Source: Kalmanozyma brasiliensis GHG001 (taxonomy: Eukaryota; Basidiomycota; Ustilaginomycetes; Ustilaginales). From it: a stretch of 64,000 nt of DNA. The stretch is from positions 124,001-188,000 of the forward strand of contig NW_015961964.1 in NCBI RefSeq assembly GCF_000497045.1, written 5' to 3'. The notes beneath the pieces are model-generated. The model was not told the DNA's origin and ran no database searches. It saw nothing but the letters and a program-made list of their open reading frames with translations. This document shows positions 1 through 64,000 of the stretch, piece after piece. Made by a program: the position numbers and the translations under genes. Positions within the stretch are counted from its first letter, which is position 1. Every line of letters begins with the position of its first letter.

Positions 1-350
1 TCCTTCACAATTCCGGATCCCCCATCTCCAACGCCTGGCGATACCGCGCCGCTCTGGAAGCACAGCTACCCCTCGTGTTCGCACACCTCGGCCAGGTCGC
101 AGCGAGCTTTGCGGGGAGGATGAAAAGGGAGGAGTTCAGGGGGAAGGTGATTGGCGTGTTGGAGGTGTGGGAGGGCTGGATTGTTGTGGGACCGCATGTG
201 TTGGAGAGGTTGAGGCGGTTGTTCGATCGTCCGCCGATGGTCAAGAGCGCGGTGGAGGAAGAGGATCTGGATGGGGAAGCGCTCGACCCTGCACAGCCTG
301 CACAGTCGAACAGCATCGAAGAAGAGGATCTGGACGGAGAAGCACTCTGA
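1..350 (+). CDS. U2SURP/SR140-like U2 snRNP-associated protein, C-terminal part
   Basis: Only the last 115 or so codons are present; the gene enters from the left edge in frame 3 and stops at TGA 348-350. The start of the visible part (ILHNSGSPISNAWRYR-like, then LPLVFAHLG) matches the second half of the CID-type domain that follows the SURP motif in SR140/U2SURP, a U2 snRNP-associated pre-mRNA splicing factor of the nucleus. It is followed by two copies of an acidic EEEDLDGEAL motif (second copy at the C-terminus). Repeated 'DLDG' motifs near the C-terminus are typical of SR140 proteins. The RRM and SURP domains should lie upstream of the window. Its stop is only 43 nt from the stop of the convergent ALDH7 gene, so the 3' UTRs must overlap. 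Confidence 0.72.
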   Translation, partial: LHNSGSPISNAWRYRAALEAQLPLVFAHLGQVAASFAGRMKREEFRGKVIGVLEVWEGWIVVGPHVLERLRRLFDRPPMVKSAVEEEDLDGEALDPAQPAQSNSIEEEDLDGEAL

Positions 351-393
351 TCACTCGCACACACATCTATCTCGAAAACCAATCGAACTGACA

Positions 394-2043
394 TTAAGCA
401 TCAAACGTTACACCCTGAGCAAGCGCCACCTTCCCACTGTAGTTGACCGTACTCGTCGCCCACCTGCAGTACTGCTTCCACGCATCACCACCGCACTCCC
501 TACCCCAACCGGTCGCCTTATTGCCCCCAAACCCGGCACCCACCTCGGCACCACTCGTGCTGACATTGACATTGACAATGCCGCAGTCGCTACCGAGCGC
601 GCCCTGCCAGGCGCCAATGTTGGTCAGGGCCGAGGTGAACAGGCTGGAGCTCAAACCTTGACGAACGGAATTGTTGAGCGCGATGGCCTCGTCGAGCGTG
701 TCAAAGACGGCAATGTTGAGGATGGGAGCAAAGACCTCTTCGTCGAAAACGGCCGAGGTGGAGGAGGAAGGCATGGTGATGGCGGGCAACACGTAGTTGC
801 CCTTCCCCTCAAGGTGCGTAGGCAGCCCAGTAGCAGATGGCGATTCGGGTCCGAAAAGAACCTTGCCACCGCTCGAACGGATGCTGTCCAGCGTCTCCCA
901 GTACTTCTCCACTGCAGCCTTGGAATGCAGCGGACCACATAGAATACCACTCTGCGTAGGATCCCCAATCAGACCCTTGGTCTGCAGACTCTGATAGAAC
1001 TTGACCAGTCTTTCGCAGAACCGATCCGCAATGCCGCGCTGCAACAACAGCCTCCTCGTCGTCGTACACCTCTGACCAGCCGTACCCACCGCAGCAAACG
1101 CCACACCAGTAACGGCCAGCTCGAGATCCGCATCGTCCAGCACGATCGCTGCGTTGTTCCCTCCCAACTCCAGCAGAATCTTGCCCAACCTCCCCGCCAC
1201 GTCCTGGGCAACGATCTTGCCGATCTTCTCGGAACCCGTAAAGCTGGTCAACTGCACCCTGTCATCGCGGGTGAGACTCTGACCCGTCTCGACATCTCCG
1301 CAGACCAGTCCGACCAGTGCACCCGGCAACCCATGCTTCTGGAGCACCTTGACGATCAACTTTGTCGTGGCGATCGCGGTCAGCGGCGTAGTCGGGGAGG
1401 GCTTCCACACCGTCGCATTACCGGCGATGAAGCTGAGACAGAAGTTCCAGCCATGCACGGCAACGGGGAAGTTGAACGCGGTAATGACACCCACCAGACC
1501 GAGGGGATTGGGGATCTCATAGATCACATGGCCCGGTCGCTCGGAAGGGAGGACGTTACCTACGATGCTGCGCGACAGACCCACCGCCATATCTGCCACA
1601 TCGATCACTTCCTGCACCTCACCCCGACCTTCGGAGAGAACCTTGCCCATTTCGAACGAGATGAGCGCCCCGAGGGCGTCCTTGTGCGCGATGTAGGCCG
1701 AGCAGATGTCCTTCATGATCGCACCGCGATTTGGCGCAGGGAGGGCGGCAAAGGTGCGCTGGGCGGTGCGGGCGGCAGCGAGGACCGAGGAGACTTGGGC
1801 AGGTGTGGCCGAGGTGACCGTAGCAAGCGTGGCACCGGTGGCGGGGTTGGTCGAGGTGAGCGTGGAGGAGGTGGACTGGCCGTGCGACCAGGAGGTGCCG
1901 TCGAACACGCCTTCGATGCGCGAGCCGGGAGCGGGCAGGTCGAGCGCCGCGAAGACGGACTCGATGTTAAGAGGCGAGTTGGCCATCTTGGACGTGGAGG
2001 TAGGGGCAGCGGGCGCTGCGGGGGTGACGATTGGCTCAGGCAT
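394..2043 (-). CDS. ALDH7-family (antiquitin-like) aldehyde dehydrogenase, probable alpha-aminoadipate semialdehyde dehydrogenase
   Basis: 549 aa, a normal length for ALDH7 with a short Ala/Pro/Ser-rich N-terminal extension; ATG at 2041-2043, with a second in-frame ATG at codon 20 as an alternative start. The NAD-dependent dehydrogenase fold is complete: FNFPVAVHGWN near residue 190, the LELGGNNAAI motif with catalytic Glu292, and GTAGQRCTTTRR with the nucleophile Cys326. GQRCTTTRR and NNAAIV favour ALDH7 over other ALDH classes. Family members oxidise alpha-aminoadipic semialdehyde to alpha-aminoadipate in lysine breakdown and can also act on betaine or lipid aldehydes. No mitochondrial or peroxisomal signal is obvious, so a cytosolic location is inferred. 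The gene is divergent from the HglS/DUF1338 gene, which acts two steps later in the same pathway. Confidence 0.92.
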   Translation of the reverse strand: MPEPIVTPAAPAAPTSTSKMANSPLNIESVFAALDLPAPGSRIEGVFDGTSWSHGQSTSSTLTSTNPATGATLATVTSATPAQVSSVLAAARTAQRTFAALPAPNRGAIMKDICSAYIAHKDALGALISFEMGKVLSEGRGEVQEVIDVADMAVGLSRSIVGNVLPSERPGHVIYEIPNPLGLVGVITAFNFPVAVHGWNFCLSFIAGNATVWKPSPTTPLTAIATTKLIVKVLQKHGLPGALVGLVCGDVETGQSLTRDDRVQLTSFTGSEKIGKIVAQDVAGRLGKILLELGGNNAAIVLDDADLELAVTGVAFAAVGTAGQRCTTTRRLLLQRGIADRFCERLVKFYQSLQTKGLIGDPTQSGILCGPLHSKAAVEKYWETLDSIRSSGGKVLFGPESPSATGLPTHLEGKGNYVLPAITMPSSSTSAVFDEEVFAPILNIAVFDTLDEAIALNNSVRQGLSSSLFTSALTNIGAWQGALGSDCGIVNVNVSTSGAEVGAGFGGNKATGWGRECGGDAWKQYCRWATSTVNYSGKVALAQGVTFDA

Positions 2044-3319
2044 GATTGCGATGGTGAGAGCGATGTTGGTGTTGTAGCGGGTTTGCTATGAGGGAAGAGG
2101 CGGACGCGAGCTTTGATGCTCGCACCGCATCTTATATCTTACGAAGCAGACCTGGTAGCAGCCGTGCTGTGTGACCGTCGGACGACCATAATCTCAGCGT
2201 CGATCCAGCCGTCAAGACCGTTGAGACGGTCCGTGGACCCAGCACGGCGGGACCTCGACCTAAGCGGCGCACCTTCAAAGGCAAAGGAGAGCGAAATGGC
2301 AGAAATGGACAGGTCGGCAGCACGAGCTCCGCTCCCAAGGCTCTGCGCTTTCTTCGCTTCCAGCCGGTCTGATAGCCAGTCTCGCCTCCATCACATGGCC
2401 TATAGTCAGCGAGCGTTCGCACAACTGCACCAACCCTCATCTGCACGATGTGTCGACACAATGCGAGGCAGGCAGGAGCAGATGGCCAGCGCAGCAAGCC
2501 ATCGCGGCGAAACACCGATTCGTACGCGCTCGGCGAATTGCCGAAATGTGGCTTCTGGCTGAGGGGCCGAGGAGACGCGCGCTCTTTCGCCGTTGTCCCA
2601 ATTCGGCATTTTGCCGGTCGAGCCTCGCCCAAGCCTCATTGTCTCCAAAGCTTGTCATCGAGCATCACTGAACTTGGCGCAGACATAGGAGACACTTAGA
2701 CTTGGTGCGGTCATGTGTCATGGTCGGCTGCGAGCATCGAGAGAGTGGGTCGATGGCGCAGGAAGAGTTGAGTTGTTTTTGGCCGAGGCCTTACGACTGT
2801 CGAACAGTGCGCAGCGCCGTTGCAGCCGAACGCTTGCCGGTTGATACGCACCCTCATTTTGCGCAGCAAACCGACTGATAAGCCTTGACCTCCCATTCGG
2901 GCCTGCGCTGCCGACCAAGTTGCCGTTGCGCACAGATGACAAGTTCAGGAGATATATCAAGCACGCTTGGATGCAGCCTCGTCTCCTGTCTCACAGGCAA
3001 CCCCAGCGAGTCATTCGAGAAACGCTCGCCTGTTATGTACGCCGCCGACACTGCCAACTACACATTCGTCTCTTCGTCCATCACATCGAGTCCTCGTGCA
3101 GAACACCATCGAAGCTTATCGCAACACGCCAAGAGGGAATCAAGAGACGTGTCGACGAGATCAAACGAGAGGTGTGACGTGCATCACTCGGTAGCTCAGC
3201 TTTATTTGCGTACACTTCCTTCGCTCGACGCTCTCCCTCGTCGAGGCTACAGCGATACCATCGTCGGGGAAAAGATAAAGCGTCGACGTCCAAGAAGAGC
3301 AACTTCAACCGCAGCAACC
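2044..3319. promoter_or_regulatory. Bidirectional intergenic region between ALDH7 and the 2-oxoadipate dioxygenase gene
   Basis: About 1.28 kb separate the two divergent start codons. The reading frame of the rightward gene stays open upstream to about 2885, but the codon content there (many Cys, His and Arg residues, no family similarity) looks like leader rather than protein. No tRNA and no convincing TATA box was found. A shared promoter for the two lysine-catabolic genes is an inference from orientation. Confidence 0.4.
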
Positions 3320-4975
3320 ATGGGTCTCGAGCATAACAGCGAGCTGTCGGCGGGTCTGCCAACCATGGCGCCGTCATTCGGCAAATCTCCTCCCTCCACC
3401 CTCCCTTCCTCCTCCTTCCTCCAATCCCAATCCGACGACCTTCCAGCGCTGAGCAGTGCCGAATCGAGCTCATCGCCCTCGTCGTCCTCCTCCTGTACCA
3501 CCTCTCCTTCGCTGACGAGCACGCAACTGCGCACGCTCCTCGCATCCTCCATGTCGTCCATGTATCGCACCGAGGTCCCCCTCTACGGCGACCTCCTCTC
3601 GATCATCTCCACCGTCAACTCCTCCATCATCTCCCGCGACCCGACTCTGATCAGTGACGACGAGATCTCGCGTCTCTCTGTCGAGCGTCATGGCGCAATT
3701 CGCGTCGGAACCGCCTCGGAGCTCACACTCCTGTCTCGAATCTTTCGCATCTTTGGCATGCACCCCGTGGGATACTACGATCTGTGGAAGGATGCGCGGC
3801 TGCCCATTCACGCAACCGCTTTTCGACCCGTCACCGCGCAAGGTTTGCTCAAAAACCCCTTCCGCGTCTTCTGCAGTCTGTTGCGGATGCATCTCATTGC
3901 CAACCCTTCCACGAGGCGGTTGGCGGAGGAGCTCCTGGGGAAGCGAAAGATCGTTTCCACCCGATGTATCGAGCTGCTCCACAAGGCCGAAGAGTCGACC
4001 GTTGGATCGGAGGGAGAGGTGAACGGGTTGACACGGGACGAAGCGGTGGAGTTCGTCGAGTGCGTAGTCCCCATCTTTGCCTGGCACCCCACATCCCCTG
4101 CTACAGTCGACGAATATGATCGACTCGCAAAGACCCATCCGTTGGTGGCGGATATCGTCAGCTTCCGCGGCCCGCACATTAATCATCTCACCCCGAGGAC
4201 GCTTGATATCGACGCGGTGCAACGGGCCATGGTGGAGCAGGGGATGGATGCGAAGGACGTGGTAGAGGGCCCTCCGAAAAGGGACTGGGCAGTGCTGCTC
4301 AGACAGACGAGCTTTCATGCGTTGTCCGAGGCGGTGGTGTTTGATGGTGAGGTGGAGGGGAAACACAAGGCGAGGTTCGGGGAGATCGAGGCGAGAGGCA
4401 TGGCGCTGACGAGGAAGGGGGCGAGACTGTACGACGAGCTGATGGTGAAGGTGGGCGAGGTGAAGAGGGAGATGGAGACGAGCGGGGAAAGGGTGGACAA
4501 GGAGCAGTGTGGGGGGATCCTGGAGAAGGTCTTCAGGGATGGGTTCCCGGATACGAGGGATGCGTTGCTGAGGCAGGGGCTCGGATGGTGGGCCTTCGAG
4601 GTGCGCGATGCTCGCAAGGCAAAGGCCATGTGGCAAGACAGGAAGGAGAACGTATGTGGGTGGTTAGCCGATCTGGTCGATGCAGGAGCGTTAGATGCCG
4701 AGCCAATCACATACGAGGACTTCCTCCCCGCTTCCGCGGCTGGTATCTTCCAGAGCAACCTCCCTCAAGCCACCCAGTCTCAAGCAGGCGAGGCGATGGC
4801 AGAGGTCGACGAAGCAGAGGCGAGGAAGCGGCTGGAGCTCGCGGTGGGCGGCATCATTCTGGACTACTCCACGCTCTACAGCGAGCAACAGAGGCAGAGT
4901 CTGGTCGAGGTGGGCGAGGTGCTCAGGGTCGACGTGGACGAGATCGTCGAGGCGATAGAGCGACAGTGCGCTTGA
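3320..4975 (+). CDS. DUF1338/HglS-type 2-oxoadipate dioxygenase/decarboxylase
   Basis: 551 aa from ATG 3320, chosen because its context (CAACCATGG) is ideal and similarity begins after it; the frame is open 145 codons further up but without family features. Residues 15-65 are a Ser/Pro-rich linker. The core carries ERHGAIRVGT (His124, Arg128), FGMHPVGYYDLW and PIHATAFRPV (about 146-170), SFRGPHINHLTPR (His289) and ARFGEIEARG (Glu355/Glu357). These correspond to the metal-binding His-His-Glu set and the substrate arginine of bacterial HglS (YdcJ), an Fe(II) enzyme of the VOC superfamily. HglS converts 2-oxoadipate to D-2-hydroxyglutarate with loss of CO2. The C-terminal extension of about 100 residues is not recognised. 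The divergent partner is an ALDH7 enzyme that makes alpha-aminoadipate, the transamination precursor of 2-oxoadipate. Confidence 0.85.
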   Translation: MGLEHNSELSAGLPTMAPSFGKSPPSTLPSSSFLQSQSDDLPALSSAESSSSPSSSSSCTTSPSLTSTQLRTLLASSMSSMYRTEVPLYGDLLSIISTVNSSIISRDPTLISDDEISRLSVERHGAIRVGTASELTLLSRIFRIFGMHPVGYYDLWKDARLPIHATAFRPVTAQGLLKNPFRVFCSLLRMHLIANPSTRRLAEELLGKRKIVSTRCIELLHKAEESTVGSEGEVNGLTRDEAVEFVECVVPIFAWHPTSPATVDEYDRLAKTHPLVADIVSFRGPHINHLTPRTLDIDAVQRAMVEQGMDAKDVVEGPPKRDWAVLLRQTSFHALSEAVVFDGEVEGKHKARFGEIEARGMALTRKGARLYDELMVKVGEVKREMETSGERVDKEQCGGILEKVFRDGFPDTRDALLRQGLGWWAFEVRDARKAKAMWQDRKENVCGWLADLVDAGALDAEPITYEDFLPASAAGIFQSNLPQATQSQAGEAMAEVDEAEARKRLELAVGGIILDYSTLYSEQQRQSLVEVGEVLRVDVDEIVEAIERQCA

Positions 4976-5233
4976 GGCTCTGATGTCGAGTCTCGCCACG
5001 TGTGATCAATGGACATTCAGGCACATCAGACATTCGAGTGTGAGAGAAGAGACCAATAGGAGTGAGAGAAGACTCTCCATGAATGAGCATCGGAGAATCG
5101 AGGAGATAAGATGTGCAGCACAGCTGGCGGCCGAGTTCGCTATCACTGTCTCACACTGCGCCGGCGAGAATGATTGTTGAGAAGAGCAAAACCACAACAC
5201 CAGCTGCTACGATGTGAATGAGCTGTCAGACGC

Positions 5234-5273
5234 GGGGGGGGGGGGGNNNNNNNNNNNNNNNNNNNNNNNNNNN
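5234..5273. other. Homopolymer G run followed by 27-N assembly gap
   Basis: Thirteen consecutive G residues (5234-5246) run directly into 27 undetermined bases (5247-5273). The real length and content of the gap are unknown. The G tract is probably the reason the assembly broke. Confidence 0.97.
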
Positions 5274-5973
5274 ATCTGCGCCTCGGTCACATCGGCCCAC
5301 TCGAACTCGGCCGCAAACTTGACCCTTCGACAGGCAAGCTCGAGCCAATCTTGGCTTGATGACTGCGTGAAAGATCTCAACCAGCATGCATCACCATGTA
5401 CGATGGCGGAGATCATGTGGGTAAGGAAGCTCAGCCTATCAGCATCATCATCCCGCTCGCGCATCCACCCGGAAACTCGGCCGTCATTTGACAGCTGGAG
5501 CGGTCCAATCAAAAATTCGCCTTTCCGCTCGCTTTGACCTGTCACGGCCAAGTTCCCGCGAATTTCATTTCATTTTGTGCCGTTTGGCTGGGTCAGAGAT
5601 AAGCGCTTCTTGGCAGTCGAATTCTCAACCTGTCAGAGAGCTGTGATAGGCAGTAGTGGCATCGTCGGGTTATCTCTCTCTCTCTCCCCTCCCCGCCTTT
5701 TGTTCGTCGCTTCGAAGTGCTGGCTCGATGGTAGTGTGCTCGCTCGAGTTGCCGCTCTTTCCGAGCTGACCGCCGTGTGATACGAGCTTGGTACCGCACC
5801 ACATTCATCGCCCGCTATCTCGCAACCTGACCCGCCACTGCTTGCCTCTGCAGCAAGGATCGGAAGGCACTCGGGTAGCTCGATTGCCACGCGGTCGTCT
5901 CTCCTTGCATCAAGCTATCTGCATCACACGGGGGCTGCGTCGAACACGCATGATACGCCTCGACCATCTTTCC

Positions 5974-5980
5974 ATATAAT
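5974..5980 (+). promoter_or_regulatory. TATA-like element of the NCS1 permease gene
   Basis: ATATAAT lies 79 nt upstream of the ATG at 6059 and is followed by a CT-rich stretch up to the start codon. Spacing and context fit a core promoter. Confidence 0.5.
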
Positions 5981-6058
5981 CCGGCGCTTCCAGTCCTCCC
6001 AATCATCTCGCTTCCATCATCTCACCTTCTCTACCTTCCTCCCCTCCGCCCCCACACT

Positions 6059-7804
6059 ATGACTCTCATCAAGCGCGCTATCAACGCCGCCGCCATCAAG
6101 GGCTCCGAGCGCCGCCCTGGCGAGTCGCGCGGCAATGCCATGCTCCGCAACGCCGACCTTCTCCCCGTGTCTCCCGAGCGTCGCACTTGGGGCTGGGTCA
6201 ACTTTGCCTCCTTCTGGATCTCGGACGGTCTCAACCTTAACACCTTCATGATCGCGTCCACCGCCGTGTCTGCTGGTCTTACTTGGTCTCAGGCCTGGGC
6301 CGCCATCATTGTCGGCTACTTTGCGGTGGCGTTTTTGGTGGTTATGACTGCCAGAATCGGTGCTGTTTATCACGTCTCGTTCCCGATCCTTGCGAGGAGC
6401 ACATTCGGTGTCTGGGGTGCCATCTGGCCCATCCTCAACCGAAGCGCCATGGCTTGTGTCTGGTACGGTGTGCAGGCGTACATCGGTGGCCAATGCACGA
6501 CGCTGGTGCTGGAAAGCATGTTCCCTAGCTACCGAAGGATGCCCAACCACCTGCCTGCAAGCTCTGGCATCACCACCATGGACTTTGTCAGCTTCTTCCT
6601 CTTCTCGCTCATCTCCCTGCCCTTCGTCATTCTCCACCCGAGCAAGGTCCGCTACTTCTTCAACTTCAAGGCCGTCGTCGTGCCCATTGCCGCCATCGCC
6701 TTCTTCGCCTGGTCCATCGTCGATGCTAAGGGTCTCGGTCCCATTGTCCACCAGCCCGCCAAGCTCTCCGGCAGCAAGATGGGATGGCAGTTCATGGCCT
6801 CTCTCATGTCGTGTATCTCCAACATGGCTACGCTCGTGCTCAACATCCCCGATCTTTCGAGGATGGCTAAGAACAAGCAGTCGGTCAAGTGGTCGCAGCT
6901 GCTGGCTGTGCCCCTCACCTTCTCGCTGACGAGCTTCCTGGGCATCATCATTGCCAGTTCGAGCCAGGTGATCTACGGCGAGCTGATCTGGAACCCCGTC
7001 GACCTGCTCGGCCAGCGACTCAAGGTGGACCCTTACAACTCGGGCGCGCGCGCTGGTGTGTTTTTCATCGCGTTCGCCTTCATCATCGGCCAGATTGGTG
7101 TCAATGTCGCCGCCAACTCGCTCTCTGCTGGTCACGATCTTGCTGCGGCTTGCCCTCGCTACATCAACATCCGTCGAGGCTCGTTGGTCGCTGCGGCAGT
7201 AGGATTTGCCATGTGCCCATGGAACCTGCTCAAGGACAGCAACAACTTTGCCACCTACCTGTCGGCCTACTCGCTCTTCCTCTCGAGCATCAGCGGCACC
7301 ATGATGGCCGACTACTACATTGTCAAGCGCGGACTGCTCGATATGCCTTCGCTGTTCAGCGCTGCATCGACCTCCTCGCAGCAGCCGAGCATGTACCACT
7401 ACTGGAACGGGATCAACTTCCGAGCGTTCGCGGCCTACATTGCTGGTATCGCCATGACAGTCGCTGGCTTCGCGGGAGTGCTCGGGGTCGAGGTCTCCGT
7501 TGCCGCACAGAGGATGTACATCCTCGCCTACCCCATTGGCTTCTTGGTCTCCGGCATGGTATATGTGGCGCTCTGCGAGGTGTTCCCCGTCCCCGGCGGC
7601 GTCTCGGTGCGCGAACACAGACGGTTCCTGGAACCCGAGTCGTGGGAGGCCGACATGTGGGAGGGCATGGACCAGGGTCACCTCCAAGGTGGCGCCGACG
7701 AATCGGTCCACTCGACCAGCGATATCGAGAAGAGCTCGTTCAAGGGCGAGGGCGCTCAGCCGGAGCAGCAGGTGAGCAACTCGGAGTACTACCTCCAGAA
7801 GTGA
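6059..7804 (+). CDS. NCS1-family nucleobase/nucleoside/allantoin permease (Fur type)
   Basis: 581 aa, one exon, ATG at 6059 after a pyrimidine-rich leader. The protein has the Fur-type NCS1 layout of about 12 hydrophobic segments. Its N-terminus has the family signature RNADLLPVSPERRTWGW, then FWISDGLNLNTFMIASTAVS and GLTWSQAW, which belong to the substrate and cation site of TM1. Other family marks are the central NIPDLSRMAKNKQSVKW loop after TM6 and GTMMADYYIVKRG near TM10. Fungal relatives (Fur4, Fui1, Dal4, FurD) import uracil, uridine or allantoin with protons across the plasma membrane. Which of these is the substrate cannot be read from the sequence. The C-terminal tail (about residues 520-581) is acidic and Ser-rich with Lys, as in permeases regulated by ubiquitin-driven endocytosis. 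Confidence 0.9.
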   Translation: MTLIKRAINAAAIKGSERRPGESRGNAMLRNADLLPVSPERRTWGWVNFASFWISDGLNLNTFMIASTAVSAGLTWSQAWAAIIVGYFAVAFLVVMTARIGAVYHVSFPILARSTFGVWGAIWPILNRSAMACVWYGVQAYIGGQCTTLVLESMFPSYRRMPNHLPASSGITTMDFVSFFLFSLISLPFVILHPSKVRYFFNFKAVVVPIAAIAFFAWSIVDAKGLGPIVHQPAKLSGSKMGWQFMASLMSCISNMATLVLNIPDLSRMAKNKQSVKWSQLLAVPLTFSLTSFLGIIIASSSQVIYGELIWNPVDLLGQRLKVDPYNSGARAGVFFIAFAFIIGQIGVNVAANSLSAGHDLAAACPRYINIRRGSLVAAAVGFAMCPWNLLKDSNNFATYLSAYSLFLSSISGTMMADYYIVKRGLLDMPSLFSAASTSSQQPSMYHYWNGINFRAFAAYIAGIAMTVAGFAGVLGVEVSVAAQRMYILAYPIGFLVSGMVYVALCEVFPVPGGVSVREHRRFLEPESWEADMWEGMDQGHLQGGADESVHSTSDIEKSSFKGEGAQPEQQVSNSEYYLQK

Positions 7805-8403
7805 TCGTCCGCTCTTCCACCTCGTTAGACTCTTTCCATATACCTCCTTTGCTTCACTTCTATTGTACTTGTATCATAACACTTCTCACGCAACGCAACG
7901 GTAGCCATGTTCATTCCAACATCAACTTTGTGATTGCGCGCTGAGATGCAGCGGCAGCGCTGATGAGATCGACCGAGGTGCCTGGGGAGGAGGAAGACAT
8001 GATAAGGAAGGGCGACCCGATCTGCGTCACCCGATTCGCTCGTTCGCGAAGAATTGAATTCGTGGCTGTGAAAAATGGGAAATCATTCGATTTTTTGGCG
8101 GCTCGGGACAGGCACATCAACGCACCGAGCGTGATTGGCTGATCTTGAGCCAAAAATAAAAACAAAAACCTGAATTTCTTCTGAATTCGAGCACCACAAC
8201 ACAACACGCAACTCGACGATCCCACTCACAAAAATCAACTGATTTCCAGAGCGTGTCGAGCGTGTCGAGAAAGGTGTGCGTTTCTTCTTGAGTCGTGCAT
8301 GGCGTGTTGCGAGCGTGTGTGTATCTCTATCGATGAGCTCCATCCCTTTCCTCATCACCACCACCTCCTCCTTCAAGCGCTAGATCGGACGGCACCATCC
8401 AAC
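7805..8403. promoter_or_regulatory. 3' flank of the permease and promoter/leader of CYP51
   Basis: About 600 bp between two rightward genes. It includes an A-rich stretch (about 8150-8175) and the block GCGTCACCCGATTC (8023-8036), which loosely resembles a sterol-regulatory (SREBP/Sre1) site. That resemblance is weak and untested. The frame of CYP51 is open back to an ATG at 8299, but the residues there look like leader. Confidence 0.35.
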
Positions 8404-10050
8404 ATGGTCGCCTCCACCTCCTCCTCCGCGGTGGCGTCGCTGATCGACCAGCTGTTCGCCGTCACCCCGCTCGCCGACTCCTCGCTCTCCATCAAGGCCC
8501 TCACCCTCGCCATCGTCCTTCCCTTCGTGGCAGTCATCCTCAACGTCGCCTCGCAGCTCCTCCTGCCCGCACGCAAGTCCTCCCCACCCGTCGTCTTCCA
8601 CTTCGTCCCCATCATCGGCTCCGCCATCTACTACGGCATCGACCCGTACAAGTTCTTCTTCGAATGTCGTGCCAAGTACGGCGACGTCTTCACCTTTGTC
8701 CTTCTCGGGCGTCGCATCACCGTCGCGCTCGGTCCTAAGGGCAGCAACCTCGTGTTCAACGCAAAACACCAGCAGGTCACCGCCGAAGACGCCTACACGC
8801 ATCTCACCACGCCCGTCTTCGGAAAAGAGGTGGTGTACGACGTGCCCAACGCCGTCTTCATGGAGCAGAAGAAGTTTGTCAAGGTCGGACTCAGCATCGA
8901 GAACTTCCGCGCGTATGTGCCGCAGATCGTCGATGAGGTCGACGAGTACCTCAAGAGCGATCCTCGTTTTGCTCCCCTCCAAAAGGGGGGGAAGACGTTG
9001 GCGGTGGACATCTTTCAAGCCATGTCCGAGGTCATCATCCTCACCGCATCCCGTACTCTTCAGGGCAAAGAGGTTCGTGAAGGACTCGACAAATCCTTCG
9101 CCCAACTCTACCACGATCTCGATTCCGGATTCACCCCGATCAACTTTGTCATTCCCAACCTGCCGTTGCCGTCCAACTTCAAGCGCGACCGCGCGCAGAA
9201 GAAGATGTCGCAGTTCTACCAAGATATTGTCGCCAAGCGCCGCGCCGCAGGCGTATCCGACGACGGCACGGGCGAGAACGACATGATCGCCGCCCTGATG
9301 CAGCAGAAGTACAAGAACGGGCGTGCGCTCAACCCGGTCGAGATCGCGCACATGATGATCGCCCTCCTCATGGCGGGTCAGCATACTTCGTCGGCCACCT
9401 CCTCCTGGGCCTTCCTTCGATTGGCCTCTCGACCGGAGGTGATCGAAGAGCTCTATGCGGAGCAAGTCAAGGTGTATGGATCCGAACTGCGCGAATTGGA
9501 CTACGAGACGCAGAAGACCTCGGTACCGTTGCTCGATGCGGTGGTCAAGGAGACGTTGCGATTGCATCCGCCTCTGCATTCCATCATGCGCTACGTCAAA
9601 ACCGACCTCGCAGTTCCCGCCACTCTCGCTGCGCCTTCGTCCACCCGGAATGATGCAGGGTATGTGATTCCTAAGGGACACTACATCATGGCTGCACCGG
9701 GTGTGTCTCAAGTCGATCCCCTGTTGTGGGCTTCATCCGACCAGTTCCAACCGCATCGTTGGCTCGACCCTTCCTCCGCCGCCATGCAGGACGCCGGGGA
9801 TCAGCAGGAGGATTTCGGATTCGGCATGATCAGTACGGGAGCTAACAGTCCCTACCTCCCCTTTGGCGCCGGACGTCACCGTTGCATCGGAGAGCAGTTT
9901 GCGTATTTGCAAATTGGAGTCATCATCGCCCACTTTGTGAGGAAGTTCAAGTGGGAGCTGGAGAGCAAGTTCCCCGATCCGGACTATCAGAGTATGGTAG
10001 TCCTGCCGAGCAAGGAGGGGAGCAAGATTCGGTTGACTGTGCGGGAGTAG
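8404..10050 (+). CDS. ERG11: Sterol 14-alpha-demethylase, CYP51
   Basis: 548 aa from ATG 8404 (context CCAACATGG); an in-frame ATG at 8299 would add 35 His-rich residues and is less likely. This is the endoplasmic-reticulum cytochrome P450 of ergosterol synthesis that removes the 14-alpha methyl group of lanosterol or eburicol. An N-terminal membrane anchor lies at about residues 30-54. CYP51 signatures are AYTHLTTPVFGKEVVYD (131-146), the I-helix MAGQHTSS, the KETLRLHPPLH ExxR helix and the heme loop FGAGRHRCIGE with Cys494 as thiolate ligand. Tyr131 and Tyr145 align with Candida Tyr118 and Tyr132, and Lys156 with Lys143. These azole-contact positions are all in the wild-type state. No intron is needed. 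Confidence 0.97.
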   Translation: MVASTSSSAVASLIDQLFAVTPLADSSLSIKALTLAIVLPFVAVILNVASQLLLPARKSSPPVVFHFVPIIGSAIYYGIDPYKFFFECRAKYGDVFTFVLLGRRITVALGPKGSNLVFNAKHQQVTAEDAYTHLTTPVFGKEVVYDVPNAVFMEQKKFVKVGLSIENFRAYVPQIVDEVDEYLKSDPRFAPLQKGGKTLAVDIFQAMSEVIILTASRTLQGKEVREGLDKSFAQLYHDLDSGFTPINFVIPNLPLPSNFKRDRAQKKMSQFYQDIVAKRRAAGVSDDGTGENDMIAALMQQKYKNGRALNPVEIAHMMIALLMAGQHTSSATSSWAFLRLASRPEVIEELYAEQVKVYGSELRELDYETQKTSVPLLDAVVKETLRLHPPLHSIMRYVKTDLAVPATLAAPSSTRNDAGYVIPKGHYIMAAPGVSQVDPLLWASSDQFQPHRWLDPSSAAMQDAGDQQEDFGFGMISTGANSPYLPFGAGRHRCIGEQFAYLQIGVIIAHFVRKFKWELESKFPDPDYQSMVVLPSKEGSKIRLTVRE

Positions 10051-10645
10051 ATGATGAGGGTGAATAGAAATGCTTTTGTCTCGGGCTCCGATTGTTGTTC
10101 GATGACTTGCGAGTGAATGACTGATGAGGGGATGGAATGGGGATGACGAAGCCGCGCTTGAAGAGATACGACTGAGTCTGGTCGAAAGAGAGATCGGCAT
10201 CTGGTGCGGACGCTCGCGAATGAGGTTGATGAGGTTGTCACCGAGGTTGTGCGAGAAGATACAGTGCCCTGTGCTCTCAACGGCAAGACGGCACGGCGGT
10301 CCACAGAAAGAGGCCAACTTGTCAAGCTGGCAGACACATCCACCGAGACTTATCGAGGTCGAGTCCTGATAGACAAGCAGCTCGCACGACGGCTGCTGTA
10401 CTCGCACGCACAGTGGGCTTTCTGCATCCCAGACCCCGCGGGGCTGTCTCGACGCGGGCCGACGTTGAGAGATCACTTGACACAGGGCTCTGGTCCACAC
10501 GCACGCAAGCGCAACGGGTCGCATGACACGTCCGGTCGATTCACACCCGCCTCCCGAGCGATGCGCTTCTCCTCACACAGGAGCGCTCACAAACGCGCAC
10601 ACGCTACCCAGACCCGGTGAAGAAGCAATGCATTTCGGGAGGAAT
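10051..10645. other. Convergent intergenic region between CYP51 and the Opy2-like gene
   Basis: About 600 bp between two converging stop codons. It should hold both 3' ends. I see no supported gene. A GGTCGAGTCC string near 10360 was tested as a tRNA B box, but the flanking stem does not pair. Confidence 0.5.
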
Positions 10646-12220
10646 CTACCTGTTGTCGCCTAGATCAAACGGAAACTGACCCAAGCTGACGCCTCCGACA
10701 CTCGCCCTCTCGGGGTCCTGGAAGGGATCCGTCCCCCTCTCCTGCGGTGCATCACGTGAGGCCAACCACGAGCTGCGCTCCTCGGCGTCGCTCGGGCTGG
10801 TCTGGTCGGTGGGGGCGCCGGCGAAGGGGCCGAATGGGTTTTCGCCGAACGGAATGCCCAGCGTCGAGGTGGACATTGTTGAGTCTCGACCGTTTGCAGA
10901 GGCGAAGCGGGTTTTGGACGGCGGAAGGAGGTCCTCATCTTCTCCAACCTCAGCAGTGCCGACGGGTGCGGTGGCGGAAGTGGTGGGCTCGACCGGGTCT
11001 TTGAACGGATCCTCCTTGACCTCTTTGCGTTTGAGGCTTGGTACCTTGACCAACTGCGCCTTGCCTCCGTTGCCCAACTGCACGCGACGCACACCTTCCC
11101 CGCTCACCGGCGTGATGACCTGCGGAGCGGACATCACGTACGACAAGCTTCCCGAATGGGTGCTGTTGATCGTGTTGACCGTGGCGCTGGACAGGGGGCG
11201 GTCCGGGCGGGAATACGGGCCAGACGTCTTGAGCGCTTCGACTGGGTCGATCGACATGAACTCGTACGCGGGTGTCGCTGAGGCCAAGGGAGAGGAGGTG
11301 GATGGCTTGTGAGGGGCTTCGGGAAGACGGAGGTTGAGATCGGGTGCGCGCGTGGGGCGGATGGGACCATTGCGGGCGGTGTTGACTTGGATAGCGGGGG
11401 CGCCGGTTGCGCGGTGTGCCGTGGTAGGCAGGGCGAGTGGAGAGATCGACTGGTAGCCGTCGTCGTTGCTGCTCTGACCAGCAGAAGCAGGGGACGGGGG
11501 TCTGAAGGCGATAGGAATGATATTTGCGGACCCGAGGCTGGCACTCGATCCGACGCTGATGCGCGGTGCCGTACCGGCAAAGCTCATCGTCCCAGACCGA
11601 AGAGAGCCGATTGTGTTGCGTTTGTTGGCGACGGCCTCCTCCTCGTCTTCCTCGACGCCCTCCGTGATGCGCGATAGATGCGTGGCGGCACCGAACGATC
11701 GGCGACGGAAAGCGGTGGGCTCGGCCAGCGAGCCTAGCGCATCCCCGTCGTTCAGACCGCCGGTGACCTGGGTATACTCGGTATCGCCGTCTAGCTCGTC
11801 CTCGTCGACAATGGCGAATGGCGAAGTGTTGTCGCTTCCCGCCTTAGCGCCACCGAGTTGAAGCGTGGTGGCCTCCTTCTCGTTTCGAACCTTTTCCCGA
11901 CGCTCGACCGCATCTTCGTGCAACGCGATGCGACGGCGTTTCGCTTTGAGCCTCCGCCAGAACCAATACGCAACAGCGGCGGCCGCGACAATGAGGAGCG
12001 CAGCAACACCGCCGCCGAGAGCCGACTTGTTGGTGCCTCCACCAGCGTCATAGCCTGGGATGGGGATGCAGCGATTGACGGGACAGTCCTGACAGGAGGA
12101 GCGGAAGATCTGTTGGCACTGCTGGCCTTTGGGACAGGATGGGCAGGGAGGGATATTGGTGCAGACGGCGCAACTGTCGCGCTTCTTGACGACGAACGCG
12201 GTTGGATGGGAGCGTCGCAT
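10646..12220 (-). CDS. Opy2-like membrane anchor of the HOG/MAPK pathway
   Basis: 524 aa, ATG at 12218-12220. Eight cysteines at residues 17-51 in the pattern CxxC, CPxC, C, CxxC, C match the short Cys-rich extracellular domain of fungal Opy2 (Pfam Opy2 N-terminus). One membrane segment follows at about 69-88 (GGGVAALLIVAAAAVAYWFW), then a basic stop-transfer patch RRLKAKRRR. The remaining roughly 420 residues are disordered, Ser/Pro/Thr-rich and cytoplasmic. In yeast, Opy2 is a plasma-membrane protein that recruits the Ste50 adaptor and so feeds Ste11 into osmotic and filamentation MAPK signalling. That role here is an inference from architecture. There is no cleavable signal peptide, so the single helix must act as a reverse signal anchor. 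Confidence 0.78.
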   Translation of the reverse strand: MRRSHPTAFVVKKRDSCAVCTNIPPCPSCPKGQQCQQIFRSSCQDCPVNRCIPIPGYDAGGGTNKSALGGGVAALLIVAAAAVAYWFWRRLKAKRRRIALHEDAVERREKVRNEKEATTLQLGGAKAGSDNTSPFAIVDEDELDGDTEYTQVTGGLNDGDALGSLAEPTAFRRRSFGAATHLSRITEGVEEDEEEAVANKRNTIGSLRSGTMSFAGTAPRISVGSSASLGSANIIPIAFRPPSPASAGQSSNDDGYQSISPLALPTTAHRATGAPAIQVNTARNGPIRPTRAPDLNLRLPEAPHKPSTSSPLASATPAYEFMSIDPVEALKTSGPYSRPDRPLSSATVNTINSTHSGSLSYVMSAPQVITPVSGEGVRRVQLGNGGKAQLVKVPSLKRKEVKEDPFKDPVEPTTSATAPVGTAEVGEDEDLLPPSKTRFASANGRDSTMSTSTLGIPFGENPFGPFAGAPTDQTSPSDAEERSSWLASRDAPQERGTDPFQDPERASVGGVSLGQFPFDLGDNR

Positions 12221-13077
12221 CGTGATTGCCGAAGAATATGCTGAGAGATGCGGTCAGGTGGGTATGGGGCGATGCTGACACCTCGCCGGGTTGGATGAGA
12301 TAGCTTGAAGTCTGAGGACTGGACGCGGGACTGGATGAAATGCTGTGAGAATGGGATGCGAGTCCACTGAAGAGCCAGCTCCAGAGTGACTACGAGTCGA
12401 GGATGCGATCGAGAAAGAGCGGAAGAGATGCGAATGCTGAGTCGAGTCGAGTCGGGAGAGATGATGGTGATGAGAATGAGAACCCAGAGCTGAGCCAGAT
12501 GTGAGCTTGCCGAGCGTGCGTGCGTGTGTGTGTGTCTCAGTGGGCCGACCGCGTGTCAGAAGCGCGTTGCAAGGGAAGCATCAGAGCGGTGCCATGCATC
12601 TTTACGCCGAGCCCCTTGATTCTAAAAATTTAGCGAGGCTGCCGATCCCCTCTCTTGTGTGGCTAGCTGCAACGCTTTCTGAGGATCAGACCTCGCAAAG
12701 GGAAGGCTCTTCCGTTAGATGCAGCCGACTGGACCATCACGGCAGGATCCGATCGGTCGGGACATGCCGATCAAAGGCGGTCCATCCGGAGCGAGAGGAA
12801 CTGTGCGTGGGAAAGGTGACAGCGCAGCAATGGAAGGACCGAAAATGCTGGTGTTGGTCTCAGGGCAACAGCGCAGCCTAGGGGAATTCGAGGGTCCTGT
12901 TTCGAGACACCCTTGCTTGATCTACGGCGCCTGTCGACCAAAGTGACCCAGCCGTCGAGCATCCAACGTGCATGGCAAACGATCTTCAATGTCTTGCTAA
13001 CACGCCGTCAGAGGCTGGGAACACCATTTCTGCTTTCGATGTGCGTGATCTGACGCTGTGATCTATGATGCTACGTG
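12221..13077. promoter_or_regulatory. Promoter and leader of the Opy2-like gene; 3' flank of lipoate ligase
   Basis: About 860 bp. The part next to the Opy2-like start contains short repeats of GAGTCGAGTCG (about 12432-12450) and a TG repeat near 12525. No gene is supported. Confidence 0.4.
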
Positions 13078-14451
13078 CTACAACACCGTCCGAAGCCAGT
13101 GCAAGAGCTTGTCCTCGATGCTGGTCGCCTTGTCTATGCCTGCTACTGATGTTGCTGTCGACGACGCCGGCCCCCACGGTGGTGGCAGCGCCAGCTCGTC
13201 GTACCTCCTCCCCTTCAAGTCCTGTACCACCGCTCTCACCCTCCTTTCCACTTCCGCATTATCGAACCTGGCATCGACCAGCTTGGCATCCAGCACGATC
13301 CCTTCCTTCGAATGCACTTCCACTGCAAACGTCCCCCATCCTCCCTCGCCTGTCGAGCTTGCATCCACTTCGCTGGAATCATGCATCTCAACCCGATGCG
13401 TGAACTCGGGTGTCTGACCAAACACCCATCCCCAGCTCTGCAGCTCCTCAAAGTTCTCCCGCAACTTCCACCTCCCTTCGTTCAGCTCGGGCTTGTCCAA
13501 CCACCCCTCGTCCACCTCTGTCTTCCCTTTTGATTCGTCGCCTGGATAGGTGCGGTGAAACTCAGCCACAACAGCCTGAACGAACCCTTGGTGCTCGAGC
13601 ATCGCCTTTCGGTCCGGGAAAGCGTCTGTGAGGTTGGCCACTGGTGCGGGCACCGATGCGACTCCTTTGGTCACCAGCAGCTCGCCCCTGTCATTCCTCA
13701 GCGAGCTACCTAGACTTCCTAGGCTGGCAGAGAGCAGCATGGTGCCATGATGATACGCGCGCTTGTTGACCAGCTTATACGCGCTCCCGGAGACCTTTCT
13801 CTCCTCGAACCCCCCTTCGTCCGCCTCCGAGCGTGTTTTGGGGGTCGACCGCCGATCAAACCCGCCCATGACGCGGATGCAAATGTCATTCCGACCATTG
13901 ACGTATGCTCCTGTATCCCCTCGAGCCAGCGTCGAGCGAGACTGTTGTAGGGAGATAGGTGGAGAATTGAGCGCGCGCGCGACGAGCTCGGCGTGTGTGC
14001 GCCGATCAAAGGCCTCGCGAGGAATGTGGAACGAGTAGTTGGTGTTGCCCAAATCGTGATACACCGTGCCTCCACCGGATCGACGACGCACCATCGGCAG
14101 GGAAAGTGACCGCATAGATGCTGCGTTGAGCTCCTTCCACGGGTTCTGATTGCGTCCCACAACCACACACGGAGAGTTGCGGTACAGGAAGCAGACGGGT
14201 ATTGAAGGCTCGATGGTGCGAAAGAGGTGGTCTTCAAAGGCGAGGTTGAACCACGGGTTAGTGGAGAGCGAGACGTAGGCTTGAGGTGAAGAAGAGGATG
14301 ACGAAGATGCTACTGATCGAACGGAGGTAGGTGGTAGAAAGGGCAATCTTAGAGATCGGCCATTTTGAGTGCAGACAATGGGGTACCCCGGCGATGACCG
14401 CCGAAGGCCGGGACCCGCACGTATCCTGAGCATGCCTATTGACGACGACAT
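13078..14451 (-). CDS. Lipoate-protein ligase (LplA/Lip3/Aim22 type), mitochondrial
   Basis: 457 aa from ATG 14451; an open extension to 14556 is less likely because MSSSIGMLRIRAGPGLRRSS already gives a basic, Ser-rich mitochondrial presequence (a second ATG at codon 7 would do as well). The BPL/LplA catalytic fold is recognisable: NLAFEDHLF (69-77), NSPCVVVGRNQNPWKE (92-107), the lipoate-binding loop RRRSGGGTVYHDLGNTNYSF (122-141), RNDICIRV (187-194), RKVSGSAYKL with Lys226 as the expected catalytic lysine, and YHHGTMLL (233-240). Such enzymes transfer lipoyl groups to E2 and H proteins of the 2-oxoacid dehydrogenases and the glycine cleavage system. In yeast, Lip3/Aim22 performs the last transfer step. 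An insertion of about 35 residues (about 162-186 and 198-218) is Arg/Ser-rich and not conserved in the family as I know it. Confidence 0.92.
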   Translation of the reverse strand: MSSSIGMLRIRAGPGLRRSSPGYPIVCTQNGRSLRLPFLPPTSVRSVASSSSSSSPQAYVSLSTNPWFNLAFEDHLFRTIEPSIPVCFLYRNSPCVVVGRNQNPWKELNAASMRSLSLPMVRRRSGGGTVYHDLGNTNYSFHIPREAFDRRTHAELVARALNSPPISLQQSRSTLARGDTGAYVNGRNDICIRVMGGFDRRSTPKTRSEADEGGFEERKVSGSAYKLVNKRAYHHGTMLLSASLGSLGSSLRNDRGELLVTKGVASVPAPVANLTDAFPDRKAMLEHQGFVQAVVAEFHRTYPGDESKGKTEVDEGWLDKPELNEGRWKLRENFEELQSWGWVFGQTPEFTHRVEMHDSSEVDASSTGEGGWGTFAVEVHSKEGIVLDAKLVDARFDNAEVERRVRAVVQDLKGRRYDELALPPPWGPASSTATSVAGIDKATSIEDKLLHWLRTVL

Positions 14452-15113
14452 GATGTGACTGAGTGTTTTGGCTGGCCTTTGAGCGCGTCCGTCTGAATGC
14501 GAAGCCAGCCGCTTTGATGAGGAAGCTGTGTGTAGGTGTCGGCCACACGGAAGCAACAGCCTCAGGCTCCTCCTGTCGATCAGAGACAGATGTTGCCCTT
14601 CTCGCCCAGCTCAGCTCCGCATCTGAGGTCCTGCACAGCAGCTTGTATTCCTCGTGACCCCTTGATTGGGTGTTCCGTGCGTCGATCGATGGGTTGGTGA
14701 TCAAGTCAGAGAGCACGACAGGAAGATCCGGAAGACGTCGAGAATGTGGAGAGAGCCGACGCCGACATCCGAAAAAAAGACGGGACAGCGCCGCGCTACC
14801 AGGAAAACAGCTGTCGAGCACAGCGCAGTATATGCTCTTTTTCCACTCCCTGCATGACAAGGCCGCTTCCGACCGTGCTCTGTCATCATTAGAAGTACTC
14901 GAATGCAAGCTGAAACATCACAGACTTAAACACGACGGAGGAGACAGTGTTGTAGGTATGCTATTCCGTCCGGATCACAAGAGAGACCTGACGAGAGGGG
15001 GAAAACGAGCTAATGAGTGTAGGTACGGACAAGTTGGAGCGGCGAGAAGATCTCCTGAAAGAGGGAAACCGGTCAAAGAGGTATTGTTCAGCGAAACACG
15101 GCTTGCAATACGC
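14452..15113. promoter_or_regulatory. Promoter of lipoate ligase; 3' flank of the GPI glycoprotein gene
   Basis: About 660 bp between two leftward genes. Reading frames here are short and unlike protein. No RNA gene was recognised. Confidence 0.4.
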
Positions 15114-16289
15114 TTAGAGCATCATGGCGCCGGCCATGACGACGGCGAAGGCGAGCACGGCACCCGAGGCGCTGTTGACGAGCTTGGTAGCGCCGCTGGT
15201 GGACGAAGCTGCGGAGGACGAGCTGCCGCTGTTGCCGGACGAGGAGCTGCCGGAGTTGGAGCTACCCGAGTTGGACGAGCCCGAGCTGGAGCTACTGCCG
15301 GACGACGACGATGAGGCAGCCGATTTCGAGGTGCTCTTGGCCGCGGACGACGACGAGGTGGTGGTAGACGACGAGACGAGCGACTTGATGCCGTTCGAGA
15401 TGGTGTTGGTGGTCTGGCAGTTGGACGTGCTGGGCGTCGAGTAGGCAGCAGTGGGAGTGACCTCATCCGGCGAGCCGTTGGTGTACGAGTAAACGGTGCC
15501 ACCAGCAGTGTAGACACCCGTGAAGAACTGCACGAACGTCGAAGTCTGACCGTTGCCCTCGGGGTAGAGACCAGGGGGGTAGGCCGAATCACCATCGCAC
15601 GTCTCGAACACGTCGTCGTTGTAGTTGCCTGGCATGACAAAGTTGCAGCCCATCACATCGAGCGTGTGCTGGCACTCGAGAGCGGTGGGGGCCACGTCAG
15701 ATCCGGCAATGCACACACGGAAGCAAATCTGGTTCGCAGAGGCGTAGTTCATCCACTCCTCGTAGAAAACGTCCTCACCCGAGACATTCGAGGTGACGTT
15801 GCCACCCACAGGGTTGCCCATGTTGGTGGCTCCGTGCGGGTCGAGCTCTCCACCCTCGTCGCCAGCCATGAAGCCGATGCTGGTGAAGTCGCCGACCGCC
15901 ATGAGCTGGACGTAGAGCGGGGTCTTGACAAAGTGCGCGCCGGTCACCGAGCCGTCTGGGATGACACGCGCATTGTTTCGCGGCTTGGTGCAGTAGGCCA
16001 CAGTGATCTCCTCGACGTCGGCAAGGGGCTGACCAGTGCCAGGGGGACCGAAAGTGCACCAGTCATCGATCGAGTTGATCGACGCAAGGCGCGAGAGCGA
16101 GGTCTGGTTGATGGCCGTGTTGAGCTGGGGGTTCGAAGGGTTGGTGGGACCGTTCTTGTTGGTCGACTTGACACCAGGGTAGTCGGCGTTGGCCGTGCCG
16201 TACGTGAAGGCGGGCACCGACTGCGCCGAGACAGCAGTGGCAGCCGCGAGGGCAGTGACGCCCAGCAAGGCGGACTTGGAGAAGAACAT
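15114..16289 (-). CDS. Secreted GPI-anchored Ser-rich glycoprotein ('macrophage activating glycoprotein'-like)
   Basis: 391 aa from ATG 16287-16289, chosen because it starts a classical signal peptide (MFFSKSALLGVTALAAATAVSAQ, cleavage after Ala21 or so). The frame is open 87 codons upstream but that part is leader. The mature domain (about 22-300) has paired cysteines (WCTFGPPGTGQPL, ITVAYCTKPRNNAR, FRVCIAG, CQHTLDVMGCNFVMPGNY, ETCDGDSAYPPG) and N-glycosylation sites. This matches a basidiomycete family often labelled macrophage activating glycoprotein, whose function is unknown. A Ser/Gly stalk of about 65 residues and a hydrophobic C-terminus (SASGAVLAFAVVMAGAMML) indicate a GPI signal and wall or plasma-membrane attachment. 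The strong CT-rich leader suggests high expression. Confidence 0.83.
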   Translation of the reverse strand: MFFSKSALLGVTALAAATAVSAQSVPAFTYGTANADYPGVKSTNKNGPTNPSNPQLNTAINQTSLSRLASINSIDDWCTFGPPGTGQPLADVEEITVAYCTKPRNNARVIPDGSVTGAHFVKTPLYVQLMAVGDFTSIGFMAGDEGGELDPHGATNMGNPVGGNVTSNVSGEDVFYEEWMNYASANQICFRVCIAGSDVAPTALECQHTLDVMGCNFVMPGNYNDDVFETCDGDSAYPPGLYPEGNGQTSTFVQFFTGVYTAGGTVYSYTNGSPDEVTPTAAYSTPSTSNCQTTNTISNGIKSLVSSSTTTSSSSAAKSTSKSAASSSSSGSSSSSGSSNSGSSNSGSSSSGNSGSSSSAASSTSGATKLVNSASGAVLAFAVVMAGAMML

Positions 16290-18847
16290 TGCTGTGTATG
16301 AAGAAGAAGATGAAAGGAAGGGGTGGTGGTGGTCGGTCGTGTCGACGGTGAGGATGGGTGATGGAGAGAAGACAAGGAGAGGGAAAAGGGGAGCGCGAAG
16401 CTGTTCTGCGTTGACTGTCGCGAGGCTTTTGAAGGGAGGGGCGGAGCAACGGATCCAGTCAACCGCGGGGCCATAGCGGCAGGGGAGGGAAAGAGAGCCG
16501 GCGGCAGCAAGGGCGGTGTCCGAAACGAGACCGCCCGCTCGTTCACACAAAGGGCGAGCCGAGGGGATCTGAGAGCGATCTCTGCGTTGCTAGCGCCGAA
16601 TCAAGGTGCAAACTGTGTTGAGGTCAGCCGAGTGCACACGGAGCCTCCCACACGCACACACGCAGGACGAGCGATTTGGAAGAACAACACCGAGGCGGGC
16701 AGCAGAGGTTGCGGAACAGCGAAGCTCAACTTGACAGGAGTGAAGATCGCGCCGAGATTTGGTTCAGGGTTTGGCGAGCAAGCCGAGCGAAGGCCAGTTG
16801 GCCAGTGTGAGTGTGTCTCAGAAGAACAACATCGAAGACCAAGAGACTGCCGCAAAAGTGCGAATCGGCGGGTGGCCTGCATACAAAGAGATTGCCACAC
16901 CGAGTGCAGCCGCCGTTTGGAGAGCGGCACTGATGTTTTGAGTGGCTCTGCTGCGCTGTGCTGCTCCTGCATCGTGTGCGCGCGCGTTGGAGGGTTTTCG
17001 CTGTCGTTGATCATCGGAAACCCGAGGGGCGGTGCAGCTGAAATTTCACGCGAAGGAAGAAAAAAAAAACAGGGCAGCCCACCGCACAGTCGCACCCCAC
17101 GAGCATGAAAACAACATTCAAATTCGCGAAAGGCAAGCGAGACTGCGGGCCGGCGGAATGCACGGCGGCGGCATCAGACAGCGCGCGGTCAACAATGCCT
17201 CGCCTCGCCAGCACAGCGTTTCCTCTGATGCCTCGGCCTTCTTGATTGTTCCGGTATTGCAGTGGGCCCCTTGTAGCCCTTCTGTTCCGAGCGGGAGCCA
17301 GTGGTTGTTGGTCAAGCATGTGTAGCACCGTCCACACACACGAGCTCGAGAGTCTCTCAGCCCTGTGTTGTGATCCCCTGGCCGTGATTTTCCAGTAGGC
17401 GGTCGACGTGCACGATCTCCTTAGGGCAGGATCGAGTGACTCAACAAGTATGGCTTCCGCCCGGCCAGTGCAGGCGGAGTTGGGGCTCGAGCGAGCGCTT
17501 AAGTCGTTGCCGGCCCCTGCTGTACCACATGCCGTCCAGCAAGCGAATGTAGAAGGATTCGACAAGAGCTCGCTACGTCCGGTGGCACATGTGCGGCCGT
17601 CGGTGCCTGAACCTTAGATTCTATACAAAGCTGCCATGCCGGCGAGGTCTGACGCCACAACGTGAGCGGAACGCTGATGAAAGGAAAGCTGATGACAATG
17701 GAGAGGATCTCCGAGCTAGTCGGCACCACGCAGCCTGTCCATGCTCTGCCATTCTCTACACTCTTCCAGCCGTATGCATCAGCGCTGAAAGGTCAGGATC
17801 TGCCTTGCGCATCCGATGGCGTCTTCTCACCGTCCAAGAAGGTCGCAAGGTCGATGCATGGAAGCAGAAAGTGACCGAGCTCTCGCATGGCCTTCGACCC
17901 CTATCAACGGCATTCTATAGACAGGTGCGAGCTCCCTCTTGACTCGACGCTTGTCTCGCTCTTCGCGTCCACTGATAAGCAAAACAGCCACGTCAGGCAT
18001 TCAGCGGAGAACAACATACTCGGTATCTCAAGGCTAGGACAAAGTCGCTTCTACCCGAGCTGTCAGTCTGCCGCGTTGCCCCTTTCTCCGCGACCGGTCT
18101 CTTTCTTTGCTTCCGGCGGCTCCTCTATGTTGGCTCTCCTCGAGCTTCTGTAGCCGCAGAGGGGACACGCATGTGTAATAGATCCTTCTTTCGCTTGTGC
18201 CCCTGAGATCGACAGCTTTGAATGACCTGACCAGACAACAGTGAAACACAAGCAAGAATCATACTCCGTGCTCAACTGCGGTCCGTCAAATCGTTAACCA
18301 TGGTTGAAAGCTGCCCCGGAAGGTCGAGTTTCTGCAAATCACTCCTCAGATCCGAGAGACGAGGAAGACCCACGAGAATCGTCATCTGTTTTCATCGACA
18401 CCGCAGTCCCTCATGAGAGCGATGCAATCGGTGATTCCACAGCAGATCATCGGCGATATTGGCCACAGGGAAAAAATTGGGACATGACTCAGCCTGATTC
18501 AGCATTTCACGTGCCAAAACGCATTGAGCTCAACATTTCTGGACCCTGAGAGCTTTGGCTGAGTCTGTTGTCGGTGACGACATTTTGGAGTCTGGAGGTG
18601 GCGGCTGTCTCTTTCACCTCGCTACCGTGACGTGGAGTTGCTTTCCAGCTCTTCCCTGCTGTCCGCGGTTACACGGGCCGACTCAAGCCGTTGAAGAACC
18701 CTTGCCGTCTTCATCCTCCCTCTATCCATCCTACCGCCACCTGTCAACATCATCGCGACCGCCTGATCCGAGTTCCAGCCTAGTCTCACACACCGAGCTC
18801 TCACATTCATTACCGCCCGCTAGCTCACACAAGCACAAACCCCGAGC
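16290..18847. promoter_or_regulatory. 2.5-kb divergent intergenic region
   Basis: This separates the leftward GPI glycoprotein gene from the rightward J-protein gene. The first 300 bp are the pyrimidine-rich leader of the former and the last 150 bp the leader of the latter. The middle carries only short frames without protein character, for example a 55-codon frame at 17450-17617 with a plain ATG. I could not assign any RNA gene. Confidence 0.4.
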
Positions 18848-19594
18848 ATGGACGCCCCCCTTCCCGACTACTACCGAACGCTAGGTGTCACGCCCAGCTC
18901 GACGCCAGCCGAGATCAAGGAGGCCTACAAGCGGCGCTCTCTCAAGACCCACCCGGATCGCTTCCCCAACGCGACTCCCGCTGAGCGCCAACGCTACACG
19001 CAGAAGTTTCAAACGCTCGCCGACGCCTACTACGTGCTCTCGGACACCGATCGACGTCGGGAGTACGACCAGCTGCGCAACTCTCGTCCATCCAACGACA
19101 GCTTTTTCGGCGGCGCATCGTACGACGAGGACGAAGAAGCAGCTTCCGAATTCAGCGAGAAGGAGCAGAGCTACTCTGCCAACTTCTTCCAGAGCTTCTT
19201 TCCCGGCGCGTTCAAGGAGGAGGAGACCAACGATACTCAGACCAACGAGGACCGTCGTCGTGCGGGAAGCAGCCAGCCCCAGGCAGACGGCGTCTTTGCC
19301 GACGTCTTTGAGGAGCTGCTGAGGCCGGAAGTGCAGAGGGTCGCGCCCATTTGGAAGTTTGTCGGTGGCGCATCGGGTACTGCGCTCGGGTTCATTGTGG
19401 GTAACATCCCGGGTGCTCTCGCTGGTGCTTTTGCAGGAAGCCAGTTGGGCAGGATCAGGGACGCAAAGGGAAAGAGCGTTGCAGAGGTGTTCATGGGGCT
19501 TGGGTCGGCACAGCGCGCTGAAGTATTGACGAATTTGTTGCAGCGCGTGCTCAACCAGCAGACGCGCTCGAGTTCGGGTGCGGTGCCACAATGA
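18848..19594 (+). CDS. J-domain (DnaJ/Hsp40) protein with C-terminal hydrophobic glycine-rich domain
   Basis: 248 aa, ATG 18848 (context CGAGCATGG). The J domain covers residues 7-76: DYYRTLGVTPSSTPAEIKEAYKRRSLKTHPDRF with the HPD triad at 35-37, then YYVLSDTDRRREYDQLR. Residues 80-150 are acidic and disordered. Residues 165-245 begin with VAPIWKFVGGASGTALGFIVGNIPGALAGAFAGSQLG-type sequence (Gly/Ala zipper, possibly membrane-associating) and end in a helical tail. J proteins stimulate Hsp70 ATPase; the client is unknown. This architecture is a common single-copy fungal J protein rather than a class A or B DnaJ, because zinc fingers and the G/F region are missing. Its stop codon overlaps the ATG of the next gene by four bases. 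Confidence 0.9.
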   Translation: MDAPLPDYYRTLGVTPSSTPAEIKEAYKRRSLKTHPDRFPNATPAERQRYTQKFQTLADAYYVLSDTDRRREYDQLRNSRPSNDSFFGGASYDEDEEAASEFSEKEQSYSANFFQSFFPGAFKEEETNDTQTNEDRRRAGSSQPQADGVFADVFEELLRPEVQRVAPIWKFVGGASGTALGFIVGNIPGALAGAFAGSQLGRIRDAKGKSVAEVFMGLGSAQRAEVLTNLLQRVLNQQTRSSSGAVPQ

Positions 19595-20394
19595 GCGAGG
19601 TACCGAGGCCGCGCGGCCGTCCGAAGGGGTCGAAGACCAAGCGGAGGGCTCAGCAGGAAGGCGCTTCGAGCAAGAAGCGGCCGAAATCGCAGGTACAGCC
19701 GATTGGGTCCACTCGGACAAATTTGGAGGATGGCGGGGTGGGCGCGAAGGCGGACAGCAAGTCGTTTGCTGTCAACATGCTCCCAGGTTACACTAGAAAA
19801 CTGCCGGGAGCGGCGCAGCAGCTGGTCGAGAAGGCGCTGCTGGACAAGGATCTAGTCGATGCGCCTGCTCACGACGAGAGGTGGGTCAAGCTGTACGACG
19901 ATTTGCAGCGGCTTGTCAAGGAGGCACCCACATCGAGCACCTCCTCGAACAACGACCAAGCAAACGAGGATGAGGATGACGACTCATCATCGTACCAATG
20001 GGCGTCTTCCCCGGACGAAGAACCCTCCACCATCGCTTCTCCTTCCAGATTCGTATCGAACCCCCATTCACAAGCGCACCACACCTCCCACCTCCCCCAC
20101 GACGCCCTTTCCACCGCCGTTCACCGCAGGATCTCGCACCGGCTCACCAACAAGACTCGTGCGCTGCCCAAATCCGTCCTCCCCGCAAGCTGGGACCCGG
20201 CCTCGTTGACGGCGCTGAGCATGCTGGTCGAGGAGCTGGCACGGTCGCAGGCGCACTTTAATGCGCAGCGGACCATGTTTGCCAAGTCGCCGAGGAATCA
20301 GGCTTTGGCGGCCAAGCGGGCGGCTCTGAAGGGCAAGGGGAAAGATACAGGCGAGGAGGCTCCGTCAGCACCAGCAGAATCAGCATCGGACTAA
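19591..20394 (+). CDS. AT-hook-containing protein of unknown function
   Basis: 267 aa, ATG at 19591-19593, overlapping the J-protein stop (ATGA). The N-terminus has an AT-hook core (PRPRGRPKGSK, residues 5-15) inside a basic stretch, so nuclear DNA binding is likely. A conserved-looking segment follows (NMLPGYTRKLPGAAQQLVEKALLDKDL, about 62-88), then an acidic Ser/Asp linker (about 115-150). A helical region near 205-245 contains TALSMLVEELARSQAHFNAQ. I do not recognise a family. The composition and length of the open frame on the same strand, right after a real gene, argue for a true protein. It could be translated from a shared transcript with the J protein or from its own start site within that gene. 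Confidence 0.7.
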   Translation: MSEVPRPRGRPKGSKTKRRAQQEGASSKKRPKSQVQPIGSTRTNLEDGGVGAKADSKSFAVNMLPGYTRKLPGAAQQLVEKALLDKDLVDAPAHDERWVKLYDDLQRLVKEAPTSSTSSNNDQANEDEDDDSSSYQWASSPDEEPSTIASPSRFVSNPHSQAHHTSHLPHDALSTAVHRRISHRLTNKTRALPKSVLPASWDPASLTALSMLVEELARSQAHFNAQRTMFAKSPRNQALAAKRAALKGKGKDTGEEAPSAPAESASD

Positions 20395-21541
20395 TGTAGG
20401 CTCGACATTGGCAATGGAATGAAATGAACAGTCCCGTCATAGTAACAGCGTTTGTGAGGTCGGTGTATCGTAGAAACGTGAGGGGTTGAGTCTTGGATTT
20501 TGAATCCACCTTTTTGGGGCCCATTTGCGGTTTTCACTGCCGCACACAACGTCGAGCCTCGAAGAGCTGCACTGTGCGCACACGATCTCATGAATCGCGT
20601 CCGAGGCTTGACCTTACTCACGCCGAGCAGCGCCACTAGCTCCGACGAGACCGGCCGAGGGGGCGTCGTATCGCACACTGTCGCTAGCTGAGGGGGGAAA
20701 GAGGTGTGAACGCAACTCCTTCATCTTTGCGAGATGTTAGGCCTCCTTCAACGTAACGTCGGATTTGCAGCGCCCTCTCTCCATTGTCCTCTCGCTTTGA
20801 CCTCGCTGTACCGTGGCCTCCTTTGTGTCTGGGCTCTCGGCGAGGTTTGCAGCTGTGCATACCTTGTGCATCTAGTTCTGCCAGCAATGTATGCTGCTGT
20901 GCGTGTCTTGTTCACCCAGCTTGATCATCCTTCTACGTCATGCTGTCGCTAGTCCGATGACAGCGGGCGAAACGGTGGATGAGGTGGGGAGCACGAACCG
21001 GAAAAGGGGCTGGGCCCTGTGCCACTTCACAACGTGGACCCGACCGAACACGCTCCCTCTTCCCGCGTCCTATTTGCCACGAGGGTTCACGCTTCGGCCT
21101 ACGGCGCCCCCGTCCCGTGTCTGGAATTTTTAAGAATTCAACGACAGCTTGGCACGACCTGCAGGACCCGTACCGCGGTGCATGGGACCCTCAAGCGCTG
21201 GCAAGGGTGTGGCATCGCGCGCTCGCGGGTGTGGGATGCGAAGTAGTCAGGGCGACTCGTCAAGGGTGAAAGGGTCTTGAGCGGAGATGAGAAGGTGATG
21301 AGGTGGGTGGGGTGGTACCGAGAGGGTTGAACGGCTGCATGAAGTAGGCGCCTATCTGCTCGCGAGTTTCTCGTTTGTGTGCTTGCTTTCCGTCGTCCTT
21401 GTTTCCACCTCTGCCTCCATCATCACCATCACCATCGACCCTTCGACAAGACATCCATCTCCTCTCCGCCTTTCCTCGGAGATCGTACTGGATAGCGCTC
21501 TGGGTCGACTCGAACCAAAACCCGCTTCGCCCGCCGGGACG
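20395..21541. promoter_or_regulatory. Intergenic region before the membrane glycosyltransferase
   Basis: About 1.15 kb. The frame of the downstream gene is open from 21377 but the chosen ATG is at 21542. A short hairpin GGATTTTGAATCC near 20494-20506 followed by a T5 run was noted and not assigned. No gene is supported. Confidence 0.4.
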
Positions 21542-23497
21542 ATGGTCGCCACCTCGCACACACGCTACGTCTCGATCCCCTCTCACCCACCAACGCCCTC
21601 CTCCTCCTCGTCCGTCTCCCCAACCGCATATCCGAGCGACCAGCCGTACCCGCTTAGCGAAAAGTCCACTTCACGCACACATCGACCTGCGCTGCCCTCG
21701 CACAACAGCTTCACCGGATCCCGCCGAAGCAGCAACGCGAGGGATGCGATGGTGGTCCTTTTCCGCAAAGGGCGGAATGTGATTCTGATCTTCGCATGTC
21801 TGGTGGTGGGATGGATGGTCGTCTCGCGTAGCGAGCTGGACAGTTCGCGGGTCAAGTCGGTGATAGGGAAAGTAACCCATCCTCTCACCCCCTCCCCCAT
21901 CGAGGTCGCTCCTATCGAGCCCAACATCACCCTGGCAGAAGTCCCCCCGCCGTATCGGTTAGAGGACGATATGGTTCTCATCACCAAAGTCGGTTCTGCC
22001 ACGGTTCACAAACGACTCCTCATCCACCTCGCCGAACAACCCCATTCCAACATCTACGCTCCCAACCGCCTCTACGTCTCCGATTACCCGTTGACGCTAG
22101 GAAACATCACGTTCTACGATGCCCTCTCCAACGTCTCCTCCACGCTCTCCTCCATCGAAGAGTTCAGTGCTCTACGGGGGGAACTTCGTGCACTGATGGA
22201 ATCCAACCAAGACCTCGATCTCATGTCCGACAAGGATGGAGGGTGGAAGTTGGACAAGTACAAATTCCTTCCCATGATGGGCGAGGCGTACCGTCGTTTC
22301 CCCGGCAAGAAATGGTATGTCATGGTGGAAGCCGACACGTTCCTGTTCTGGAACGAACTGGTCAAATGGCTTTCGACGTTCGATCCGGATCAGCAGTACA
22401 TGTTGGGTCGACCGATGTTTTGTGATTTCGACGATCGCAAATCCACTCCCTTTATGCATGGGGGGAGTGGATTCGTTCTCTCCCGTGCTGTGATGGAAGC
22501 ATCCTACGGTGTTGACCCCGAATTCGAGCACAATCACGATAACCTCACCCAACACGCCGCGTTCGGGGATGCACTGCTCACCAAAGCCCTCTACGACGCC
22601 CCAGGGGTCAACCTCACCGATCTCAGCCCCGAATCGGGCGAACGGTTCAACACGGACACGCCCCGAAGTGTCAAGTTCACCGACGGCCTATGGTGTCGTC
22701 CTGTTCTCACCTTTCACCATGTGACCCCAAGCGATACGGCGCATCTGTACGATTTTCAACGCCGCATCGAGCCGCGCCTGGGGGTCAACGATACGGTGCG
22801 ATGGTGCGATGTGTGGGATGAATTCATTCCGTTGTTTTTGCGAAAGGCGTTGAAGGAGGCGGCGGAGCACGATCCGGAGATCGTTCTGCCACTAGATGAG
22901 GTGGCGCCGGGAGAAGTGGGCGTGGTGGGGTGGAAGGCGTTCGAGGACGATGACGACACCAGGGTGGTTAGCACCAAGAACGCGTTGGATTGCCTGGCAA
23001 AGTGTCGGTCGAACGAAGGATGCATGATGTGGGAGTGGAAGGAGAAGGAGGGCATGGGCCAGTGCAGGTTAGGCGAAGATTTTCTCAGGATCGGCGTGAC
23101 AAAGCCACGGACGAATGACGGGTTGACAACGGGTTGGATGGGGAGGAGGGTCGACGCGTGGAGGAACAATCTCAGCTGCAGTGGGCGGACCGGGTTGAAC
23201 GACTATGCGCCCAAGGATGCGTGGAGGGCCGAGGACAAGGTCGAGGAGGTGGTGAGTGCCGAGGAGGCCGAGGAGGTGCCTGTGGAGGAGGTGCAAGAGG
23301 TCAAGCAGGTCAAGGCGGACAAGGTGGGCAAGGTGTTGGAGTCCGTAGCGCAAAAGCACGAGGAGAAGACGCCGCCCAAGAAGGAGCAGCAGAAGAAGGT
23401 GGCCGACAAGCCCAAGGAGGAGCAGCACGAGAAGGAAGAACAGCACAAGGACGAGTCCCACAAGCAGCAGCAACAGCAGCACAAGGACAAGCAATGA
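21542..23497 (+). CDS. Fringe/GT31-like type II membrane glycosyltransferase with C-terminal Cys-rich (PAN/apple-like) module
   Basis: 651 aa from ATG 21542. Residues 1-75 are a Ser/Pro-rich cytoplasmic tail, and 78-95 (RNVILIFACLVVGWMVVS region) form a signal anchor, placing the catalytic part in the Golgi lumen. The catalytic domain has RRFPGKKWYVMVEADTFLFW with the metal-binding-type EAD motif (Glu263-Asp265), YMLGRPMF, HGGSGFVLSRAVME and FGDALLTKAL, which match the fungal Fringe-like/DUF604 branch related to GT31. A cysteine-containing module (about 465-560: NALDCLAKCRSNEGCMMWEW and a later CSG) resembles a PAN/apple fold. The last 90 residues are a Lys/Glu/Gln-rich low-complexity tail. 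The donor and acceptor sugars are unknown. Confidence 0.8.
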   Translation: MVATSHTRYVSIPSHPPTPSSSSSVSPTAYPSDQPYPLSEKSTSRTHRPALPSHNSFTGSRRSSNARDAMVVLFRKGRNVILIFACLVVGWMVVSRSELDSSRVKSVIGKVTHPLTPSPIEVAPIEPNITLAEVPPPYRLEDDMVLITKVGSATVHKRLLIHLAEQPHSNIYAPNRLYVSDYPLTLGNITFYDALSNVSSTLSSIEEFSALRGELRALMESNQDLDLMSDKDGGWKLDKYKFLPMMGEAYRRFPGKKWYVMVEADTFLFWNELVKWLSTFDPDQQYMLGRPMFCDFDDRKSTPFMHGGSGFVLSRAVMEASYGVDPEFEHNHDNLTQHAAFGDALLTKALYDAPGVNLTDLSPESGERFNTDTPRSVKFTDGLWCRPVLTFHHVTPSDTAHLYDFQRRIEPRLGVNDTVRWCDVWDEFIPLFLRKALKEAAEHDPEIVLPLDEVAPGEVGVVGWKAFEDDDDTRVVSTKNALDCLAKCRSNEGCMMWEWKEKEGMGQCRLGEDFLRIGVTKPRTNDGLTTGWMGRRVDAWRNNLSCSGRTGLNDYAPKDAWRAEDKVEEVVSAEEAEEVPVEEVQEVKQVKADKVGKVLESVAQKHEEKTPPKKEQQKKVADKPKEEQHEKEEQHKDESHKQQQQQHKDKQ

Positions 23498-23686
23498 GCC
23501 GCAGGCTCGGTTCGGAAGGATTTCGTATCGTCACAACAGTCGCTTTCTCTGTCCATTCGCATCCATCGCAAATCATCTATACATCCATTTCCACTCCTTC
23601 CGTGTGACAAGCAGTTCGCGAGCCGTCTCACAGCGAAGCGCAAAGCCATGTGCTTGCCAAAGTACGATGGCGTACGGTCGCGGCCA

Positions 23687-24820
23687 TCACACGCGCTTTC
23701 CCCGCGCCACGACCATCTGCAAGAATTCCCTCTTGGCCTCCCAACCGATGCTCGTCCGCTTCAACCTCGCCATGCTGCTCATCAAGCCTGCGACCTTCTC
23801 CGCCCAACCTCCCTCGCCTTCGTCCTTGCTCGATAGCGTCGAGTGTCTGATGCTGACGCCGCGGACTGGGTTGGACAGGAAGAGGATGTGCAGCAGGTGC
23901 GTGGTGAGCGAATTGGTCGGGCCGGGAACGGCGTATACCGACGATGTGCTTGTTGATGACGGTAGGGTGTATTTGAGCGTCAGAATGTGTATTGATGAGA
24001 TGGAAGGTGGTGGGTTTTGTGGGAGGATGTTGAAGGCGAGCAAGGCGCGATTGTTGGACGTGACGACCTCGGGGAACAATGCGAGCGGTGTATCGGCTTT
24101 GCGCAGCGTCGTCTCGAGGTCCTTTTCCACAACGCTGCTCGATAACTGTGATGCGCATGGTGGTAGACCGCCAACGAATCGGAGCGCTCGGGTGAGGCCG
24201 AGAGCAGCATACCCAACGATGGGAATCTCGTTGCTCGCCGCCGTCGACGAGGCGGAGGAAGGCGTGACAATGCGCGTGTTGGCCGACATGGCGTTCTTCT
24301 TGGGCGTCTTACGCGCCGTCGTTGTGCTCGAGTCCTCCGACCGCTTCGCTTCCACCTTGGCGCTGTCCGCGATCACCGGTAGAACGAATTGAATCCCAGG
24401 ATACAGGTACGAGATGATAAGCAGGTCGAGCCAGGAGCTGTGGTTCGACAGCACCAAATCCCCTTTCCCCAGCGTTCTCTTCGCTGCGCTTGTAGGTCTG
24501 AGCTTCGATCCCGACACGGACCGCCTGCCACTCGCTCCAGAAGCCACCTCGTCGACGGGCAATCTGATGAATCCCAGCATGAACAACACCACCCTCAACA
24601 GCCCAGCGCCGCCAGTTGCCAGGTAGAGGCCCCAGCATATCCCACCGATGAGCGCGCGAATGAGACCGAGCACGACAAAGATCGGTGTGAGGAGGAGGGC
24701 GATTCCGCCTGGCGAGCCTGCTGAGCCGGAAGCGGAGGAGGACGTCGATGCAGCGACCGGCGTGAGGAAGACTTGGATACCCGTGCCTGGGTCTCGGAAC
24801 TTGGAGAACTTTTCCGCCAT
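23687..24820 (-). CDS. Loa1/Vps66-like 1-acyl-glycerol-3-phosphate acyltransferase family protein
   Basis: 377 aa from ATG 24818-24820; the frame is open up to 25054, but MAEKFSKFRDPGTG matches the expected N-terminus. Two hydrophobic segments (about 39-86) precede the acyltransferase block I NHSSWLD (126-132, catalytic His127 and Asp132), PIVGYAALGL and FPEVVTSNNRALLAF (PlsC block III, FPEGTTSN in relatives). This order and spacing fit yeast Loa1/Vps66, a lipid-droplet and ER lysophosphatidic acid acyltransferase that affects triacylglycerol stores. A Ser/Thr/Lys-rich insertion of about 45 residues separates blocks I and II. The glycine of block III's FPEG is Val here, a deviation also compatible with reduced or altered activity. 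Confidence 0.85.
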   Translation of the reverse strand: MAEKFSKFRDPGTGIQVFLTPVAASTSSSASGSAGSPGGIALLLTPIFVVLGLIRALIGGICWGLYLATGGAGLLRVVLFMLGFIRLPVDEVASGASGRRSVSGSKLRPTSAAKRTLGKGDLVLSNHSSWLDLLIISYLYPGIQFVLPVIADSAKVEAKRSEDSSTTTARKTPKKNAMSANTRIVTPSSASSTAASNEIPIVGYAALGLTRALRFVGGLPPCASQLSSSVVEKDLETTLRKADTPLALFPEVVTSNNRALLAFNILPQNPPPSISSIHILTLKYTLPSSTSTSSVYAVPGPTNSLTTHLLHILFLSNPVRGVSIRHSTLSSKDEGEGGWAEKVAGLMSSMARLKRTSIGWEAKREFLQMVVARGKRV

Positions 24821-25187
24821 CGTGAGATGTCGCCACGCAAGAACAGTTGAGCTTGAGGACGGAGAAGTTGCTGATGGTGACCGGATATGGTGGAATGAGC
24901 AAGGAGGGAAAGCGACAGGATGCTGCAGCATATCCCCGTCCGTGCACGCGAAGAAAGCTCCAAATTCAACGTAGAATCCCGATTTCAGATTCCACCCAGC
25001 CGATCCAGTCACCGCAACCGCGACACTCTCACTGCTCAGTTTCATATCAGGCACACTCTCGAGGCTGCAGCACTAGCGTCTAGCACGCATTGTCGAAGAA
25101 AGGAGCTTGTCCATTGCAATCTCGATCCGCCCGTGAGCCGTGCCATGAGCTCGGATCGGCAGGAGGGCAGTCACAGAAGGCGACGTC
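24821..25187. promoter_or_regulatory. Promoter of the Loa1-like gene and 3' end of the FAR1-type gene
   Basis: 367 bp between two leftward genes. No separate feature is visible. The Loa1-like leader and the upstream gene's terminator must both lie here. Confidence 0.4.
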
Positions 25188-26628
25188 TCAACCCAGCGGA
25201 CATCGTCGCCGATTGTGCCCGTACTCCTTGCAGTTGCTGCACCTCGCCGACCCTTTACCTGAGCTTGGCGGGATTGGCTGCTGCTGCTGACTTGCCAGCT
25301 GGCCCAGTGGCGTCTGTGGGACATTTGTGCCGATGCTACCGGCTGCTGCTCTCAACGGCGAACCACTACCGTTCACCTGCGTCATAGCTGGGTTGGTCGT
25401 GACTGCTGCACTCGAAGCGACACTGCCGTTCCACGCTGACCTCGCTAATGCTGCTATCGAGCCATTGCTCTGGCTCGGAATCGCCGGGGTTCCTGTACCA
25501 AAGGCGGCCATTCCGGAGGACGCAGGATCAAGCACAGTGCCGTTGGGACCCATTTTGCGCTTCTTGCGTCCCGTCTTGTCACCCAAACGCGCCTGAGCAC
25601 CTTCAAACATGGCCACGAGCTCTCGGTCCATGATGGCCCGAGAGGCGGCGTCGGAGCGGTCGTAGAGGCCGAGCAGCTGGAGCATCTGGCGCTGGAAGTC
25701 GATCTGAGGCGCAGGAGAGGCCGAGGCGGTCAAGACGTCGTCCAGGTCCAAATCAAAGGAGGGTCCGGCTCCGTTGGACGGGGTTGGTGTTCCGAGCAGA
25801 CTGAGCTGCTGATGCGCTGAGGGTGCTGCAGCGTTGACAAGAAGGTTCGCATTTGCGGAAGAGGTTTGGTCTGTTGGCTGTTGCTGTTGCGCTTGCTGTT
25901 GCTGCTGTGATTGGTTCCGCTGCTGGGCGTTGGCGGTCCCGTTGCGATTCGCGGTCCCATTCTTGGACGCCGCGCTTGCTCTACCTTTGGCTCCCGTCTG
26001 CAAGCTGCTACCACTTCCGGAGGGCACGGGTGTGGGTGTGGACGTCAAGTTGGCTGCCTGAGCTACAGCGTTCGCAGCTGCGTTGCCCGTCTGCGGGGTA
26101 CCCGGCGAGTCGTGAGCCTTGCGTTCGCTCTTGATTCTTCGTACTTGACTTGGCAAGTTGCCGCGATCCGTCTCCATCTGGTGCTTGTGTCGCCCCTCGA
26201 GGATACGCAGCTCCATCTTGCCCGTCTTCCAGTTCTTTGTGCATTGGACGCGGAAGGGGCATCCGATCTTGAGCGAGCCACGTTTGCGTCTCTCCTTCTC
26301 CTTGGGTATCTGTCGCTTTTTGGTGTTAGGGGTCCCATCCGCATTGAGAGTCTCAGGGAAGCCACCGCGATAGCACGACCAGCAAATTCGAGTCTGATTG
26401 TTGGCTGACCACTGGATGCGAATGTCAAAGCCTTGGGAGAGAGCATAGGTATGGATGTAATTGGAAGCCTTTTCGAGGTTGTCAAAGTCGAGCTCGAGGG
26501 GCATGGAGGGCGGAGCGATGAGGCCCTCGTGATCAGGCACGCCTGGTGGCGCTGAGGAACTCGAAGGTTGCTGCTGCTGCTGCTGCTGCTGCTGTTGTTG
26601 TTGTTGTTGCGCGGCGACCACAGCCGCT

Positions 26629-26669
<41 letters not shown>

Positions 26670-26867
26670 ATGCTGTTGCGGCTGTGGCGTACCATTGTTT
26701 GGCGAGGGAGCCATGGGAAATGAGTGGGACGAGAGATTGGTTGCCAAGAGTGACGCGTTGGTGCTGGGTGAAGCAATGGCATTGTGATTGTGCGTGTAGT
26801 TGATGGGCAAGCCAGCGCCGAACAAGTTGGTGTGATGCGCACCAGCGTGCGAGGGATGGTACGACAT
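25188..26867 (-). CDS. FAR1-type DNA-binding protein with polyglutamine tracts and C-terminal CCHC zinc knuckle
   Basis: 559 aa, ATG 26865-26867. Two Gln runs of about 14 residues (about 66-100) interrupt the N-terminal region. Residues 120-232 form a FAR1/WRKY-GCM1-type zinc domain: LEKASNYIHTYALSQGFDIRIQW, then ICWSCYRGG, a basic stretch KKRQIPKEKERRKRG, IGCPFRVQC, and ELRILEGRHKHQ with the terminal HxH ligands. The middle is Ala/Gln/Asn-rich. The protein ends in CSNCKEYGHNRRRC, an exact CX2CX4HX4C knuckle. FAR1 and zinc-knuckle pieces are the ends of MULE-type transposases, but the DDE transposase core is absent, so a domesticated transcription factor is the likely reading (inference). The target genes are unknown. 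Confidence 0.8.
26571..26680. repeat. CTG/TTG (CAG/CAA) trinucleotide tracts coding for polyglutamine
   Basis: Two blocks of CTG/TTG triplets separated by a short GC-rich spacer. On the minus strand they read as CAG/CAA codons giving two Gln runs in the FAR1-type protein. Such tracts vary in length between strains. Confidence 0.9.
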
Positions 26868-28044
26868 GGTGTACGGGATCGGCTCGGGGCTGTCGCTTGG
26901 TCGACAGGGGAACTCAGAAGAAAGGCAATGTTCTAAGGCGATGTCACCAAGAGCAGAGGGCTATGCTGTTGCTGCTAACGTCGGAGTATTGCGATCTGTG
27001 AGTGCCGTGTCCACGCGATGGGCAAGTGCGATGAATGGAGCGCGCTTTGCTAAGTGCAATGATTGCTAGCGACGATGCAATAGGCTGCTATCCTCGATTG
27101 TCGACAGCAGCATGAAGATGGATCAGGGAGCGGCAGCTTCGAATGCCTTCTGTGGACTGCTGAGGAACGAGCAGCGATGATTTCGTTGAACGGCTGCGAT
27201 GTTCTTGAAGCCCTGTGCAGACGCAAAACGACGGGGCGGATCTGTCTCGCTTCGATTGCCCGATGCGACCTGCGCGCAAGCTGATGGTAGCGACCAGGAG
27301 CTCCAGGTGGAATGACAGGCTGGATGTTCGACGGACGAGGTGGAAAGGTTGAATCGAAGAAGGATGGTGGGGAGAGAGAGGTGGTTGGACCCTGACATTG
27401 AGTTCTTCCTTCTGGCTGGAGACGGGCGACGCACAAAGACAAGAAGAGCCAACTGTCGACGCAAAGCCAAGCCCGTGCTGAATTCAAAGAAGCCGGCGTC
27501 ACGATAAGCTTCGTCGATACAGCGGGAAAAGCGTAGGATTTTGCCATTCAAATTCGCAGCCAACAAAAAAGCGGGACAATAATTCTGAGGTGGATTTCAA
27601 GGTTTGAGTGGTCACGCGGCAGAGCTGTGCTTGAGCGTCGAGGCTCGGCTGTCGACTGTGACTTTGATGCCCACTTGTATCGCGACACAGAAGCAACTTG
27701 ATAGCGCAAGCCATTCCTCTCTTGTCGGTATAGCTCAAGCTGGACGGCGATGGAAGCTGTTGTTCAAGGAAACATTGTCCTAGCTAGTGCGTCATCTGCT
27801 GTAGACTGGTGAGGAGGGCGAGGGAGCCGATTCTGGTTCCATCCCACGGCACAAGACACGAAAGAGAAGCAGCGTTCTGAATATACTGTGAGATTATGAG
27901 ACATTACTGTGTAGAGAACAGGAGCCTTGCACTCGGTTGCGACAAGGTATCGCCAACAACGCTTGAAAGCAAAGCGGGCTCGTCTGGAGGCGTGGTCCTA
28001 CAAGCGTGGGAGACCAGACCAATCCGCAAAGTGCGACGACTGCC
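26868..28044. promoter_or_regulatory. Long leader/promoter of the FAR1-type gene and 3' flank of the VTC1-like gene
   Basis: About 1.18 kb. It contains several minus-strand ATGs opening unrelated short frames (for example at 27547), which may be upstream ORFs if the leader is long. No protein with recognisable character was found. Confidence 0.4.
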
Positions 28045-28719
28045 TCAGTGATGCGACTCGTAGTCACGCTGCTTGACTCGGATGATAAAGTTGAGCAGCA
28101 CAGCGATGAACAGGGCAGCGCAGATGAGAGGTGGGCCGATGAGATCGTCAAAGTTGCCCGGGTATTTGGTCTTGATGAGCGTCACACGTCGTTGGTAGCT
28201 GTACAGGCCCCACAGCAGCGTCAGCACAGCGATACCGGCGTAGGCAGCACCGAATGCCTTGATGGAGCCCGAGGTGAGGTAGTTGTCGCGGTGACCAGGA
28301 TGCGAGTCGTTGTGGTGCTTGAAGAAAGTATCCGAGTTGAACAGCGCCAGAGCAAACGATCCGATCAGGATGGAAACACGCAGCCACGAGATCCAGGTAC
28401 GCTCGTTGGCGAACCACACCTTGGCCTCGACCTTGCTTTGCGAGACCACCTTCTTGGGCTTGCGGATGCGAGGACGTGACGACTCTGCGTTCGAGGAGGA
28501 GGCGACGGCGCCGTAGCCATTGGATCCGGAGGCATCAGTGTTGTCGTTCTGCTGGTTGTTGAGCAAAGGCTCTCGTTCAGCGTATTGCGAATCCTTGCTG
28601 CCGCCGAACACGCTCTGAAGTGCGACTACAGATCGTCGGTAGGCATAGGAGAGCGTGCCCTGCTCGGGTGGATCGGAAAGCGAGTTGGCCGCCTGACGCG
28701 AGGAGGTCTGTGTTGACAT
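28045..28719 (-). CDS. VTC1-like DUF202 membrane protein
   Basis: 224 aa from ATG 28717-28719; the upstream open frame to 28974 is rejected as leader. Residues 1-98 are hydrophilic (Ser/Asn-rich, with a conserved-looking AEREPLLN motif). The C-terminal 120 residues form a DUF202/VTC domain: VEAKVWFANERTWISWLRVSILIGSFALALFN, then two more membrane helices (AFGAAYAGIAVLTLLWGLYSY and LIGPPLICAALFIAVLLNFII). Yeast Vtc1 has the same three-helix domain and serves in the vacuolar polyphosphate polymerase complex. Vtc1 is only about 130 residues, so the long N-terminal extension is unusual. It could be a separate DUF202 subfamily rather than the true Vtc1. Confidence 0.78.
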   Translation of the reverse strand: MSTQTSSRQAANSLSDPPEQGTLSYAYRRSVVALQSVFGGSKDSQYAEREPLLNNQQNDNTDASGSNGYGAVASSSNAESSRPRIRKPKKVVSQSKVEAKVWFANERTWISWLRVSILIGSFALALFNSDTFFKHHNDSHPGHRDNYLTSGSIKAFGAAYAGIAVLTLLWGLYSYQRRVTLIKTKYPGNFDDLIGPPLICAALFIAVLLNFIIRVKQRDYESHH

Positions 28720-30237
28720 TGCAGGGAGAGACGTCGTAGCCGAGGAGGTAGGGCAGCGGGTGTGGGTGAGCCAAAGGAGTGCAGTAGGATGCAGGAGCAC
28801 CGGACGCCCGAGGGAAGAACGACGAGGACGATGAAGGGACACGGATTGCGGTGATGGAAGAAGGAAGACGAGGTGGGACAGATGGAAAGTTGCCGGTCTG
28901 AGCGGAGCGAGGCAGAAAGCGAGGTGGAGATTGATTCGGTGGGTTGCTGCTGCTGCTGCCTCATGCAGGCCCAATTTCTGGAATCTAGTGCAGATGCGAG
29001 CTCTTTAGAATTTAGGCTCATGACGACTTGGATCAGGCAGCGGCGTGCTCTGCTCTTGACTCCTTCAGCTTGGGTACCATGACTTCAGGCTCGCCGATCT
29101 GATGCAAGAGTCGGTGTTCAAGCAATCAGAGGCGTGGCGAGCAAACCATCTGCAACGAGCAAGGAGCCAGATCATGGGCATCTCTGCCATGCTTCCAGAT
29201 GACCGCTTCGACGAGCCGAGATGATCTTTTTGAGACTCAGACATTCAGACATGGAAAACGTGCCAGCCTTGCAGCTCACCATTTGGTACGCCTGTTCGCA
29301 GCTTGGGCGTCTCGCTTGAAATTCGCACGGAATTTAGCTCATCGCCGATCTGTTTCCATCCAACTCACCATTGCGGATCGGCCAGATCTGCTTTGCCCCA
29401 CACCTTGAATGGCAGCAAAGAGCGGTGGAGCCAACCTGCGGCACATGACTTTTTCTCATCGTAGAGTTAGGGCTCATCCATCCCGCTTGCCGACAACGAG
29501 GGACTCTGTCTACTCATGGTCAGCAGTGAAGCTAGCAGCGGACCGAAAGTGGATCCCAGAGCAACGACCCTCTGGTCTGAAATGGTGCTTCTGCGCGAGT
29601 GAGGGACCACAGTCTGAACACATTTGCACCGCCGTTTGGCTCGAGAAGGCGAATGTTGGTGGCTTGAGGAGTTCCGCACGCTTTGTCAACTGCCGCAAGA
29701 TCCTAACTTGCTGTGTGAGATTCAAGCCCTTGCAATGGCTCAGCAATAGCAATCCTCTCGCCAGTCCCCACCATGTGACTTTAGCAGGAGCGAACAGACC
29801 ATCTCATCTGCGCTGCGTTCTCCACCGCGCTGCGCTGCGCTGTACCGAAAAATTTCCTCTGCTCTGTCACTTTTTCTGCGGGAAGAATCCCTTTAAGATT
29901 TTTTGAGCGTGTGCGAAGAAAAAGTGTCAATCACAGCAGCTAGCTGCGCAAACACCTCATCCTCATCCTGTCCTGACCATCATCTCCATCATCACCGTCG
30001 ACTCCGTCATCGTCATCACCTCTACCACCTCTTTGTCATCTTCCGACCTCACACACATCGTCAAGCAACCTCCTTCCGCCATTCTCCTCCGCCCGCAAAG
30101 GATCCTCAACCCCTTCTTTTGCACCCCTTTCAACCCGACCAACTTCATCCTCCTTACTCCTTTCCAACGCTTTTCATCCCTTTGAAAGCCGATCACACCA
30201 ATCTCGACCTTTTACACCACCTACATACCTCTTCAAA
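28720..30237. promoter_or_regulatory. 1.5-kb divergent intergenic region with CT-rich leader of the KH protein
   Basis: About 300 nt before ATG 30238 are extremely pyrimidine-rich, consistent with a strong housekeeping leader. A GCGCTGCGCT repeat lies near 29828-29846. No further gene is supported. Confidence 0.45.
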
Positions 30238-31554
30238 ATGTCTTCTACTCCCGTCGTTGAAAACAAGCTCGACGCCAGCGCTCCCGCTGTCGACGCTCCC
30301 GCCCCTGCTGCCGCTGACGCTGTTCCCGTCGCCGGTGACGACAGCGCTGAGGGTGCCAACGTCGACCCCAACGCTACTCTCCTCGTTCGTGCTCTCGTCT
30401 CCACCAAGGAGGCCGGTATCATCATCGGCAAGGGTGGTGCCAACGTCGCCCAGCTCCGTGAGCAGACCGGCGTCAAGGCTGGCGTCTCCAAGGTCGTCCC
30501 CGGTGTCCACGACCGTGTCCTCTCCGTCACGGGCACCCTGGTCGGTATCTCTGACGCTTTCGCGCTCATCGCAAAGACCATCCTCGAGAACCCTCTCAAC
30601 GCTCCCGTCCAGGCTGACGGCTCCCCCGCCGAGGCTGCTGCACAAACCACCTCGGTCCGCCTCCTCATCTCGCACAACCTCATGGGCACCGTCATCGGTC
30701 GCCAGGGCCTCAAAATCAAGCACATCCAGGACCTCTCGGGCGCTCGCATGGTCGCTTCCAAGGAGATGCTTCCTCAGTCCACCGAGCGTGTCGTCGAGGT
30801 GCAGGGCTCAGTTGAGGCTATCCGCGTCGCCATCCACGAGATCGCAAAGTGCCTCGCCGAGGACTGGGACCGATCGCAAAACGTCGTCCTCTACCAGCCC
30901 GGTCAAGGTGAGGGTCCCGGCATCCTCGCTGCCGGCGGTATGGGCGGTCTCCAGCAGCAGGGCTCGCGCCGCCAGGGTGGTCCCGCTTACCTCGCCAATG
31001 CCATGTCCAACATGAACCTCAACTCCAACAACACCAACGGCGGCAGCTTCAACAACAACAACCAGCAGAACAACCGCCGCGAAGCCAACAACACCAACAA
31101 CGCCGCTTTGTCCACCAACAACTCGCGCCGCACCGACCCCAACGCCGTCGTCACCCCCGGCGGAGGCCTTGTCGCTGGCACCACTGCCAACTCGGCCAAA
31201 GCCGGCGAGCCCAACGCCTCGGCCCCACCTCTGGTCGACGACGACAACCTGCGCACGCAGAACATCTCGATCCCTTCCGACATGGTCGGCTGCATCATCG
31301 GCAAGGGTGGTTCCAAGATCACCGAGATTCGCCGTCTCAGCGGTTCGCGGATTTCTATTGCCAAAGTGCCGCACGATGACTCGGGCGAGCGCATGTTCAC
31401 CATCCAGGGCACGCCAGAGGCCAACGAAAAGGCGCTCTTCCTGCTGTACAACCAGCTCGAGACCGAGAAGGAGCGTCGTCAGAAGCAGACAAACGTCGGT
31501 GGTGCCAACGGCGCCGCTGACGAGGATACCCCTGCTGCGGCTACCTCGGCTTGA
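30238..31554 (+). CDS. Triple KH-domain poly(C)-binding-type RNA-binding protein (PCBP/Pbp2/Rnc1-like)
   Basis: 438 aa in one exon, ATG 30238 (context CAAAATGTC). An Ala/Pro-rich acidic N-terminus precedes three KH domains: KH1 about 46-114 with the GKGG loop at 64-67, KH2 about 138-205 with GRQG at 154-157, and KH3 about 337-405 with GKGG at 355-358. Between KH2 and KH3 lies a Gly/Gln/Asn-rich disordered linker of roughly 125 residues. This 2+1 spacing is that of hnRNP E/K-type proteins such as S. pombe Rnc1 and yeast Pbp2/Hek2, which bind C- or CU-rich mRNA and adjust stability, transport or translation. The strong codon bias and long CT-rich leader suggest high expression. Which paralogue it is cannot be decided here. 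Confidence 0.92.
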   Translation: MSSTPVVENKLDASAPAVDAPAPAAADAVPVAGDDSAEGANVDPNATLLVRALVSTKEAGIIIGKGGANVAQLREQTGVKAGVSKVVPGVHDRVLSVTGTLVGISDAFALIAKTILENPLNAPVQADGSPAEAAAQTTSVRLLISHNLMGTVIGRQGLKIKHIQDLSGARMVASKEMLPQSTERVVEVQGSVEAIRVAIHEIAKCLAEDWDRSQNVVLYQPGQGEGPGILAAGGMGGLQQQGSRRQGGPAYLANAMSNMNLNSNNTNGGSFNNNNQQNNRREANNTNNAALSTNNSRRTDPNAVVTPGGGLVAGTTANSAKAGEPNASAPPLVDDDNLRTQNISIPSDMVGCIIGKGGSKITEIRRLSGSRISIAKVPHDDSGERMFTIQGTPEANEKALFLLYNQLETEKERRQKQTNVGGANGAADEDTPAAATSA

Positions 31555-32409
31555 TAGGCGAGACCTCCGGAGGAACTCATTGCGGGCTGATGGGATGACG
31601 ACTGGCTGGCTTTGACACCTCAACACAAAAATTCACACAGGGACAAGGTCGTCTCCTTGCCACCATATTGCTGTTCTCTCCTTTCCCTGCTTCCCAACGT
31701 TCTGGGCTTGACAAAGGGTCAATCTGAAATGGCAAACCAAATGAAAACTTGTATCGTCTTGAGCTGTCGCACGCTTGAAAGTTGCTGTCTGAGTGCGAAT
31801 GAAACCGTGAGGATGTGCGTCTGCGCCGCGAAGAAACGTCCAAGTGATGCTTCGGAAATCGGCCAGGGTCCTGGCGCAGGACAAGTGGAGGCTTCTCGAC
31901 GATCTTCTTAGCCCACTCCTTTGACCTTCTACACCGTCCTGCTCCCTCTCAGCTACATCTGGAGCTCCATCACAGCGCCGTTCAGGTCCATTCCTATTGC
32001 AGATAGATCTCAATTGCAGCTCGGCTCGATCTCAGCGCCGTTTCGACTCTGTTACAGCTCGATTCCAGTTGAATCCGAGCTCGGTCTCACCCGCCTCTCA
32101 GCTCCATCTTAGCTTCGTCTCAGCTGCGTCCGAGCTCCATCTCAGCTCGATCTCAGAACCGATCTTGGCTCGATCCCATCCCTATCTCAGTTGGATCTCA
32201 TCCGCAACTCCGCTCGATCTCATTGCTGACTGGTCTCCATCCCATCTCCGCTCGTTCTCCCGTCGCTCTGTGCATCACATCCGGCTCGTCTAAGCATCAT
32301 TGCAGCACCGCTTCGGCCGAGACCCATCCCACGACCCACGCCCAACTTGACACCTGAACGCAGCCCGACTCGACCATCCACACAAGCACAACAAACCCAT
32401 CTCGCCGTC
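31555..32409. other. Intergenic region containing a degenerate minisatellite
   Basis: 855 bp between two rightward genes. The first half is the 3' flank of the KH gene and the second half is mostly the degenerate repeat described separately, running into the leader of the RCC1 gene. Confidence 0.5.
31950..32260 (+). repeat. Degenerate ~12-nt tandem repeat, unit close to CTCGATCTCAGC
   Basis: About 300 bp made of variants of one short unit: CTCGATCTCAGC, CTCCATCTCAGC, TTCGTCTCAGCTGCG, CTCGATCCCATC, TTGGATCTCATC, CTCGATCTCATT and others. Units differ by substitutions and 1-3 nt indels, so it is an old minisatellite. No unit encodes a conserved peptide because frame is lost repeatedly. Confidence 0.8.
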
Positions 32410-34263
32410 ATGGGTCTAATACGCACCTCTCTAGCCTCGACAAGTCGGACTTGTCCACCCTCGCTTCTCACCTCATCCGCCCGCTCGAAACGATTCATAA
32501 GCAGATCAGCGCCGAGTCGATACCAGCACGTGCTGTACCTTGGCGATGTGTTAGGCTACACCTCTGCCAGCCGGCTGAGCAAGTTTCCACGGGCATGGTT
32601 GGACGCTGCCGGCGTGGCGGCGGATGTGGATCATGGGCTGCGGTGGGTGGCCGCCAGCGGTGGGGTGAATCATGTGCTGCTTGGGTACGAGGTGCTTGTC
32701 TCGCCGCTGGAGGGGGTGAGGCGGGGGAGGGATAGTGGGGAGGAGATTGTTGTGCACGGTGCCCGACCGGAGGAGGGGGAGGGAGGGTTGAGGAACGGTA
32801 AGGGTAAGGATGAGGAAAGAGAGGGGGAGATCCTGGAGGAGTCCGGGGGAAAGACGTCCACCAGTCGACATCCAAGCAAAGTCTTTGCTCTGGGTCGCAA
32901 CACGCACGCCCAGCTAGGGTTGGGATTCAGCAGTCAAGAGGCGACCCGCGGCATGGTCACCGGTACGCTCGACGGCGTCGGGGGCGTCACCCACGTTGCT
33001 GCCGGATCCGGCTTCTCTTTCGTCACCACGGCCACTGGCTCTGGATCGAATACCTTTGGGTTTGGTAACGATACATTGGGTCAACTCGGCTGCTCCCCCC
33101 GCGAGCCGGCGACACGGAACGAGTTCGATCCGTGGGATGTGTCGACCAGACTCCCGGATTCGGAGGCGGCCCAGTTGCGATTGCTCCCCCTGCCCAAGCA
33201 GATCGACTTGGACGGCGAATGGGAGGTCAAGAGCATCGCTGCGGGGCTGGATCATAGTTTGTTGCTGCTGGAGCGGGAAGTGAGCGGGTTCGTGGTGCAA
33301 GAGGTGCGCTCGACGGGGTTGAACACGGATGGTCAGTTGGGGGTGACACCGCGCGAAAAGGCAGAGGCAGTGCCAATTGAGCCGTTGTTATCGCGCAGCT
33401 TCAAGGCTGTTCCGCTACCATTGCAGCCGACAGCAGGAAAGAGAGCGGAATCGACAGCAGCAGGTGGAGCGAGTGGCAGTGCAAAAGCCGCCGCAGGGAA
33501 GGCGAAACAACGAGGAGCAGAGGCAGCCAGCACAGAGGCCATACAAACACCCGCATCCTCACCGACCGGCGCAGAACGGATCCTCAAAGTGGTCTGCGGC
33601 GCAGACACGTCCTACGCCTTGACTCCCACCGGCATCTGGGCGTGGGGCAACAGCGAGTACGGCCAAACGTTTGCCGGTGTGCACGATCGGATCGCCGCCC
33701 CTGTCTTCGTGCCGAACCCTCTACCCGCCGCGTACGCCTCCCATTCCCTGCCATCGGACGGGGCTTTGGGGGTGCGGAAGCTGGTAGCCGGGGGATCTTT
33801 CGCGGCGCTGCTGGACAGCGAGGGGAGGGTGTGGGTGGTCGGTTATGGTCCGCGTGGCGTCACTAATGTCGACGATCCCGACGAATGGGCGCGATTGACG
33901 CTCATCGACCTGCCCAAGGTTCAGGCGCTCTTCGCCGGGCTGGAGTATCTAGTGGCTGTAACAGAAGACGGCGAGGTGTTCCTCTGGGGTATACCCCCGC
34001 GATCCGTCTCGACACAACCGATGGTGGCGCCAACAAGGATAGGGTGGACGTTGCCCAAAACGCCGCGGCAGGCATGGTTGGATGAGAATCCGAGGCTGAA
34101 GGCTAAGGTATCAGAAGAGGAAAGTGGGAAAGTCAGTGTAATCGGTGCGGCGTGTACGAGGGACCATCTGCTGCTCATTCTCGACGATGGTGTGGGCAAG
34201 AATGTGTGGGCGGAGTGCGATCAGCCACCGCGCGAGAAGGGCACAGATGTCACGATGGGATGA
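32410..34263 (+). CDS. Mitochondrial RCC1-repeat protein (RCC1L/Fmp25-like)
   Basis: 617 aa from ATG 32410. The first 38 residues (MGLIRTSLASTSRTCPPSLL onward) contain no acidic residue and many Arg and Ser, a clear mitochondrial presequence. RCC1-type beta-propeller repeats follow, for example VFALGRNTHAQLGLGF, NTFGFGNDTLGQLGCS, STGLNTDGQLGV, IWAWGNSEYGQTF and VWVVGYGPRG, with a last blade EVFLWGIPPRS. Low-complexity insertions lie at about 115-150 (Gly/Glu-rich) and 365-400 (Ala/Lys-rich). Mitochondrial RCC1 proteins include mammalian RCC1L, which acts in mitoribosome biogenesis, and yeast Fmp25, needed for complex III assembly. Which role applies here is unknown. It is not the nuclear Ran exchange factor, given the presequence. 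Confidence 0.83.
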   Translation: MGLIRTSLASTSRTCPPSLLTSSARSKRFISRSAPSRYQHVLYLGDVLGYTSASRLSKFPRAWLDAAGVAADVDHGLRWVAASGGVNHVLLGYEVLVSPLEGVRRGRDSGEEIVVHGARPEEGEGGLRNGKGKDEEREGEILEESGGKTSTSRHPSKVFALGRNTHAQLGLGFSSQEATRGMVTGTLDGVGGVTHVAAGSGFSFVTTATGSGSNTFGFGNDTLGQLGCSPREPATRNEFDPWDVSTRLPDSEAAQLRLLPLPKQIDLDGEWEVKSIAAGLDHSLLLLEREVSGFVVQEVRSTGLNTDGQLGVTPREKAEAVPIEPLLSRSFKAVPLPLQPTAGKRAESTAAGGASGSAKAAAGKAKQRGAEAASTEAIQTPASSPTGAERILKVVCGADTSYALTPTGIWAWGNSEYGQTFAGVHDRIAAPVFVPNPLPAAYASHSLPSDGALGVRKLVAGGSFAALLDSEGRVWVVGYGPRGVTNVDDPDEWARLTLIDLPKVQALFAGLEYLVAVTEDGEVFLWGIPPRSVSTQPMVAPTRIGWTLPKTPRQAWLDENPRLKAKVSEEESGKVSVIGAACTRDHLLLILDDGVGKNVWAECDQPPREKGTDVTMG

Positions 34264-34518
34264 AGGGGAATTGCATTTGCATGTTGGTACGGTCTACGCC
34301 GTTACATTGGGAGGATTGAGTCTGTGCCGCGCCGCGCGATCTTGATTGAAGCTGATGAGTGAGGTGGTGACGAAGGATTTGATGCCGAGTGCCGAGCTCG
34401 ACGTGGCTTTGCGCGGGGGGATGCGGGGGCACGATCTCTGCGGTCTCGAGGTGTTGATCTGAGAGTGATGAGCGACCCGCTGAGTATTTCGCCAAGAGTT
34501 GGTGGGAAGGCGTTGCGA

Positions 34519-36444
34519 TTACTGACCGCCCTCGGTATCAGACGAGACCTGGATGACGTGCTGCTCCACCGTGTCGGACGAGATGGGGATGACGTGCGAC
34601 TCGATGCGCGGGTCCAGCCAGGCGGGATACTGCCCCTCGACCTGCTCTGCCTCTTCTTCTTCGTCGTCAGCCTCGGCGAGCTCGGAGTAGGTGGGCGACA
34701 GTGGGATCCTGTACTCGGCGTCGTCGACTGAAACGGGGAAGGTCTTCTGTGTAGTGCGAGGCTGTTCAGCGTTCCGGGCGCCGTGGCTGCCGTTAGAGTC
34801 GGCGGTAGTTGTGCGGACCATGCTGGTGGTGGAGTTGGTTGCGTTGATGGCAGGCGAGCGAACGACGCTGTTGCTGGGACCCGTGGTGGCGATGGTGTTG
34901 ACAGGGGATAGTCCAACCACAGCAGGCTTGCCGCGAGAGAAGCCAGCGGCAGTCGAGGTCGTGTTGCGAATCTTGCTCGGGGTCGTGGGTACCTCGTTGG
35001 GCAGCGGCCGCTTCTTGGAAGGCGTGACGCTCGCCTTGAGCAGACTTGTCTTGGTAGGCGTGATTGGCGATACCTTTGCGAAAGGGATGGCGTTTGTGGC
35101 TGCACCGCGCTGTCGGACGGGCGTTGTCATCGGCGTCGTCTGGCCTCCCGGCGCGCTTCGCACCCCCCCACCTCCTCGACTCTTCTTCAATGTCTCATCG
35201 CAACGGTCATCCGCGCCATCCAGCTGCTCTATGATCGCCTTGAGCTCGTCGACCAACTCGTGAGCCTCCTTCCGCATGTTTTCCTGCTTGCTCTCGAACT
35301 CAGTTTGCACCCTCCTCGGTCGGTCCGCCTCCCAGAAGTAGCGCTGGTACAGCTCGTCAACGCCGAGGTGAGTGCCGAAGCTGGGTGCGACTGTCGTGTG
35401 CAGGTAGGTGTGCAATGCTTTCATCAGCCGGACGGGCACTGCAAGGATCTCCTCGGCGACGAACAGGCTGAAGAAATTGAAGTCGCCTCGCAGGTCGGCC
35501 ATGAGCTTGAGCGCCGTGCACATCCACGGATCCTTGAAGGTGAGAAGTTCAGCAACCAGAGTCAGACGAGGATAGACGGTGAGCTTCGAGGTCGAGTGAG
35601 CTCCAGGCGAGGCCGACGGAGGCGGGTCGAGGATACCGTCAAAAAGGGGAGTCGACACGCGCTGTCGAGAAAAGCTCGGAGTGGGCGAGCCTGGGCCCTC
35701 GCTGGCGTCGTCAGGTTCGGGCGTTGGGTCGGGTGCTGTGTCTGTACTCTTTCTTGCCCTTCTGGTTGCAGTCTTGGGCGCGGCCTGAGTCGGAGCCTGC
35801 ATCAGACCGCCCGGAATGGGCTTCATGTAGCAGAGATCGGTATCGCGGTCGTCCTTGCCTTTCTGTCCGAAGAGACCCATTTTGTAAAGACCTTCGATGT
35901 ACTTGCTGAGATTGGTCAGGAAGGTCTTGTCGCCTTCGTCGGCCCTGTCCTTGGCAATGAGGTTCATCCGCAGCATGAGATAGGCCTCTTGCTCTCGAGC
36001 AACCCATCCGGCGTACTCGCTCTCGTCTCCGCTGAAGAGGATACTGCTACTGGCAGCTCGACTGGGCGCGTGCTCGCAAAGCGAATGCTTAGCGACCCTG
36101 TCAGTGAGCTCGTCCATATCGGTGGTCAGACGCTCCTGAACAAAGTCGTTGGCGATCTTGACGAGATCTGCGACGAGCTCAGGGTACGTCTCTCGGATGT
36201 CGCTGGGCACCGCCTTGTTGATGAGCGAGGTGAGATGCTCTCGAACCAGCCTTGTGTACCGTTCGACGGCGGCTTGGAAACTTTGCTGAAGCTCAGCATG
36301 GATCGCCTCGAACGTGTGGCACCAAGCCACTCCAATACTAAAGCTCGGACCCGATTTGAGTCGCTTCATGAGGTCATCAATCGTCACTGACTTTGCGGAA
36401 GGATGGCGCGCGTCCGTGCTGCACTCAGCTTGATCAGGCGCAGC

Positions 36445-36477
<33 letters not shown>

Positions 36478-38133
36478 ATCGTCATTCTTGTTGGGGTGCT
36501 CATCGAGCTCGAAGGATCGAGGGACTTTCTTGAACAGCTTGGTGTGGAAGGTCCAGGGCTGAGGACGATAGGCTGCGACGAGCTCCGGGTCATCCGCTTC
36601 AGCGGCGGTGAAAGGAAGGTAAATCGGAGCGATGGCAAGCAACTCGTCAAGAAGGCGCGGAGCCAGGTCTTTGTTGATGTCGAAGCTCAACATCTGAAAG
36701 CAGGAGACGATCTTGTCGACGCTGAGGATGAGCTGCCGTTCCGTGGGGAAGCTGGCAGCAGAATCCTGTCCGGTGATGCGAGAAGGGAAGGCGGCGTTGC
36801 TCCGGTGCTTATTGACGATCGAAAGTCGCTCGCGGTCGAGACGTTGCGCGATCACGCTGGCCGCTGCGAGCGTATTCGGAACAGTCGCCTTGATTTCCTG
36901 GACCAGAAGAATGCCCAGATTCCTCGCAAGGTTGGCGAGCCCGCACCGCGTCTCGACAAAGGTTCCGTGCTCATCGATGGCGTCGAGCTTTGCAGCAGTG
37001 CGCTGCCATCCCTGGGCTGCATCGCCTCCACGTCCGAGGAAGAATTCGGTTTCGATCTGATCAATCTCGGAGAGCTCCTCGTCCGGCCCAGGGCAGCGAA
37101 CGACGTGCCAGCCATGTTTGAGGTAGTGCTTGCCAGAGTTGCCCTTGACGCTGAGCGGCGACGATTCGTTGATCAGGTTGGTCCACTGGCGATCTCCACC
37201 CGTCATTCGGTCGGGTTTGGTCAGCACGCCGACGGTCCTACTGCCAGTCTTGTCGGCGTCGCGGACCAGCAGGAAGGCGCCTTGGCTGCGCAGGTCCGAG
37301 TCGAGGGCGGCAACGTAAATGATGATGGTTGACTTGTCCTGGATCTCTCTCGTGATGATGCGGCGAGTCGCGTCAAGCTCGGTCGGGTTGCCGAACGTGA
37401 TGAGGCCGGGCAGGTCGGTGAAGCACAGCGGCTCTGCGCCTAGAGCCCGAATGGACAAAGACAGCCGAGCCCCCTCGGGAAAGAACAGTGGCAGGTCGGT
37501 CTTGTTGGTATCTTCGGCGTCCGCGAGCTCATCGATGGTCATTTTGAAGTACTTGGCAGCGACGATGTCGGAGGGCTTGGGCTTTCGGGATGAGGTTTGG
37601 AAGTTGTCCAAAACAGCGATGGACGCTCGCCGAAGGCGGTCGGCTACAAGAGACGGATCGTGGATCGTGTCGCCGAACTGAACGATGGATCCGGGCGCTG
37701 CGGAGCCGGATGCTGGCAGGACCACCGAGATGGCGGCTGTCCACGACGGCTGAGTCTCGAAGGGTCGTGTGCTTTCGACGTCGGTGGGGGTGATATCGAT
37801 GTCGAGTGGTCCGCGTGTGCAAGTGCCGTCCGATCGAGGGAGACGCACGCCGCTGAGACACTCGACCAGAGAGCTCTTGCCCGCACTCTGTCCGCCCACC
37901 AGAACGAGCTTCGGCAGCTTCAGGAGGGCCTCTGTATTGCAAGGATTGGTCGGGTCATCGATTGAGTAGTTATGGATGTTGTTGGACGACGAGTGATCGG
38001 GTGCCGGCAGCGGAACGGCGAGGACATTCATCTTTCGGCAAATATAGCCGAGCCGTCGAAGGATCGCACCGTGCCCATAATTTGTGGACGACGCATCGCC
38101 TTGACGGAATTGCGCTTGCTGAGGGGAGGCCAT
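34519..38133 (-). CDS. Large dynamin-family (Mx-like) GTPase
   Basis: 1204 aa from ATG 38131-38133; the frame is open to 38226 but the extra part overlaps a predicted leader intron. GTPase motifs are complete: P-loop GGQSAGKSS (80-88), the switch-I threonine in DGTCTRGPLDI, G3 DLPGL (240-244) and G4 TKPD (305-308). A stalk-like helical region follows, with an Asp/Gly-rich insertion (about 560-580, from a 9-nt repeat) and a long Ser/Thr/Pro-rich C-terminal tail (about 960-1204). There is no PH or transmembrane domain. The layout fits fungal Mx-like dynamins of unknown function rather than Dnm1, Vps1 or Mgm1, which are shorter and lack the tail. A role in membrane remodelling is inferred from family only. 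Confidence 0.85.
36445..36484. repeat. 9-nt repeat (CATCGTCGC) inside the dynamin-like gene
   Basis: About four tandem copies of a CATCGTCGC unit. On the coding (minus) strand they give repeated Gly-Asp-Asp. Length change by whole units keeps the frame. Confidence 0.9.
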
Positions 38134-38930
38134 TGCGCGGATCGCGACACCGACACACTGAAAGGAGGTCGACGGAAGATATAGACACACCTGAGAGGTA
38201 AGTGCCAGGGTCAAGGAGCTGAACATGAGTGCAGGCGGTGAGACTTACCAAGACGTGCGCCCCTTCGTTGCTGTGTCGAGAGACTGGGCGTGCGATGGGA
38301 TGAGAACCCTCGTGGATTGTGAAGAATGGGCAAACGTGATCGCGGAGAGCGAGCAGCGGTGAGAGACGGTATGCTGGATAGCAGAGCTTGTCGAGGTCGA
38401 CCGAGTGCTATGGAGTTGTGAAGGGCTGGAGTGAAGGTAGAGACACAAAGGGTGGGACACGCTTACAGCGAGACTTTTATCCCTGAAGGGGACTGGGCCC
38501 GTCGACCTGCGTCTCTTACGCTTTCCGCACTTTGACTGCTGTAGTGCCTCGAGGTTTCGAGTGAGCTGATGATTGCTCGTATGCTGTGCGTTGGCTGTGG
38601 AGCTCTGGCCTTGAAAGATCGCAGTCGTCGGCCAGACCTGTCGTTGATGAGGGTCATGACAGGCCCCCGCACGACATCGCAGGACGCGCGCCTATTATTC
38701 GTCCGCACAAAGCGTTCACGGCGTCGCCAAGCGAAATGACCCATTGCACAAAGTTATCGTTGACCAACGGAGCTGCAGTAGCGCGGGTCGTGATTGATTT
38801 TCTGACAGACCGAGCTACAGTAGTTGCATCTCGACCGTCCGACCGGAACACCGCAGCTGCACTGGAGTCGGCTGTCGGCGGCCGAAGTGCTGTCTTGTGT
38901 AACCCTCCTCTAATGGGCGTTGGCATGATG
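38134..38930. promoter_or_regulatory. Leader/promoter of the dynamin-like gene
   Basis: About 800 bp. Near its middle, on the minus strand, a GATAAAAG box (about 38472-38479) sits upstream of CT-rich sequence. Two good donor sites on the minus strand (GTAAGC near 38464 and GTAAGT at 38248) suggest a spliced 5' leader. No other gene is supported. Confidence 0.45.
38191..38248 (-). other. Predicted 58-nt 5'-leader intron of the dynamin-like gene
   Basis: On the minus strand the donor CTTG|GTAAGT starts at 38248 and the acceptor CTCTCAG ends at 38191, with no ATG in the exon before it. The coding ATG (38133) lies 58 nt after the acceptor. If spliced, the N-terminal extension of the open frame is not translated. 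Confidence 0.5.
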
Positions 38931-40286
38931 TCACGCCGAGCTGTCCTTGGGTTGGTTGATTAGCTCAGCGTTTCGCCACCATTGCCGCGTCACCGTGCTA
39001 ATACCTGCTTGAGCTTGTGCGATCGCTTCTTGTGCTGGCTGACCTCCGTGCGATCTCGCTGCGTCAATGATTCTGTCGGCTTTTTGCGGATCTATCTCAT
39101 GCCGTGCGTCTCGGTGCGTGCTGCTGTTGGACTGCCTCGCGAGGTCGAGCAGGTGCTCATCTTGCAGAATCACACCGCGAGCGACGTCGTTCAGCTCGGA
39201 GACGTGCATGATGTTCTGCAGGCTTTGTTGGGTGCCGTCGAGATGTAGCATGCTTTGCTGAAAGCCATCCGCGACGCGGGGCGCAGGGAACAGGTAGATG
39301 ACCACCACGAGGGACAGAAAGACCAGCTGGCGAAGGATGTGCAGATTGGTGTGCCAGTGGTTGAATCGCGAAGCTTGAGTGGAGACTTGGCCGAACTCAA
39401 ACATGATGATCAGCTCGATTGCGAGCAGTCCGAGCAGCACTGTGAGAGAGAACGCGCGCCTGCCGCTTCGATCGGCTTCATATGCGCGTGCATGTCCATT
39501 TGAGTTTGGAGCATGCGTCGCACTGTGAGATGAGAAGCTGAAGAGTCGAGCTGCTTGACGTATCGCAACAGCTATCGAGTCGTCCGGATGCGTCGTGAGC
39601 AGACCCACAGCCAAAATGCGCCAAGCGTACGTGCCGAAGAGGAACGGAACAGCGTACCAGAAGTAGTCGCTGGCTGTCTTGCAGAACGTGCAGTCGAGCA
39701 ACGGCCGGGCACCCAGGAGCAGATACATGCGTCTGCCTTCGTAGCTGGAGAGACGAGCCATGAGCGCTTGCAGCTCTACCTGCTTAGCCTCGGTGAGGTA
39801 GCCGAGTGGGAGCAAAGAGGGCGTGTGGCTGATGAGGTTGCGCAGCGTAGTGGTCGGGATGGTGATAGGCGCCTGATATGCCAAGAAGAGGTCAGGACTA
39901 TAGCCGCCCCGGAAGGCTTCGATGTGAATGAGTGCTTTGTCGACATCCGAGCTGAGCACGCTTGGCATCGTATACAGACTGACTATCGATCGACGCAGCC
40001 CCTGGACAGCAGAGGCGGGTATGAAGATGTCGACTCCATAGCGAGCTGGTATCAGATTACGGATGCTAACCGAGACCAGTGCTACCGTGGCGATAGAGAC
40101 TGTGGCGGAGAACGGCGAGGCGAACGGCGTCAAACGCTGTGCTGAGATGAATCTGCCTTGCTGCAGCTGCTGTGCGTCCCCATTGCGAAGAGGTGAGCGA
40201 GCGGCGAAGATGAGTCGCTGCCCTTGCCGAAGTATGGGCGGGAGGATGACCAAGCCGAGCACCAGGTATGTTGTTAGGTCCGCCAT
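38931..40286 (-). CDS. Multi-pass membrane protein of unknown function
   Basis: 451 aa from ATG 40284-40286 (MADLTTYLVLGLVILPP). Hydrophobic segments lie at about 5-20, 62-78, 208-232, 279-297 and 322-340. Between the second and third is a long soluble loop that ends in a distinctive YEGRRMYLLLGARPLLDCTFCKTASDYFWYAVPFLFG block. The C-terminal 100 residues are hydrophilic and helical (QQSLQNIMHVSELNDVARGV). I recognise the LLGARPLLDC-type block from conserved but unnamed fungal membrane proteins, not from any characterised family. Five likely helices, no signal peptide beyond the first helix, and no transporter signature. The function is unknown. Confidence 0.75.
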   Translation of the reverse strand: MADLTTYLVLGLVILPPILRQGQRLIFAARSPLRNGDAQQLQQGRFISAQRLTPFASPFSATVSIATVALVSVSIRNLIPARYGVDIFIPASAVQGLRRSIVSLYTMPSVLSSDVDKALIHIEAFRGGYSPDLFLAYQAPITIPTTTLRNLISHTPSLLPLGYLTEAKQVELQALMARLSSYEGRRMYLLLGARPLLDCTFCKTASDYFWYAVPFLFGTYAWRILAVGLLTTHPDDSIAVAIRQAARLFSFSSHSATHAPNSNGHARAYEADRSGRRAFSLTVLLGLLAIELIIMFEFGQVSTQASRFNHWHTNLHILRQLVFLSLVVVIYLFPAPRVADGFQQSMLHLDGTQQSLQNIMHVSELNDVARGVILQDEHLLDLARQSNSSTHRDARHEIDPQKADRIIDAARSHGGQPAQEAIAQAQAGISTVTRQWWRNAELINQPKDSSA

Positions 40287-40837
40287 CGTCAACTTGTGGT
40301 CCCTAGTGTGCTGTTGCGAGCATCTGCAGGCTCGTAGCGCTCTGTGAGGCTTGATGGGCTCAAGCTCGAGGGTGCAGCATACTCCCGTCTTGGCAAGCAG
40401 GCTCGACGAGAGGTGGGAAGAAAGTGTTGCTTTCCGGTGTTGGTCTCGCCCGCGCGCGATTTTCGGCTCAGCCTTCTTCTGAAAAACTTGAAATGTAACA
40501 ATTTGGAATTTCAGCTACGGCTTAGCTGGAGCTGTCAAGGAAAGCGACATATCTCGTCCATCATGGCCAAGCCTGCATCACCGTCTACGCCTTCTCAGCA
40601 ACGCCTACCTGGCCTCGGTTCCGCTGATGAGAGTATGCTTGAACTGTGAGAGTACTGTAAGCTAGGTGCCGCCTTCGAGCTTATCTACATGATAATGCTA
40701 GCCAACCCTCTTTCACGTAACACCAGCTTCGCCTGGGAGTAGAGTCTACCTCGTCTTCGACTGAGCTATCACGCCCACTCCGAGCCATTCAAAAGGACCG
40801 CTACGCCAGCCGACTGCCTATCTTCCTTTCCTCATCC
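40287..40837. promoter_or_regulatory. Divergent intergenic region with an upstream ORF or first exon
   Basis: 550 bp between divergent genes. A 28-codon frame (ATG 40563 to TGA 40649) precedes the rightward gene. Inside it, GTATGC at 40633 is a good splice donor. The sequence 40740-40837 is open and in frame with the downstream gene, so 40563-40632 may be a first coding exon joined at 40740. Confidence 0.4.
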
Positions 40838-42073
40838 ATGGCCTGGCGCCCTCCATCACCGTTCTGTCTTTACCTTCACTTCTTCGTCCCCTCCCTTGAC
40901 ATTCTCGGCCCAGCCAAGGACTCCGTCCTCGCTTTCGACCCATCTTGCTCTTCGTCATCGATCAGCTTGACGCTGCTTCGTATAAGCCCCCGGATAGGTG
41001 TTCAGGCGAGTTCCAAGCAACCAGAAGTTCATATGCCGCCCCTCACCAACCAAGCACCAGCGAAGGCGTGGCCGGATCCCATCCGTCACAGTGTGCTACT
41101 GCTCGTATGCATCGTGATTGGTGGCCTACTCGTGATAGCTACCCTCATTGTCGCGCTTGCCTGGTTCCTGCGTCTCACCTGCTGTGCTCGAGAGCGTCGA
41201 GCCAGATGCGAGCGTAAGGTGGAGTCAACATCGCAAACTCCTTCCGCCATCGAAGGTGGGCAGCCGCTGGACGATTGCCACTCACTCGACAGCGTCACTG
41301 TGGTCGACGATGACCACGTCGAAGATAAAGATGCCAAGAGCGATGCCCCGAAGCAGGACACAAGGCAGTACGTGCCGATGCGGACCTATGCTGGCGCGGA
41401 AGCTGCAGCGAGCGCTCCACAAAGCACTTGGAACGGCCGAGGATGGACGTTGTTTGACCCGCCTGTACCCGCTCTCCAGCTACCGAGGCCTGTAGCTCGA
41501 AGCGGGGGTGACTACAGAGCAAAGAAGGAGCCTCTCGTCGAACGGAGTGTTGAAGACCTTCTCTGGCCGGCTTCGATCAAGCGTCGACCCAGCTATATCG
41601 AGCGCCTAGCCCAACGACATCACCTCCTTCCGCGCCATGCCAGCACTGCTCCTCCTTTCAAACCGGCAATGGAAGAGGACCGGCGAAGCCGGCTGGTCGA
41701 CAGCGTCTATCGTTGGTTGGGCCAAGTGACAGAGGCGAGCGAGGCCGTTTATCCGCATGCAGCGCTCTCTCCTCTGTCTGGGAGCAGGAGCCACAAGCAC
41801 GGCAGTATGCGCAGCGCCTACACCTCGACGACCCTGGCTGAGACCGTTTCCGAGACCAGCTTCGCGACGCAAGCGGGGACGGCGGGCGTCAGGAAGTCCG
41901 AGCGCCTGATCGAACGTATTGATGCCGACTACGACCATCAGCAGCGCCGCGGAACCACTGCTGCTATAGATCTTGCCTCGAGGAACGCTCCCGCAGTCGT
42001 GAGTCGTGCACCCAGCATTCGACCCCAGTTCTTCACCACCACAACTCTCGCGAGCTGGCTCGAGCCGGCATAA
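40838..42073 (+). CDS. Single-pass membrane protein of unknown function
   Basis: 411 aa from ATG 40838 (CATCCATGG). One strong membrane helix lies at about 86-110 (VLLLVCIVIGGLLVIATLIVAL), followed by a Cys/Arg-rich juxtamembrane stretch (RLTCCARERRARC) that could be palmitoylated. The rest is a Ser/Arg-rich cytoplasmic tail with no recognised domain. The same frame is open for 37 codons upstream without ATG. Splicing 40632 to 40740 (donor GTATGC, branch-like GTAAC near 40716, acceptor GGGAG) would give a 467-aa form starting MAKPASPSTPSQQ. The GAG acceptor is unusual, so both models stay open. No family recognised. Confidence 0.6.
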   Translation: MAWRPPSPFCLYLHFFVPSLDILGPAKDSVLAFDPSCSSSSISLTLLRISPRIGVQASSKQPEVHMPPLTNQAPAKAWPDPIRHSVLLLVCIVIGGLLVIATLIVALAWFLRLTCCARERRARCERKVESTSQTPSAIEGGQPLDDCHSLDSVTVVDDDHVEDKDAKSDAPKQDTRQYVPMRTYAGAEAAASAPQSTWNGRGWTLFDPPVPALQLPRPVARSGGDYRAKKEPLVERSVEDLLWPASIKRRPSYIERLAQRHHLLPRHASTAPPFKPAMEEDRRSRLVDSVYRWLGQVTEASEAVYPHAALSPLSGSRSHKHGSMRSAYTSTTLAETVSETSFATQAGTAGVRKSERLIERIDADYDHQQRRGTTAAIDLASRNAPAVVSRAPSIRPQFFTTTTLASWLEPA

Positions 42074-42245
42074 GTGGTCACCACGCACGGCTTCATGGTG
42101 CTGGAAGAAGACGTTGCTAGTAGTGCTGCTGCTGAACCATTCGCATCCGACGCGGAGCGCATCAGGCCGGGTGGTGGCGAGCTGCGAGCGTCTCGCCCAT
42201 AAATTTGATGTCGTGTCATTCGTTCAGTGAAGCAATCGAATCGAT

Positions 42246-42479
42246 TCACTGAGTACCCGTCGCGGATGAGCTCCCAGTCTGATCACGTATGCGTAATGGC
42301 CTCTCGGTGGGACGCCGTCGATTGCGCTCGCCGAGAAGAGCAGCGACGGTATGGCCGTTGACCAGCACGCGCTCGTCGGTGAGTCGGTTCTTGATGATGT
42401 ACATGATGGCATGCTTGATCTGTTGGTCGGACGCGGTGCTCAGGTCGTCGGGGAGGTAGGGCGGTGGTTGTGTGCTCAT
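42246..42479 (-). CDS. Possible small protein, 77 aa
   Basis: ATG at 42477-42479. The first 50 residues (PPPYLPDDLSTASDQQIKHA and following) look like a folded helical protein rather than chance reading. The Arg/Thr/Ser-rich end is less convincing and could mean a missed intron. It shares the minus strand with the next two genes. No family recognised. Confidence 0.4.
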   Translation of the reverse strand: MSTQPPPYLPDDLSTASDQQIKHAIMYIIKNRLTDERVLVNGHTVAALLGERNRRRPTERPLRIRDQTGSSSATGTQ

Positions 42480-42802
42480 ACTGCAGGATGGATGGGGTCA
42501 AGAGTTGGGAGTGTTGAGAGCGATCTCCTCATGTTCTGGCAGAGGCTCTCGCCGGTCGTAGTCCGGACAAGATGCTAAGCGAGCCCTGACAGGCTTGGCG
42601 CTTCCATGCGTGGAAGCGACCCTTCTTTGTCATGCACCGTGGAAATCCGCCCGGAAATCAAAGACCGGCCTGGAACGCTTCTCTTCGCGCGCCCACTCAC
42701 TAGCGTGCTCACGATGCTTCACTCTTCCTCTCAGTCTGCCGTGCAACTACCAAGGACTGACATTGAACCAAGCTAGTCAAACATCGTGAGTGCCTGCTGT
42801 GA
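42480..42802. other. Short intergenic stretch between the small ORF and the secreted protein gene
   Basis: 323 bp. A CCATGCGTGGAAG / GTGCACCGTGGAA pair of related strings lies near 42604-42645. No gene or RNA is supported. Confidence 0.4.
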
Positions 42803-43351
42803 TCAAAATTTAGGGATCAGAGTCGTAGATCCTGCAAGGTCGCGCATGTCCTTGAACCTCTGAAGATGCGATTCGGCCCTGTTCTCGCCGACGATCTCGC
42901 CGAGTCGGTCCATGTTCTCGTGCATCCACGTAACGAGCTTTCCGACGGTACTGAGGTGTTGCGCCAGGACGGTATGGGGCTGGGCCTCGATGACCTCGGG
43001 ATGAAAGGAGGTGATGAGCAGCGTCTTGAACAAGTCGTCGAGGTCAGAGAGGAGCTTGCCGACGTCCATGCGTTCTGGACCTCCGGGCTGGCCCAGACGT
43101 CTCAGCTGATGAGCATTCTGACGAATCGATGCCGGGTAGCTCTGCAGAATGTCTCGATCCACGGGCTGAGGAAACTCGTGGCCGAACATGTACCTGTCTC
43201 GATAGACGGTTCGAAAGTGACTGAGTTTGTTGAGATTGGCACGCCGGGTGGCTTCGGTAGGGTCTTCAGGAGCTGTGACAGCCGCAAGAAGGAATGAAAA
43301 CATGCACAGGACTGCGATGATGGACAAAAAGGGCGTGCGAACGGAGGTCAT
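42803..43351 (-). CDS. Small secreted protein, candidate effector
   Basis: 182 aa from ATG 43349-43351, chosen because it starts a signal peptide (MTSVRTPFLSIIAVLCMFSF then LLAAVTA, cleavage expected after about residue 28); an in-frame start 19 codons earlier would bury it. The mature part is about 155 residues, helical, charged and without cysteines. Near its N-terminus are RANLNKLSHFRTVYRDRYMF and FPQPVDRDILQSYP, and the C-terminal half is rich in Leu and His. No further membrane segment and no known domain. Small secreted proteins without homology are typical of smut effector repertoires, but effector function is only an inference. A canonical TATA box lies 61 nt upstream of the ATG. It stands alone with neighbours of unknown function, not in an obvious effector cluster. 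Confidence 0.72.
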   Translation of the reverse strand: MTSVRTPFLSIIAVLCMFSFLLAAVTAPEDPTEATRRANLNKLSHFRTVYRDRYMFGHEFPQPVDRDILQSYPASIRQNAHQLRRLGQPGGPERMDVGKLLSDLDDLFKTLLITSFHPEVIEAQPHTVLAQHLSTVGKLVTWMHENMDRLGEIVGENRAESHLQRFKDMRDLAGSTTLIPKF

Positions 43352-43411
43352 TTTCGTGGTCGGTGATGGTGGCGTTGATGGGTGTGGCTGAGAAGCAAGA
43401 TCGTGCAAAGG

Positions 43412-43418
43412 TTATATA
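43412..43418 (-). promoter_or_regulatory. TATA box of the small secreted protein gene
   Basis: The minus strand reads CGTATATAACC, with the TATATAA core at 43412-43418, 61 nt upstream of the ATG. This is the cleanest TATA box in the window and suggests strongly regulated transcription. Confidence 0.65.
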
Positions 43419-43552
43419 CGCACAAGGCTGTGGGCGCGGCATGACTCTGTGTTGCGAGTCACCTTGATACAATACATCGAACAAGCTGCAACACTGCTTG
43501 AGGAGGTTCATTTTCGCATTCGTTGCGAGGCCAACTTGGTGGTGGGGTGGAA

Positions 43553-44338
43553 TTATGCTTCGTCGTCGGTCATCTCCGGCTCGGAAGTTTCAGGCTTTGG
43601 AGTAAAGTAGCGAATCGAGATGGGTCTGTTGGGCTCGCCATGGAAGATCCTGAGAAGCAAACGGTAGAGATCACGGCCGAAGCGGATGATCTCTGGGTCG
43701 TATTTTGAGCAGACCTTGCAGTCGCGAAAGAAGAAAGCGTCGTCGCTGGGCGCCAGCATGATCGAGTGCTCTGCGTAGAGGTTCTGAACTGCGCGAATCA
43801 CCCGAAAGCGCTGTCTTAAGAAGTCGGGTGAGTGCTCGAGAATCTCTTCTGGACGCAAGACCGTGCAAATGTCACGACGAAGCAGCTCCGAGAGTGTCGA
43901 GATGTCGAAGCGCAGCGATTGGATGAGGATCTTGAGGGGTGGTCGTGGAAGCTTCTCCTTTCCGAGACGAGTGACAAGCTTGAAGCGCGAAAGAGGATCG
44001 CCTTGGAGCGGCATGACGTGGTAGTCGAGCAGGCAGAAGATATCGACGATCCCATAGTGGTGGTCCTCGTAGACCAAGGCATTGGGACTGTCACGCGATC
44101 GATTCGTGGATCGCTTGAGCTTGTTGAGGGTGCGCAGGGTTGCATTGGAGCTCTTGAGGAACGTGTTGCCTTGCAGGACCCTAGCAAAGACGCTTCCAGC
44201 GCAATGGGCATGAGTGACCTCGTCCGGAGTGGCGATGGAGGGATCGAGTCGTTCGCCCTCTCGAACGATGGTCTTTAGCCTAAGATTGAGATGGGAAGCG
44301 GGGACAAGTTGTGTCTTGGGGTGATGCTGACAGTACAT
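43553..44338 (-). CDS. Hypothetical protein, soluble, unrecognised
   Basis: 261 aa from ATG 44336-44338. The frame remains open 38 codons further upstream but without an ATG, so a short upstream exon is possible. Cysteines occur as MYCQHH at the start and CKVCSKY near residue 213. Notable blocks are ALVYEDHHYGIVDIFCLLDYHVMPLQGDPLSRFKL and KLPRPPLKILIQSLRFDISTLSELLRRDICTV. An acidic C-terminus ends in PEMTDDEA. The composition is protein-like throughout, with no signal peptide or membrane helix. I do not recognise a family. Confidence 0.6.
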   Translation of the reverse strand: MYCQHHPKTQLVPASHLNLRLKTIVREGERLDPSIATPDEVTHAHCAGSVFARVLQGNTFLKSSNATLRTLNKLKRSTNRSRDSPNALVYEDHHYGIVDIFCLLDYHVMPLQGDPLSRFKLVTRLGKEKLPRPPLKILIQSLRFDISTLSELLRRDICTVLRPEEILEHSPDFLRQRFRVIRAVQNLYAEHSIMLAPSDDAFFFRDCKVCSKYDPEIIRFGRDLYRLLLRIFHGEPNRPISIRYFTPKPETSEPEMTDDEA

Positions 44339-45133
44339 CGTGCCGGATCGCTTGTCCTTATGGTAGCGGAATGCTGGGAGAGCCAAAGGAGGGTGATGGC
44401 GAGGAGGAATCTTTTCAAGCAATCTCGAAGAATGTACCTTTAGCCAAAAGGCTCAAGCGTGTTGCGGTGGGCTGAGCTCATTTGCTTTGCCCTTTGTTCC
44501 TCTGCGCACGGTTGCAAAAGAGTCAGACTGTCTTGGCTGTGAGCAGTCGACTGCCGCTTGGGCCTCTCCGTCCATCAAGTCCAAGAGAGCTGCGCAGCAA
44601 AGATTCAGCGGACCGCCTTGGCCATCAGTCAAGGCTCAAGCGGGGATGCCTTGCTTTGACACAGCAGACGGAACACCGGAGATGGCCATCACTCAATGTG
44701 ATCACTCTGTGTGAAAGCAAAACGGCAACCTGGCTATGCTTTCTTCTGAACCATTCTGCTGTCGTCACCGAAAGACGATGCGAAGCGACTGACTTGACGA
44801 GACTCTCTGCTGTGACTGCTACGCCTACACGGCTAACTCTGCTGCTCTGCTCAGCTCAGCTCTGCTCTGCTGAGCTCAGGTCAAAGTCGTTGGCCAACCT
44901 CCACCATCAGCGCGCTCAGCAGCCAGAGAAAAAAGATGCTGCGCTGTGCTGCCTTGTCCGAATTCCGTCTTTTGGATTCGAGTCTTCTCAAAAGTCTCAC
45001 TTTTTTGGAAGAGCCTTTGCGGCAGTCGACATCGACATCGAATCAACACTCTCATCTGCTCGGTCGCTCAGCCTCCTCGAGAGCAGACAGCTTTGGCCCA
45101 GGGAACTGTGGACGCGAGCAAGGCTACAGACGC
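44339..45133. promoter_or_regulatory. Divergent promoter region of RNase Z
   Basis: About 800 bp. The RNase Z frame is open from an ATG at 44936, with a good context (AAAGATGC), giving 66 more residues with several acidic positions. A short CTCAGCT/GCTCTG repeat lies at 44838-44880. No other gene is supported. Confidence 0.4.
44838..44880. repeat. Short imperfect repeat of GCTCTGCTCAGCT
   Basis: Five overlapping CTCTGCT/CTCAGCT units, including the inverted pair GCTCAGCTC and GAGCTCAG, about 60-100 nt ahead of the first possible RNase Z start. It could fold in the leader; no function is claimed. Confidence 0.6.
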
Positions 45134-48100
45134 ATGTGGTGGTGGTCCCCCTCGACCACCTGCTCGACATCTCGCATACTTCGACGTCCACCCGTCAACG
45201 GCCTCACATTCTCCCTACACACTTTCAGCACGTCTGTCAGCTCCCTGAGCTCTCAGCAGCAGCGCCAATACCTACCACAAAGAAGCATGCTCGCCGACCT
45301 TCGCGTGCTTCACGTGCCATCCTCCGACACCAATGTGCTGCCTCCCGTCATCCTCCAGCTTGGCGCCGACCGATACCTATTCAATGTCGGCGAAGGCACC
45401 TCGCGCTCTTCCACCCAGCGCAAGGCCAATCTCAGCCGCGTCACCAATATTTTCGTCTCTCGCGTAGGATGGGAGGCCATCGGTGGTCTACCTGGCGTCC
45501 TCATGTCCATGGCAGATGGCCAGCGTGCCAGCGAGTCGCTACACGGACCCCAAGGTCTTCGCTATGCCCTCGCCACCATGCGCACCTACGCAAAGCGTGA
45601 CATAATGAAGCTCAACATCAGCGAGATCCCAGCACAAGCAGGTACTTCCAGCGCCGGTACTGGGATCACAGCATCACCCGTTTTCACCGACGACAACCTC
45701 GCCATCTACGCCGTGCCCCTGCTTCCTTCCAGCGCCGCGAAGCGAGCGTCCAAGAGGCCCAAGCTTGATGACAATCGCGCTGCAGGCCCCTCAGCAACCA
45801 CACTCGAGAAAGTGGATCAGCTATGGCGGAAGCCTCATTTCAACCCGTCTGGCCTACAGGCCGAAGACGCACAAGCTTGGATCCATCTCGTCTCGGGTAG
45901 CATTTTCAACGACTCGCTACTACGTAGACGACAACAGCAGGCTGTAGAGGCGACCTCGACACAGCAACCAAGCGTCTCAATCAACGACGTCGAGATGGAA
46001 GATGCCGACCGTGCACCAGCTCCGACGCAACTACACGCTCGAGGGACTTCACCTTGGCGTCCACCACTGTCGCCTGCCTTCGTCACACGACTGCTACCAC
46101 GGCCGCACTCGGACACACGCAACCTATCGTCAGAGCGGAGCGACCCAGCAGAAGGCGGTCAAGCTCCCGTTCTAGCGTTCATCTGCGAAGCGCATCCACA
46201 GCGAGGCAAGTTTGACCCCGTCAAAGCGACAGCCGCCGGTGTTCCGCCAGGTCCTCTGTTCGCGGCCTTGACAAGGGGAGAAGACGTCACGCTCAAGCGT
46301 CCGAAGGCCTGGTCAAGTATGCCAGTAGAAGAGAAGAAGAGGTGGTCGCAGAGCCAGAGAGGAGGTCAGCGCGGTGGTCCAGCTGGCAGCAAACCAAGGC
46401 CAAATGGAAAGGCAAAGGGTGGGAGCGCGACAGACTCGCCACCAGCTGCATGGAACGATGTCGAGGAAGTACACGTGAGGTCCACCGACGTCATGGGCCC
46501 TTCGCGTGCTGGTGCGGTCGTGCTGCACGTCTACCTGCCATCAACCGACTACATTGACGATCTGCTCAGCGAGAGAGCTGCGTCCACCTTCTTGCCGTAT
46601 ACTGCCGGAGCCAACCAAGGACTCAGCAGAGAGCAGTCTCGAACACCCCAAGCTATCGTCCACGCAGTGCCGACTGGCGTTCTCAAGGATGCGCGCTACC
46701 AATCATGGATGCGTACCTTCGGGCCCGACTGTCACCACATCGTCGCTAACCATGACGTCTGCGCTAACAAGCTCATGTACCCTTCGAGCGCGACGATTCC
46801 GCTTCGACTTTCCAAGCTCGACGAGGTCATGTTCAAGGTGCCGCAGTATCAGCTTACCCCGAGGTCGCCTCTCTCAGCATTGTCATCGGCAACGACCAAC
46901 GGCAAGACAGAAGAGGTTGGCTTCCCACTCAAGCTCGGTGCAGCAGAGGCGGATCAGGTCATTCCGCTGCAGCCTCGGGGCGGACCCAAACGCTACCACT
47001 CAGGCGCGCCGGACTTCGACTTCCCAGTGAACTCCGAAGAGGCCGACAAGCTTGCTGCGTTCGATTTCGACACGGTTGAGGAGACCGAGCAGCAAGTGCA
47101 GCAGCTGGTCAAAGCCAAGGCCAAGAACAACTCCAAGAACGGTGTGACTGCATCGTCGGCTCCAGGGACAGACGAACTCGGCGCTGTGCGCAACACTCGT
47201 CTCAGAGAAGCACGCAAGCAGGCGTGGCAAGACTACCTCGACGTGGTCAAGCGAATCAAGTTCGACACTGCGCCTCTATCGTCGGACGTCGCTCCAGAGA
47301 AAGATATCTTGGTGACGACGTTGGGCACGGGCTCAGCAGCGCCGAGCAAGTATCGCAACGTCATCTCCACCCTGATCCAGACGCCGTCCTCGGGCACCAT
47401 CCTGCTGGATGCCGGCGAATCGACCTATGGCTTGCTACGCCGCAAGTTCGGTTGTCGACGCGATGGTACCGCTGCTGAGAGCGGTGCATTGGTACCACAG
47501 GACATCGACGACATCCTCCGCGAGATGCGCGTGCTATTCATCAGCCACATCCACGCGGATCATCACATCGGCCTCATCCGCATCCTGCTCGAGCGACGGA
47601 AGCTCCAGCCTCGACCCGAGCATCCACTCTACCTCGTAGGCACAGGCTTCGTGCATAACTACCTCGAGGAGTACGAGCACGTCGAGAAGCTCGGACTGGA
47701 CGAAGACGTCGTTCTCGTTCTCAACGAACATCTTGATCATCAGACCGGAGTAGACCCCACTCCACCTTCCGACGGCACCTCTGTCACCCCTCACACCAAC
47801 GGCATCAGTCGCGGCCAGCAGCAAGCACGGAGCGAGGACCTCGCCCACGTCTCCGCCATCAAGTCGCTCACTGGACTCTCTGCGATCCACACCGCACGTG
47901 TGGTGCACCGCGGCTCGCACTGCTATGGGCTGGTCCTGCGCCATCCCGATTGGTCCATCACCTACTCGGGCGACACGCGACCTGCACCGGAGCTCATCGC
48001 CGCCGGACGCGACTGCAGCTTGCTCATCCACGAAGCCACCTTGGAAGACGGTCAGCTGGACATGGCCATCGGCAAAGGCCACTCGACCTTCGGCGAGGCC

Positions 48101-48559
48101 ATCCGTGTCGGCCACGAGATGGGCGCACAGAACATCCTGCTGACGCACTTCTCGCAGCGATACCCGAAGATGGCGCGGTCGTCGCTCTTTGCGTTGCAAA
48201 AGCAAGGTCAAGGAAAGAATGTGCCGATCGCGCTGGCGTTTGACATGGTGACCTATCCGTTGAGCCGCTTTGGGAGGATCCAGGGGTACACGCCGGCGAT
48301 GGAGGCGCTGTTTGCGGCAGACACGGAGGGAGATGAGGACGGAACTGCGGCTGGCGTGGCCGATGGTGCCGATGAGAAGATTGCTGCGTCGGGCAAGACG
48401 GGGCAGGGAAAGCAAAGCAAGAAGCCAGGCCAGGGCGAAAGCAGCAAGTCGTCGGGTGCAGCCACCGTCGTAGCTGGCACGCTGGGCGCAGCCGCCGCCC
48501 TCGATGACGACAAAGCTGTCGAGGCAACGGAAGCGAATGGCGACAAGCGAGACAGTTAG
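45134..48559 (+). CDS. TRZ1: tRNA 3'-endonuclease RNase Z, long form (ELAC2/Trz1)
   Basis: 1141 aa from ATG 45134. The N-terminal degenerate beta-lactamase half begins MLADLRVLHVPSSDTNVLPP (ATG 45287) and includes LFNVGEGTSRSSTQRK and FVSRVGWEAIGGLPG. The C-terminal active half has VTTLGTGSAAPSKYRN, ILLDAGESTYG, the metal site SHIHADHHIG (His805, His807, Asp809, His810), the exosite region around NYLEEYEHVEKLG, YSGDTRP, HEATLEDG and LTHFSQRYPK. It removes 3' trailers from pre-tRNAs in nucleus and mitochondria. Start 45134 yields an acid-free presequence (WWWSPSTTCSTSRILRRPP) in a weak context, while 45287 has a strong context and no presequence, so dual targeting is plausible. ATG 44936 would add 66 residues. 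The Ala/Lys-rich tail ends at TAG 48557-48559, inside the next gene. Confidence 0.93.
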   Translation: MWWWSPSTTCSTSRILRRPPVNGLTFSLHTFSTSVSSLSSQQQRQYLPQRSMLADLRVLHVPSSDTNVLPPVILQLGADRYLFNVGEGTSRSSTQRKANLSRVTNIFVSRVGWEAIGGLPGVLMSMADGQRASESLHGPQGLRYALATMRTYAKRDIMKLNISEIPAQAGTSSAGTGITASPVFTDDNLAIYAVPLLPSSAAKRASKRPKLDDNRAAGPSATTLEKVDQLWRKPHFNPSGLQAEDAQAWIHLVSGSIFNDSLLRRRQQQAVEATSTQQPSVSINDVEMEDADRAPAPTQLHARGTSPWRPPLSPAFVTRLLPRPHSDTRNLSSERSDPAEGGQAPVLAFICEAHPQRGKFDPVKATAAGVPPGPLFAALTRGEDVTLKRPKAWSSMPVEEKKRWSQSQRGGQRGGPAGSKPRPNGKAKGGSATDSPPAAWNDVEEVHVRSTDVMGPSRAGAVVLHVYLPSTDYIDDLLSERAASTFLPYTAGANQGLSREQSRTPQAIVHAVPTGVLKDARYQSWMRTFGPDCHHIVANHDVCANKLMYPSSATIPLRLSKLDEVMFKVPQYQLTPRSPLSALSSATTNGKTEEVGFPLKLGAAEADQVIPLQPRGGPKRYHSGAPDFDFPVNSEEADKLAAFDFDTVEETEQQVQQLVKAKAKNNSKNGVTASSAPGTDELGAVRNTRLREARKQAWQDYLDVVKRIKFDTAPLSSDVAPEKDILVTTLGTGSAAPSKYRNVISTLIQTPSSGTILLDAGESTYGLLRRKFGCRRDGTAAESGALVPQDIDDILREMRVLFISHIHADHHIGLIRILLERRKLQPRPEHPLYLVGTGFVHNYLEEYEHVEKLGLDEDVVLVLNEHLDHQTGVDPTPPSDGTSVTPHTNGISRGQQQARSEDLAHVSAIKSLTGLSAIHTARVVHRGSHCYGLVLRHPDWSITYSGDTRPAPELIAAGRDCSLLIHEATLEDGQLDMAIGKGHSTFGEAIRVGHEMGAQNILLTHFSQRYPKMARSSLFALQKQGQGKNVPIALAFDMVTYPLSRFGRIQGYTPAMEALFAADTEGDEDGTAAGVADGADEKIAASGKTGQGKQSKKPGQGESSKSSGAATVVAGTLGAAAALDDDKAVEATEANGDKRDS

Positions 48560-49051
48560 TATCCCTTTCTGCTCACTCTGTAGATCTAGCCCTGCACGAC
48601 CGCAATACTGACTGCATCCCATCTCCTGTCTCATCACGTCCTCACAGCAAAGCCTCTCTTTGAGCCGAGCGTCACACTCGAACGCTACACACGCAAAGGC
48701 CTCAAACCCTCGGACTGGCGCTATCTGGGTCTGCACCTCTCCCCCTCACCCTCGACCGCGACACTGCCCGTGATCTTGCCGGCATACATCCTGTCGCTGG
48801 TGCACACCGCCCAGACTGCCACGATGGGCGTCCTCGGCGGCGCATACAACGTCGACATCCTCTCCACCCACGTCTCCGCTTCAGACGGGCGCAGCTGGCA
48901 CGCTGTCCTCCGCGTAGACGCCAGACACGGACAAGACCTGAGTTCGTCGCTCAGCATGCTCCCCGCGCCCGAGGTGGGCGGCGTCCGACTGCGAATGCGC
49001 GTCGTCGGCCCAACCACCTCCATCCAGACCGTGCAAAGTCTGCTCCTCTAG
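48537..49051 (+). CDS. Pop8-like subunit of RNase P/MRP (two exons)
   Basis: Predicted 141 aa. Exon 1 is 48537-48558 (MATSETV plus one base), intron 48559-48647 (GTATCC donor, branch CTGAC at 48608-48612, CACAG acceptor, 89 nt), exon 2 48648-49051; phases fit exactly. The frame of exon 2 has no ATG between an in-frame stop at 48587 and its conserved start, so an upstream exon is required. The protein runs LKPSDWRYLGLHLS (WxYxxL entry motif), YILSLVHTAQTATMGVLGGAYNVDIL, WHAVLRVDARHGQDLSSSLSML and a final VRLRMRVVGPT. This matches the layout of Pop8 in yeast, a small protein of the RNase P and MRP ribonucleoproteins. The assignment rests on motif order only. Exon 1 lies in a different frame inside the end of RNase Z. 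Confidence 0.65.
48559..48647 (+). other. Predicted intron of the Pop8-like gene, beginning on the last base of the RNase Z stop codon
   Basis: GT at 48559-48560 and AG at 48646-48647. The G of the RNase Z stop TAG (48557-48559) is the first intron base. If an RNase Z transcript were spliced here, its stop would be lost and replaced by a short tail (YKASL, then TGA at 48661). Confidence 0.6.
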
Positions 49052-49144
49052 CCACACACTCACAACTCAATAGATGCGGTTTCAGATGCTTTCTATGCAA
49101 CACTATCTACAGCTGAACGAAATGCGAGGTATACTTGTACATGA

Positions 49145-50320
49145 TCAAAGCTGGGTACCAAACACGTAATCCCACACCTTGCTCGTCACCCCGAATCCGA
49201 GCTCAAAGTTCTTGTAATGGTGTTCGAGATGGTACTGCTTCATCTCCTTCATGTACTGGGGCAGCTTGGTGTGATGCAGCGCATAGTGCATGCAGTCGTA
49301 GACGACGTACATGCTGAAGGCGCCGGAGATGATGCCGTTTGCGACGGCGTGTGGGAAGATGGTGTGTGCGAGCTGGGTGAATGGGTAGCTGAGGAGGAAG
49401 AAGAGCAGCGGGGGCATGACGAGACGGAGTCGATCCATGGGGAGGTAGTGGTGTACGCCGTGGAGGAGGAAGTGGAGGGTCAAGAACATGGGTTTGTCGG
49501 GGAGGATGTTGTCGATGTGGAAGAGGAAGCGGTGGATCGAGTATTCAAGGAGCGTCCAGATGACCACGCCAATCGCCCAGCAGATGGCCGTCTGCGTCAG
49601 CGCCACCGACCACACACCCGTATCGAACTGGGTGGGCTTCGACGCCGCCTCGTACCAGTTGGACGCGTTGAGCGGGGTCTTTGCCAGGTTGGACGCAAAC
49701 TGCGTCGCAGAGCGGAAGAAGATGATGCTGGCAATGGGCAACCACACCATGGGCACCACGTACCACGGCGTTCGAGTAAACATCTCGAGGTAGTCCTGGT
49801 TGAAGAAGCGGGCGGGGTGCTTGAGGTGGCGTGGCGAATGCACCTGCTCGAGGTAGAATTCTTTGGAGAAGTTGGCGCTAAGCATCTGGGGCATGAGTGG
49901 CTTGTTGAGGTCGAGGAACTTGTTCTGCTTGTAATCGGAAGATTGGTCGGTCTCGTCGGGGTGGAAGTCGTCGGTGATGACGATCGAGTCGTCTTTGCCC
50001 GAGTAGCCCCCCTTGGCAGCGCGTTCCTTGAGCGCTTCCTTCTCCGCGTCGGTGGTAGGCAAGCGGCCGATGATGTGTTCGTCGAGCAGTTCGTACGCTG
50101 AGTCGGAGTGAGAGTGCTCGATGGGATCGTCCATGATCTCACCCATATCCTTGCCGGCGTAGCGGAGGATAAGGTCGTCTCCACCCGGGTGATCCTCGAC
50201 AAAGTCGGTGACATCGTAGACCTTGCCGCGGTGGATGACCCAGCAATCAGAGGCGGTCTTGTGCCTGGCAACGTCGTCCGCCGAGAAGAGCTGCATCTTG
50301 GATGATGTTGCTGCCGCCAT
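49145..50320 (-). CDS. SCS7: Sphingolipid fatty acid 2-hydroxylase with N-terminal cytochrome b5 domain
   Basis: 391 aa, ATG 50318-50320. The cytochrome b5 domain (about 9-87) has FVEDHPGGDDL (heme His44) and EHSHSD (second heme His, 69 or 71). The hydroxylase part has four membrane helices and the di-iron histidine set: EYSIHRFLFH, LHGVHHYLPMD, CMHYALHH and QYHLEHHYKNFELGFG. The length and order match yeast Scs7 and human FA2H, endoplasmic-reticulum enzymes that hydroxylate C2 of the very-long-chain fatty acid in ceramide. It converges with the Pop8-like gene (93 nt between stops) and is divergent from MMM1. Confidence 0.96.
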   Translation of the reverse strand: MAAATSSKMQLFSADDVARHKTASDCWVIHRGKVYDVTDFVEDHPGGDDLILRYAGKDMGEIMDDPIEHSHSDSAYELLDEHIIGRLPTTDAEKEALKERAAKGGYSGKDDSIVITDDFHPDETDQSSDYKQNKFLDLNKPLMPQMLSANFSKEFYLEQVHSPRHLKHPARFFNQDYLEMFTRTPWYVVPMVWLPIASIIFFRSATQFASNLAKTPLNASNWYEAASKPTQFDTGVWSVALTQTAICWAIGVVIWTLLEYSIHRFLFHIDNILPDKPMFLTLHFLLHGVHHYLPMDRLRLVMPPLLFFLLSYPFTQLAHTIFPHAVANGIISGAFSMYVVYDCMHYALHHTKLPQYMKEMKQYHLEHHYKNFELGFGVTSKVWDYVFGTQL

Positions 50321-51100
50321 TGTCGCTTGTAGAATAGTGATGGTGGGTGAACGAAGAGAAGGAGATGGACTCGCTTGTTAGCGAAAAGGATCAGCAAGGG
50401 TTCCGCATCGCCTAATTCGAGCTGCGCAGCAATTTGAGATTTTTGGGTTCGAGAGCGGCAGGCTGTGGCAAAATTTGAGAATTTCCAGGCTAAACAAGCA
50501 ACACACACACACGCTTCCACACCGCACAACGCGCCTTTCACTCGGACTGCTCGGCTGGCAAAGACCGAAATTCATTTCCACATGATTTCACAGCGCAACA
50601 TAAGCGCGAGTTCGGAGTTGACCGTCTGCTGACACTTTGAAGCATCGACTCGCAGCTGGCAGCGACTTCCATGTATATGTTCATCGATGAGTAACAAGCA
50701 GCATCCAGCGAGAACGTGCTTTGTCATGAACTGACGCTCGACGAAGAGTCTGACGCCGCTGGAGGTCGAAGCTTTCGGACCATTGACAGAGGAGTGGCGT
50801 AGGTGGCCCTGCCGGAGCCGCCAGCACGCCGCCAGGGCGAGGCCAGACTGTCGTATCGCGCTGGGAGATCTTTCGTACGAGATAGAACAAAACGCATCTC
50901 AAATTCTAGCATGGCAGATCGCCGATTCACTAACTGCTCCACCCGTCATCCGAGATTCTGTCACGAAGCCGCTTGTTGAACTCCCACAACCTTCTTGTGA
51001 TGCTCGTTACCAACCACTGCAGATCGAGAAAGCGAGGCCACACCGCCATGCGTAGGCCATAGCGACACATACTCCAGCCGTTTCGGCGCCCTCTTCTACG
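50321..51100. promoter_or_regulatory. Divergent promoter region between SCS7 and MMM1
   Basis: 780 bp. The leftward leader contains an ACAC repeat (about 50501-50512, read on the plus strand). A few short frames are open but none is protein-like. Both genes serve ER membranes, but co-regulation is not shown. Confidence 0.4.
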
Positions 51101-52828
51101 ATGCAGCAACCGCCAGATCAACAGGCTAGTCTGGCGTTTCCGCCCGCGCAACATGCCGTGCCAACAACCGCCTACTTTGCCTACCTGCCAACACCATCAC
51201 GATGGACCTTCACACAGGGCCTTATCGTCGGCCAGCTATCTATGGTTCTCGTAGCATTGCTGCTCATCCGATATGTCATCTTCGAGGACTCGGCTACTGC
51301 TCTTGAAAAGGAACGCCTGATGCGTCTCAAGATATCGGAACGTCGCTCCAAGCGTCATGCCAAGACTCTCTTGCAAGGTGCTCGCAGGGCAGCAACACCC
51401 TCGTCCAATCCGTTACGCAAGTCGCACCGCATCTCATCAGATACCCGAGCCTCTGTGTTCGCCAACATCCTCGACAAGACCGCCTACGACCTCTCATCCC
51501 ATCTGCCTGAGAGCACCGACTGGCTCAATGTTATGTTCGCCCAAGCCATCGCAGGATATCGCGAGGATGTCCTTGCCGGAGGCGTCTCACCAGATTTTCC
51601 GACCTCAACTCATCGCGCAAACACCCGGCATGGTGGACCCGGCATCCAATTCGGCACTGACCCTCTCGACCCACCCGCCGACCTCGAGCCGGAAAAGGAG
51701 CGAACTGCACGCGACCTGATGGAGGAGATCCTCAACCGCACCTCTTCCTCCTTCCTCGACCCCATCCGCGTCACAGAAGCCGACTTCGGAGATGCCTACC
51801 CCATCTTCACCAACGCCCGCGTCCGTCCAGCCGACGACACCGGTCGCACGCGCATCGAGATCGACGTCGACTACTCGGACCAGATCACCCTTGCCATCGA
51901 CACCAAGCTGCTCATCAACTTCCCCAAGCCCCGGTTTGCCGTGCTGCCCGTCTCGCTCAGTCTGACCATCGTGCGATTTTCAGGGACGTTGGCGATCGAG
52001 CTGTTTTCTTCGGATCCCAATGCGACGGTTCTTCCCACCGCCGCTCCGGCGAGTAGCAAACAGAAGATACCACCACCCCGGTCGCGGCATCAGCTGCATT
52101 TCTCGTTGCATCCAGATTTCGCGCTAGAGGCGTCGGCGAGCAGCCTGTTGGGCTCGAGAGCGAAGTTGCAGGACATACCCAAGATCGAACAGTTGCTCAT
52201 ATCGAGGCTACGAGGGTGGATCATGGACCGCTTCGTCTGGCCACGATATTGGTCTTTGACCTTGCCCAACCTGGTACCCTCTCCATCTGCGGCGAAAGAC
52301 TCCGACGCTGCCGATGCAGCCACGACGCAGGGCGCGAGCGTTCAAGGCGACACTGCATCGGTCGAGTCCGTCGGCGGACCTGGGCAAATGAAGGTGGGAA
52401 CAGGCATCGAGCGACCGGACGAGTCGGTCATCCAACCTGGCCATCACGAATCGGTGCGACAGGAGATGCTGCACGCCTCCTCGGATCGACAATCCTCTTC
52501 CTCGAGGCCACCACACGTTCGGTCTTCCTCGTCAGCCTTGGGTCCGCATTCGGCGCGAAGCATCCCCAGTAGCATGGGCAGCGTCGAAGCCTGGCGTGCG
52601 CACACAGCGGGTTTGTACTCGCAGCAGCAGCACGCGACGAGTCTCACCCAGGCCGCGCTCCGCGCCAACGGTGCGGCCACCGAGAGCGCACCGGGTTCAG
52701 ACGTGCACATCGAGGTGCCGGGCAGCTTTCGCGGGTCCGTCGCGGGAGCTGGGATCGGTCTGGCCTCGTCTTCCACCGCTTCGATGCCGAATGGCGGGTT
52801 GAGGAATCGGCCTGGATTTGTTCAATGA
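51101..52828 (+). CDS. MMM1: Mmm1, ER subunit of the ERMES tether
   Basis: 575 aa, ATG 51101. After a short lumenal N-terminus lies one membrane helix (about 37-61: TFTQGLIVGQLSMVLVALLLIRYVIF), a basic juxtamembrane segment, and the SMP lipid-transfer domain at about 136-385, starting LPESTDWLNVMFAQAIAGYRED and ending near the LPNLVPSP turn. Typical SMP blocks are present: FLDPIRVTEADFGDAYPIFTNARV, RTRIEIDVDYSDQITLAIDTKLLINFPKPRFAVLPVSL, LHFSLHPDFALEASASSLLGSRAKLQDIPKIEQLL and IMDRFVWPRYWSLTLPNL. Mmm1 anchors the ER side of the ER-mitochondria encounter structure and moves phospholipids. A disordered Ser-rich tail of about 185 residues after the SMP domain is longer than in yeast. Confidence 0.95.
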   Translation: MQQPPDQQASLAFPPAQHAVPTTAYFAYLPTPSRWTFTQGLIVGQLSMVLVALLLIRYVIFEDSATALEKERLMRLKISERRSKRHAKTLLQGARRAATPSSNPLRKSHRISSDTRASVFANILDKTAYDLSSHLPESTDWLNVMFAQAIAGYREDVLAGGVSPDFPTSTHRANTRHGGPGIQFGTDPLDPPADLEPEKERTARDLMEEILNRTSSSFLDPIRVTEADFGDAYPIFTNARVRPADDTGRTRIEIDVDYSDQITLAIDTKLLINFPKPRFAVLPVSLSLTIVRFSGTLAIELFSSDPNATVLPTAAPASSKQKIPPPRSRHQLHFSLHPDFALEASASSLLGSRAKLQDIPKIEQLLISRLRGWIMDRFVWPRYWSLTLPNLVPSPSAAKDSDAADAATTQGASVQGDTASVESVGGPGQMKVGTGIERPDESVIQPGHHESVRQEMLHASSDRQSSSSRPPHVRSSSSALGPHSARSIPSSMGSVEAWRAHTAGLYSQQQHATSLTQAALRANGAATESAPGSDVHIEVPGSFRGSVAGAGIGLASSSTASMPNGGLRNRPGFVQ

Positions 52829-52957
52829 CACACGCAATGCAGATATGATCTATGATACTAGGATTAGATGAGAAGGTGCAAATACAACTGAGCCAAACCG
52901 AAATGAAACTGAATGAGAGGACAACAGGTGACACTATGAAACCCCGCGAGAGACAGC

Positions 52958-54601
52958 TCAGCACTTCTGCCACATCTTGACGTACTCGATCTCCATGCCG
53001 CGCTGCTTGGGGTCGGTAGGCCAGGTGGGGAGCCACTTGTCCTTGCTCTGCCAGAACTGACCTGCGGCGTTCTCGGCGTCGTTGGACCACGGCTTATCGT
53101 CACCCTGACCGTCCTTGAAGTACCCGTTCGTGCCACCAACAGCGACGTTCAGGATAAGGTAAAACTCCTGATCAAAAGGTGCGGCGTTGCTGTGTTCACC
53201 CTGAACATTCGCCCAGGGGTTGCTCAACAGCGTACCGTTGGCCATCTGGCTCGGGAACTGTCCGCGCTTCCAGAACCCATCGCCGAACTTGACATCGAGG
53301 TTGCGGAAGATCGGCGAGTGTTCCCAGGTCCACAGCGCATCTTCGGTCCACTCGAGACCAAAGGTGTGCGAGCCCTGGTTGAACCAGTTGCGCCAAAGAT
53401 CGCGCATCTTGGTCGCATAGCCGTAGCCATCGAACAGGCTGTTGGGACCAAAGTGAAGGGAAGAGGACATGACGTTGGTGCCGAGATCCTTGCGTTTGGT
53501 GGGGACGTTGCCGCGACCTTCGAAGATGTCGATCTCACCGGAACGGGGCCATGAGCCGTAGACCGAGTCTTTGGGCATCATCCAGATCGCCGGCCAGATC
53601 CAGTCGCCAGTAGGCATGCGGGCTTTCACTTCGACTTTGCCGTACTTGATCGAGCGCGAAAAGTTGGTCATCAATCGCGCCGATTGGATGGGAGGAAGGA
53701 CAACACCCGTGGTCGAGTTGGAGCGCACCGCACAACTGGCATCGGTCTTGTTGGAAGCAGTGCACAGGTTGGACTCGGTCAGGTTGAGCGTGTAGCCATT
53801 GGTAATGGCGCCTTCGCCCAGAGCGTCCGAGGTGAGGGTGGGGACAATGTAGAGCTTTCCGTCTTGGACGAACGAGTTATTGGCGGAATCGGTGGTCCAG
53901 TCGAACTGGTTGTTGCCAAACCCACCGGTCTCTTGCTCGTGGAACCAGATGTCCTTGTTGATCGTCGTGCCCTCGAACTGCTCGTCGAGAACGAGGCAGT
54001 ACTTGCCCTTGGGCACAGCCGCGTAGGCAAAGTACATCAGCAGCGCTGCGCCAGCAAGACCGAACGAAAGACCAAAGATGAAGATCCAGTAGGAGCGGCG
54101 GCTGTGCGTCTTGCGCCTCTTGGTCTCCAACCACGGCTTCTCGGGTGTCTCGTCCTCCCGTAGCACGCGCTGTGCAAAGGGCTTGCGGTACTTCAACGCT
54201 ACGTGCGCTAGCGACGTGTTGGTCGAAGCATCGTACAGACCCGCAGCGGGGGTCATGACGCTCGTGTGCGACTGCGCCGACGAGGTGGCAAAGTTGGCCG
54301 TGTTGGCCATGAAGGTCTCGTACGAGCCCGAGCGGCTGTGGCGCATGCCGTGCGGCGACTCGTGCCCGCTTGACGAGAGGTGTGGTTGCGAATACGAGCC
54401 GGTGAGGTCGCCCGAGGAGCTGTTGCGGCTCATCGAGGTACCTTGGCTTGGCTTGCGACCGTGCGAGTAGGGGTTGAAATAGCCTCCACTCGGACTGCCA
54501 CTGTGATCGAGATCGCTTTCGGCGTCCGGAAGGTCATCCTTGAGCTGCTCAATCTCGTCGTCGCCCGCGACGCGGGGTGGAAGCTGGAATGTGCGGCTCA
54601 T
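52958..54601 (-). CDS. GH16-family type II membrane beta-glucan hydrolase/transglycosylase-like protein
   Basis: 547 aa, ATG 54599-54601. A Ser/Gly-rich cytoplasmic region (1-165) is followed by a signal anchor (about 170-193, YWIFIFGLSFGLAGAALLMYFAYA). The lumenal part is a GH16 domain: YCLVLDEQFEGTTINKDIWFHE, GGFGNNQFDWTTD, KVEVKARMPTGDWIWPAIWMMP and the catalytic GEIDIFEGRG (Glu356, Asp358, Glu361). Further family blocks are HTFGLEWTEDALWTWE and FYLILNVAVGGTNGYFKDGQ. The order matches fungal laminarinase-like GH16 proteins more closely than Kre6/Skn1, although topology is the same. The likely role is beta-1,3- or 1,6-glucan modification during wall synthesis. Its N-glycosylation sites lie in the lumenal part. 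Confidence 0.9.
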   Translation of the reverse strand: MSRTFQLPPRVAGDDEIEQLKDDLPDAESDLDHSGSPSGGYFNPYSHGRKPSQGTSMSRNSSSGDLTGSYSQPHLSSSGHESPHGMRHSRSGSYETFMANTANFATSSAQSHTSVMTPAAGLYDASTNTSLAHVALKYRKPFAQRVLREDETPEKPWLETKRRKTHSRRSYWIFIFGLSFGLAGAALLMYFAYAAVPKGKYCLVLDEQFEGTTINKDIWFHEQETGGFGNNQFDWTTDSANNSFVQDGKLYIVPTLTSDALGEGAITNGYTLNLTESNLCTASNKTDASCAVRSNSTTGVVLPPIQSARLMTNFSRSIKYGKVEVKARMPTGDWIWPAIWMMPKDSVYGSWPRSGEIDIFEGRGNVPTKRKDLGTNVMSSSLHFGPNSLFDGYGYATKMRDLWRNWFNQGSHTFGLEWTEDALWTWEHSPIFRNLDVKFGDGFWKRGQFPSQMANGTLLSNPWANVQGEHSNAAPFDQEFYLILNVAVGGTNGYFKDGQGDDKPWSNDAENAAGQFWQSKDKWLPTWPTDPKQRGMEIEYVKMWQKC

Positions 54602-56795
54602 GCTTGTGATCGTGTGAAGGTGTGGTCCTGATGTGCGAGCTTGGAAGGTAAACTTGTGCTTGAGGTGGGTAGCCTGCGCAGGGATGCGTGGACGGAGGAG
54701 CGTGTGGACGAGGGGAAGAGAATGGGATGAGGGAAGTCGACGTGTAAAGGGGCAGGCTTAAGAGGCGGAAAGATTGGGTGCAAGGTAAGCACTATTGAGA
54801 GAAGCCAGGGTGGGTTGAGCGATCCTCGAGCGCTCTCCGCTACAAGGGGATCGGACCAAGGTCGAACGATGTCCTGTCAAGGAGGGGTCAGCAGCTTGCG
54901 GTCAGTCATGAAACCAATTGCCGTCGACCAAGGGCGCTTAGGTTTCATCGACCGACACTGTCAACAGAAATGTGACCAACAGCAGCAGTATGAGCACGTT
55001 TCGACCAAAGACAAGGCGTGTATCGATAAGTCGTGCATTACCGTTGGCTACAGAGCGACCGCTCAAACACACGCGAGGCATGCGATCTTGGCTCATACAA
55101 GGGCATTGAGAGCGAAGGGGGTGAGACATTGGCGAAAAATGATACGCCCGGTGCAGCGATGTGGTTGTAGACAGCGGCCCAGGGGGAGAGGAGGTGAATT
55201 GCCGAAGCCGATGAAAGGGCGCAAGAAAACTTGAGAGCGGATGGAAGAATGGGCATTGTGTCTTGAGGCCAGTCTGCGACATTGGCCGGCCCAGAAGGGC
55301 TCCGAGACATCCAAAACGGCGAGACCCTGGACTGCGAAAAATTCTCTATTAAATTTAAGAAGATGAGAATCAAAAAGTAGGAAAAAGAAAAGAGAATATT
55401 GATTTCCTGTGGCCCACTCGTCCGTTCCTTGATGCAGCGCACGTTCGACGACAGGGAGACAGAGGGTCTTGTTCGAGGGCCTGCTTGCCCTGTCTTGGCT
55501 TGGAGGCACATCTGGAGATCAGCTTTGCTTAATGCAAGCACGCAAGAGCATTCATAATTGTCGCCGAAGAGCAACGAGGCCTCGAGACGGCACGCTCAGG
55601 CACTTGCTCGATATCATGAGACTCGCGGCAGTCTTGTCAGCTCAACAGCAGCGCACTAGCCTCAGCGATTCACAAGACGGGAGAAAAGGTCAGCCGTGAT
55701 TGAGGGCAGCGAGGGATGGCGCAGCGTGTGTAGCGAAGACGACCTCGAGACTAGCTCGGGTGTGGGCGATGAGCAGCGCGGATCGATGCATGGAAACGAG
55801 GGGGCGCGTGTCTGTAAGGCGACTTGCTCCGTGCTGATACTCGGACCGACACATCTTGCCTTCCGTGTTTTCTGTGTCAGAGAATTGTTTGTTTGATTTG
55901 CCGCCAAGCGAGCCAATTTGCACAATCTGTCAGCTAGAAAAACAAATCCTGCGAGTTTTTGGGTTTGGTTTGCATTGGCGCCTTAGCCCTACGCAGCGAC
56001 GCCTGCAGCCCTTGGCTAAAGGCAGACGTGCTGCACTCCATTTCCTACTCCGACTGCATGGGCTCGACCACTGCCGCTGGTTCAGACTGAGTTGCATGCA
56101 CTTTTGTGACCCAGAGACTGGGTTGAATCTGTGCCAATTTTGCAGCTCAGCGCCGTTGTATCTTGCTGCCAGTCAGGCTTCGGTATCTCGGCTAGCTGGC
56201 TGACAACTTCGGTCCATTCGGCACCCTGCTGCACTCTTCTGAAACATAGCAATAGTCGAGACGATCTAGCGCACGAATTCAGGCTAAATGCCGGACCCGA
56301 GACAGCTTCGGACAGCGGCGACCGCGGCGACACAGTCGACGCTGTCACACATCCGAGGGCTTGGCTATGCGAGAGCTTCTTGCGCGCTTCCAGATGCCGT
56401 GCGTCGAAGTGAGGAGACAGCAGAGATTGGCAGGGTACGCCAACCATCTTTTCGAGCAAAGACTGATTTACAGGAACGCGAGGATCGCCTCGCCCATTTG
56501 GCGATCCGTTGATGCATACAGCCATGATCGCTTACAGAAGCGGTATCAGCTCATCACCATCGCGATGACCAAGCTCATCTGCGAAGACAAATTCCAAATT
56601 TTTGCAATCACTCCTGCTTAGCTCGGCTAGGTGGCAGCGAAGGGGACTTTGACAGGCGGCGGCAACCGCAAATCATCCAAAGGGCGCTAGCAAGAGACCA
56701 CAGAGCGGTACACCCTGTGTTTGCTAGTGCCTAGCCCCTTCCTGCTGTCTCTAAGCGAGCTGGCCCATCCCAAAGCGAGCTTGCGAAACGATTCG

Positions 56796-57152
56796 ATGCA
56801 GGACATCGACATTCCCACGGCCTTCGCACGTCACGACGGCCACTGCTGCGTCGACGCCGCGGCGGCTGATCGATTGGCAACGGCCATGTCGGCCACTGTT
56901 CGATGGTGTACGGAAAGCACCCAAGTTGCAAGTACTGACATTGAGACAACCATCTCCGACGTCGCCTATCATACAAGCGAGACATCCTGCCACGATCGGG
57001 TGTACGTAAAACACCCGTTTGCGCTGCTAGAGCACGATTATCCAGCATTTGTATGTACACGGTCCCTACAGCACGCCGCGGAGAGCACCCTCGAACAGCT
57101 TATCGATGCCGATCCAACGATGCGCGCAGTCGGTCCTCAAGCAAGGCACTAA
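56796..57152 (+). CDS. Doubtful small ORF, 118 aa
   Basis: ATG at 56796, protein beginning MQDIDIPTAFARHDGHCCVD. The composition is mixed and not low-complexity, but the opposite strand is open too and no motif, signal peptide or membrane segment is visible. Listed only because the region has no better candidate. Confidence 0.18.
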   Translation: MQDIDIPTAFARHDGHCCVDAAAADRLATAMSATVRWCTESTQVASTDIETTISDVAYHTSETSCHDRVYVKHPFALLEHDYPAFVCTRSLQHAAESTLEQLIDADPTMRAVGPQARH

Positions 57153-57862
57153 TGGGGGGTCGTAAAAAAAGGCCCACGAGGACGTGAGCAAGCATGCATG
57201 CTCGTCGACGAGCCAATGATCAGGCTGAATGAATGCCGCAGTGAAAGCGCCGATTTCCCTCGAGACGCCCGAGACGGACCTGAAATGCTTCATCCAGCGC
57301 CAAGATCACCTGAGACGACGACAGCCCTTGAAGCATAGCCGTCCATCTAAATCGAAGACATCTGCTCTTCGGGCTACGGATGGCCTCGAGCGTCACTGCG
57401 TATAACCTTGATTCTTGTTTCGTTCCCAGCGGAACAGATTAATGCCTGTGCCGGGCGGGGATGGACCCTTGGGTCGAGAATTCCAGCGGCGGGGTTGACA
57501 TCGGGCTCCGTTCGGGCCCGAGTCTCAGAAATTGTTTGTTCATTAACACGACGCGTTTCGTGCCTGACGAGCTCTGAGACAACGTCTCACACGCCCTTCT
57601 CCGCCATGACGCTCGGGCGTTGAAGTGATCGACCGGTCCGATTCTCTGGCCGATCTCAGCGAGACACGGGCTCGCGCGTGTCCTTCTTGCTGATATCTGT
57701 TCACCAAGACAAGCCTGCCCTGGGCCGTCATGTCTTTTGACTCTGCCAGCTCATTCCTACGGAATACAAGTTCCGGTCAAGCTGCGACGCGAATGACGAG
57801 ATGTTAGGCCGGTGTAAGAGACATGGCCCCAAGCTGACGCCTCCCACGTGGGTTTGAATAGC

Positions 57863-58498
57863 TTACGCTCTCACTTTGCTCTGCGATTGAAGCGATTCTA
57901 GGAGTCGATCTCGCTGTCGTGAGTCCAGTCTGTCATGACTGAAGACTGTCAGAACATAAACCCGACGCTTCAGCGCAAAGCAAGGCGAAGACGCCATTTC
58001 AGTCCGGCCCTTCGACTCAAATACTGTGCGAAAGCTTCCGACTCTTCTCATTCGCCTGCCTGCGGATCTGCGGATGTGCATTTCCATTACAAAAATGCAA
58101 TACATTTTGAGTTGAAGCGGTGGTGTTTCATCTTTTTTGAAGTCGCTTTCTGGAGAATGAAATTCGAAACCGGAAGCTTCGCTAAGCCGGCAGAGGCAGT
58201 CTCGCCTCGAATTTGCCGACGGTGGTGACGGCAGAGGAACGACGCTGAACAGGACTTGGTCCTGACCGTCCGTCTGTGGCTCGATGGCGATGATCGACCT
58301 GATATCGAGGACCCTTTGCACTAGCCACGATCTCCGTTCTTCCCTTTGTGGCCCATGCACCCGCCTAATGAGCTGAGCTGACGGCAGGGTATCGGCAGCC
58401 ACAACGCTTGGCGCATGCCGCCTCTTCTTAGCATGGTATTTGCAATTGACCAGTCGCTTCCGCTTCCGCAGGCTAAGACTGCCTACCCTTTCGCTCAT
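57863..58498 (-). CDS. Doubtful ORF, 211 aa
   Basis: ATG at 58496-58498. The N-terminus is very basic (SLRKRKRLVNCKYHAKKRRH), as in a nuclear signal. The remainder is Arg- and Ser-rich without domain character. A 211-codon open frame in DNA of about 50% GC is longer than most chance frames here, but I cannot support it further. It may be a relic, a fast-evolving orphan or chance. Confidence 0.22.
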   Translation of the reverse strand: MSERVGSLSLRKRKRLVNCKYHAKKRRHAPSVVAADTLPSAQLIRRVHGPQREERRSWLVQRVLDIRSIIAIEPQTDGQDQVLFSVVPLPSPPSANSRRDCLCRLSEASGFEFHSPESDFKKDETPPLQLKMYCIFVMEMHIRRSAGRRMRRVGSFRTVFESKGRTEMASSPCFALKRRVYVLTVFSHDRLDSRQRDRLLESLQSQSKVRA

Positions 58499-60599
58499 CG
58501 ATATGACCCCTCTGATACGTCGGCTGCACGCGCGCCAAGTCAGCTAATCGCAGCGAGCGTGGGAGCGAACGAGAAAAGGTACGCGCGCTCAGATCAATGG
58601 AGCCATCCTTCCGACAGCGCACGCATGCACTCTGCAATCTGAGGTGACGACTGCGTCCGCAGGCACTTGGTCCCTTTGTGCAAAAGGACTCGCGGGTTCC
58701 CGATCCAGTCATGGCTCGTATCGGAGCTGAGCTTCTGAAACTGCGGAGAAGGGTTCCATCCTGGCCCGGTGTGAACCCATCATGCTTGCTGCACAACCTG
58801 ACGCTGAGGAGCAACTTTGCAAACAGTCGCCAGTTTCATCGGCCAAGACCAACAATAGCAGGGTTTCATCGCCACGCCTTTCGACATTTTGTTTGCATGT
58901 CTCGCGCGCCGTCACGCCAAGCAGCCGGCCTTTTCGGTCGTCGACCCGCAGCCTCTGAGACATGCTTGGACGCGTCGAATCGTGCGCAGTGTCTCACCTT
59001 GAGGCGAGCTCTATCCTCGATTGACCCTTCCTATCGGCCTACGGGAGCCACACACCAGCAGCAGTAAATCGCCTCGCGAGACATCCTCCTAGAAGCCAAC
59101 AGACGCCACTTTCCCTCCTCAACCTGTCAACGGAAGAATCTTGACCCGGACAGGAGCCGCTCTGCGCTAGGTTCGGATCTGCTTGGTGCATTCGCGTCCG
59201 TGGCTACACGGCGCGACGCGAGCCTCGAGCATTCGTTTGATAGTAGCGAAACGACTACGATCATAAGGAATGTGCCGTGAGGCTCTGAATGGCTGTCGAT
59301 CGTAGTCTTCCGAAGGAACGGAGCGCAGGCGGGTCCAGCTGGATCAGGTACGGTGGAGCGAATCCAGACTTGTCATTGTCGCCGGCCAACTGCGCTGCGC
59401 CTATTCTTTGCAGAGAACCGTCGATGACCCGACGGGCGTGCATCATTGGTGCGGCGCGAGAGCGACTAGCATTTGCTCGACTGCTGCGCCTGGGAAATGT
59501 CTGAGGCTGTCTGGACCTGCAGCGGACAATGCTTTGTTGTTTCAAAAAAAAAGGATAAACAAAAGTCGGCGTTGATTTGTTTGCTGAGTGTCGCACCCGT
59601 GTCAAACATTTGCGTCTGTCTAAGATGCGCGCGATTCTTCTGGGTTTCTGCATTCCTTCTCGTCAGGAAGTCGCGGACGCTCTATTCCGCCACAGCTGTC
59701 AAGCAACCTGGCGTCGCAGCGGGCATCAACATCCTTGGACGCCCTCAGCGCTCCAGTAGCGCAGGCTCGGTCTTTCATTTGCTTTGCTGCTTTCCTCAGG
59801 ACTTGGTCCTTCTCGCAATCTTGCTCTGCCTACGATCGCAGTGACTATCCCCTAGCTCTGCGGGGTCGCCGCGATCTCGCCCTTGAAGAGGGCCAGATCA
59901 GCTTATGATCGATGTTTTGCTCGACAAGACGTGATCTAAAGCTTCGCAGTCTGTCTGTCTCGTCCAGAAGCCGACCTTGACGGACGCAACGAGACATGCG
60001 CCTTCAGCGCTCGCTGCGATCCAGACCAGAGCGATCGAGACACTCGCCTAAATCAAGGGTACTGCCGCTTCCGCTGTGCCGCCGAGCAGCATGCTGATCC
60101 GAGTGTAGGAGAGCGTGAACCCTGTCACCTCGCTATACGCTAGCAGCCCTTGCAAAGATGGCAAATCTGAGCAGCTCCCGCAAGCTGATCTGATCATACT
60201 TGAACACTCATCGCCTCGAAGGGCGGCTCGATGTCTCGGGCATTGCTGTCCAAATCCCGCTGACCTTCGTCGATGCAAGCTCTCTATCACTCACGTGCCC
60301 TCCGTCCTTTGGATTACGATTTGAGCCGATCTTTCACCACTCGAGGACGAAGCAAGTATGCCGCCCTGGACGCTCGTCGATAAGCGAAGGCTGATGTCTT
60401 GTTCTTTGCCGTGACCTCAGAGTCATACTGCTCTGAACTGGGGTTCGTGTCTGCTGTTACAGGTCTCTCAGGCTTCAGAGGGGTGAAAAGGGCACCAAAA
60501 ACGTACTTACTTGCCCGACAGTCTGGCAGTCGATCAACGTCTTGACTCTCACAGTCTCACCGGTGTCCGACGTCGTCGACTGATGGACCTTTCAAAGCT

Positions 60600-60690
60600 C
60601 GGAATCAAAGAAAAGAAGATTTGTCAAAAAAATAAATAAAGGTCCAGATCACAGGCAAACTTAAAAACTTAAGATTTTTTTTTTAAAAAC
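60600..60690. other. AT-rich tract with A7 and T10 runs
   Basis: Contains A7 followed by TAAATAAA, a direct repeat of CTTAAAAACTTAAG and a T10 run at 60675-60684, unlike the surrounding DNA. The T10 could end a Pol III transcript on the plus strand, but no A or B box was found upstream. A minus-strand GTAAGTACG donor-like string lies near 60503-60511. Confidence 0.5.
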
Positions 60691-61193
60691 GGTCTAAGGA
60701 AAACCCGAGACTGACTCCAGGTGCAATGTGAAACTTGGATGGTATCGCCGTCGCCAACAAAGACCTCCTTCGACAATGGTACAAACCATGCGCCCTCGAC
60801 CATGACAGAGACAAGTCGAGCCCTCGTGCCTTGCAAACAAAAGCAAAGAGCTTTCTTGGCTCTTCAGCGAACCATGGCCCCTGCCAGAATCGTATGCTCG
60901 ATGAGAGCGGCCTTTGCGGCAATGCACATGCCCACATCAGCCCTAGTGCCCTCTCGCTTTAGCGCTTACTCTCTCACTCACCGAGACAAGGAGCGTGCCG
61001 ACAAGCAGGCTCGCACTGCTCATGTATTTGCCCTTGCTCTGTCGGTCAATCGATCGGCCGTAGGCTGTCCACGCTCTCTGCCATCGCGGGCCGCTCTGAG
61101 CCAAAGTGAGACTAGACTCCGCCAACAAAGACCGCTACACAGAGTGCACCCCTGTAGCACTTCCAAATCGCCCGTACGTCGTTGCCTTCCGAG

Positions 61194-61200
61194 ATATTAA
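61194..61200 (+). promoter_or_regulatory. TATA-like element of the GT2 gene
   Basis: ATATTAA, about 205 nt upstream of ATG 61406, followed by a long pyrimidine-rich leader (61210-61400). The spacing fits a fungal core promoter with a 5' leader of about 150 nt. Confidence 0.4.
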
Positions 61201-61405
61201 AGGCAAGTATCTCTCGCTGTGCCATCCCTCCCACCCATCCTCGTCAAAGTCGCTCCTCATCCCGCCCCTGCTCTGCCCTTCGCTTCCCGTCCCGCATTCT
61301 CGACCTTGCCTCTGCCACTCTCGCACATTGCCTTGCTGGACAAGCGATACCCTAGCTCCTCAACGTCATCCCCCTTCCCCTCGGCCTCGAAAGCTCATAT
61401 TCACA

Positions 61406-64000
61406 ATGCTCGGGTTCCTTCGCAAGAAGAACGAGCAGCTTCCTGCTAAGGACGCCGCGTCAACGCCGAACGACTTTCTCCCACAGATGATGCAGCAGCG
61501 CGAGTATGCCCAGTCTATCAACTCCGAGTACCTCGAAAAGAGTGCCGCAGACGAGAACTGGATCGATGCTCGCGATGGCTACCAGGTCATGGCTGCTCAT
61601 CTCTGGAAAACGTGCACCCGCCGCAGCTTCTTCTCCGAAGACCCTGAGGTGCCAAGCGGTGTGGCGATTCGATTCTCCAAAGGCCAATACGTGGTCTGCC
61701 CCGCACAAGACGAGAGGCTCGGGAACTTCTGCCGCGCAGTTGCCATCCTCAACTGCGAGGCCGCCATGACCATCACTTCTCCCGTCGTCTCTGCCATCAA
61801 CACCCGTCTGGCTCCCGGTACCGAGCAGATTCCTATCACTGCTTCCCAACACATTCAGGTGGTCGACACCATGGAGCAGCTCGCCGGTGCGAGAAAGGCG
61901 CAAAACGCCTGCTTCATCCGCCGCGAGAACACCGTCGTCGTCTGGAGCGACCGCGTCGAGCAGCTCGAAGCTCGCGCGCAAGAGCTCGAGGAGGGCATGA
62001 TCAAGTTCGTCTGGACCAGTTCCTTCAAGAACAACACAAGCAACTTGACCTCGGCGGCCTCCACTCCCAACGCCACGGACGCTGCCATGAGCCGATTCAA
62101 CCGCAACCAAGCTCACTTCCGCACGCTTTCGAGCAACGGTCACAACACCCCATCGGAAGGTCACTCGAGGACACCTTCGAACCCTTTCGCCGGCTCGCCG
62201 GGCTCCAACTCTCCTCAGAGTCCCGAATGGGCGAACAACGCCTCCAGCGATCCCGAGAAGCAGGACCAGCCGGGCACCGAAGAGAGGCCGGTCTTCTACC
62301 AAGCCGCTCTCCAGCACGGTCTGGCCGTCGGTCTCGATGTGGTGCTGTGCTTCCTCTTCATCTCGAGCCTTTTCCAGTACTCGCTCATTGACGGTCAGTG
62401 GGTTCGCATGGCGCTCGCAGCAGTTACCTTGGTAATGTTCCCCGTCATCATGTTCTTCTGCGACAACGTCATTGGCATCGTCTTCCAGATTCTCGGTCCC
62501 ATTCGCCAGCTCCACACCAACTCTCAGTACTTTTCGGGCAAGGCGCCCACTCGCATCACGGGAGCCCTGCCTCACATCACGATCCAGATGCCCGTGTACA
62601 AGGAGTCTCTCGAGGGAGTGCTGATGCCCACCATCGAGTCGGTCAAGAAGGCGATCAGCACCTACGAGCTGCAGGGCGGCACCGCATCCATCATCATCTC
62701 GGAAGATGGAATGCAGCTCGTCTCTGCTGAGCAGCAGGCCATCCGCCAGGACTACTACGAGAAGAACAACATCGGCTGGGTCGGCCGTCCCGCGCACGGC
62801 ACCGATGGCTACGTGCGAAAGGGTCGCTTCAAGAAGGCCTCGAACCTCAACTTCACCTGCCAGCTGTCCCTCGCCGTCGAGAAGATGATGTCCGAATACC
62901 GTCCTCAGGAGGCTGAGCCGCTTGCTCTGTGGACGGAAGCTGATGAGACCGAGCTCTACGAGCACTGCCTGCAAGACTGCCTTCCCAAGCTTCACGCTCT
63001 GGCTCAGGCCAAGGGCAACGTGCGTATCGGCGACCTGGTCCTCCTCATCGACTCGGACACTCGTGTGCCCGAGGACTGCCTCCTCGATGCTGCTTCCGAG
63101 ATGGTCCAGTGCCCCGACGTCGGTGTCCTGCAGCACTGCTCCGGTGTCATGCTCGTTACCAACAGCTACTTTGAGCGCGCCATTGCCTTCTTCACTCGCC
63201 TTGTCAACTTCTCCATCTCGTACACGGTCGCCGCTGGTGACGTCGCCCCCTTCATGGGACACAACGCCTTCCTGCGATGGTCTGCGATGCAGGAGGCCGC
63301 CTTTGTCGATGAGGAGGATGGTGTCCGCAAGGTCTGGTCCGAGTCGCACGTGTCCGAAGACTTCGACATGGCTCTGCGTCTGCTCATGAAGGGATACGTT
63401 GTCCGATGGGCTACCTACTCGAACAACGAGTTCGAGGAGGGTGTCTCGCTCACCTGCGATGACGAGCTCAACCGATGGCAGAAGTACGCGTTCGGCTGCT
63501 CCGAGCTGGTCTTCAACCGCATCTGGCAGTGGCCGTACAAGGGTCCCTTCTCCAAGCTCTTCCGAACCTTCCTGTGGAGCGACGCCCCGCTTCACTACAA
63601 GTTCTCGGCATGCTCGTACATCTTCTCGTACTACGCCATCGCCTGCGCTCTTCCGCTCTCCATCGCTCTCTACCTCGTCCAGGGTTGGTTCTACCCGGTG
63701 CTGCTGCCCACCTTCCTGCCTCCGTTCAACATCTGGGTCGCCGTCGTGTTCGTCTTCAGTATCGGCGGCAACGTGGCGCAGGTCATCGCCCGATACCGCG
63801 CCCAGACGGACGGTCTCTGGAACTTGATCAAGGCGCACGCCGTCTGGTTCCCGAGCATGTTCATCTTCTTCGGCGGTCTCTCGTACCACGTCGCTGCCGC
63901 TCTCGGTGCCCACATCGTGGGTGTCAACATGACCTGGGGCGCCACGATCAAGGATCTCGAGGACAGCAACTTCTTCGTCGAGGTTCCTCTCATCCTCAAG
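61406..64000 (+). CDS. GT2-family processive glycosyltransferase, chitin-synthase-like (ZtGT2 type), 5' part
   Basis: 865 codons are visible from ATG 61406 (MLGFLRKKNEQLPAKD); the frame is open to the window's end, so the C-terminus is missing. Two helices at about 312-358 precede the catalytic domain ITIQMPVYKESLEGVLMPTI, STYELQGGTASIIISEDGMQL (Asp434), VLLIDSDTRVPED (DSD, 549-551) and SHVSEDFDMALRL (Asp652). The acceptor-site motif is ELNRWQKY (Arg690-Trp691), that is ExxRW where processive GT2 enzymes usually have Q/RxxRW. Several helices follow from about 730. The STYELQGG block marks the fungal GT2 clade of Zymoseptoria and Fusarium GT2, needed there for hyphal growth on surfaces, rather than a true Chs class. 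The product polysaccharide is unknown. Confidence 0.86.
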   Translation, partial: MLGFLRKKNEQLPAKDAASTPNDFLPQMMQQREYAQSINSEYLEKSAADENWIDARDGYQVMAAHLWKTCTRRSFFSEDPEVPSGVAIRFSKGQYVVCPAQDERLGNFCRAVAILNCEAAMTITSPVVSAINTRLAPGTEQIPITASQHIQVVDTMEQLAGARKAQNACFIRRENTVVVWSDRVEQLEARAQELEEGMIKFVWTSSFKNNTSNLTSAASTPNATDAAMSRFNRNQAHFRTLSSNGHNTPSEGHSRTPSNPFAGSPGSNSPQSPEWANNASSDPEKQDQPGTEERPVFYQAALQHGLAVGLDVVLCFLFISSLFQYSLIDGQWVRMALAAVTLVMFPVIMFFCDNVIGIVFQILGPIRQLHTNSQYFSGKAPTRITGALPHITIQMPVYKESLEGVLMPTIESVKKAISTYELQGGTASIIISEDGMQLVSAEQQAIRQDYYEKNNIGWVGRPAHGTDGYVRKGRFKKASNLNFTCQLSLAVEKMMSEYRPQEAEPLALWTEADETELYEHCLQDCLPKLHALAQAKGNVRIGDLVLLIDSDTRVPEDCLLDAASEMVQCPDVGVLQHCSGVMLVTNSYFERAIAFFTRLVNFSISYTVAAGDVAPFMGHNAFLRWSAMQEAAFVDEEDGVRKVWSESHVSEDFDMALRLLMKGYVVRWATYSNNEFEEGVSLTCDDELNRWQKYAFGCSELVFNRIWQWPYKGPFSKLFRTFLWSDAPLHYKFSACSYIFSYYAIACALPLSIALYLVQGWFYPVLLPTFLPPFNIWVAVVFVFSIGGNVAQVIARYRAQTDGLWNLIKAHAVWFPSMFIFFGGLSYHVAAALGAHIVGVNMTWGATIKDLEDSNFFVEVPLILK

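What the first reader, a model, noticed from the sequence alone, without database searches (positions are those of the whole stretch)
48537..48661. RNase Z and a predicted RNase P/MRP subunit gene overlap by 23 nt, with an intron starting on the RNase Z stop codon
Seen: exon 1 of the downstream gene (48537-48558) lies in another frame inside the RNase Z coding end. Its GTATCC donor uses the G of the RNase Z TAG. Donor, CTGAC branch and CACAG acceptor, and the codon phases, all agree. Known: RNase Z trims tRNA 3' ends and RNase P the 5' ends. Inference: the two tRNA-end enzymes may be expressed as one unit, with splicing deciding which reading frame ends where.
Basis: partly seen in the sequence, partly recalled or inferred. 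Interest (0 to 1): 0.82.

Follow-up and report, generated by a model that had tools for sequence, protein, structure and literature searches.

The report
tRNA-end enzyme fused to RNase P subunit
In this smut-like yeast, and apparently in most of its fungal group, the enzyme that trims tRNA 3' ends is built as one protein with a small subunit of the RNA machine that trims tRNA 5' ends, joined here by splicing out a short intron that hides a stop codon.

Summary
The listed sequence elements exist, but the gene model is wrong. With acceptor 48647 it removes a 93-nt intron holding the RNase Z TAG and joins RNase Z in frame to the Pop8-like exon: one 1223-aa RNase Z-Pop8 protein. The public K. brasiliensis RNase Z has exactly this junction. 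The C-terminal domain belongs to the Pop8/Rpp14/Pop5 fold group by family profile and predicted fold, though the window's own sequence stays below Pfam's cut-off. It ends 22 of 27 named Ustilaginomycotina RNase Z records and 0 of 51 other named fungal records among the 120 examined. Most likely function, inferred: the tail docks RNase Z on RNase P and RNase MRP through a flexible linker. Whether intron retention also makes RNase Z alone is untested. The paper listings seen describe no such fusion.

The parts
45287..48554 (+). coding exon 1 of the fusion: long-form RNase Z (tRNase Z-L) plus low-complexity linker, from ATG 45287
   Evidence: Pfam PF13691 and PF12706 over cut-off; HxHxDH, PxKxRN, HEAT and HST present; start MLADLRVLHV shared with relatives, 70.5% identity to the P. 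hubeiensis protein over the whole fusion
48555..48647 (+). 93-nt phase-1 intron (donor GTTAGT, branch CTGAC, acceptor CACAG) that contains the in-frame TAG
   Evidence: junction identical in the public K. brasiliensis RNase Z; donor matches 6 of 9 consensus positions; same phase inferred in other smuts from protein ends
48557..48559 (+). [not shown]
   Evidence: the 9 unnamed smut ORFs among P0013-P0031 end within 3 codons of the same place
48648..49051 (+). coding exon 2: Pop8/Rpp14-type RNase P/MRP subunit domain, stop TAG 49049-49051
48608..48612 (+). branch-site motif CTGAC, branch A 48611
44936..45286 (+). open, in-frame N-terminal extension with ATGs at 44936 and 45134; possible mitochondrial presequence
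   Evidence: relatives P0016 and P0017 are annotated with N-terminal extensions

Best explanation
The locus is one gene encoding a 1223-aa fusion of long-form RNase Z with a C-terminal Pop8-type subunit of RNase P/MRP. Shown by sequence: splicing from 48555 to 48648 removes the TAG and keeps the frame; the public protein has this junction; the same architecture recurs in Ustilaginomycotina records, apparently also as one uninterrupted ORF; in a modelled relative the two folded parts are joined by a linker predicted to be disordered. Inferred: the Pop8 domain takes Pop8's place beside Pop5 and Rpp1 in RNase P and RNase MRP, so that each particle carries an RNase Z on a flexible arm and tRNA 5' and 3' ends can be cut by one assembly. 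My confidence is about 0.95 for the fusion, 0.9 for a Pop8/Rpp14-type domain and 0.6 for docking on RNase P/MRP.
Against: No RNA or protein data were available. The window's own domain scores 15.1 bits against PF20976's cut-off of 27.2. Of 9 proteins scanned one passes that cut-off, five are below it and three (P0020, P0058, P0086) show no Pop8 hit at E<=1; of 7 one passes and six are below. Foldseek's two top rows for the domain are unrelated amidases. Five of 27 named Ustilaginomycotina models lack the domain; one of them (P0033) stops inside its first strand. RNase P RNA was not found in the genome with RF00009 (no eukaryote among that call's controls, so inconclusive). V5EX16 also skips 294 codons of open RNase Z frame, so that annotation is not flawless. 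A review treats Rpp14 as absent from yeast, with Pop8 only occupying a similar site (PMC8509007, passages).
Confidence: 0.85

Rival explanations
1. Two isoforms by regulated intron retention: the spliced message makes RNase Z-Pop8, the retained one makes RNase Z alone, ending ...KRDS*. The stop placed on the donor sets the ratio of RNase P/MRP-bound to free (for instance mitochondrial) RNase Z. This would be an addition to the fusion, not an alternative to it.
For: The TAG sits at intron positions +3 to +5 and the intron length is a multiple of 3. The 9 unnamed smut RNase Z ORFs among P0013-P0031, and this gene, stop within 3 codons of the inferred donor; in 7 of the 9 the last residue (S or R) directly abuts it. 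Retention is the commonest alternative splicing in U. maydis, 114 of 193 events (PMC2219887, passages). U. maydis GAPDH gains a C-terminal extension by alternative splicing (PMC3798809, passages). The donor can pair with the branch region.
Confidence: 0.3
2. Two overlapping genes: a separate 141-aa Pop8 starting at ATG 48537 with donor 48559.
For: All elements exist. Fungal isoforms whose introns differ by 4 nt are known (Yarrowia Mdh; PMC3798809, passage).
Against: Weak donor, 3 of 9; chance-level phase agreement; start impossible in 11 of 19 smut tails; no named standalone protein among the 12 hits of the small protein or the 14 of the domain profile, both searches being limited in reach; the public model of this species and of nine other named smut records is fused.
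Confidence: 0.03
3. The Pop8-like domain is a co-opted accessory RNA- or protein-binding tail of RNase Z and no longer an RNase P/MRP subunit.
For: The sequence is very divergent from Pop8. RNase P RNA was not detected, so the holoenzyme is unproven here. RRM-type folds appear lower in the structural list.
Against: A PF01900 (Pop5-type) gene, POP1 and p30 are encoded, and no other Pop8-like sequence was found in the genome by a protein query (one search is uninformative because its controls were silent too).
Confidence: 0.25
4. Gene-model artefact: neighbouring genes merged by annotation pipelines.
For: Public models are partly in silico; V5EX16 has a doubtful internal gap.
Against: Unnamed metagenome records (for example P0044, P0052, P0055, P0062, P0075, P0083) hold both domains in one protein; their source also gives the smut ORFs that stop at the intron, so it seems to call genes without introns (inference). 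The same order recurs in records of three classes.
Confidence: 0.04

Closest known systems
[not shown]
   Same: RNase Z body, start and motifs; fold of a relative matches ELAC2 and Trz1 over about model residues 1-730
   Different: The match to both solved proteins ends at the linker; the Pop8 domain is extra
Yeast Pop8 and human Rpp14, subunits of RNase P/MRP
   Same: Best two profile hits among PDB sequences; fold group
   Different: Those are separate small proteins; here the domain is the C-terminus of RNase Z. One review does not count Pop8 and Rpp14 as homologs of each other (PMC8509007, passages)
RPP14/HTD2 bicistronic mRNA of humans (PMC4705651 and PMC8509007, passages)
   Same: An Rpp14-type subunit expressed from one message with another protein
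   Different: There two separate proteins with unrelated tasks; here one polypeptide with two tRNA-end functions
Human mitochondrial RNase Z complex (PDB titles; a TRMT10C-SDR5C1 platform shared with mitochondrial RNase P is recalled)
   Same: 5' and 3' tRNA processing brought together on one assembly
   Different: Non-covalent and with protein-only RNase P; here covalent and tied to a subunit of RNA-based RNase P
U. maydis GAPDH C-terminal isoform by alternative splicing (PMC3798809, passages)
   Same: In a smut, splicing decides whether a C-terminal module is added
   Different: There a peroxisomal isoform, here a whole RNP subunit domain; alternative use is not shown here

Membership tests
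Long-form RNase Z (tRNase Z-L) | N-terminal tRNase Z domain (PF13691) and C-terminal metallo-beta-lactamase domain (PF12706) | tested here: met
   49.3 and 45.9 bits, both over the cut-off of 27
Long-form RNase Z (tRNase Z-L) | HxHxDH metal motif (recalled); PxKxRN, HEAT and HST loops (named in PMC2942849, passage) | tested here: met
   HIHADH 754, PSKYRN 686, HEAT 915, HST 932 in the 1223-aa protein (the other three strings of that call were taken from this protein and test nothing)
Long-form RNase Z (tRNase Z-L) | cleaves pre-tRNA 3' trailers | not testable with these tools
   needs an enzyme assay
Pop8/Rpp14-type subunits of RNase P/MRP | scores over the curated cut-off of PF20976 | tested here: not met
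   window sequence 15.1 of 27.2 bits; relatives P0053 (38.8) and P0052 (34.8) pass, other relatives scanned there do not
Pop8/Rpp14-type subunits of RNase P/MRP | family profile recognises known Pop8/Rpp14 chains | tested here: met
   6ahr_H E 2.1e-4, 6agb_H E 7.8e-3, the two best of 5 hits
Pop8/Rpp14-type subunits of RNase P/MRP | Pop5/Pop8-type alpha-beta fold | tested here: met
   [not shown]
Pop8/Rpp14-type subunits of RNase P/MRP | present in RNase P and RNase MRP particles | not testable with these tools
   needs purification
   possible in 8 of 19, impossible in 11 of 19 (from protein sequences)

The most novel reading that the evidence does not exclude
A whole fungal subphylum has made its tRNA 3'-end nuclease a built-in arm of RNase P and RNase MRP. 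In smuts an intron whose donor overlaps a conserved stop works as a switch between particle-bound RNase Z (spliced, fused to Pop8) and free RNase Z (retained), coupling tRNA 5' and 3' processing, and possibly Pop8 supply for rRNA processing, to splicing state.
Probability: 0.28. Interest if true: 0.82.

Novelty: new variant of a known kind. Interest (0 to 1): 0.66.

Why it matters
Whether RNase P and RNase Z act in one coupled assembly or by diffusion is hard to test where the enzymes are separate proteins. A natural covalent link between RNase Z and an RNase P/MRP subunit, seen in records of three classes of Ustilaginomycotina including the human skin yeast Malassezia, makes the coupling directly testable by pull-down. 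It also predicts that each RNase P and RNase MRP particle carries an RNase Z. For annotation, it offers a reason why no named standalone Pop8 turned up in these searches and corrects an apparent overlapping-gene call.

Tried and rejected
Overlapping-gene model: rejected. The open frame upstream of the acceptor has no ATG before the conserved domain, so exon 2 needs an upstream exon; the RNase Z frame supplies it. Searching the window's 141-aa product alone found only 12 unnamed small ORFs, because candidates are limited by length; the fusion appeared only when RNase Z itself was searched.

Literature: searches (1 paper; 20 of 331 listed; 0; 9; 9; 1; 15 of 603 listed) showed no title or abstract opening that describes an RNase Z-Pop8 fusion; most listed papers were not opened, and the library holds open-licence papers only. 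Zhao et al. 2010 (PMC2942849; passages) surveyed 84 fungal genomes and used a 1109-aa M. globosa protein; the words Pop8, Rpp14, Ustilago and smut do not occur in its main text; supplements not seen.

Full report
What is in the window. The window lies in a 17.3-Mb, 26-contig assembly. The searched C-terminal part of RNase Z matches the Kalmanozyma brasiliensis GHG001 protein at 100% (taxonomy), so the genome is that species or very near it.

In 10000 codon-shuffled RNase Z tails an open, in-phase ATG before 48559 occurs in 5442, and within 22 nt in 1249. At the matching place, an ATG in that frame is possible in 8 of 19 smut sequences, this species included, and impossible in 11. A database search with the small protein gave 12 hits and one with the domain profile 14 (10 of them shared), none with a source name; both searches are limited by length and shared words.

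Independent evidence that the fusion is real. Nine unnamed RNase Z ORFs from smut relatives (P0019, P0021-P0023, P0025-P0028, P0030; all the unnamed ones among P0013-P0031) end within three codons of the inferred donor, as expected of gene callers blind to introns (the blindness is my inference). By contrast, unnamed records that resemble named Malassezia proteins, such as P0041, P0044, P0047, P0052, P0053, P0062 and P0075, hold RNase Z and the Pop8-like domain in one protein.

Distribution. A profile built on 21 smut domains (10 of them from listed RNase Z proteins) was run on all 120 RNase Z proteins listed (the best 120 of 2237). In this first round it found 24 proteins outside its training set at domain E<0.01 and none of the 51 other named fungi even at E<1. 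After adding those hits, the domain is present at E<1e-10 in 36 of 120 (34 of which were seeds of that second profile): 22 of 27 named Ustilaginomycotina records (some species twice), 0 of 51 other named fungal records, 14 of 42 unnamed. The sorting of names into groups is mine, from the printed names and general knowledge; Exobasidium, Malassezia and Kalmanozyma were looked up and belong to three classes of that subphylum. The third class, Exobasidiomycetes, rests on one named record with the domain (P0086). The five named exceptions are P0033, P0036, P0040, P0079 and P0130; P0033 stops inside the first strand of the domain, and the others end without it. The domain lies at the C-terminal end, 0-32 residues from the last residue, 66-173 residues after the HFSQRY motif.

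How it most likely works. Shown or predicted: one reading frame, two folded units, a disordered linker. [quoted passage not shown] The genome encodes a PF01900 gene (Pop5-type by inference), POP1 and p30/Rpp1 and no second Pop8-like sequence that a protein query could find. Inferred: the tail occupies the Pop8 site and tethers RNase Z to RNase P and, since Pop8 is shared, to RNase MRP. Against: no physical data, and RNase P RNA was not found by RF00009, a test without a eukaryotic control in that call.

The intron stop. If the intron is kept, RNase Z ends ...KRDS* with its catalytic part intact. In 7 of the 9 unnamed relatives the last residue (S or R) directly abuts the donor, and in the other two (P0025, P0030) the stop follows two and one codons later, which implies a T at donor +3 in most of them instead of the usual purine (inference; usual consensus recalled). 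Retention is the main alternative splicing in U. maydis, 114 of 193 events (PMC2219887, passages), and a smut enzyme is known to gain a C-terminal extension by splicing (PMC3798809, passages). This makes a two-isoform switch plausible, but stops at intron starts also serve quality control (recalled), relatives share ancestry, and Malassezia-type records appear to lack this intron. I give it about 0.3.

Novelty. The literature listings (in some only 20 of 331 and 15 of 603 papers were listed) show no description of such a fusion. The 2010 survey of fungal tRNase Z (PMC2942849, passages) lists a 1109-aa M. globosa protein and does not mention Pop8 or Rpp14 in its main text. Database domain tables already carry both domains on some Malassezia proteins, so the architecture is visible but, as far as these searches show, not described. 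It is a new architecture of two known families: a new variant of a known kind.

Noticed in passing
44936-45286 (+): The RNase Z frame is open upstream of ATG 45287, with in-frame ATGs at 44936 and 45134; the peptide from 45134 (MWWWSPSTTCSTSRILRRPPVNGLTFSLHTFSTS...) looks like a mitochondrial presequence (by eye), and relatives P0016 and P0017 are annotated with N-terminal extensions. Possible dual nuclear/mitochondrial start.
   Followed up: partly
45749-46630 (+): The public protein V5EX16 skips residues 155-448 of the open RNase Z frame; the relative P0014 keeps the region. Probably a false intron in the public model.
   Followed up: partly
48553-48562 with 48606-48615 (+): The donor decamer CAGTTAGTAT can pair with the branch region ATACTGACTG over 10 positions; local fold z -2.56, wider fold z -0.60; 11 of 5000 shuffles, or 128 of 5000 with the branch motif kept, reach 10 pairs.
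   Followed up: partly
49145-50377 (-): Convergent neighbour with cytochrome b5 and fatty acid hydroxylase domains (PF00173, PF04116), its stop 93 bp from the end of the fusion gene: fatty acid 2-hydroxylase-like.
   Followed up: partly
43553-44452 (-): An ORF of 299 aa on the minus strand upstream of the fusion gene has no Pfam match at E<=0.01.
   Followed up: no
proteins P0042, P0045, P0033, P0050: These RNase Z records end, or change sequence, just after the first strand of the Pop8 domain (YVVLALY, YVVLSLY, YLSLRL, YLCLRL), which suggests another intron inside the Pop8 domain in other lineages.
   Followed up: no
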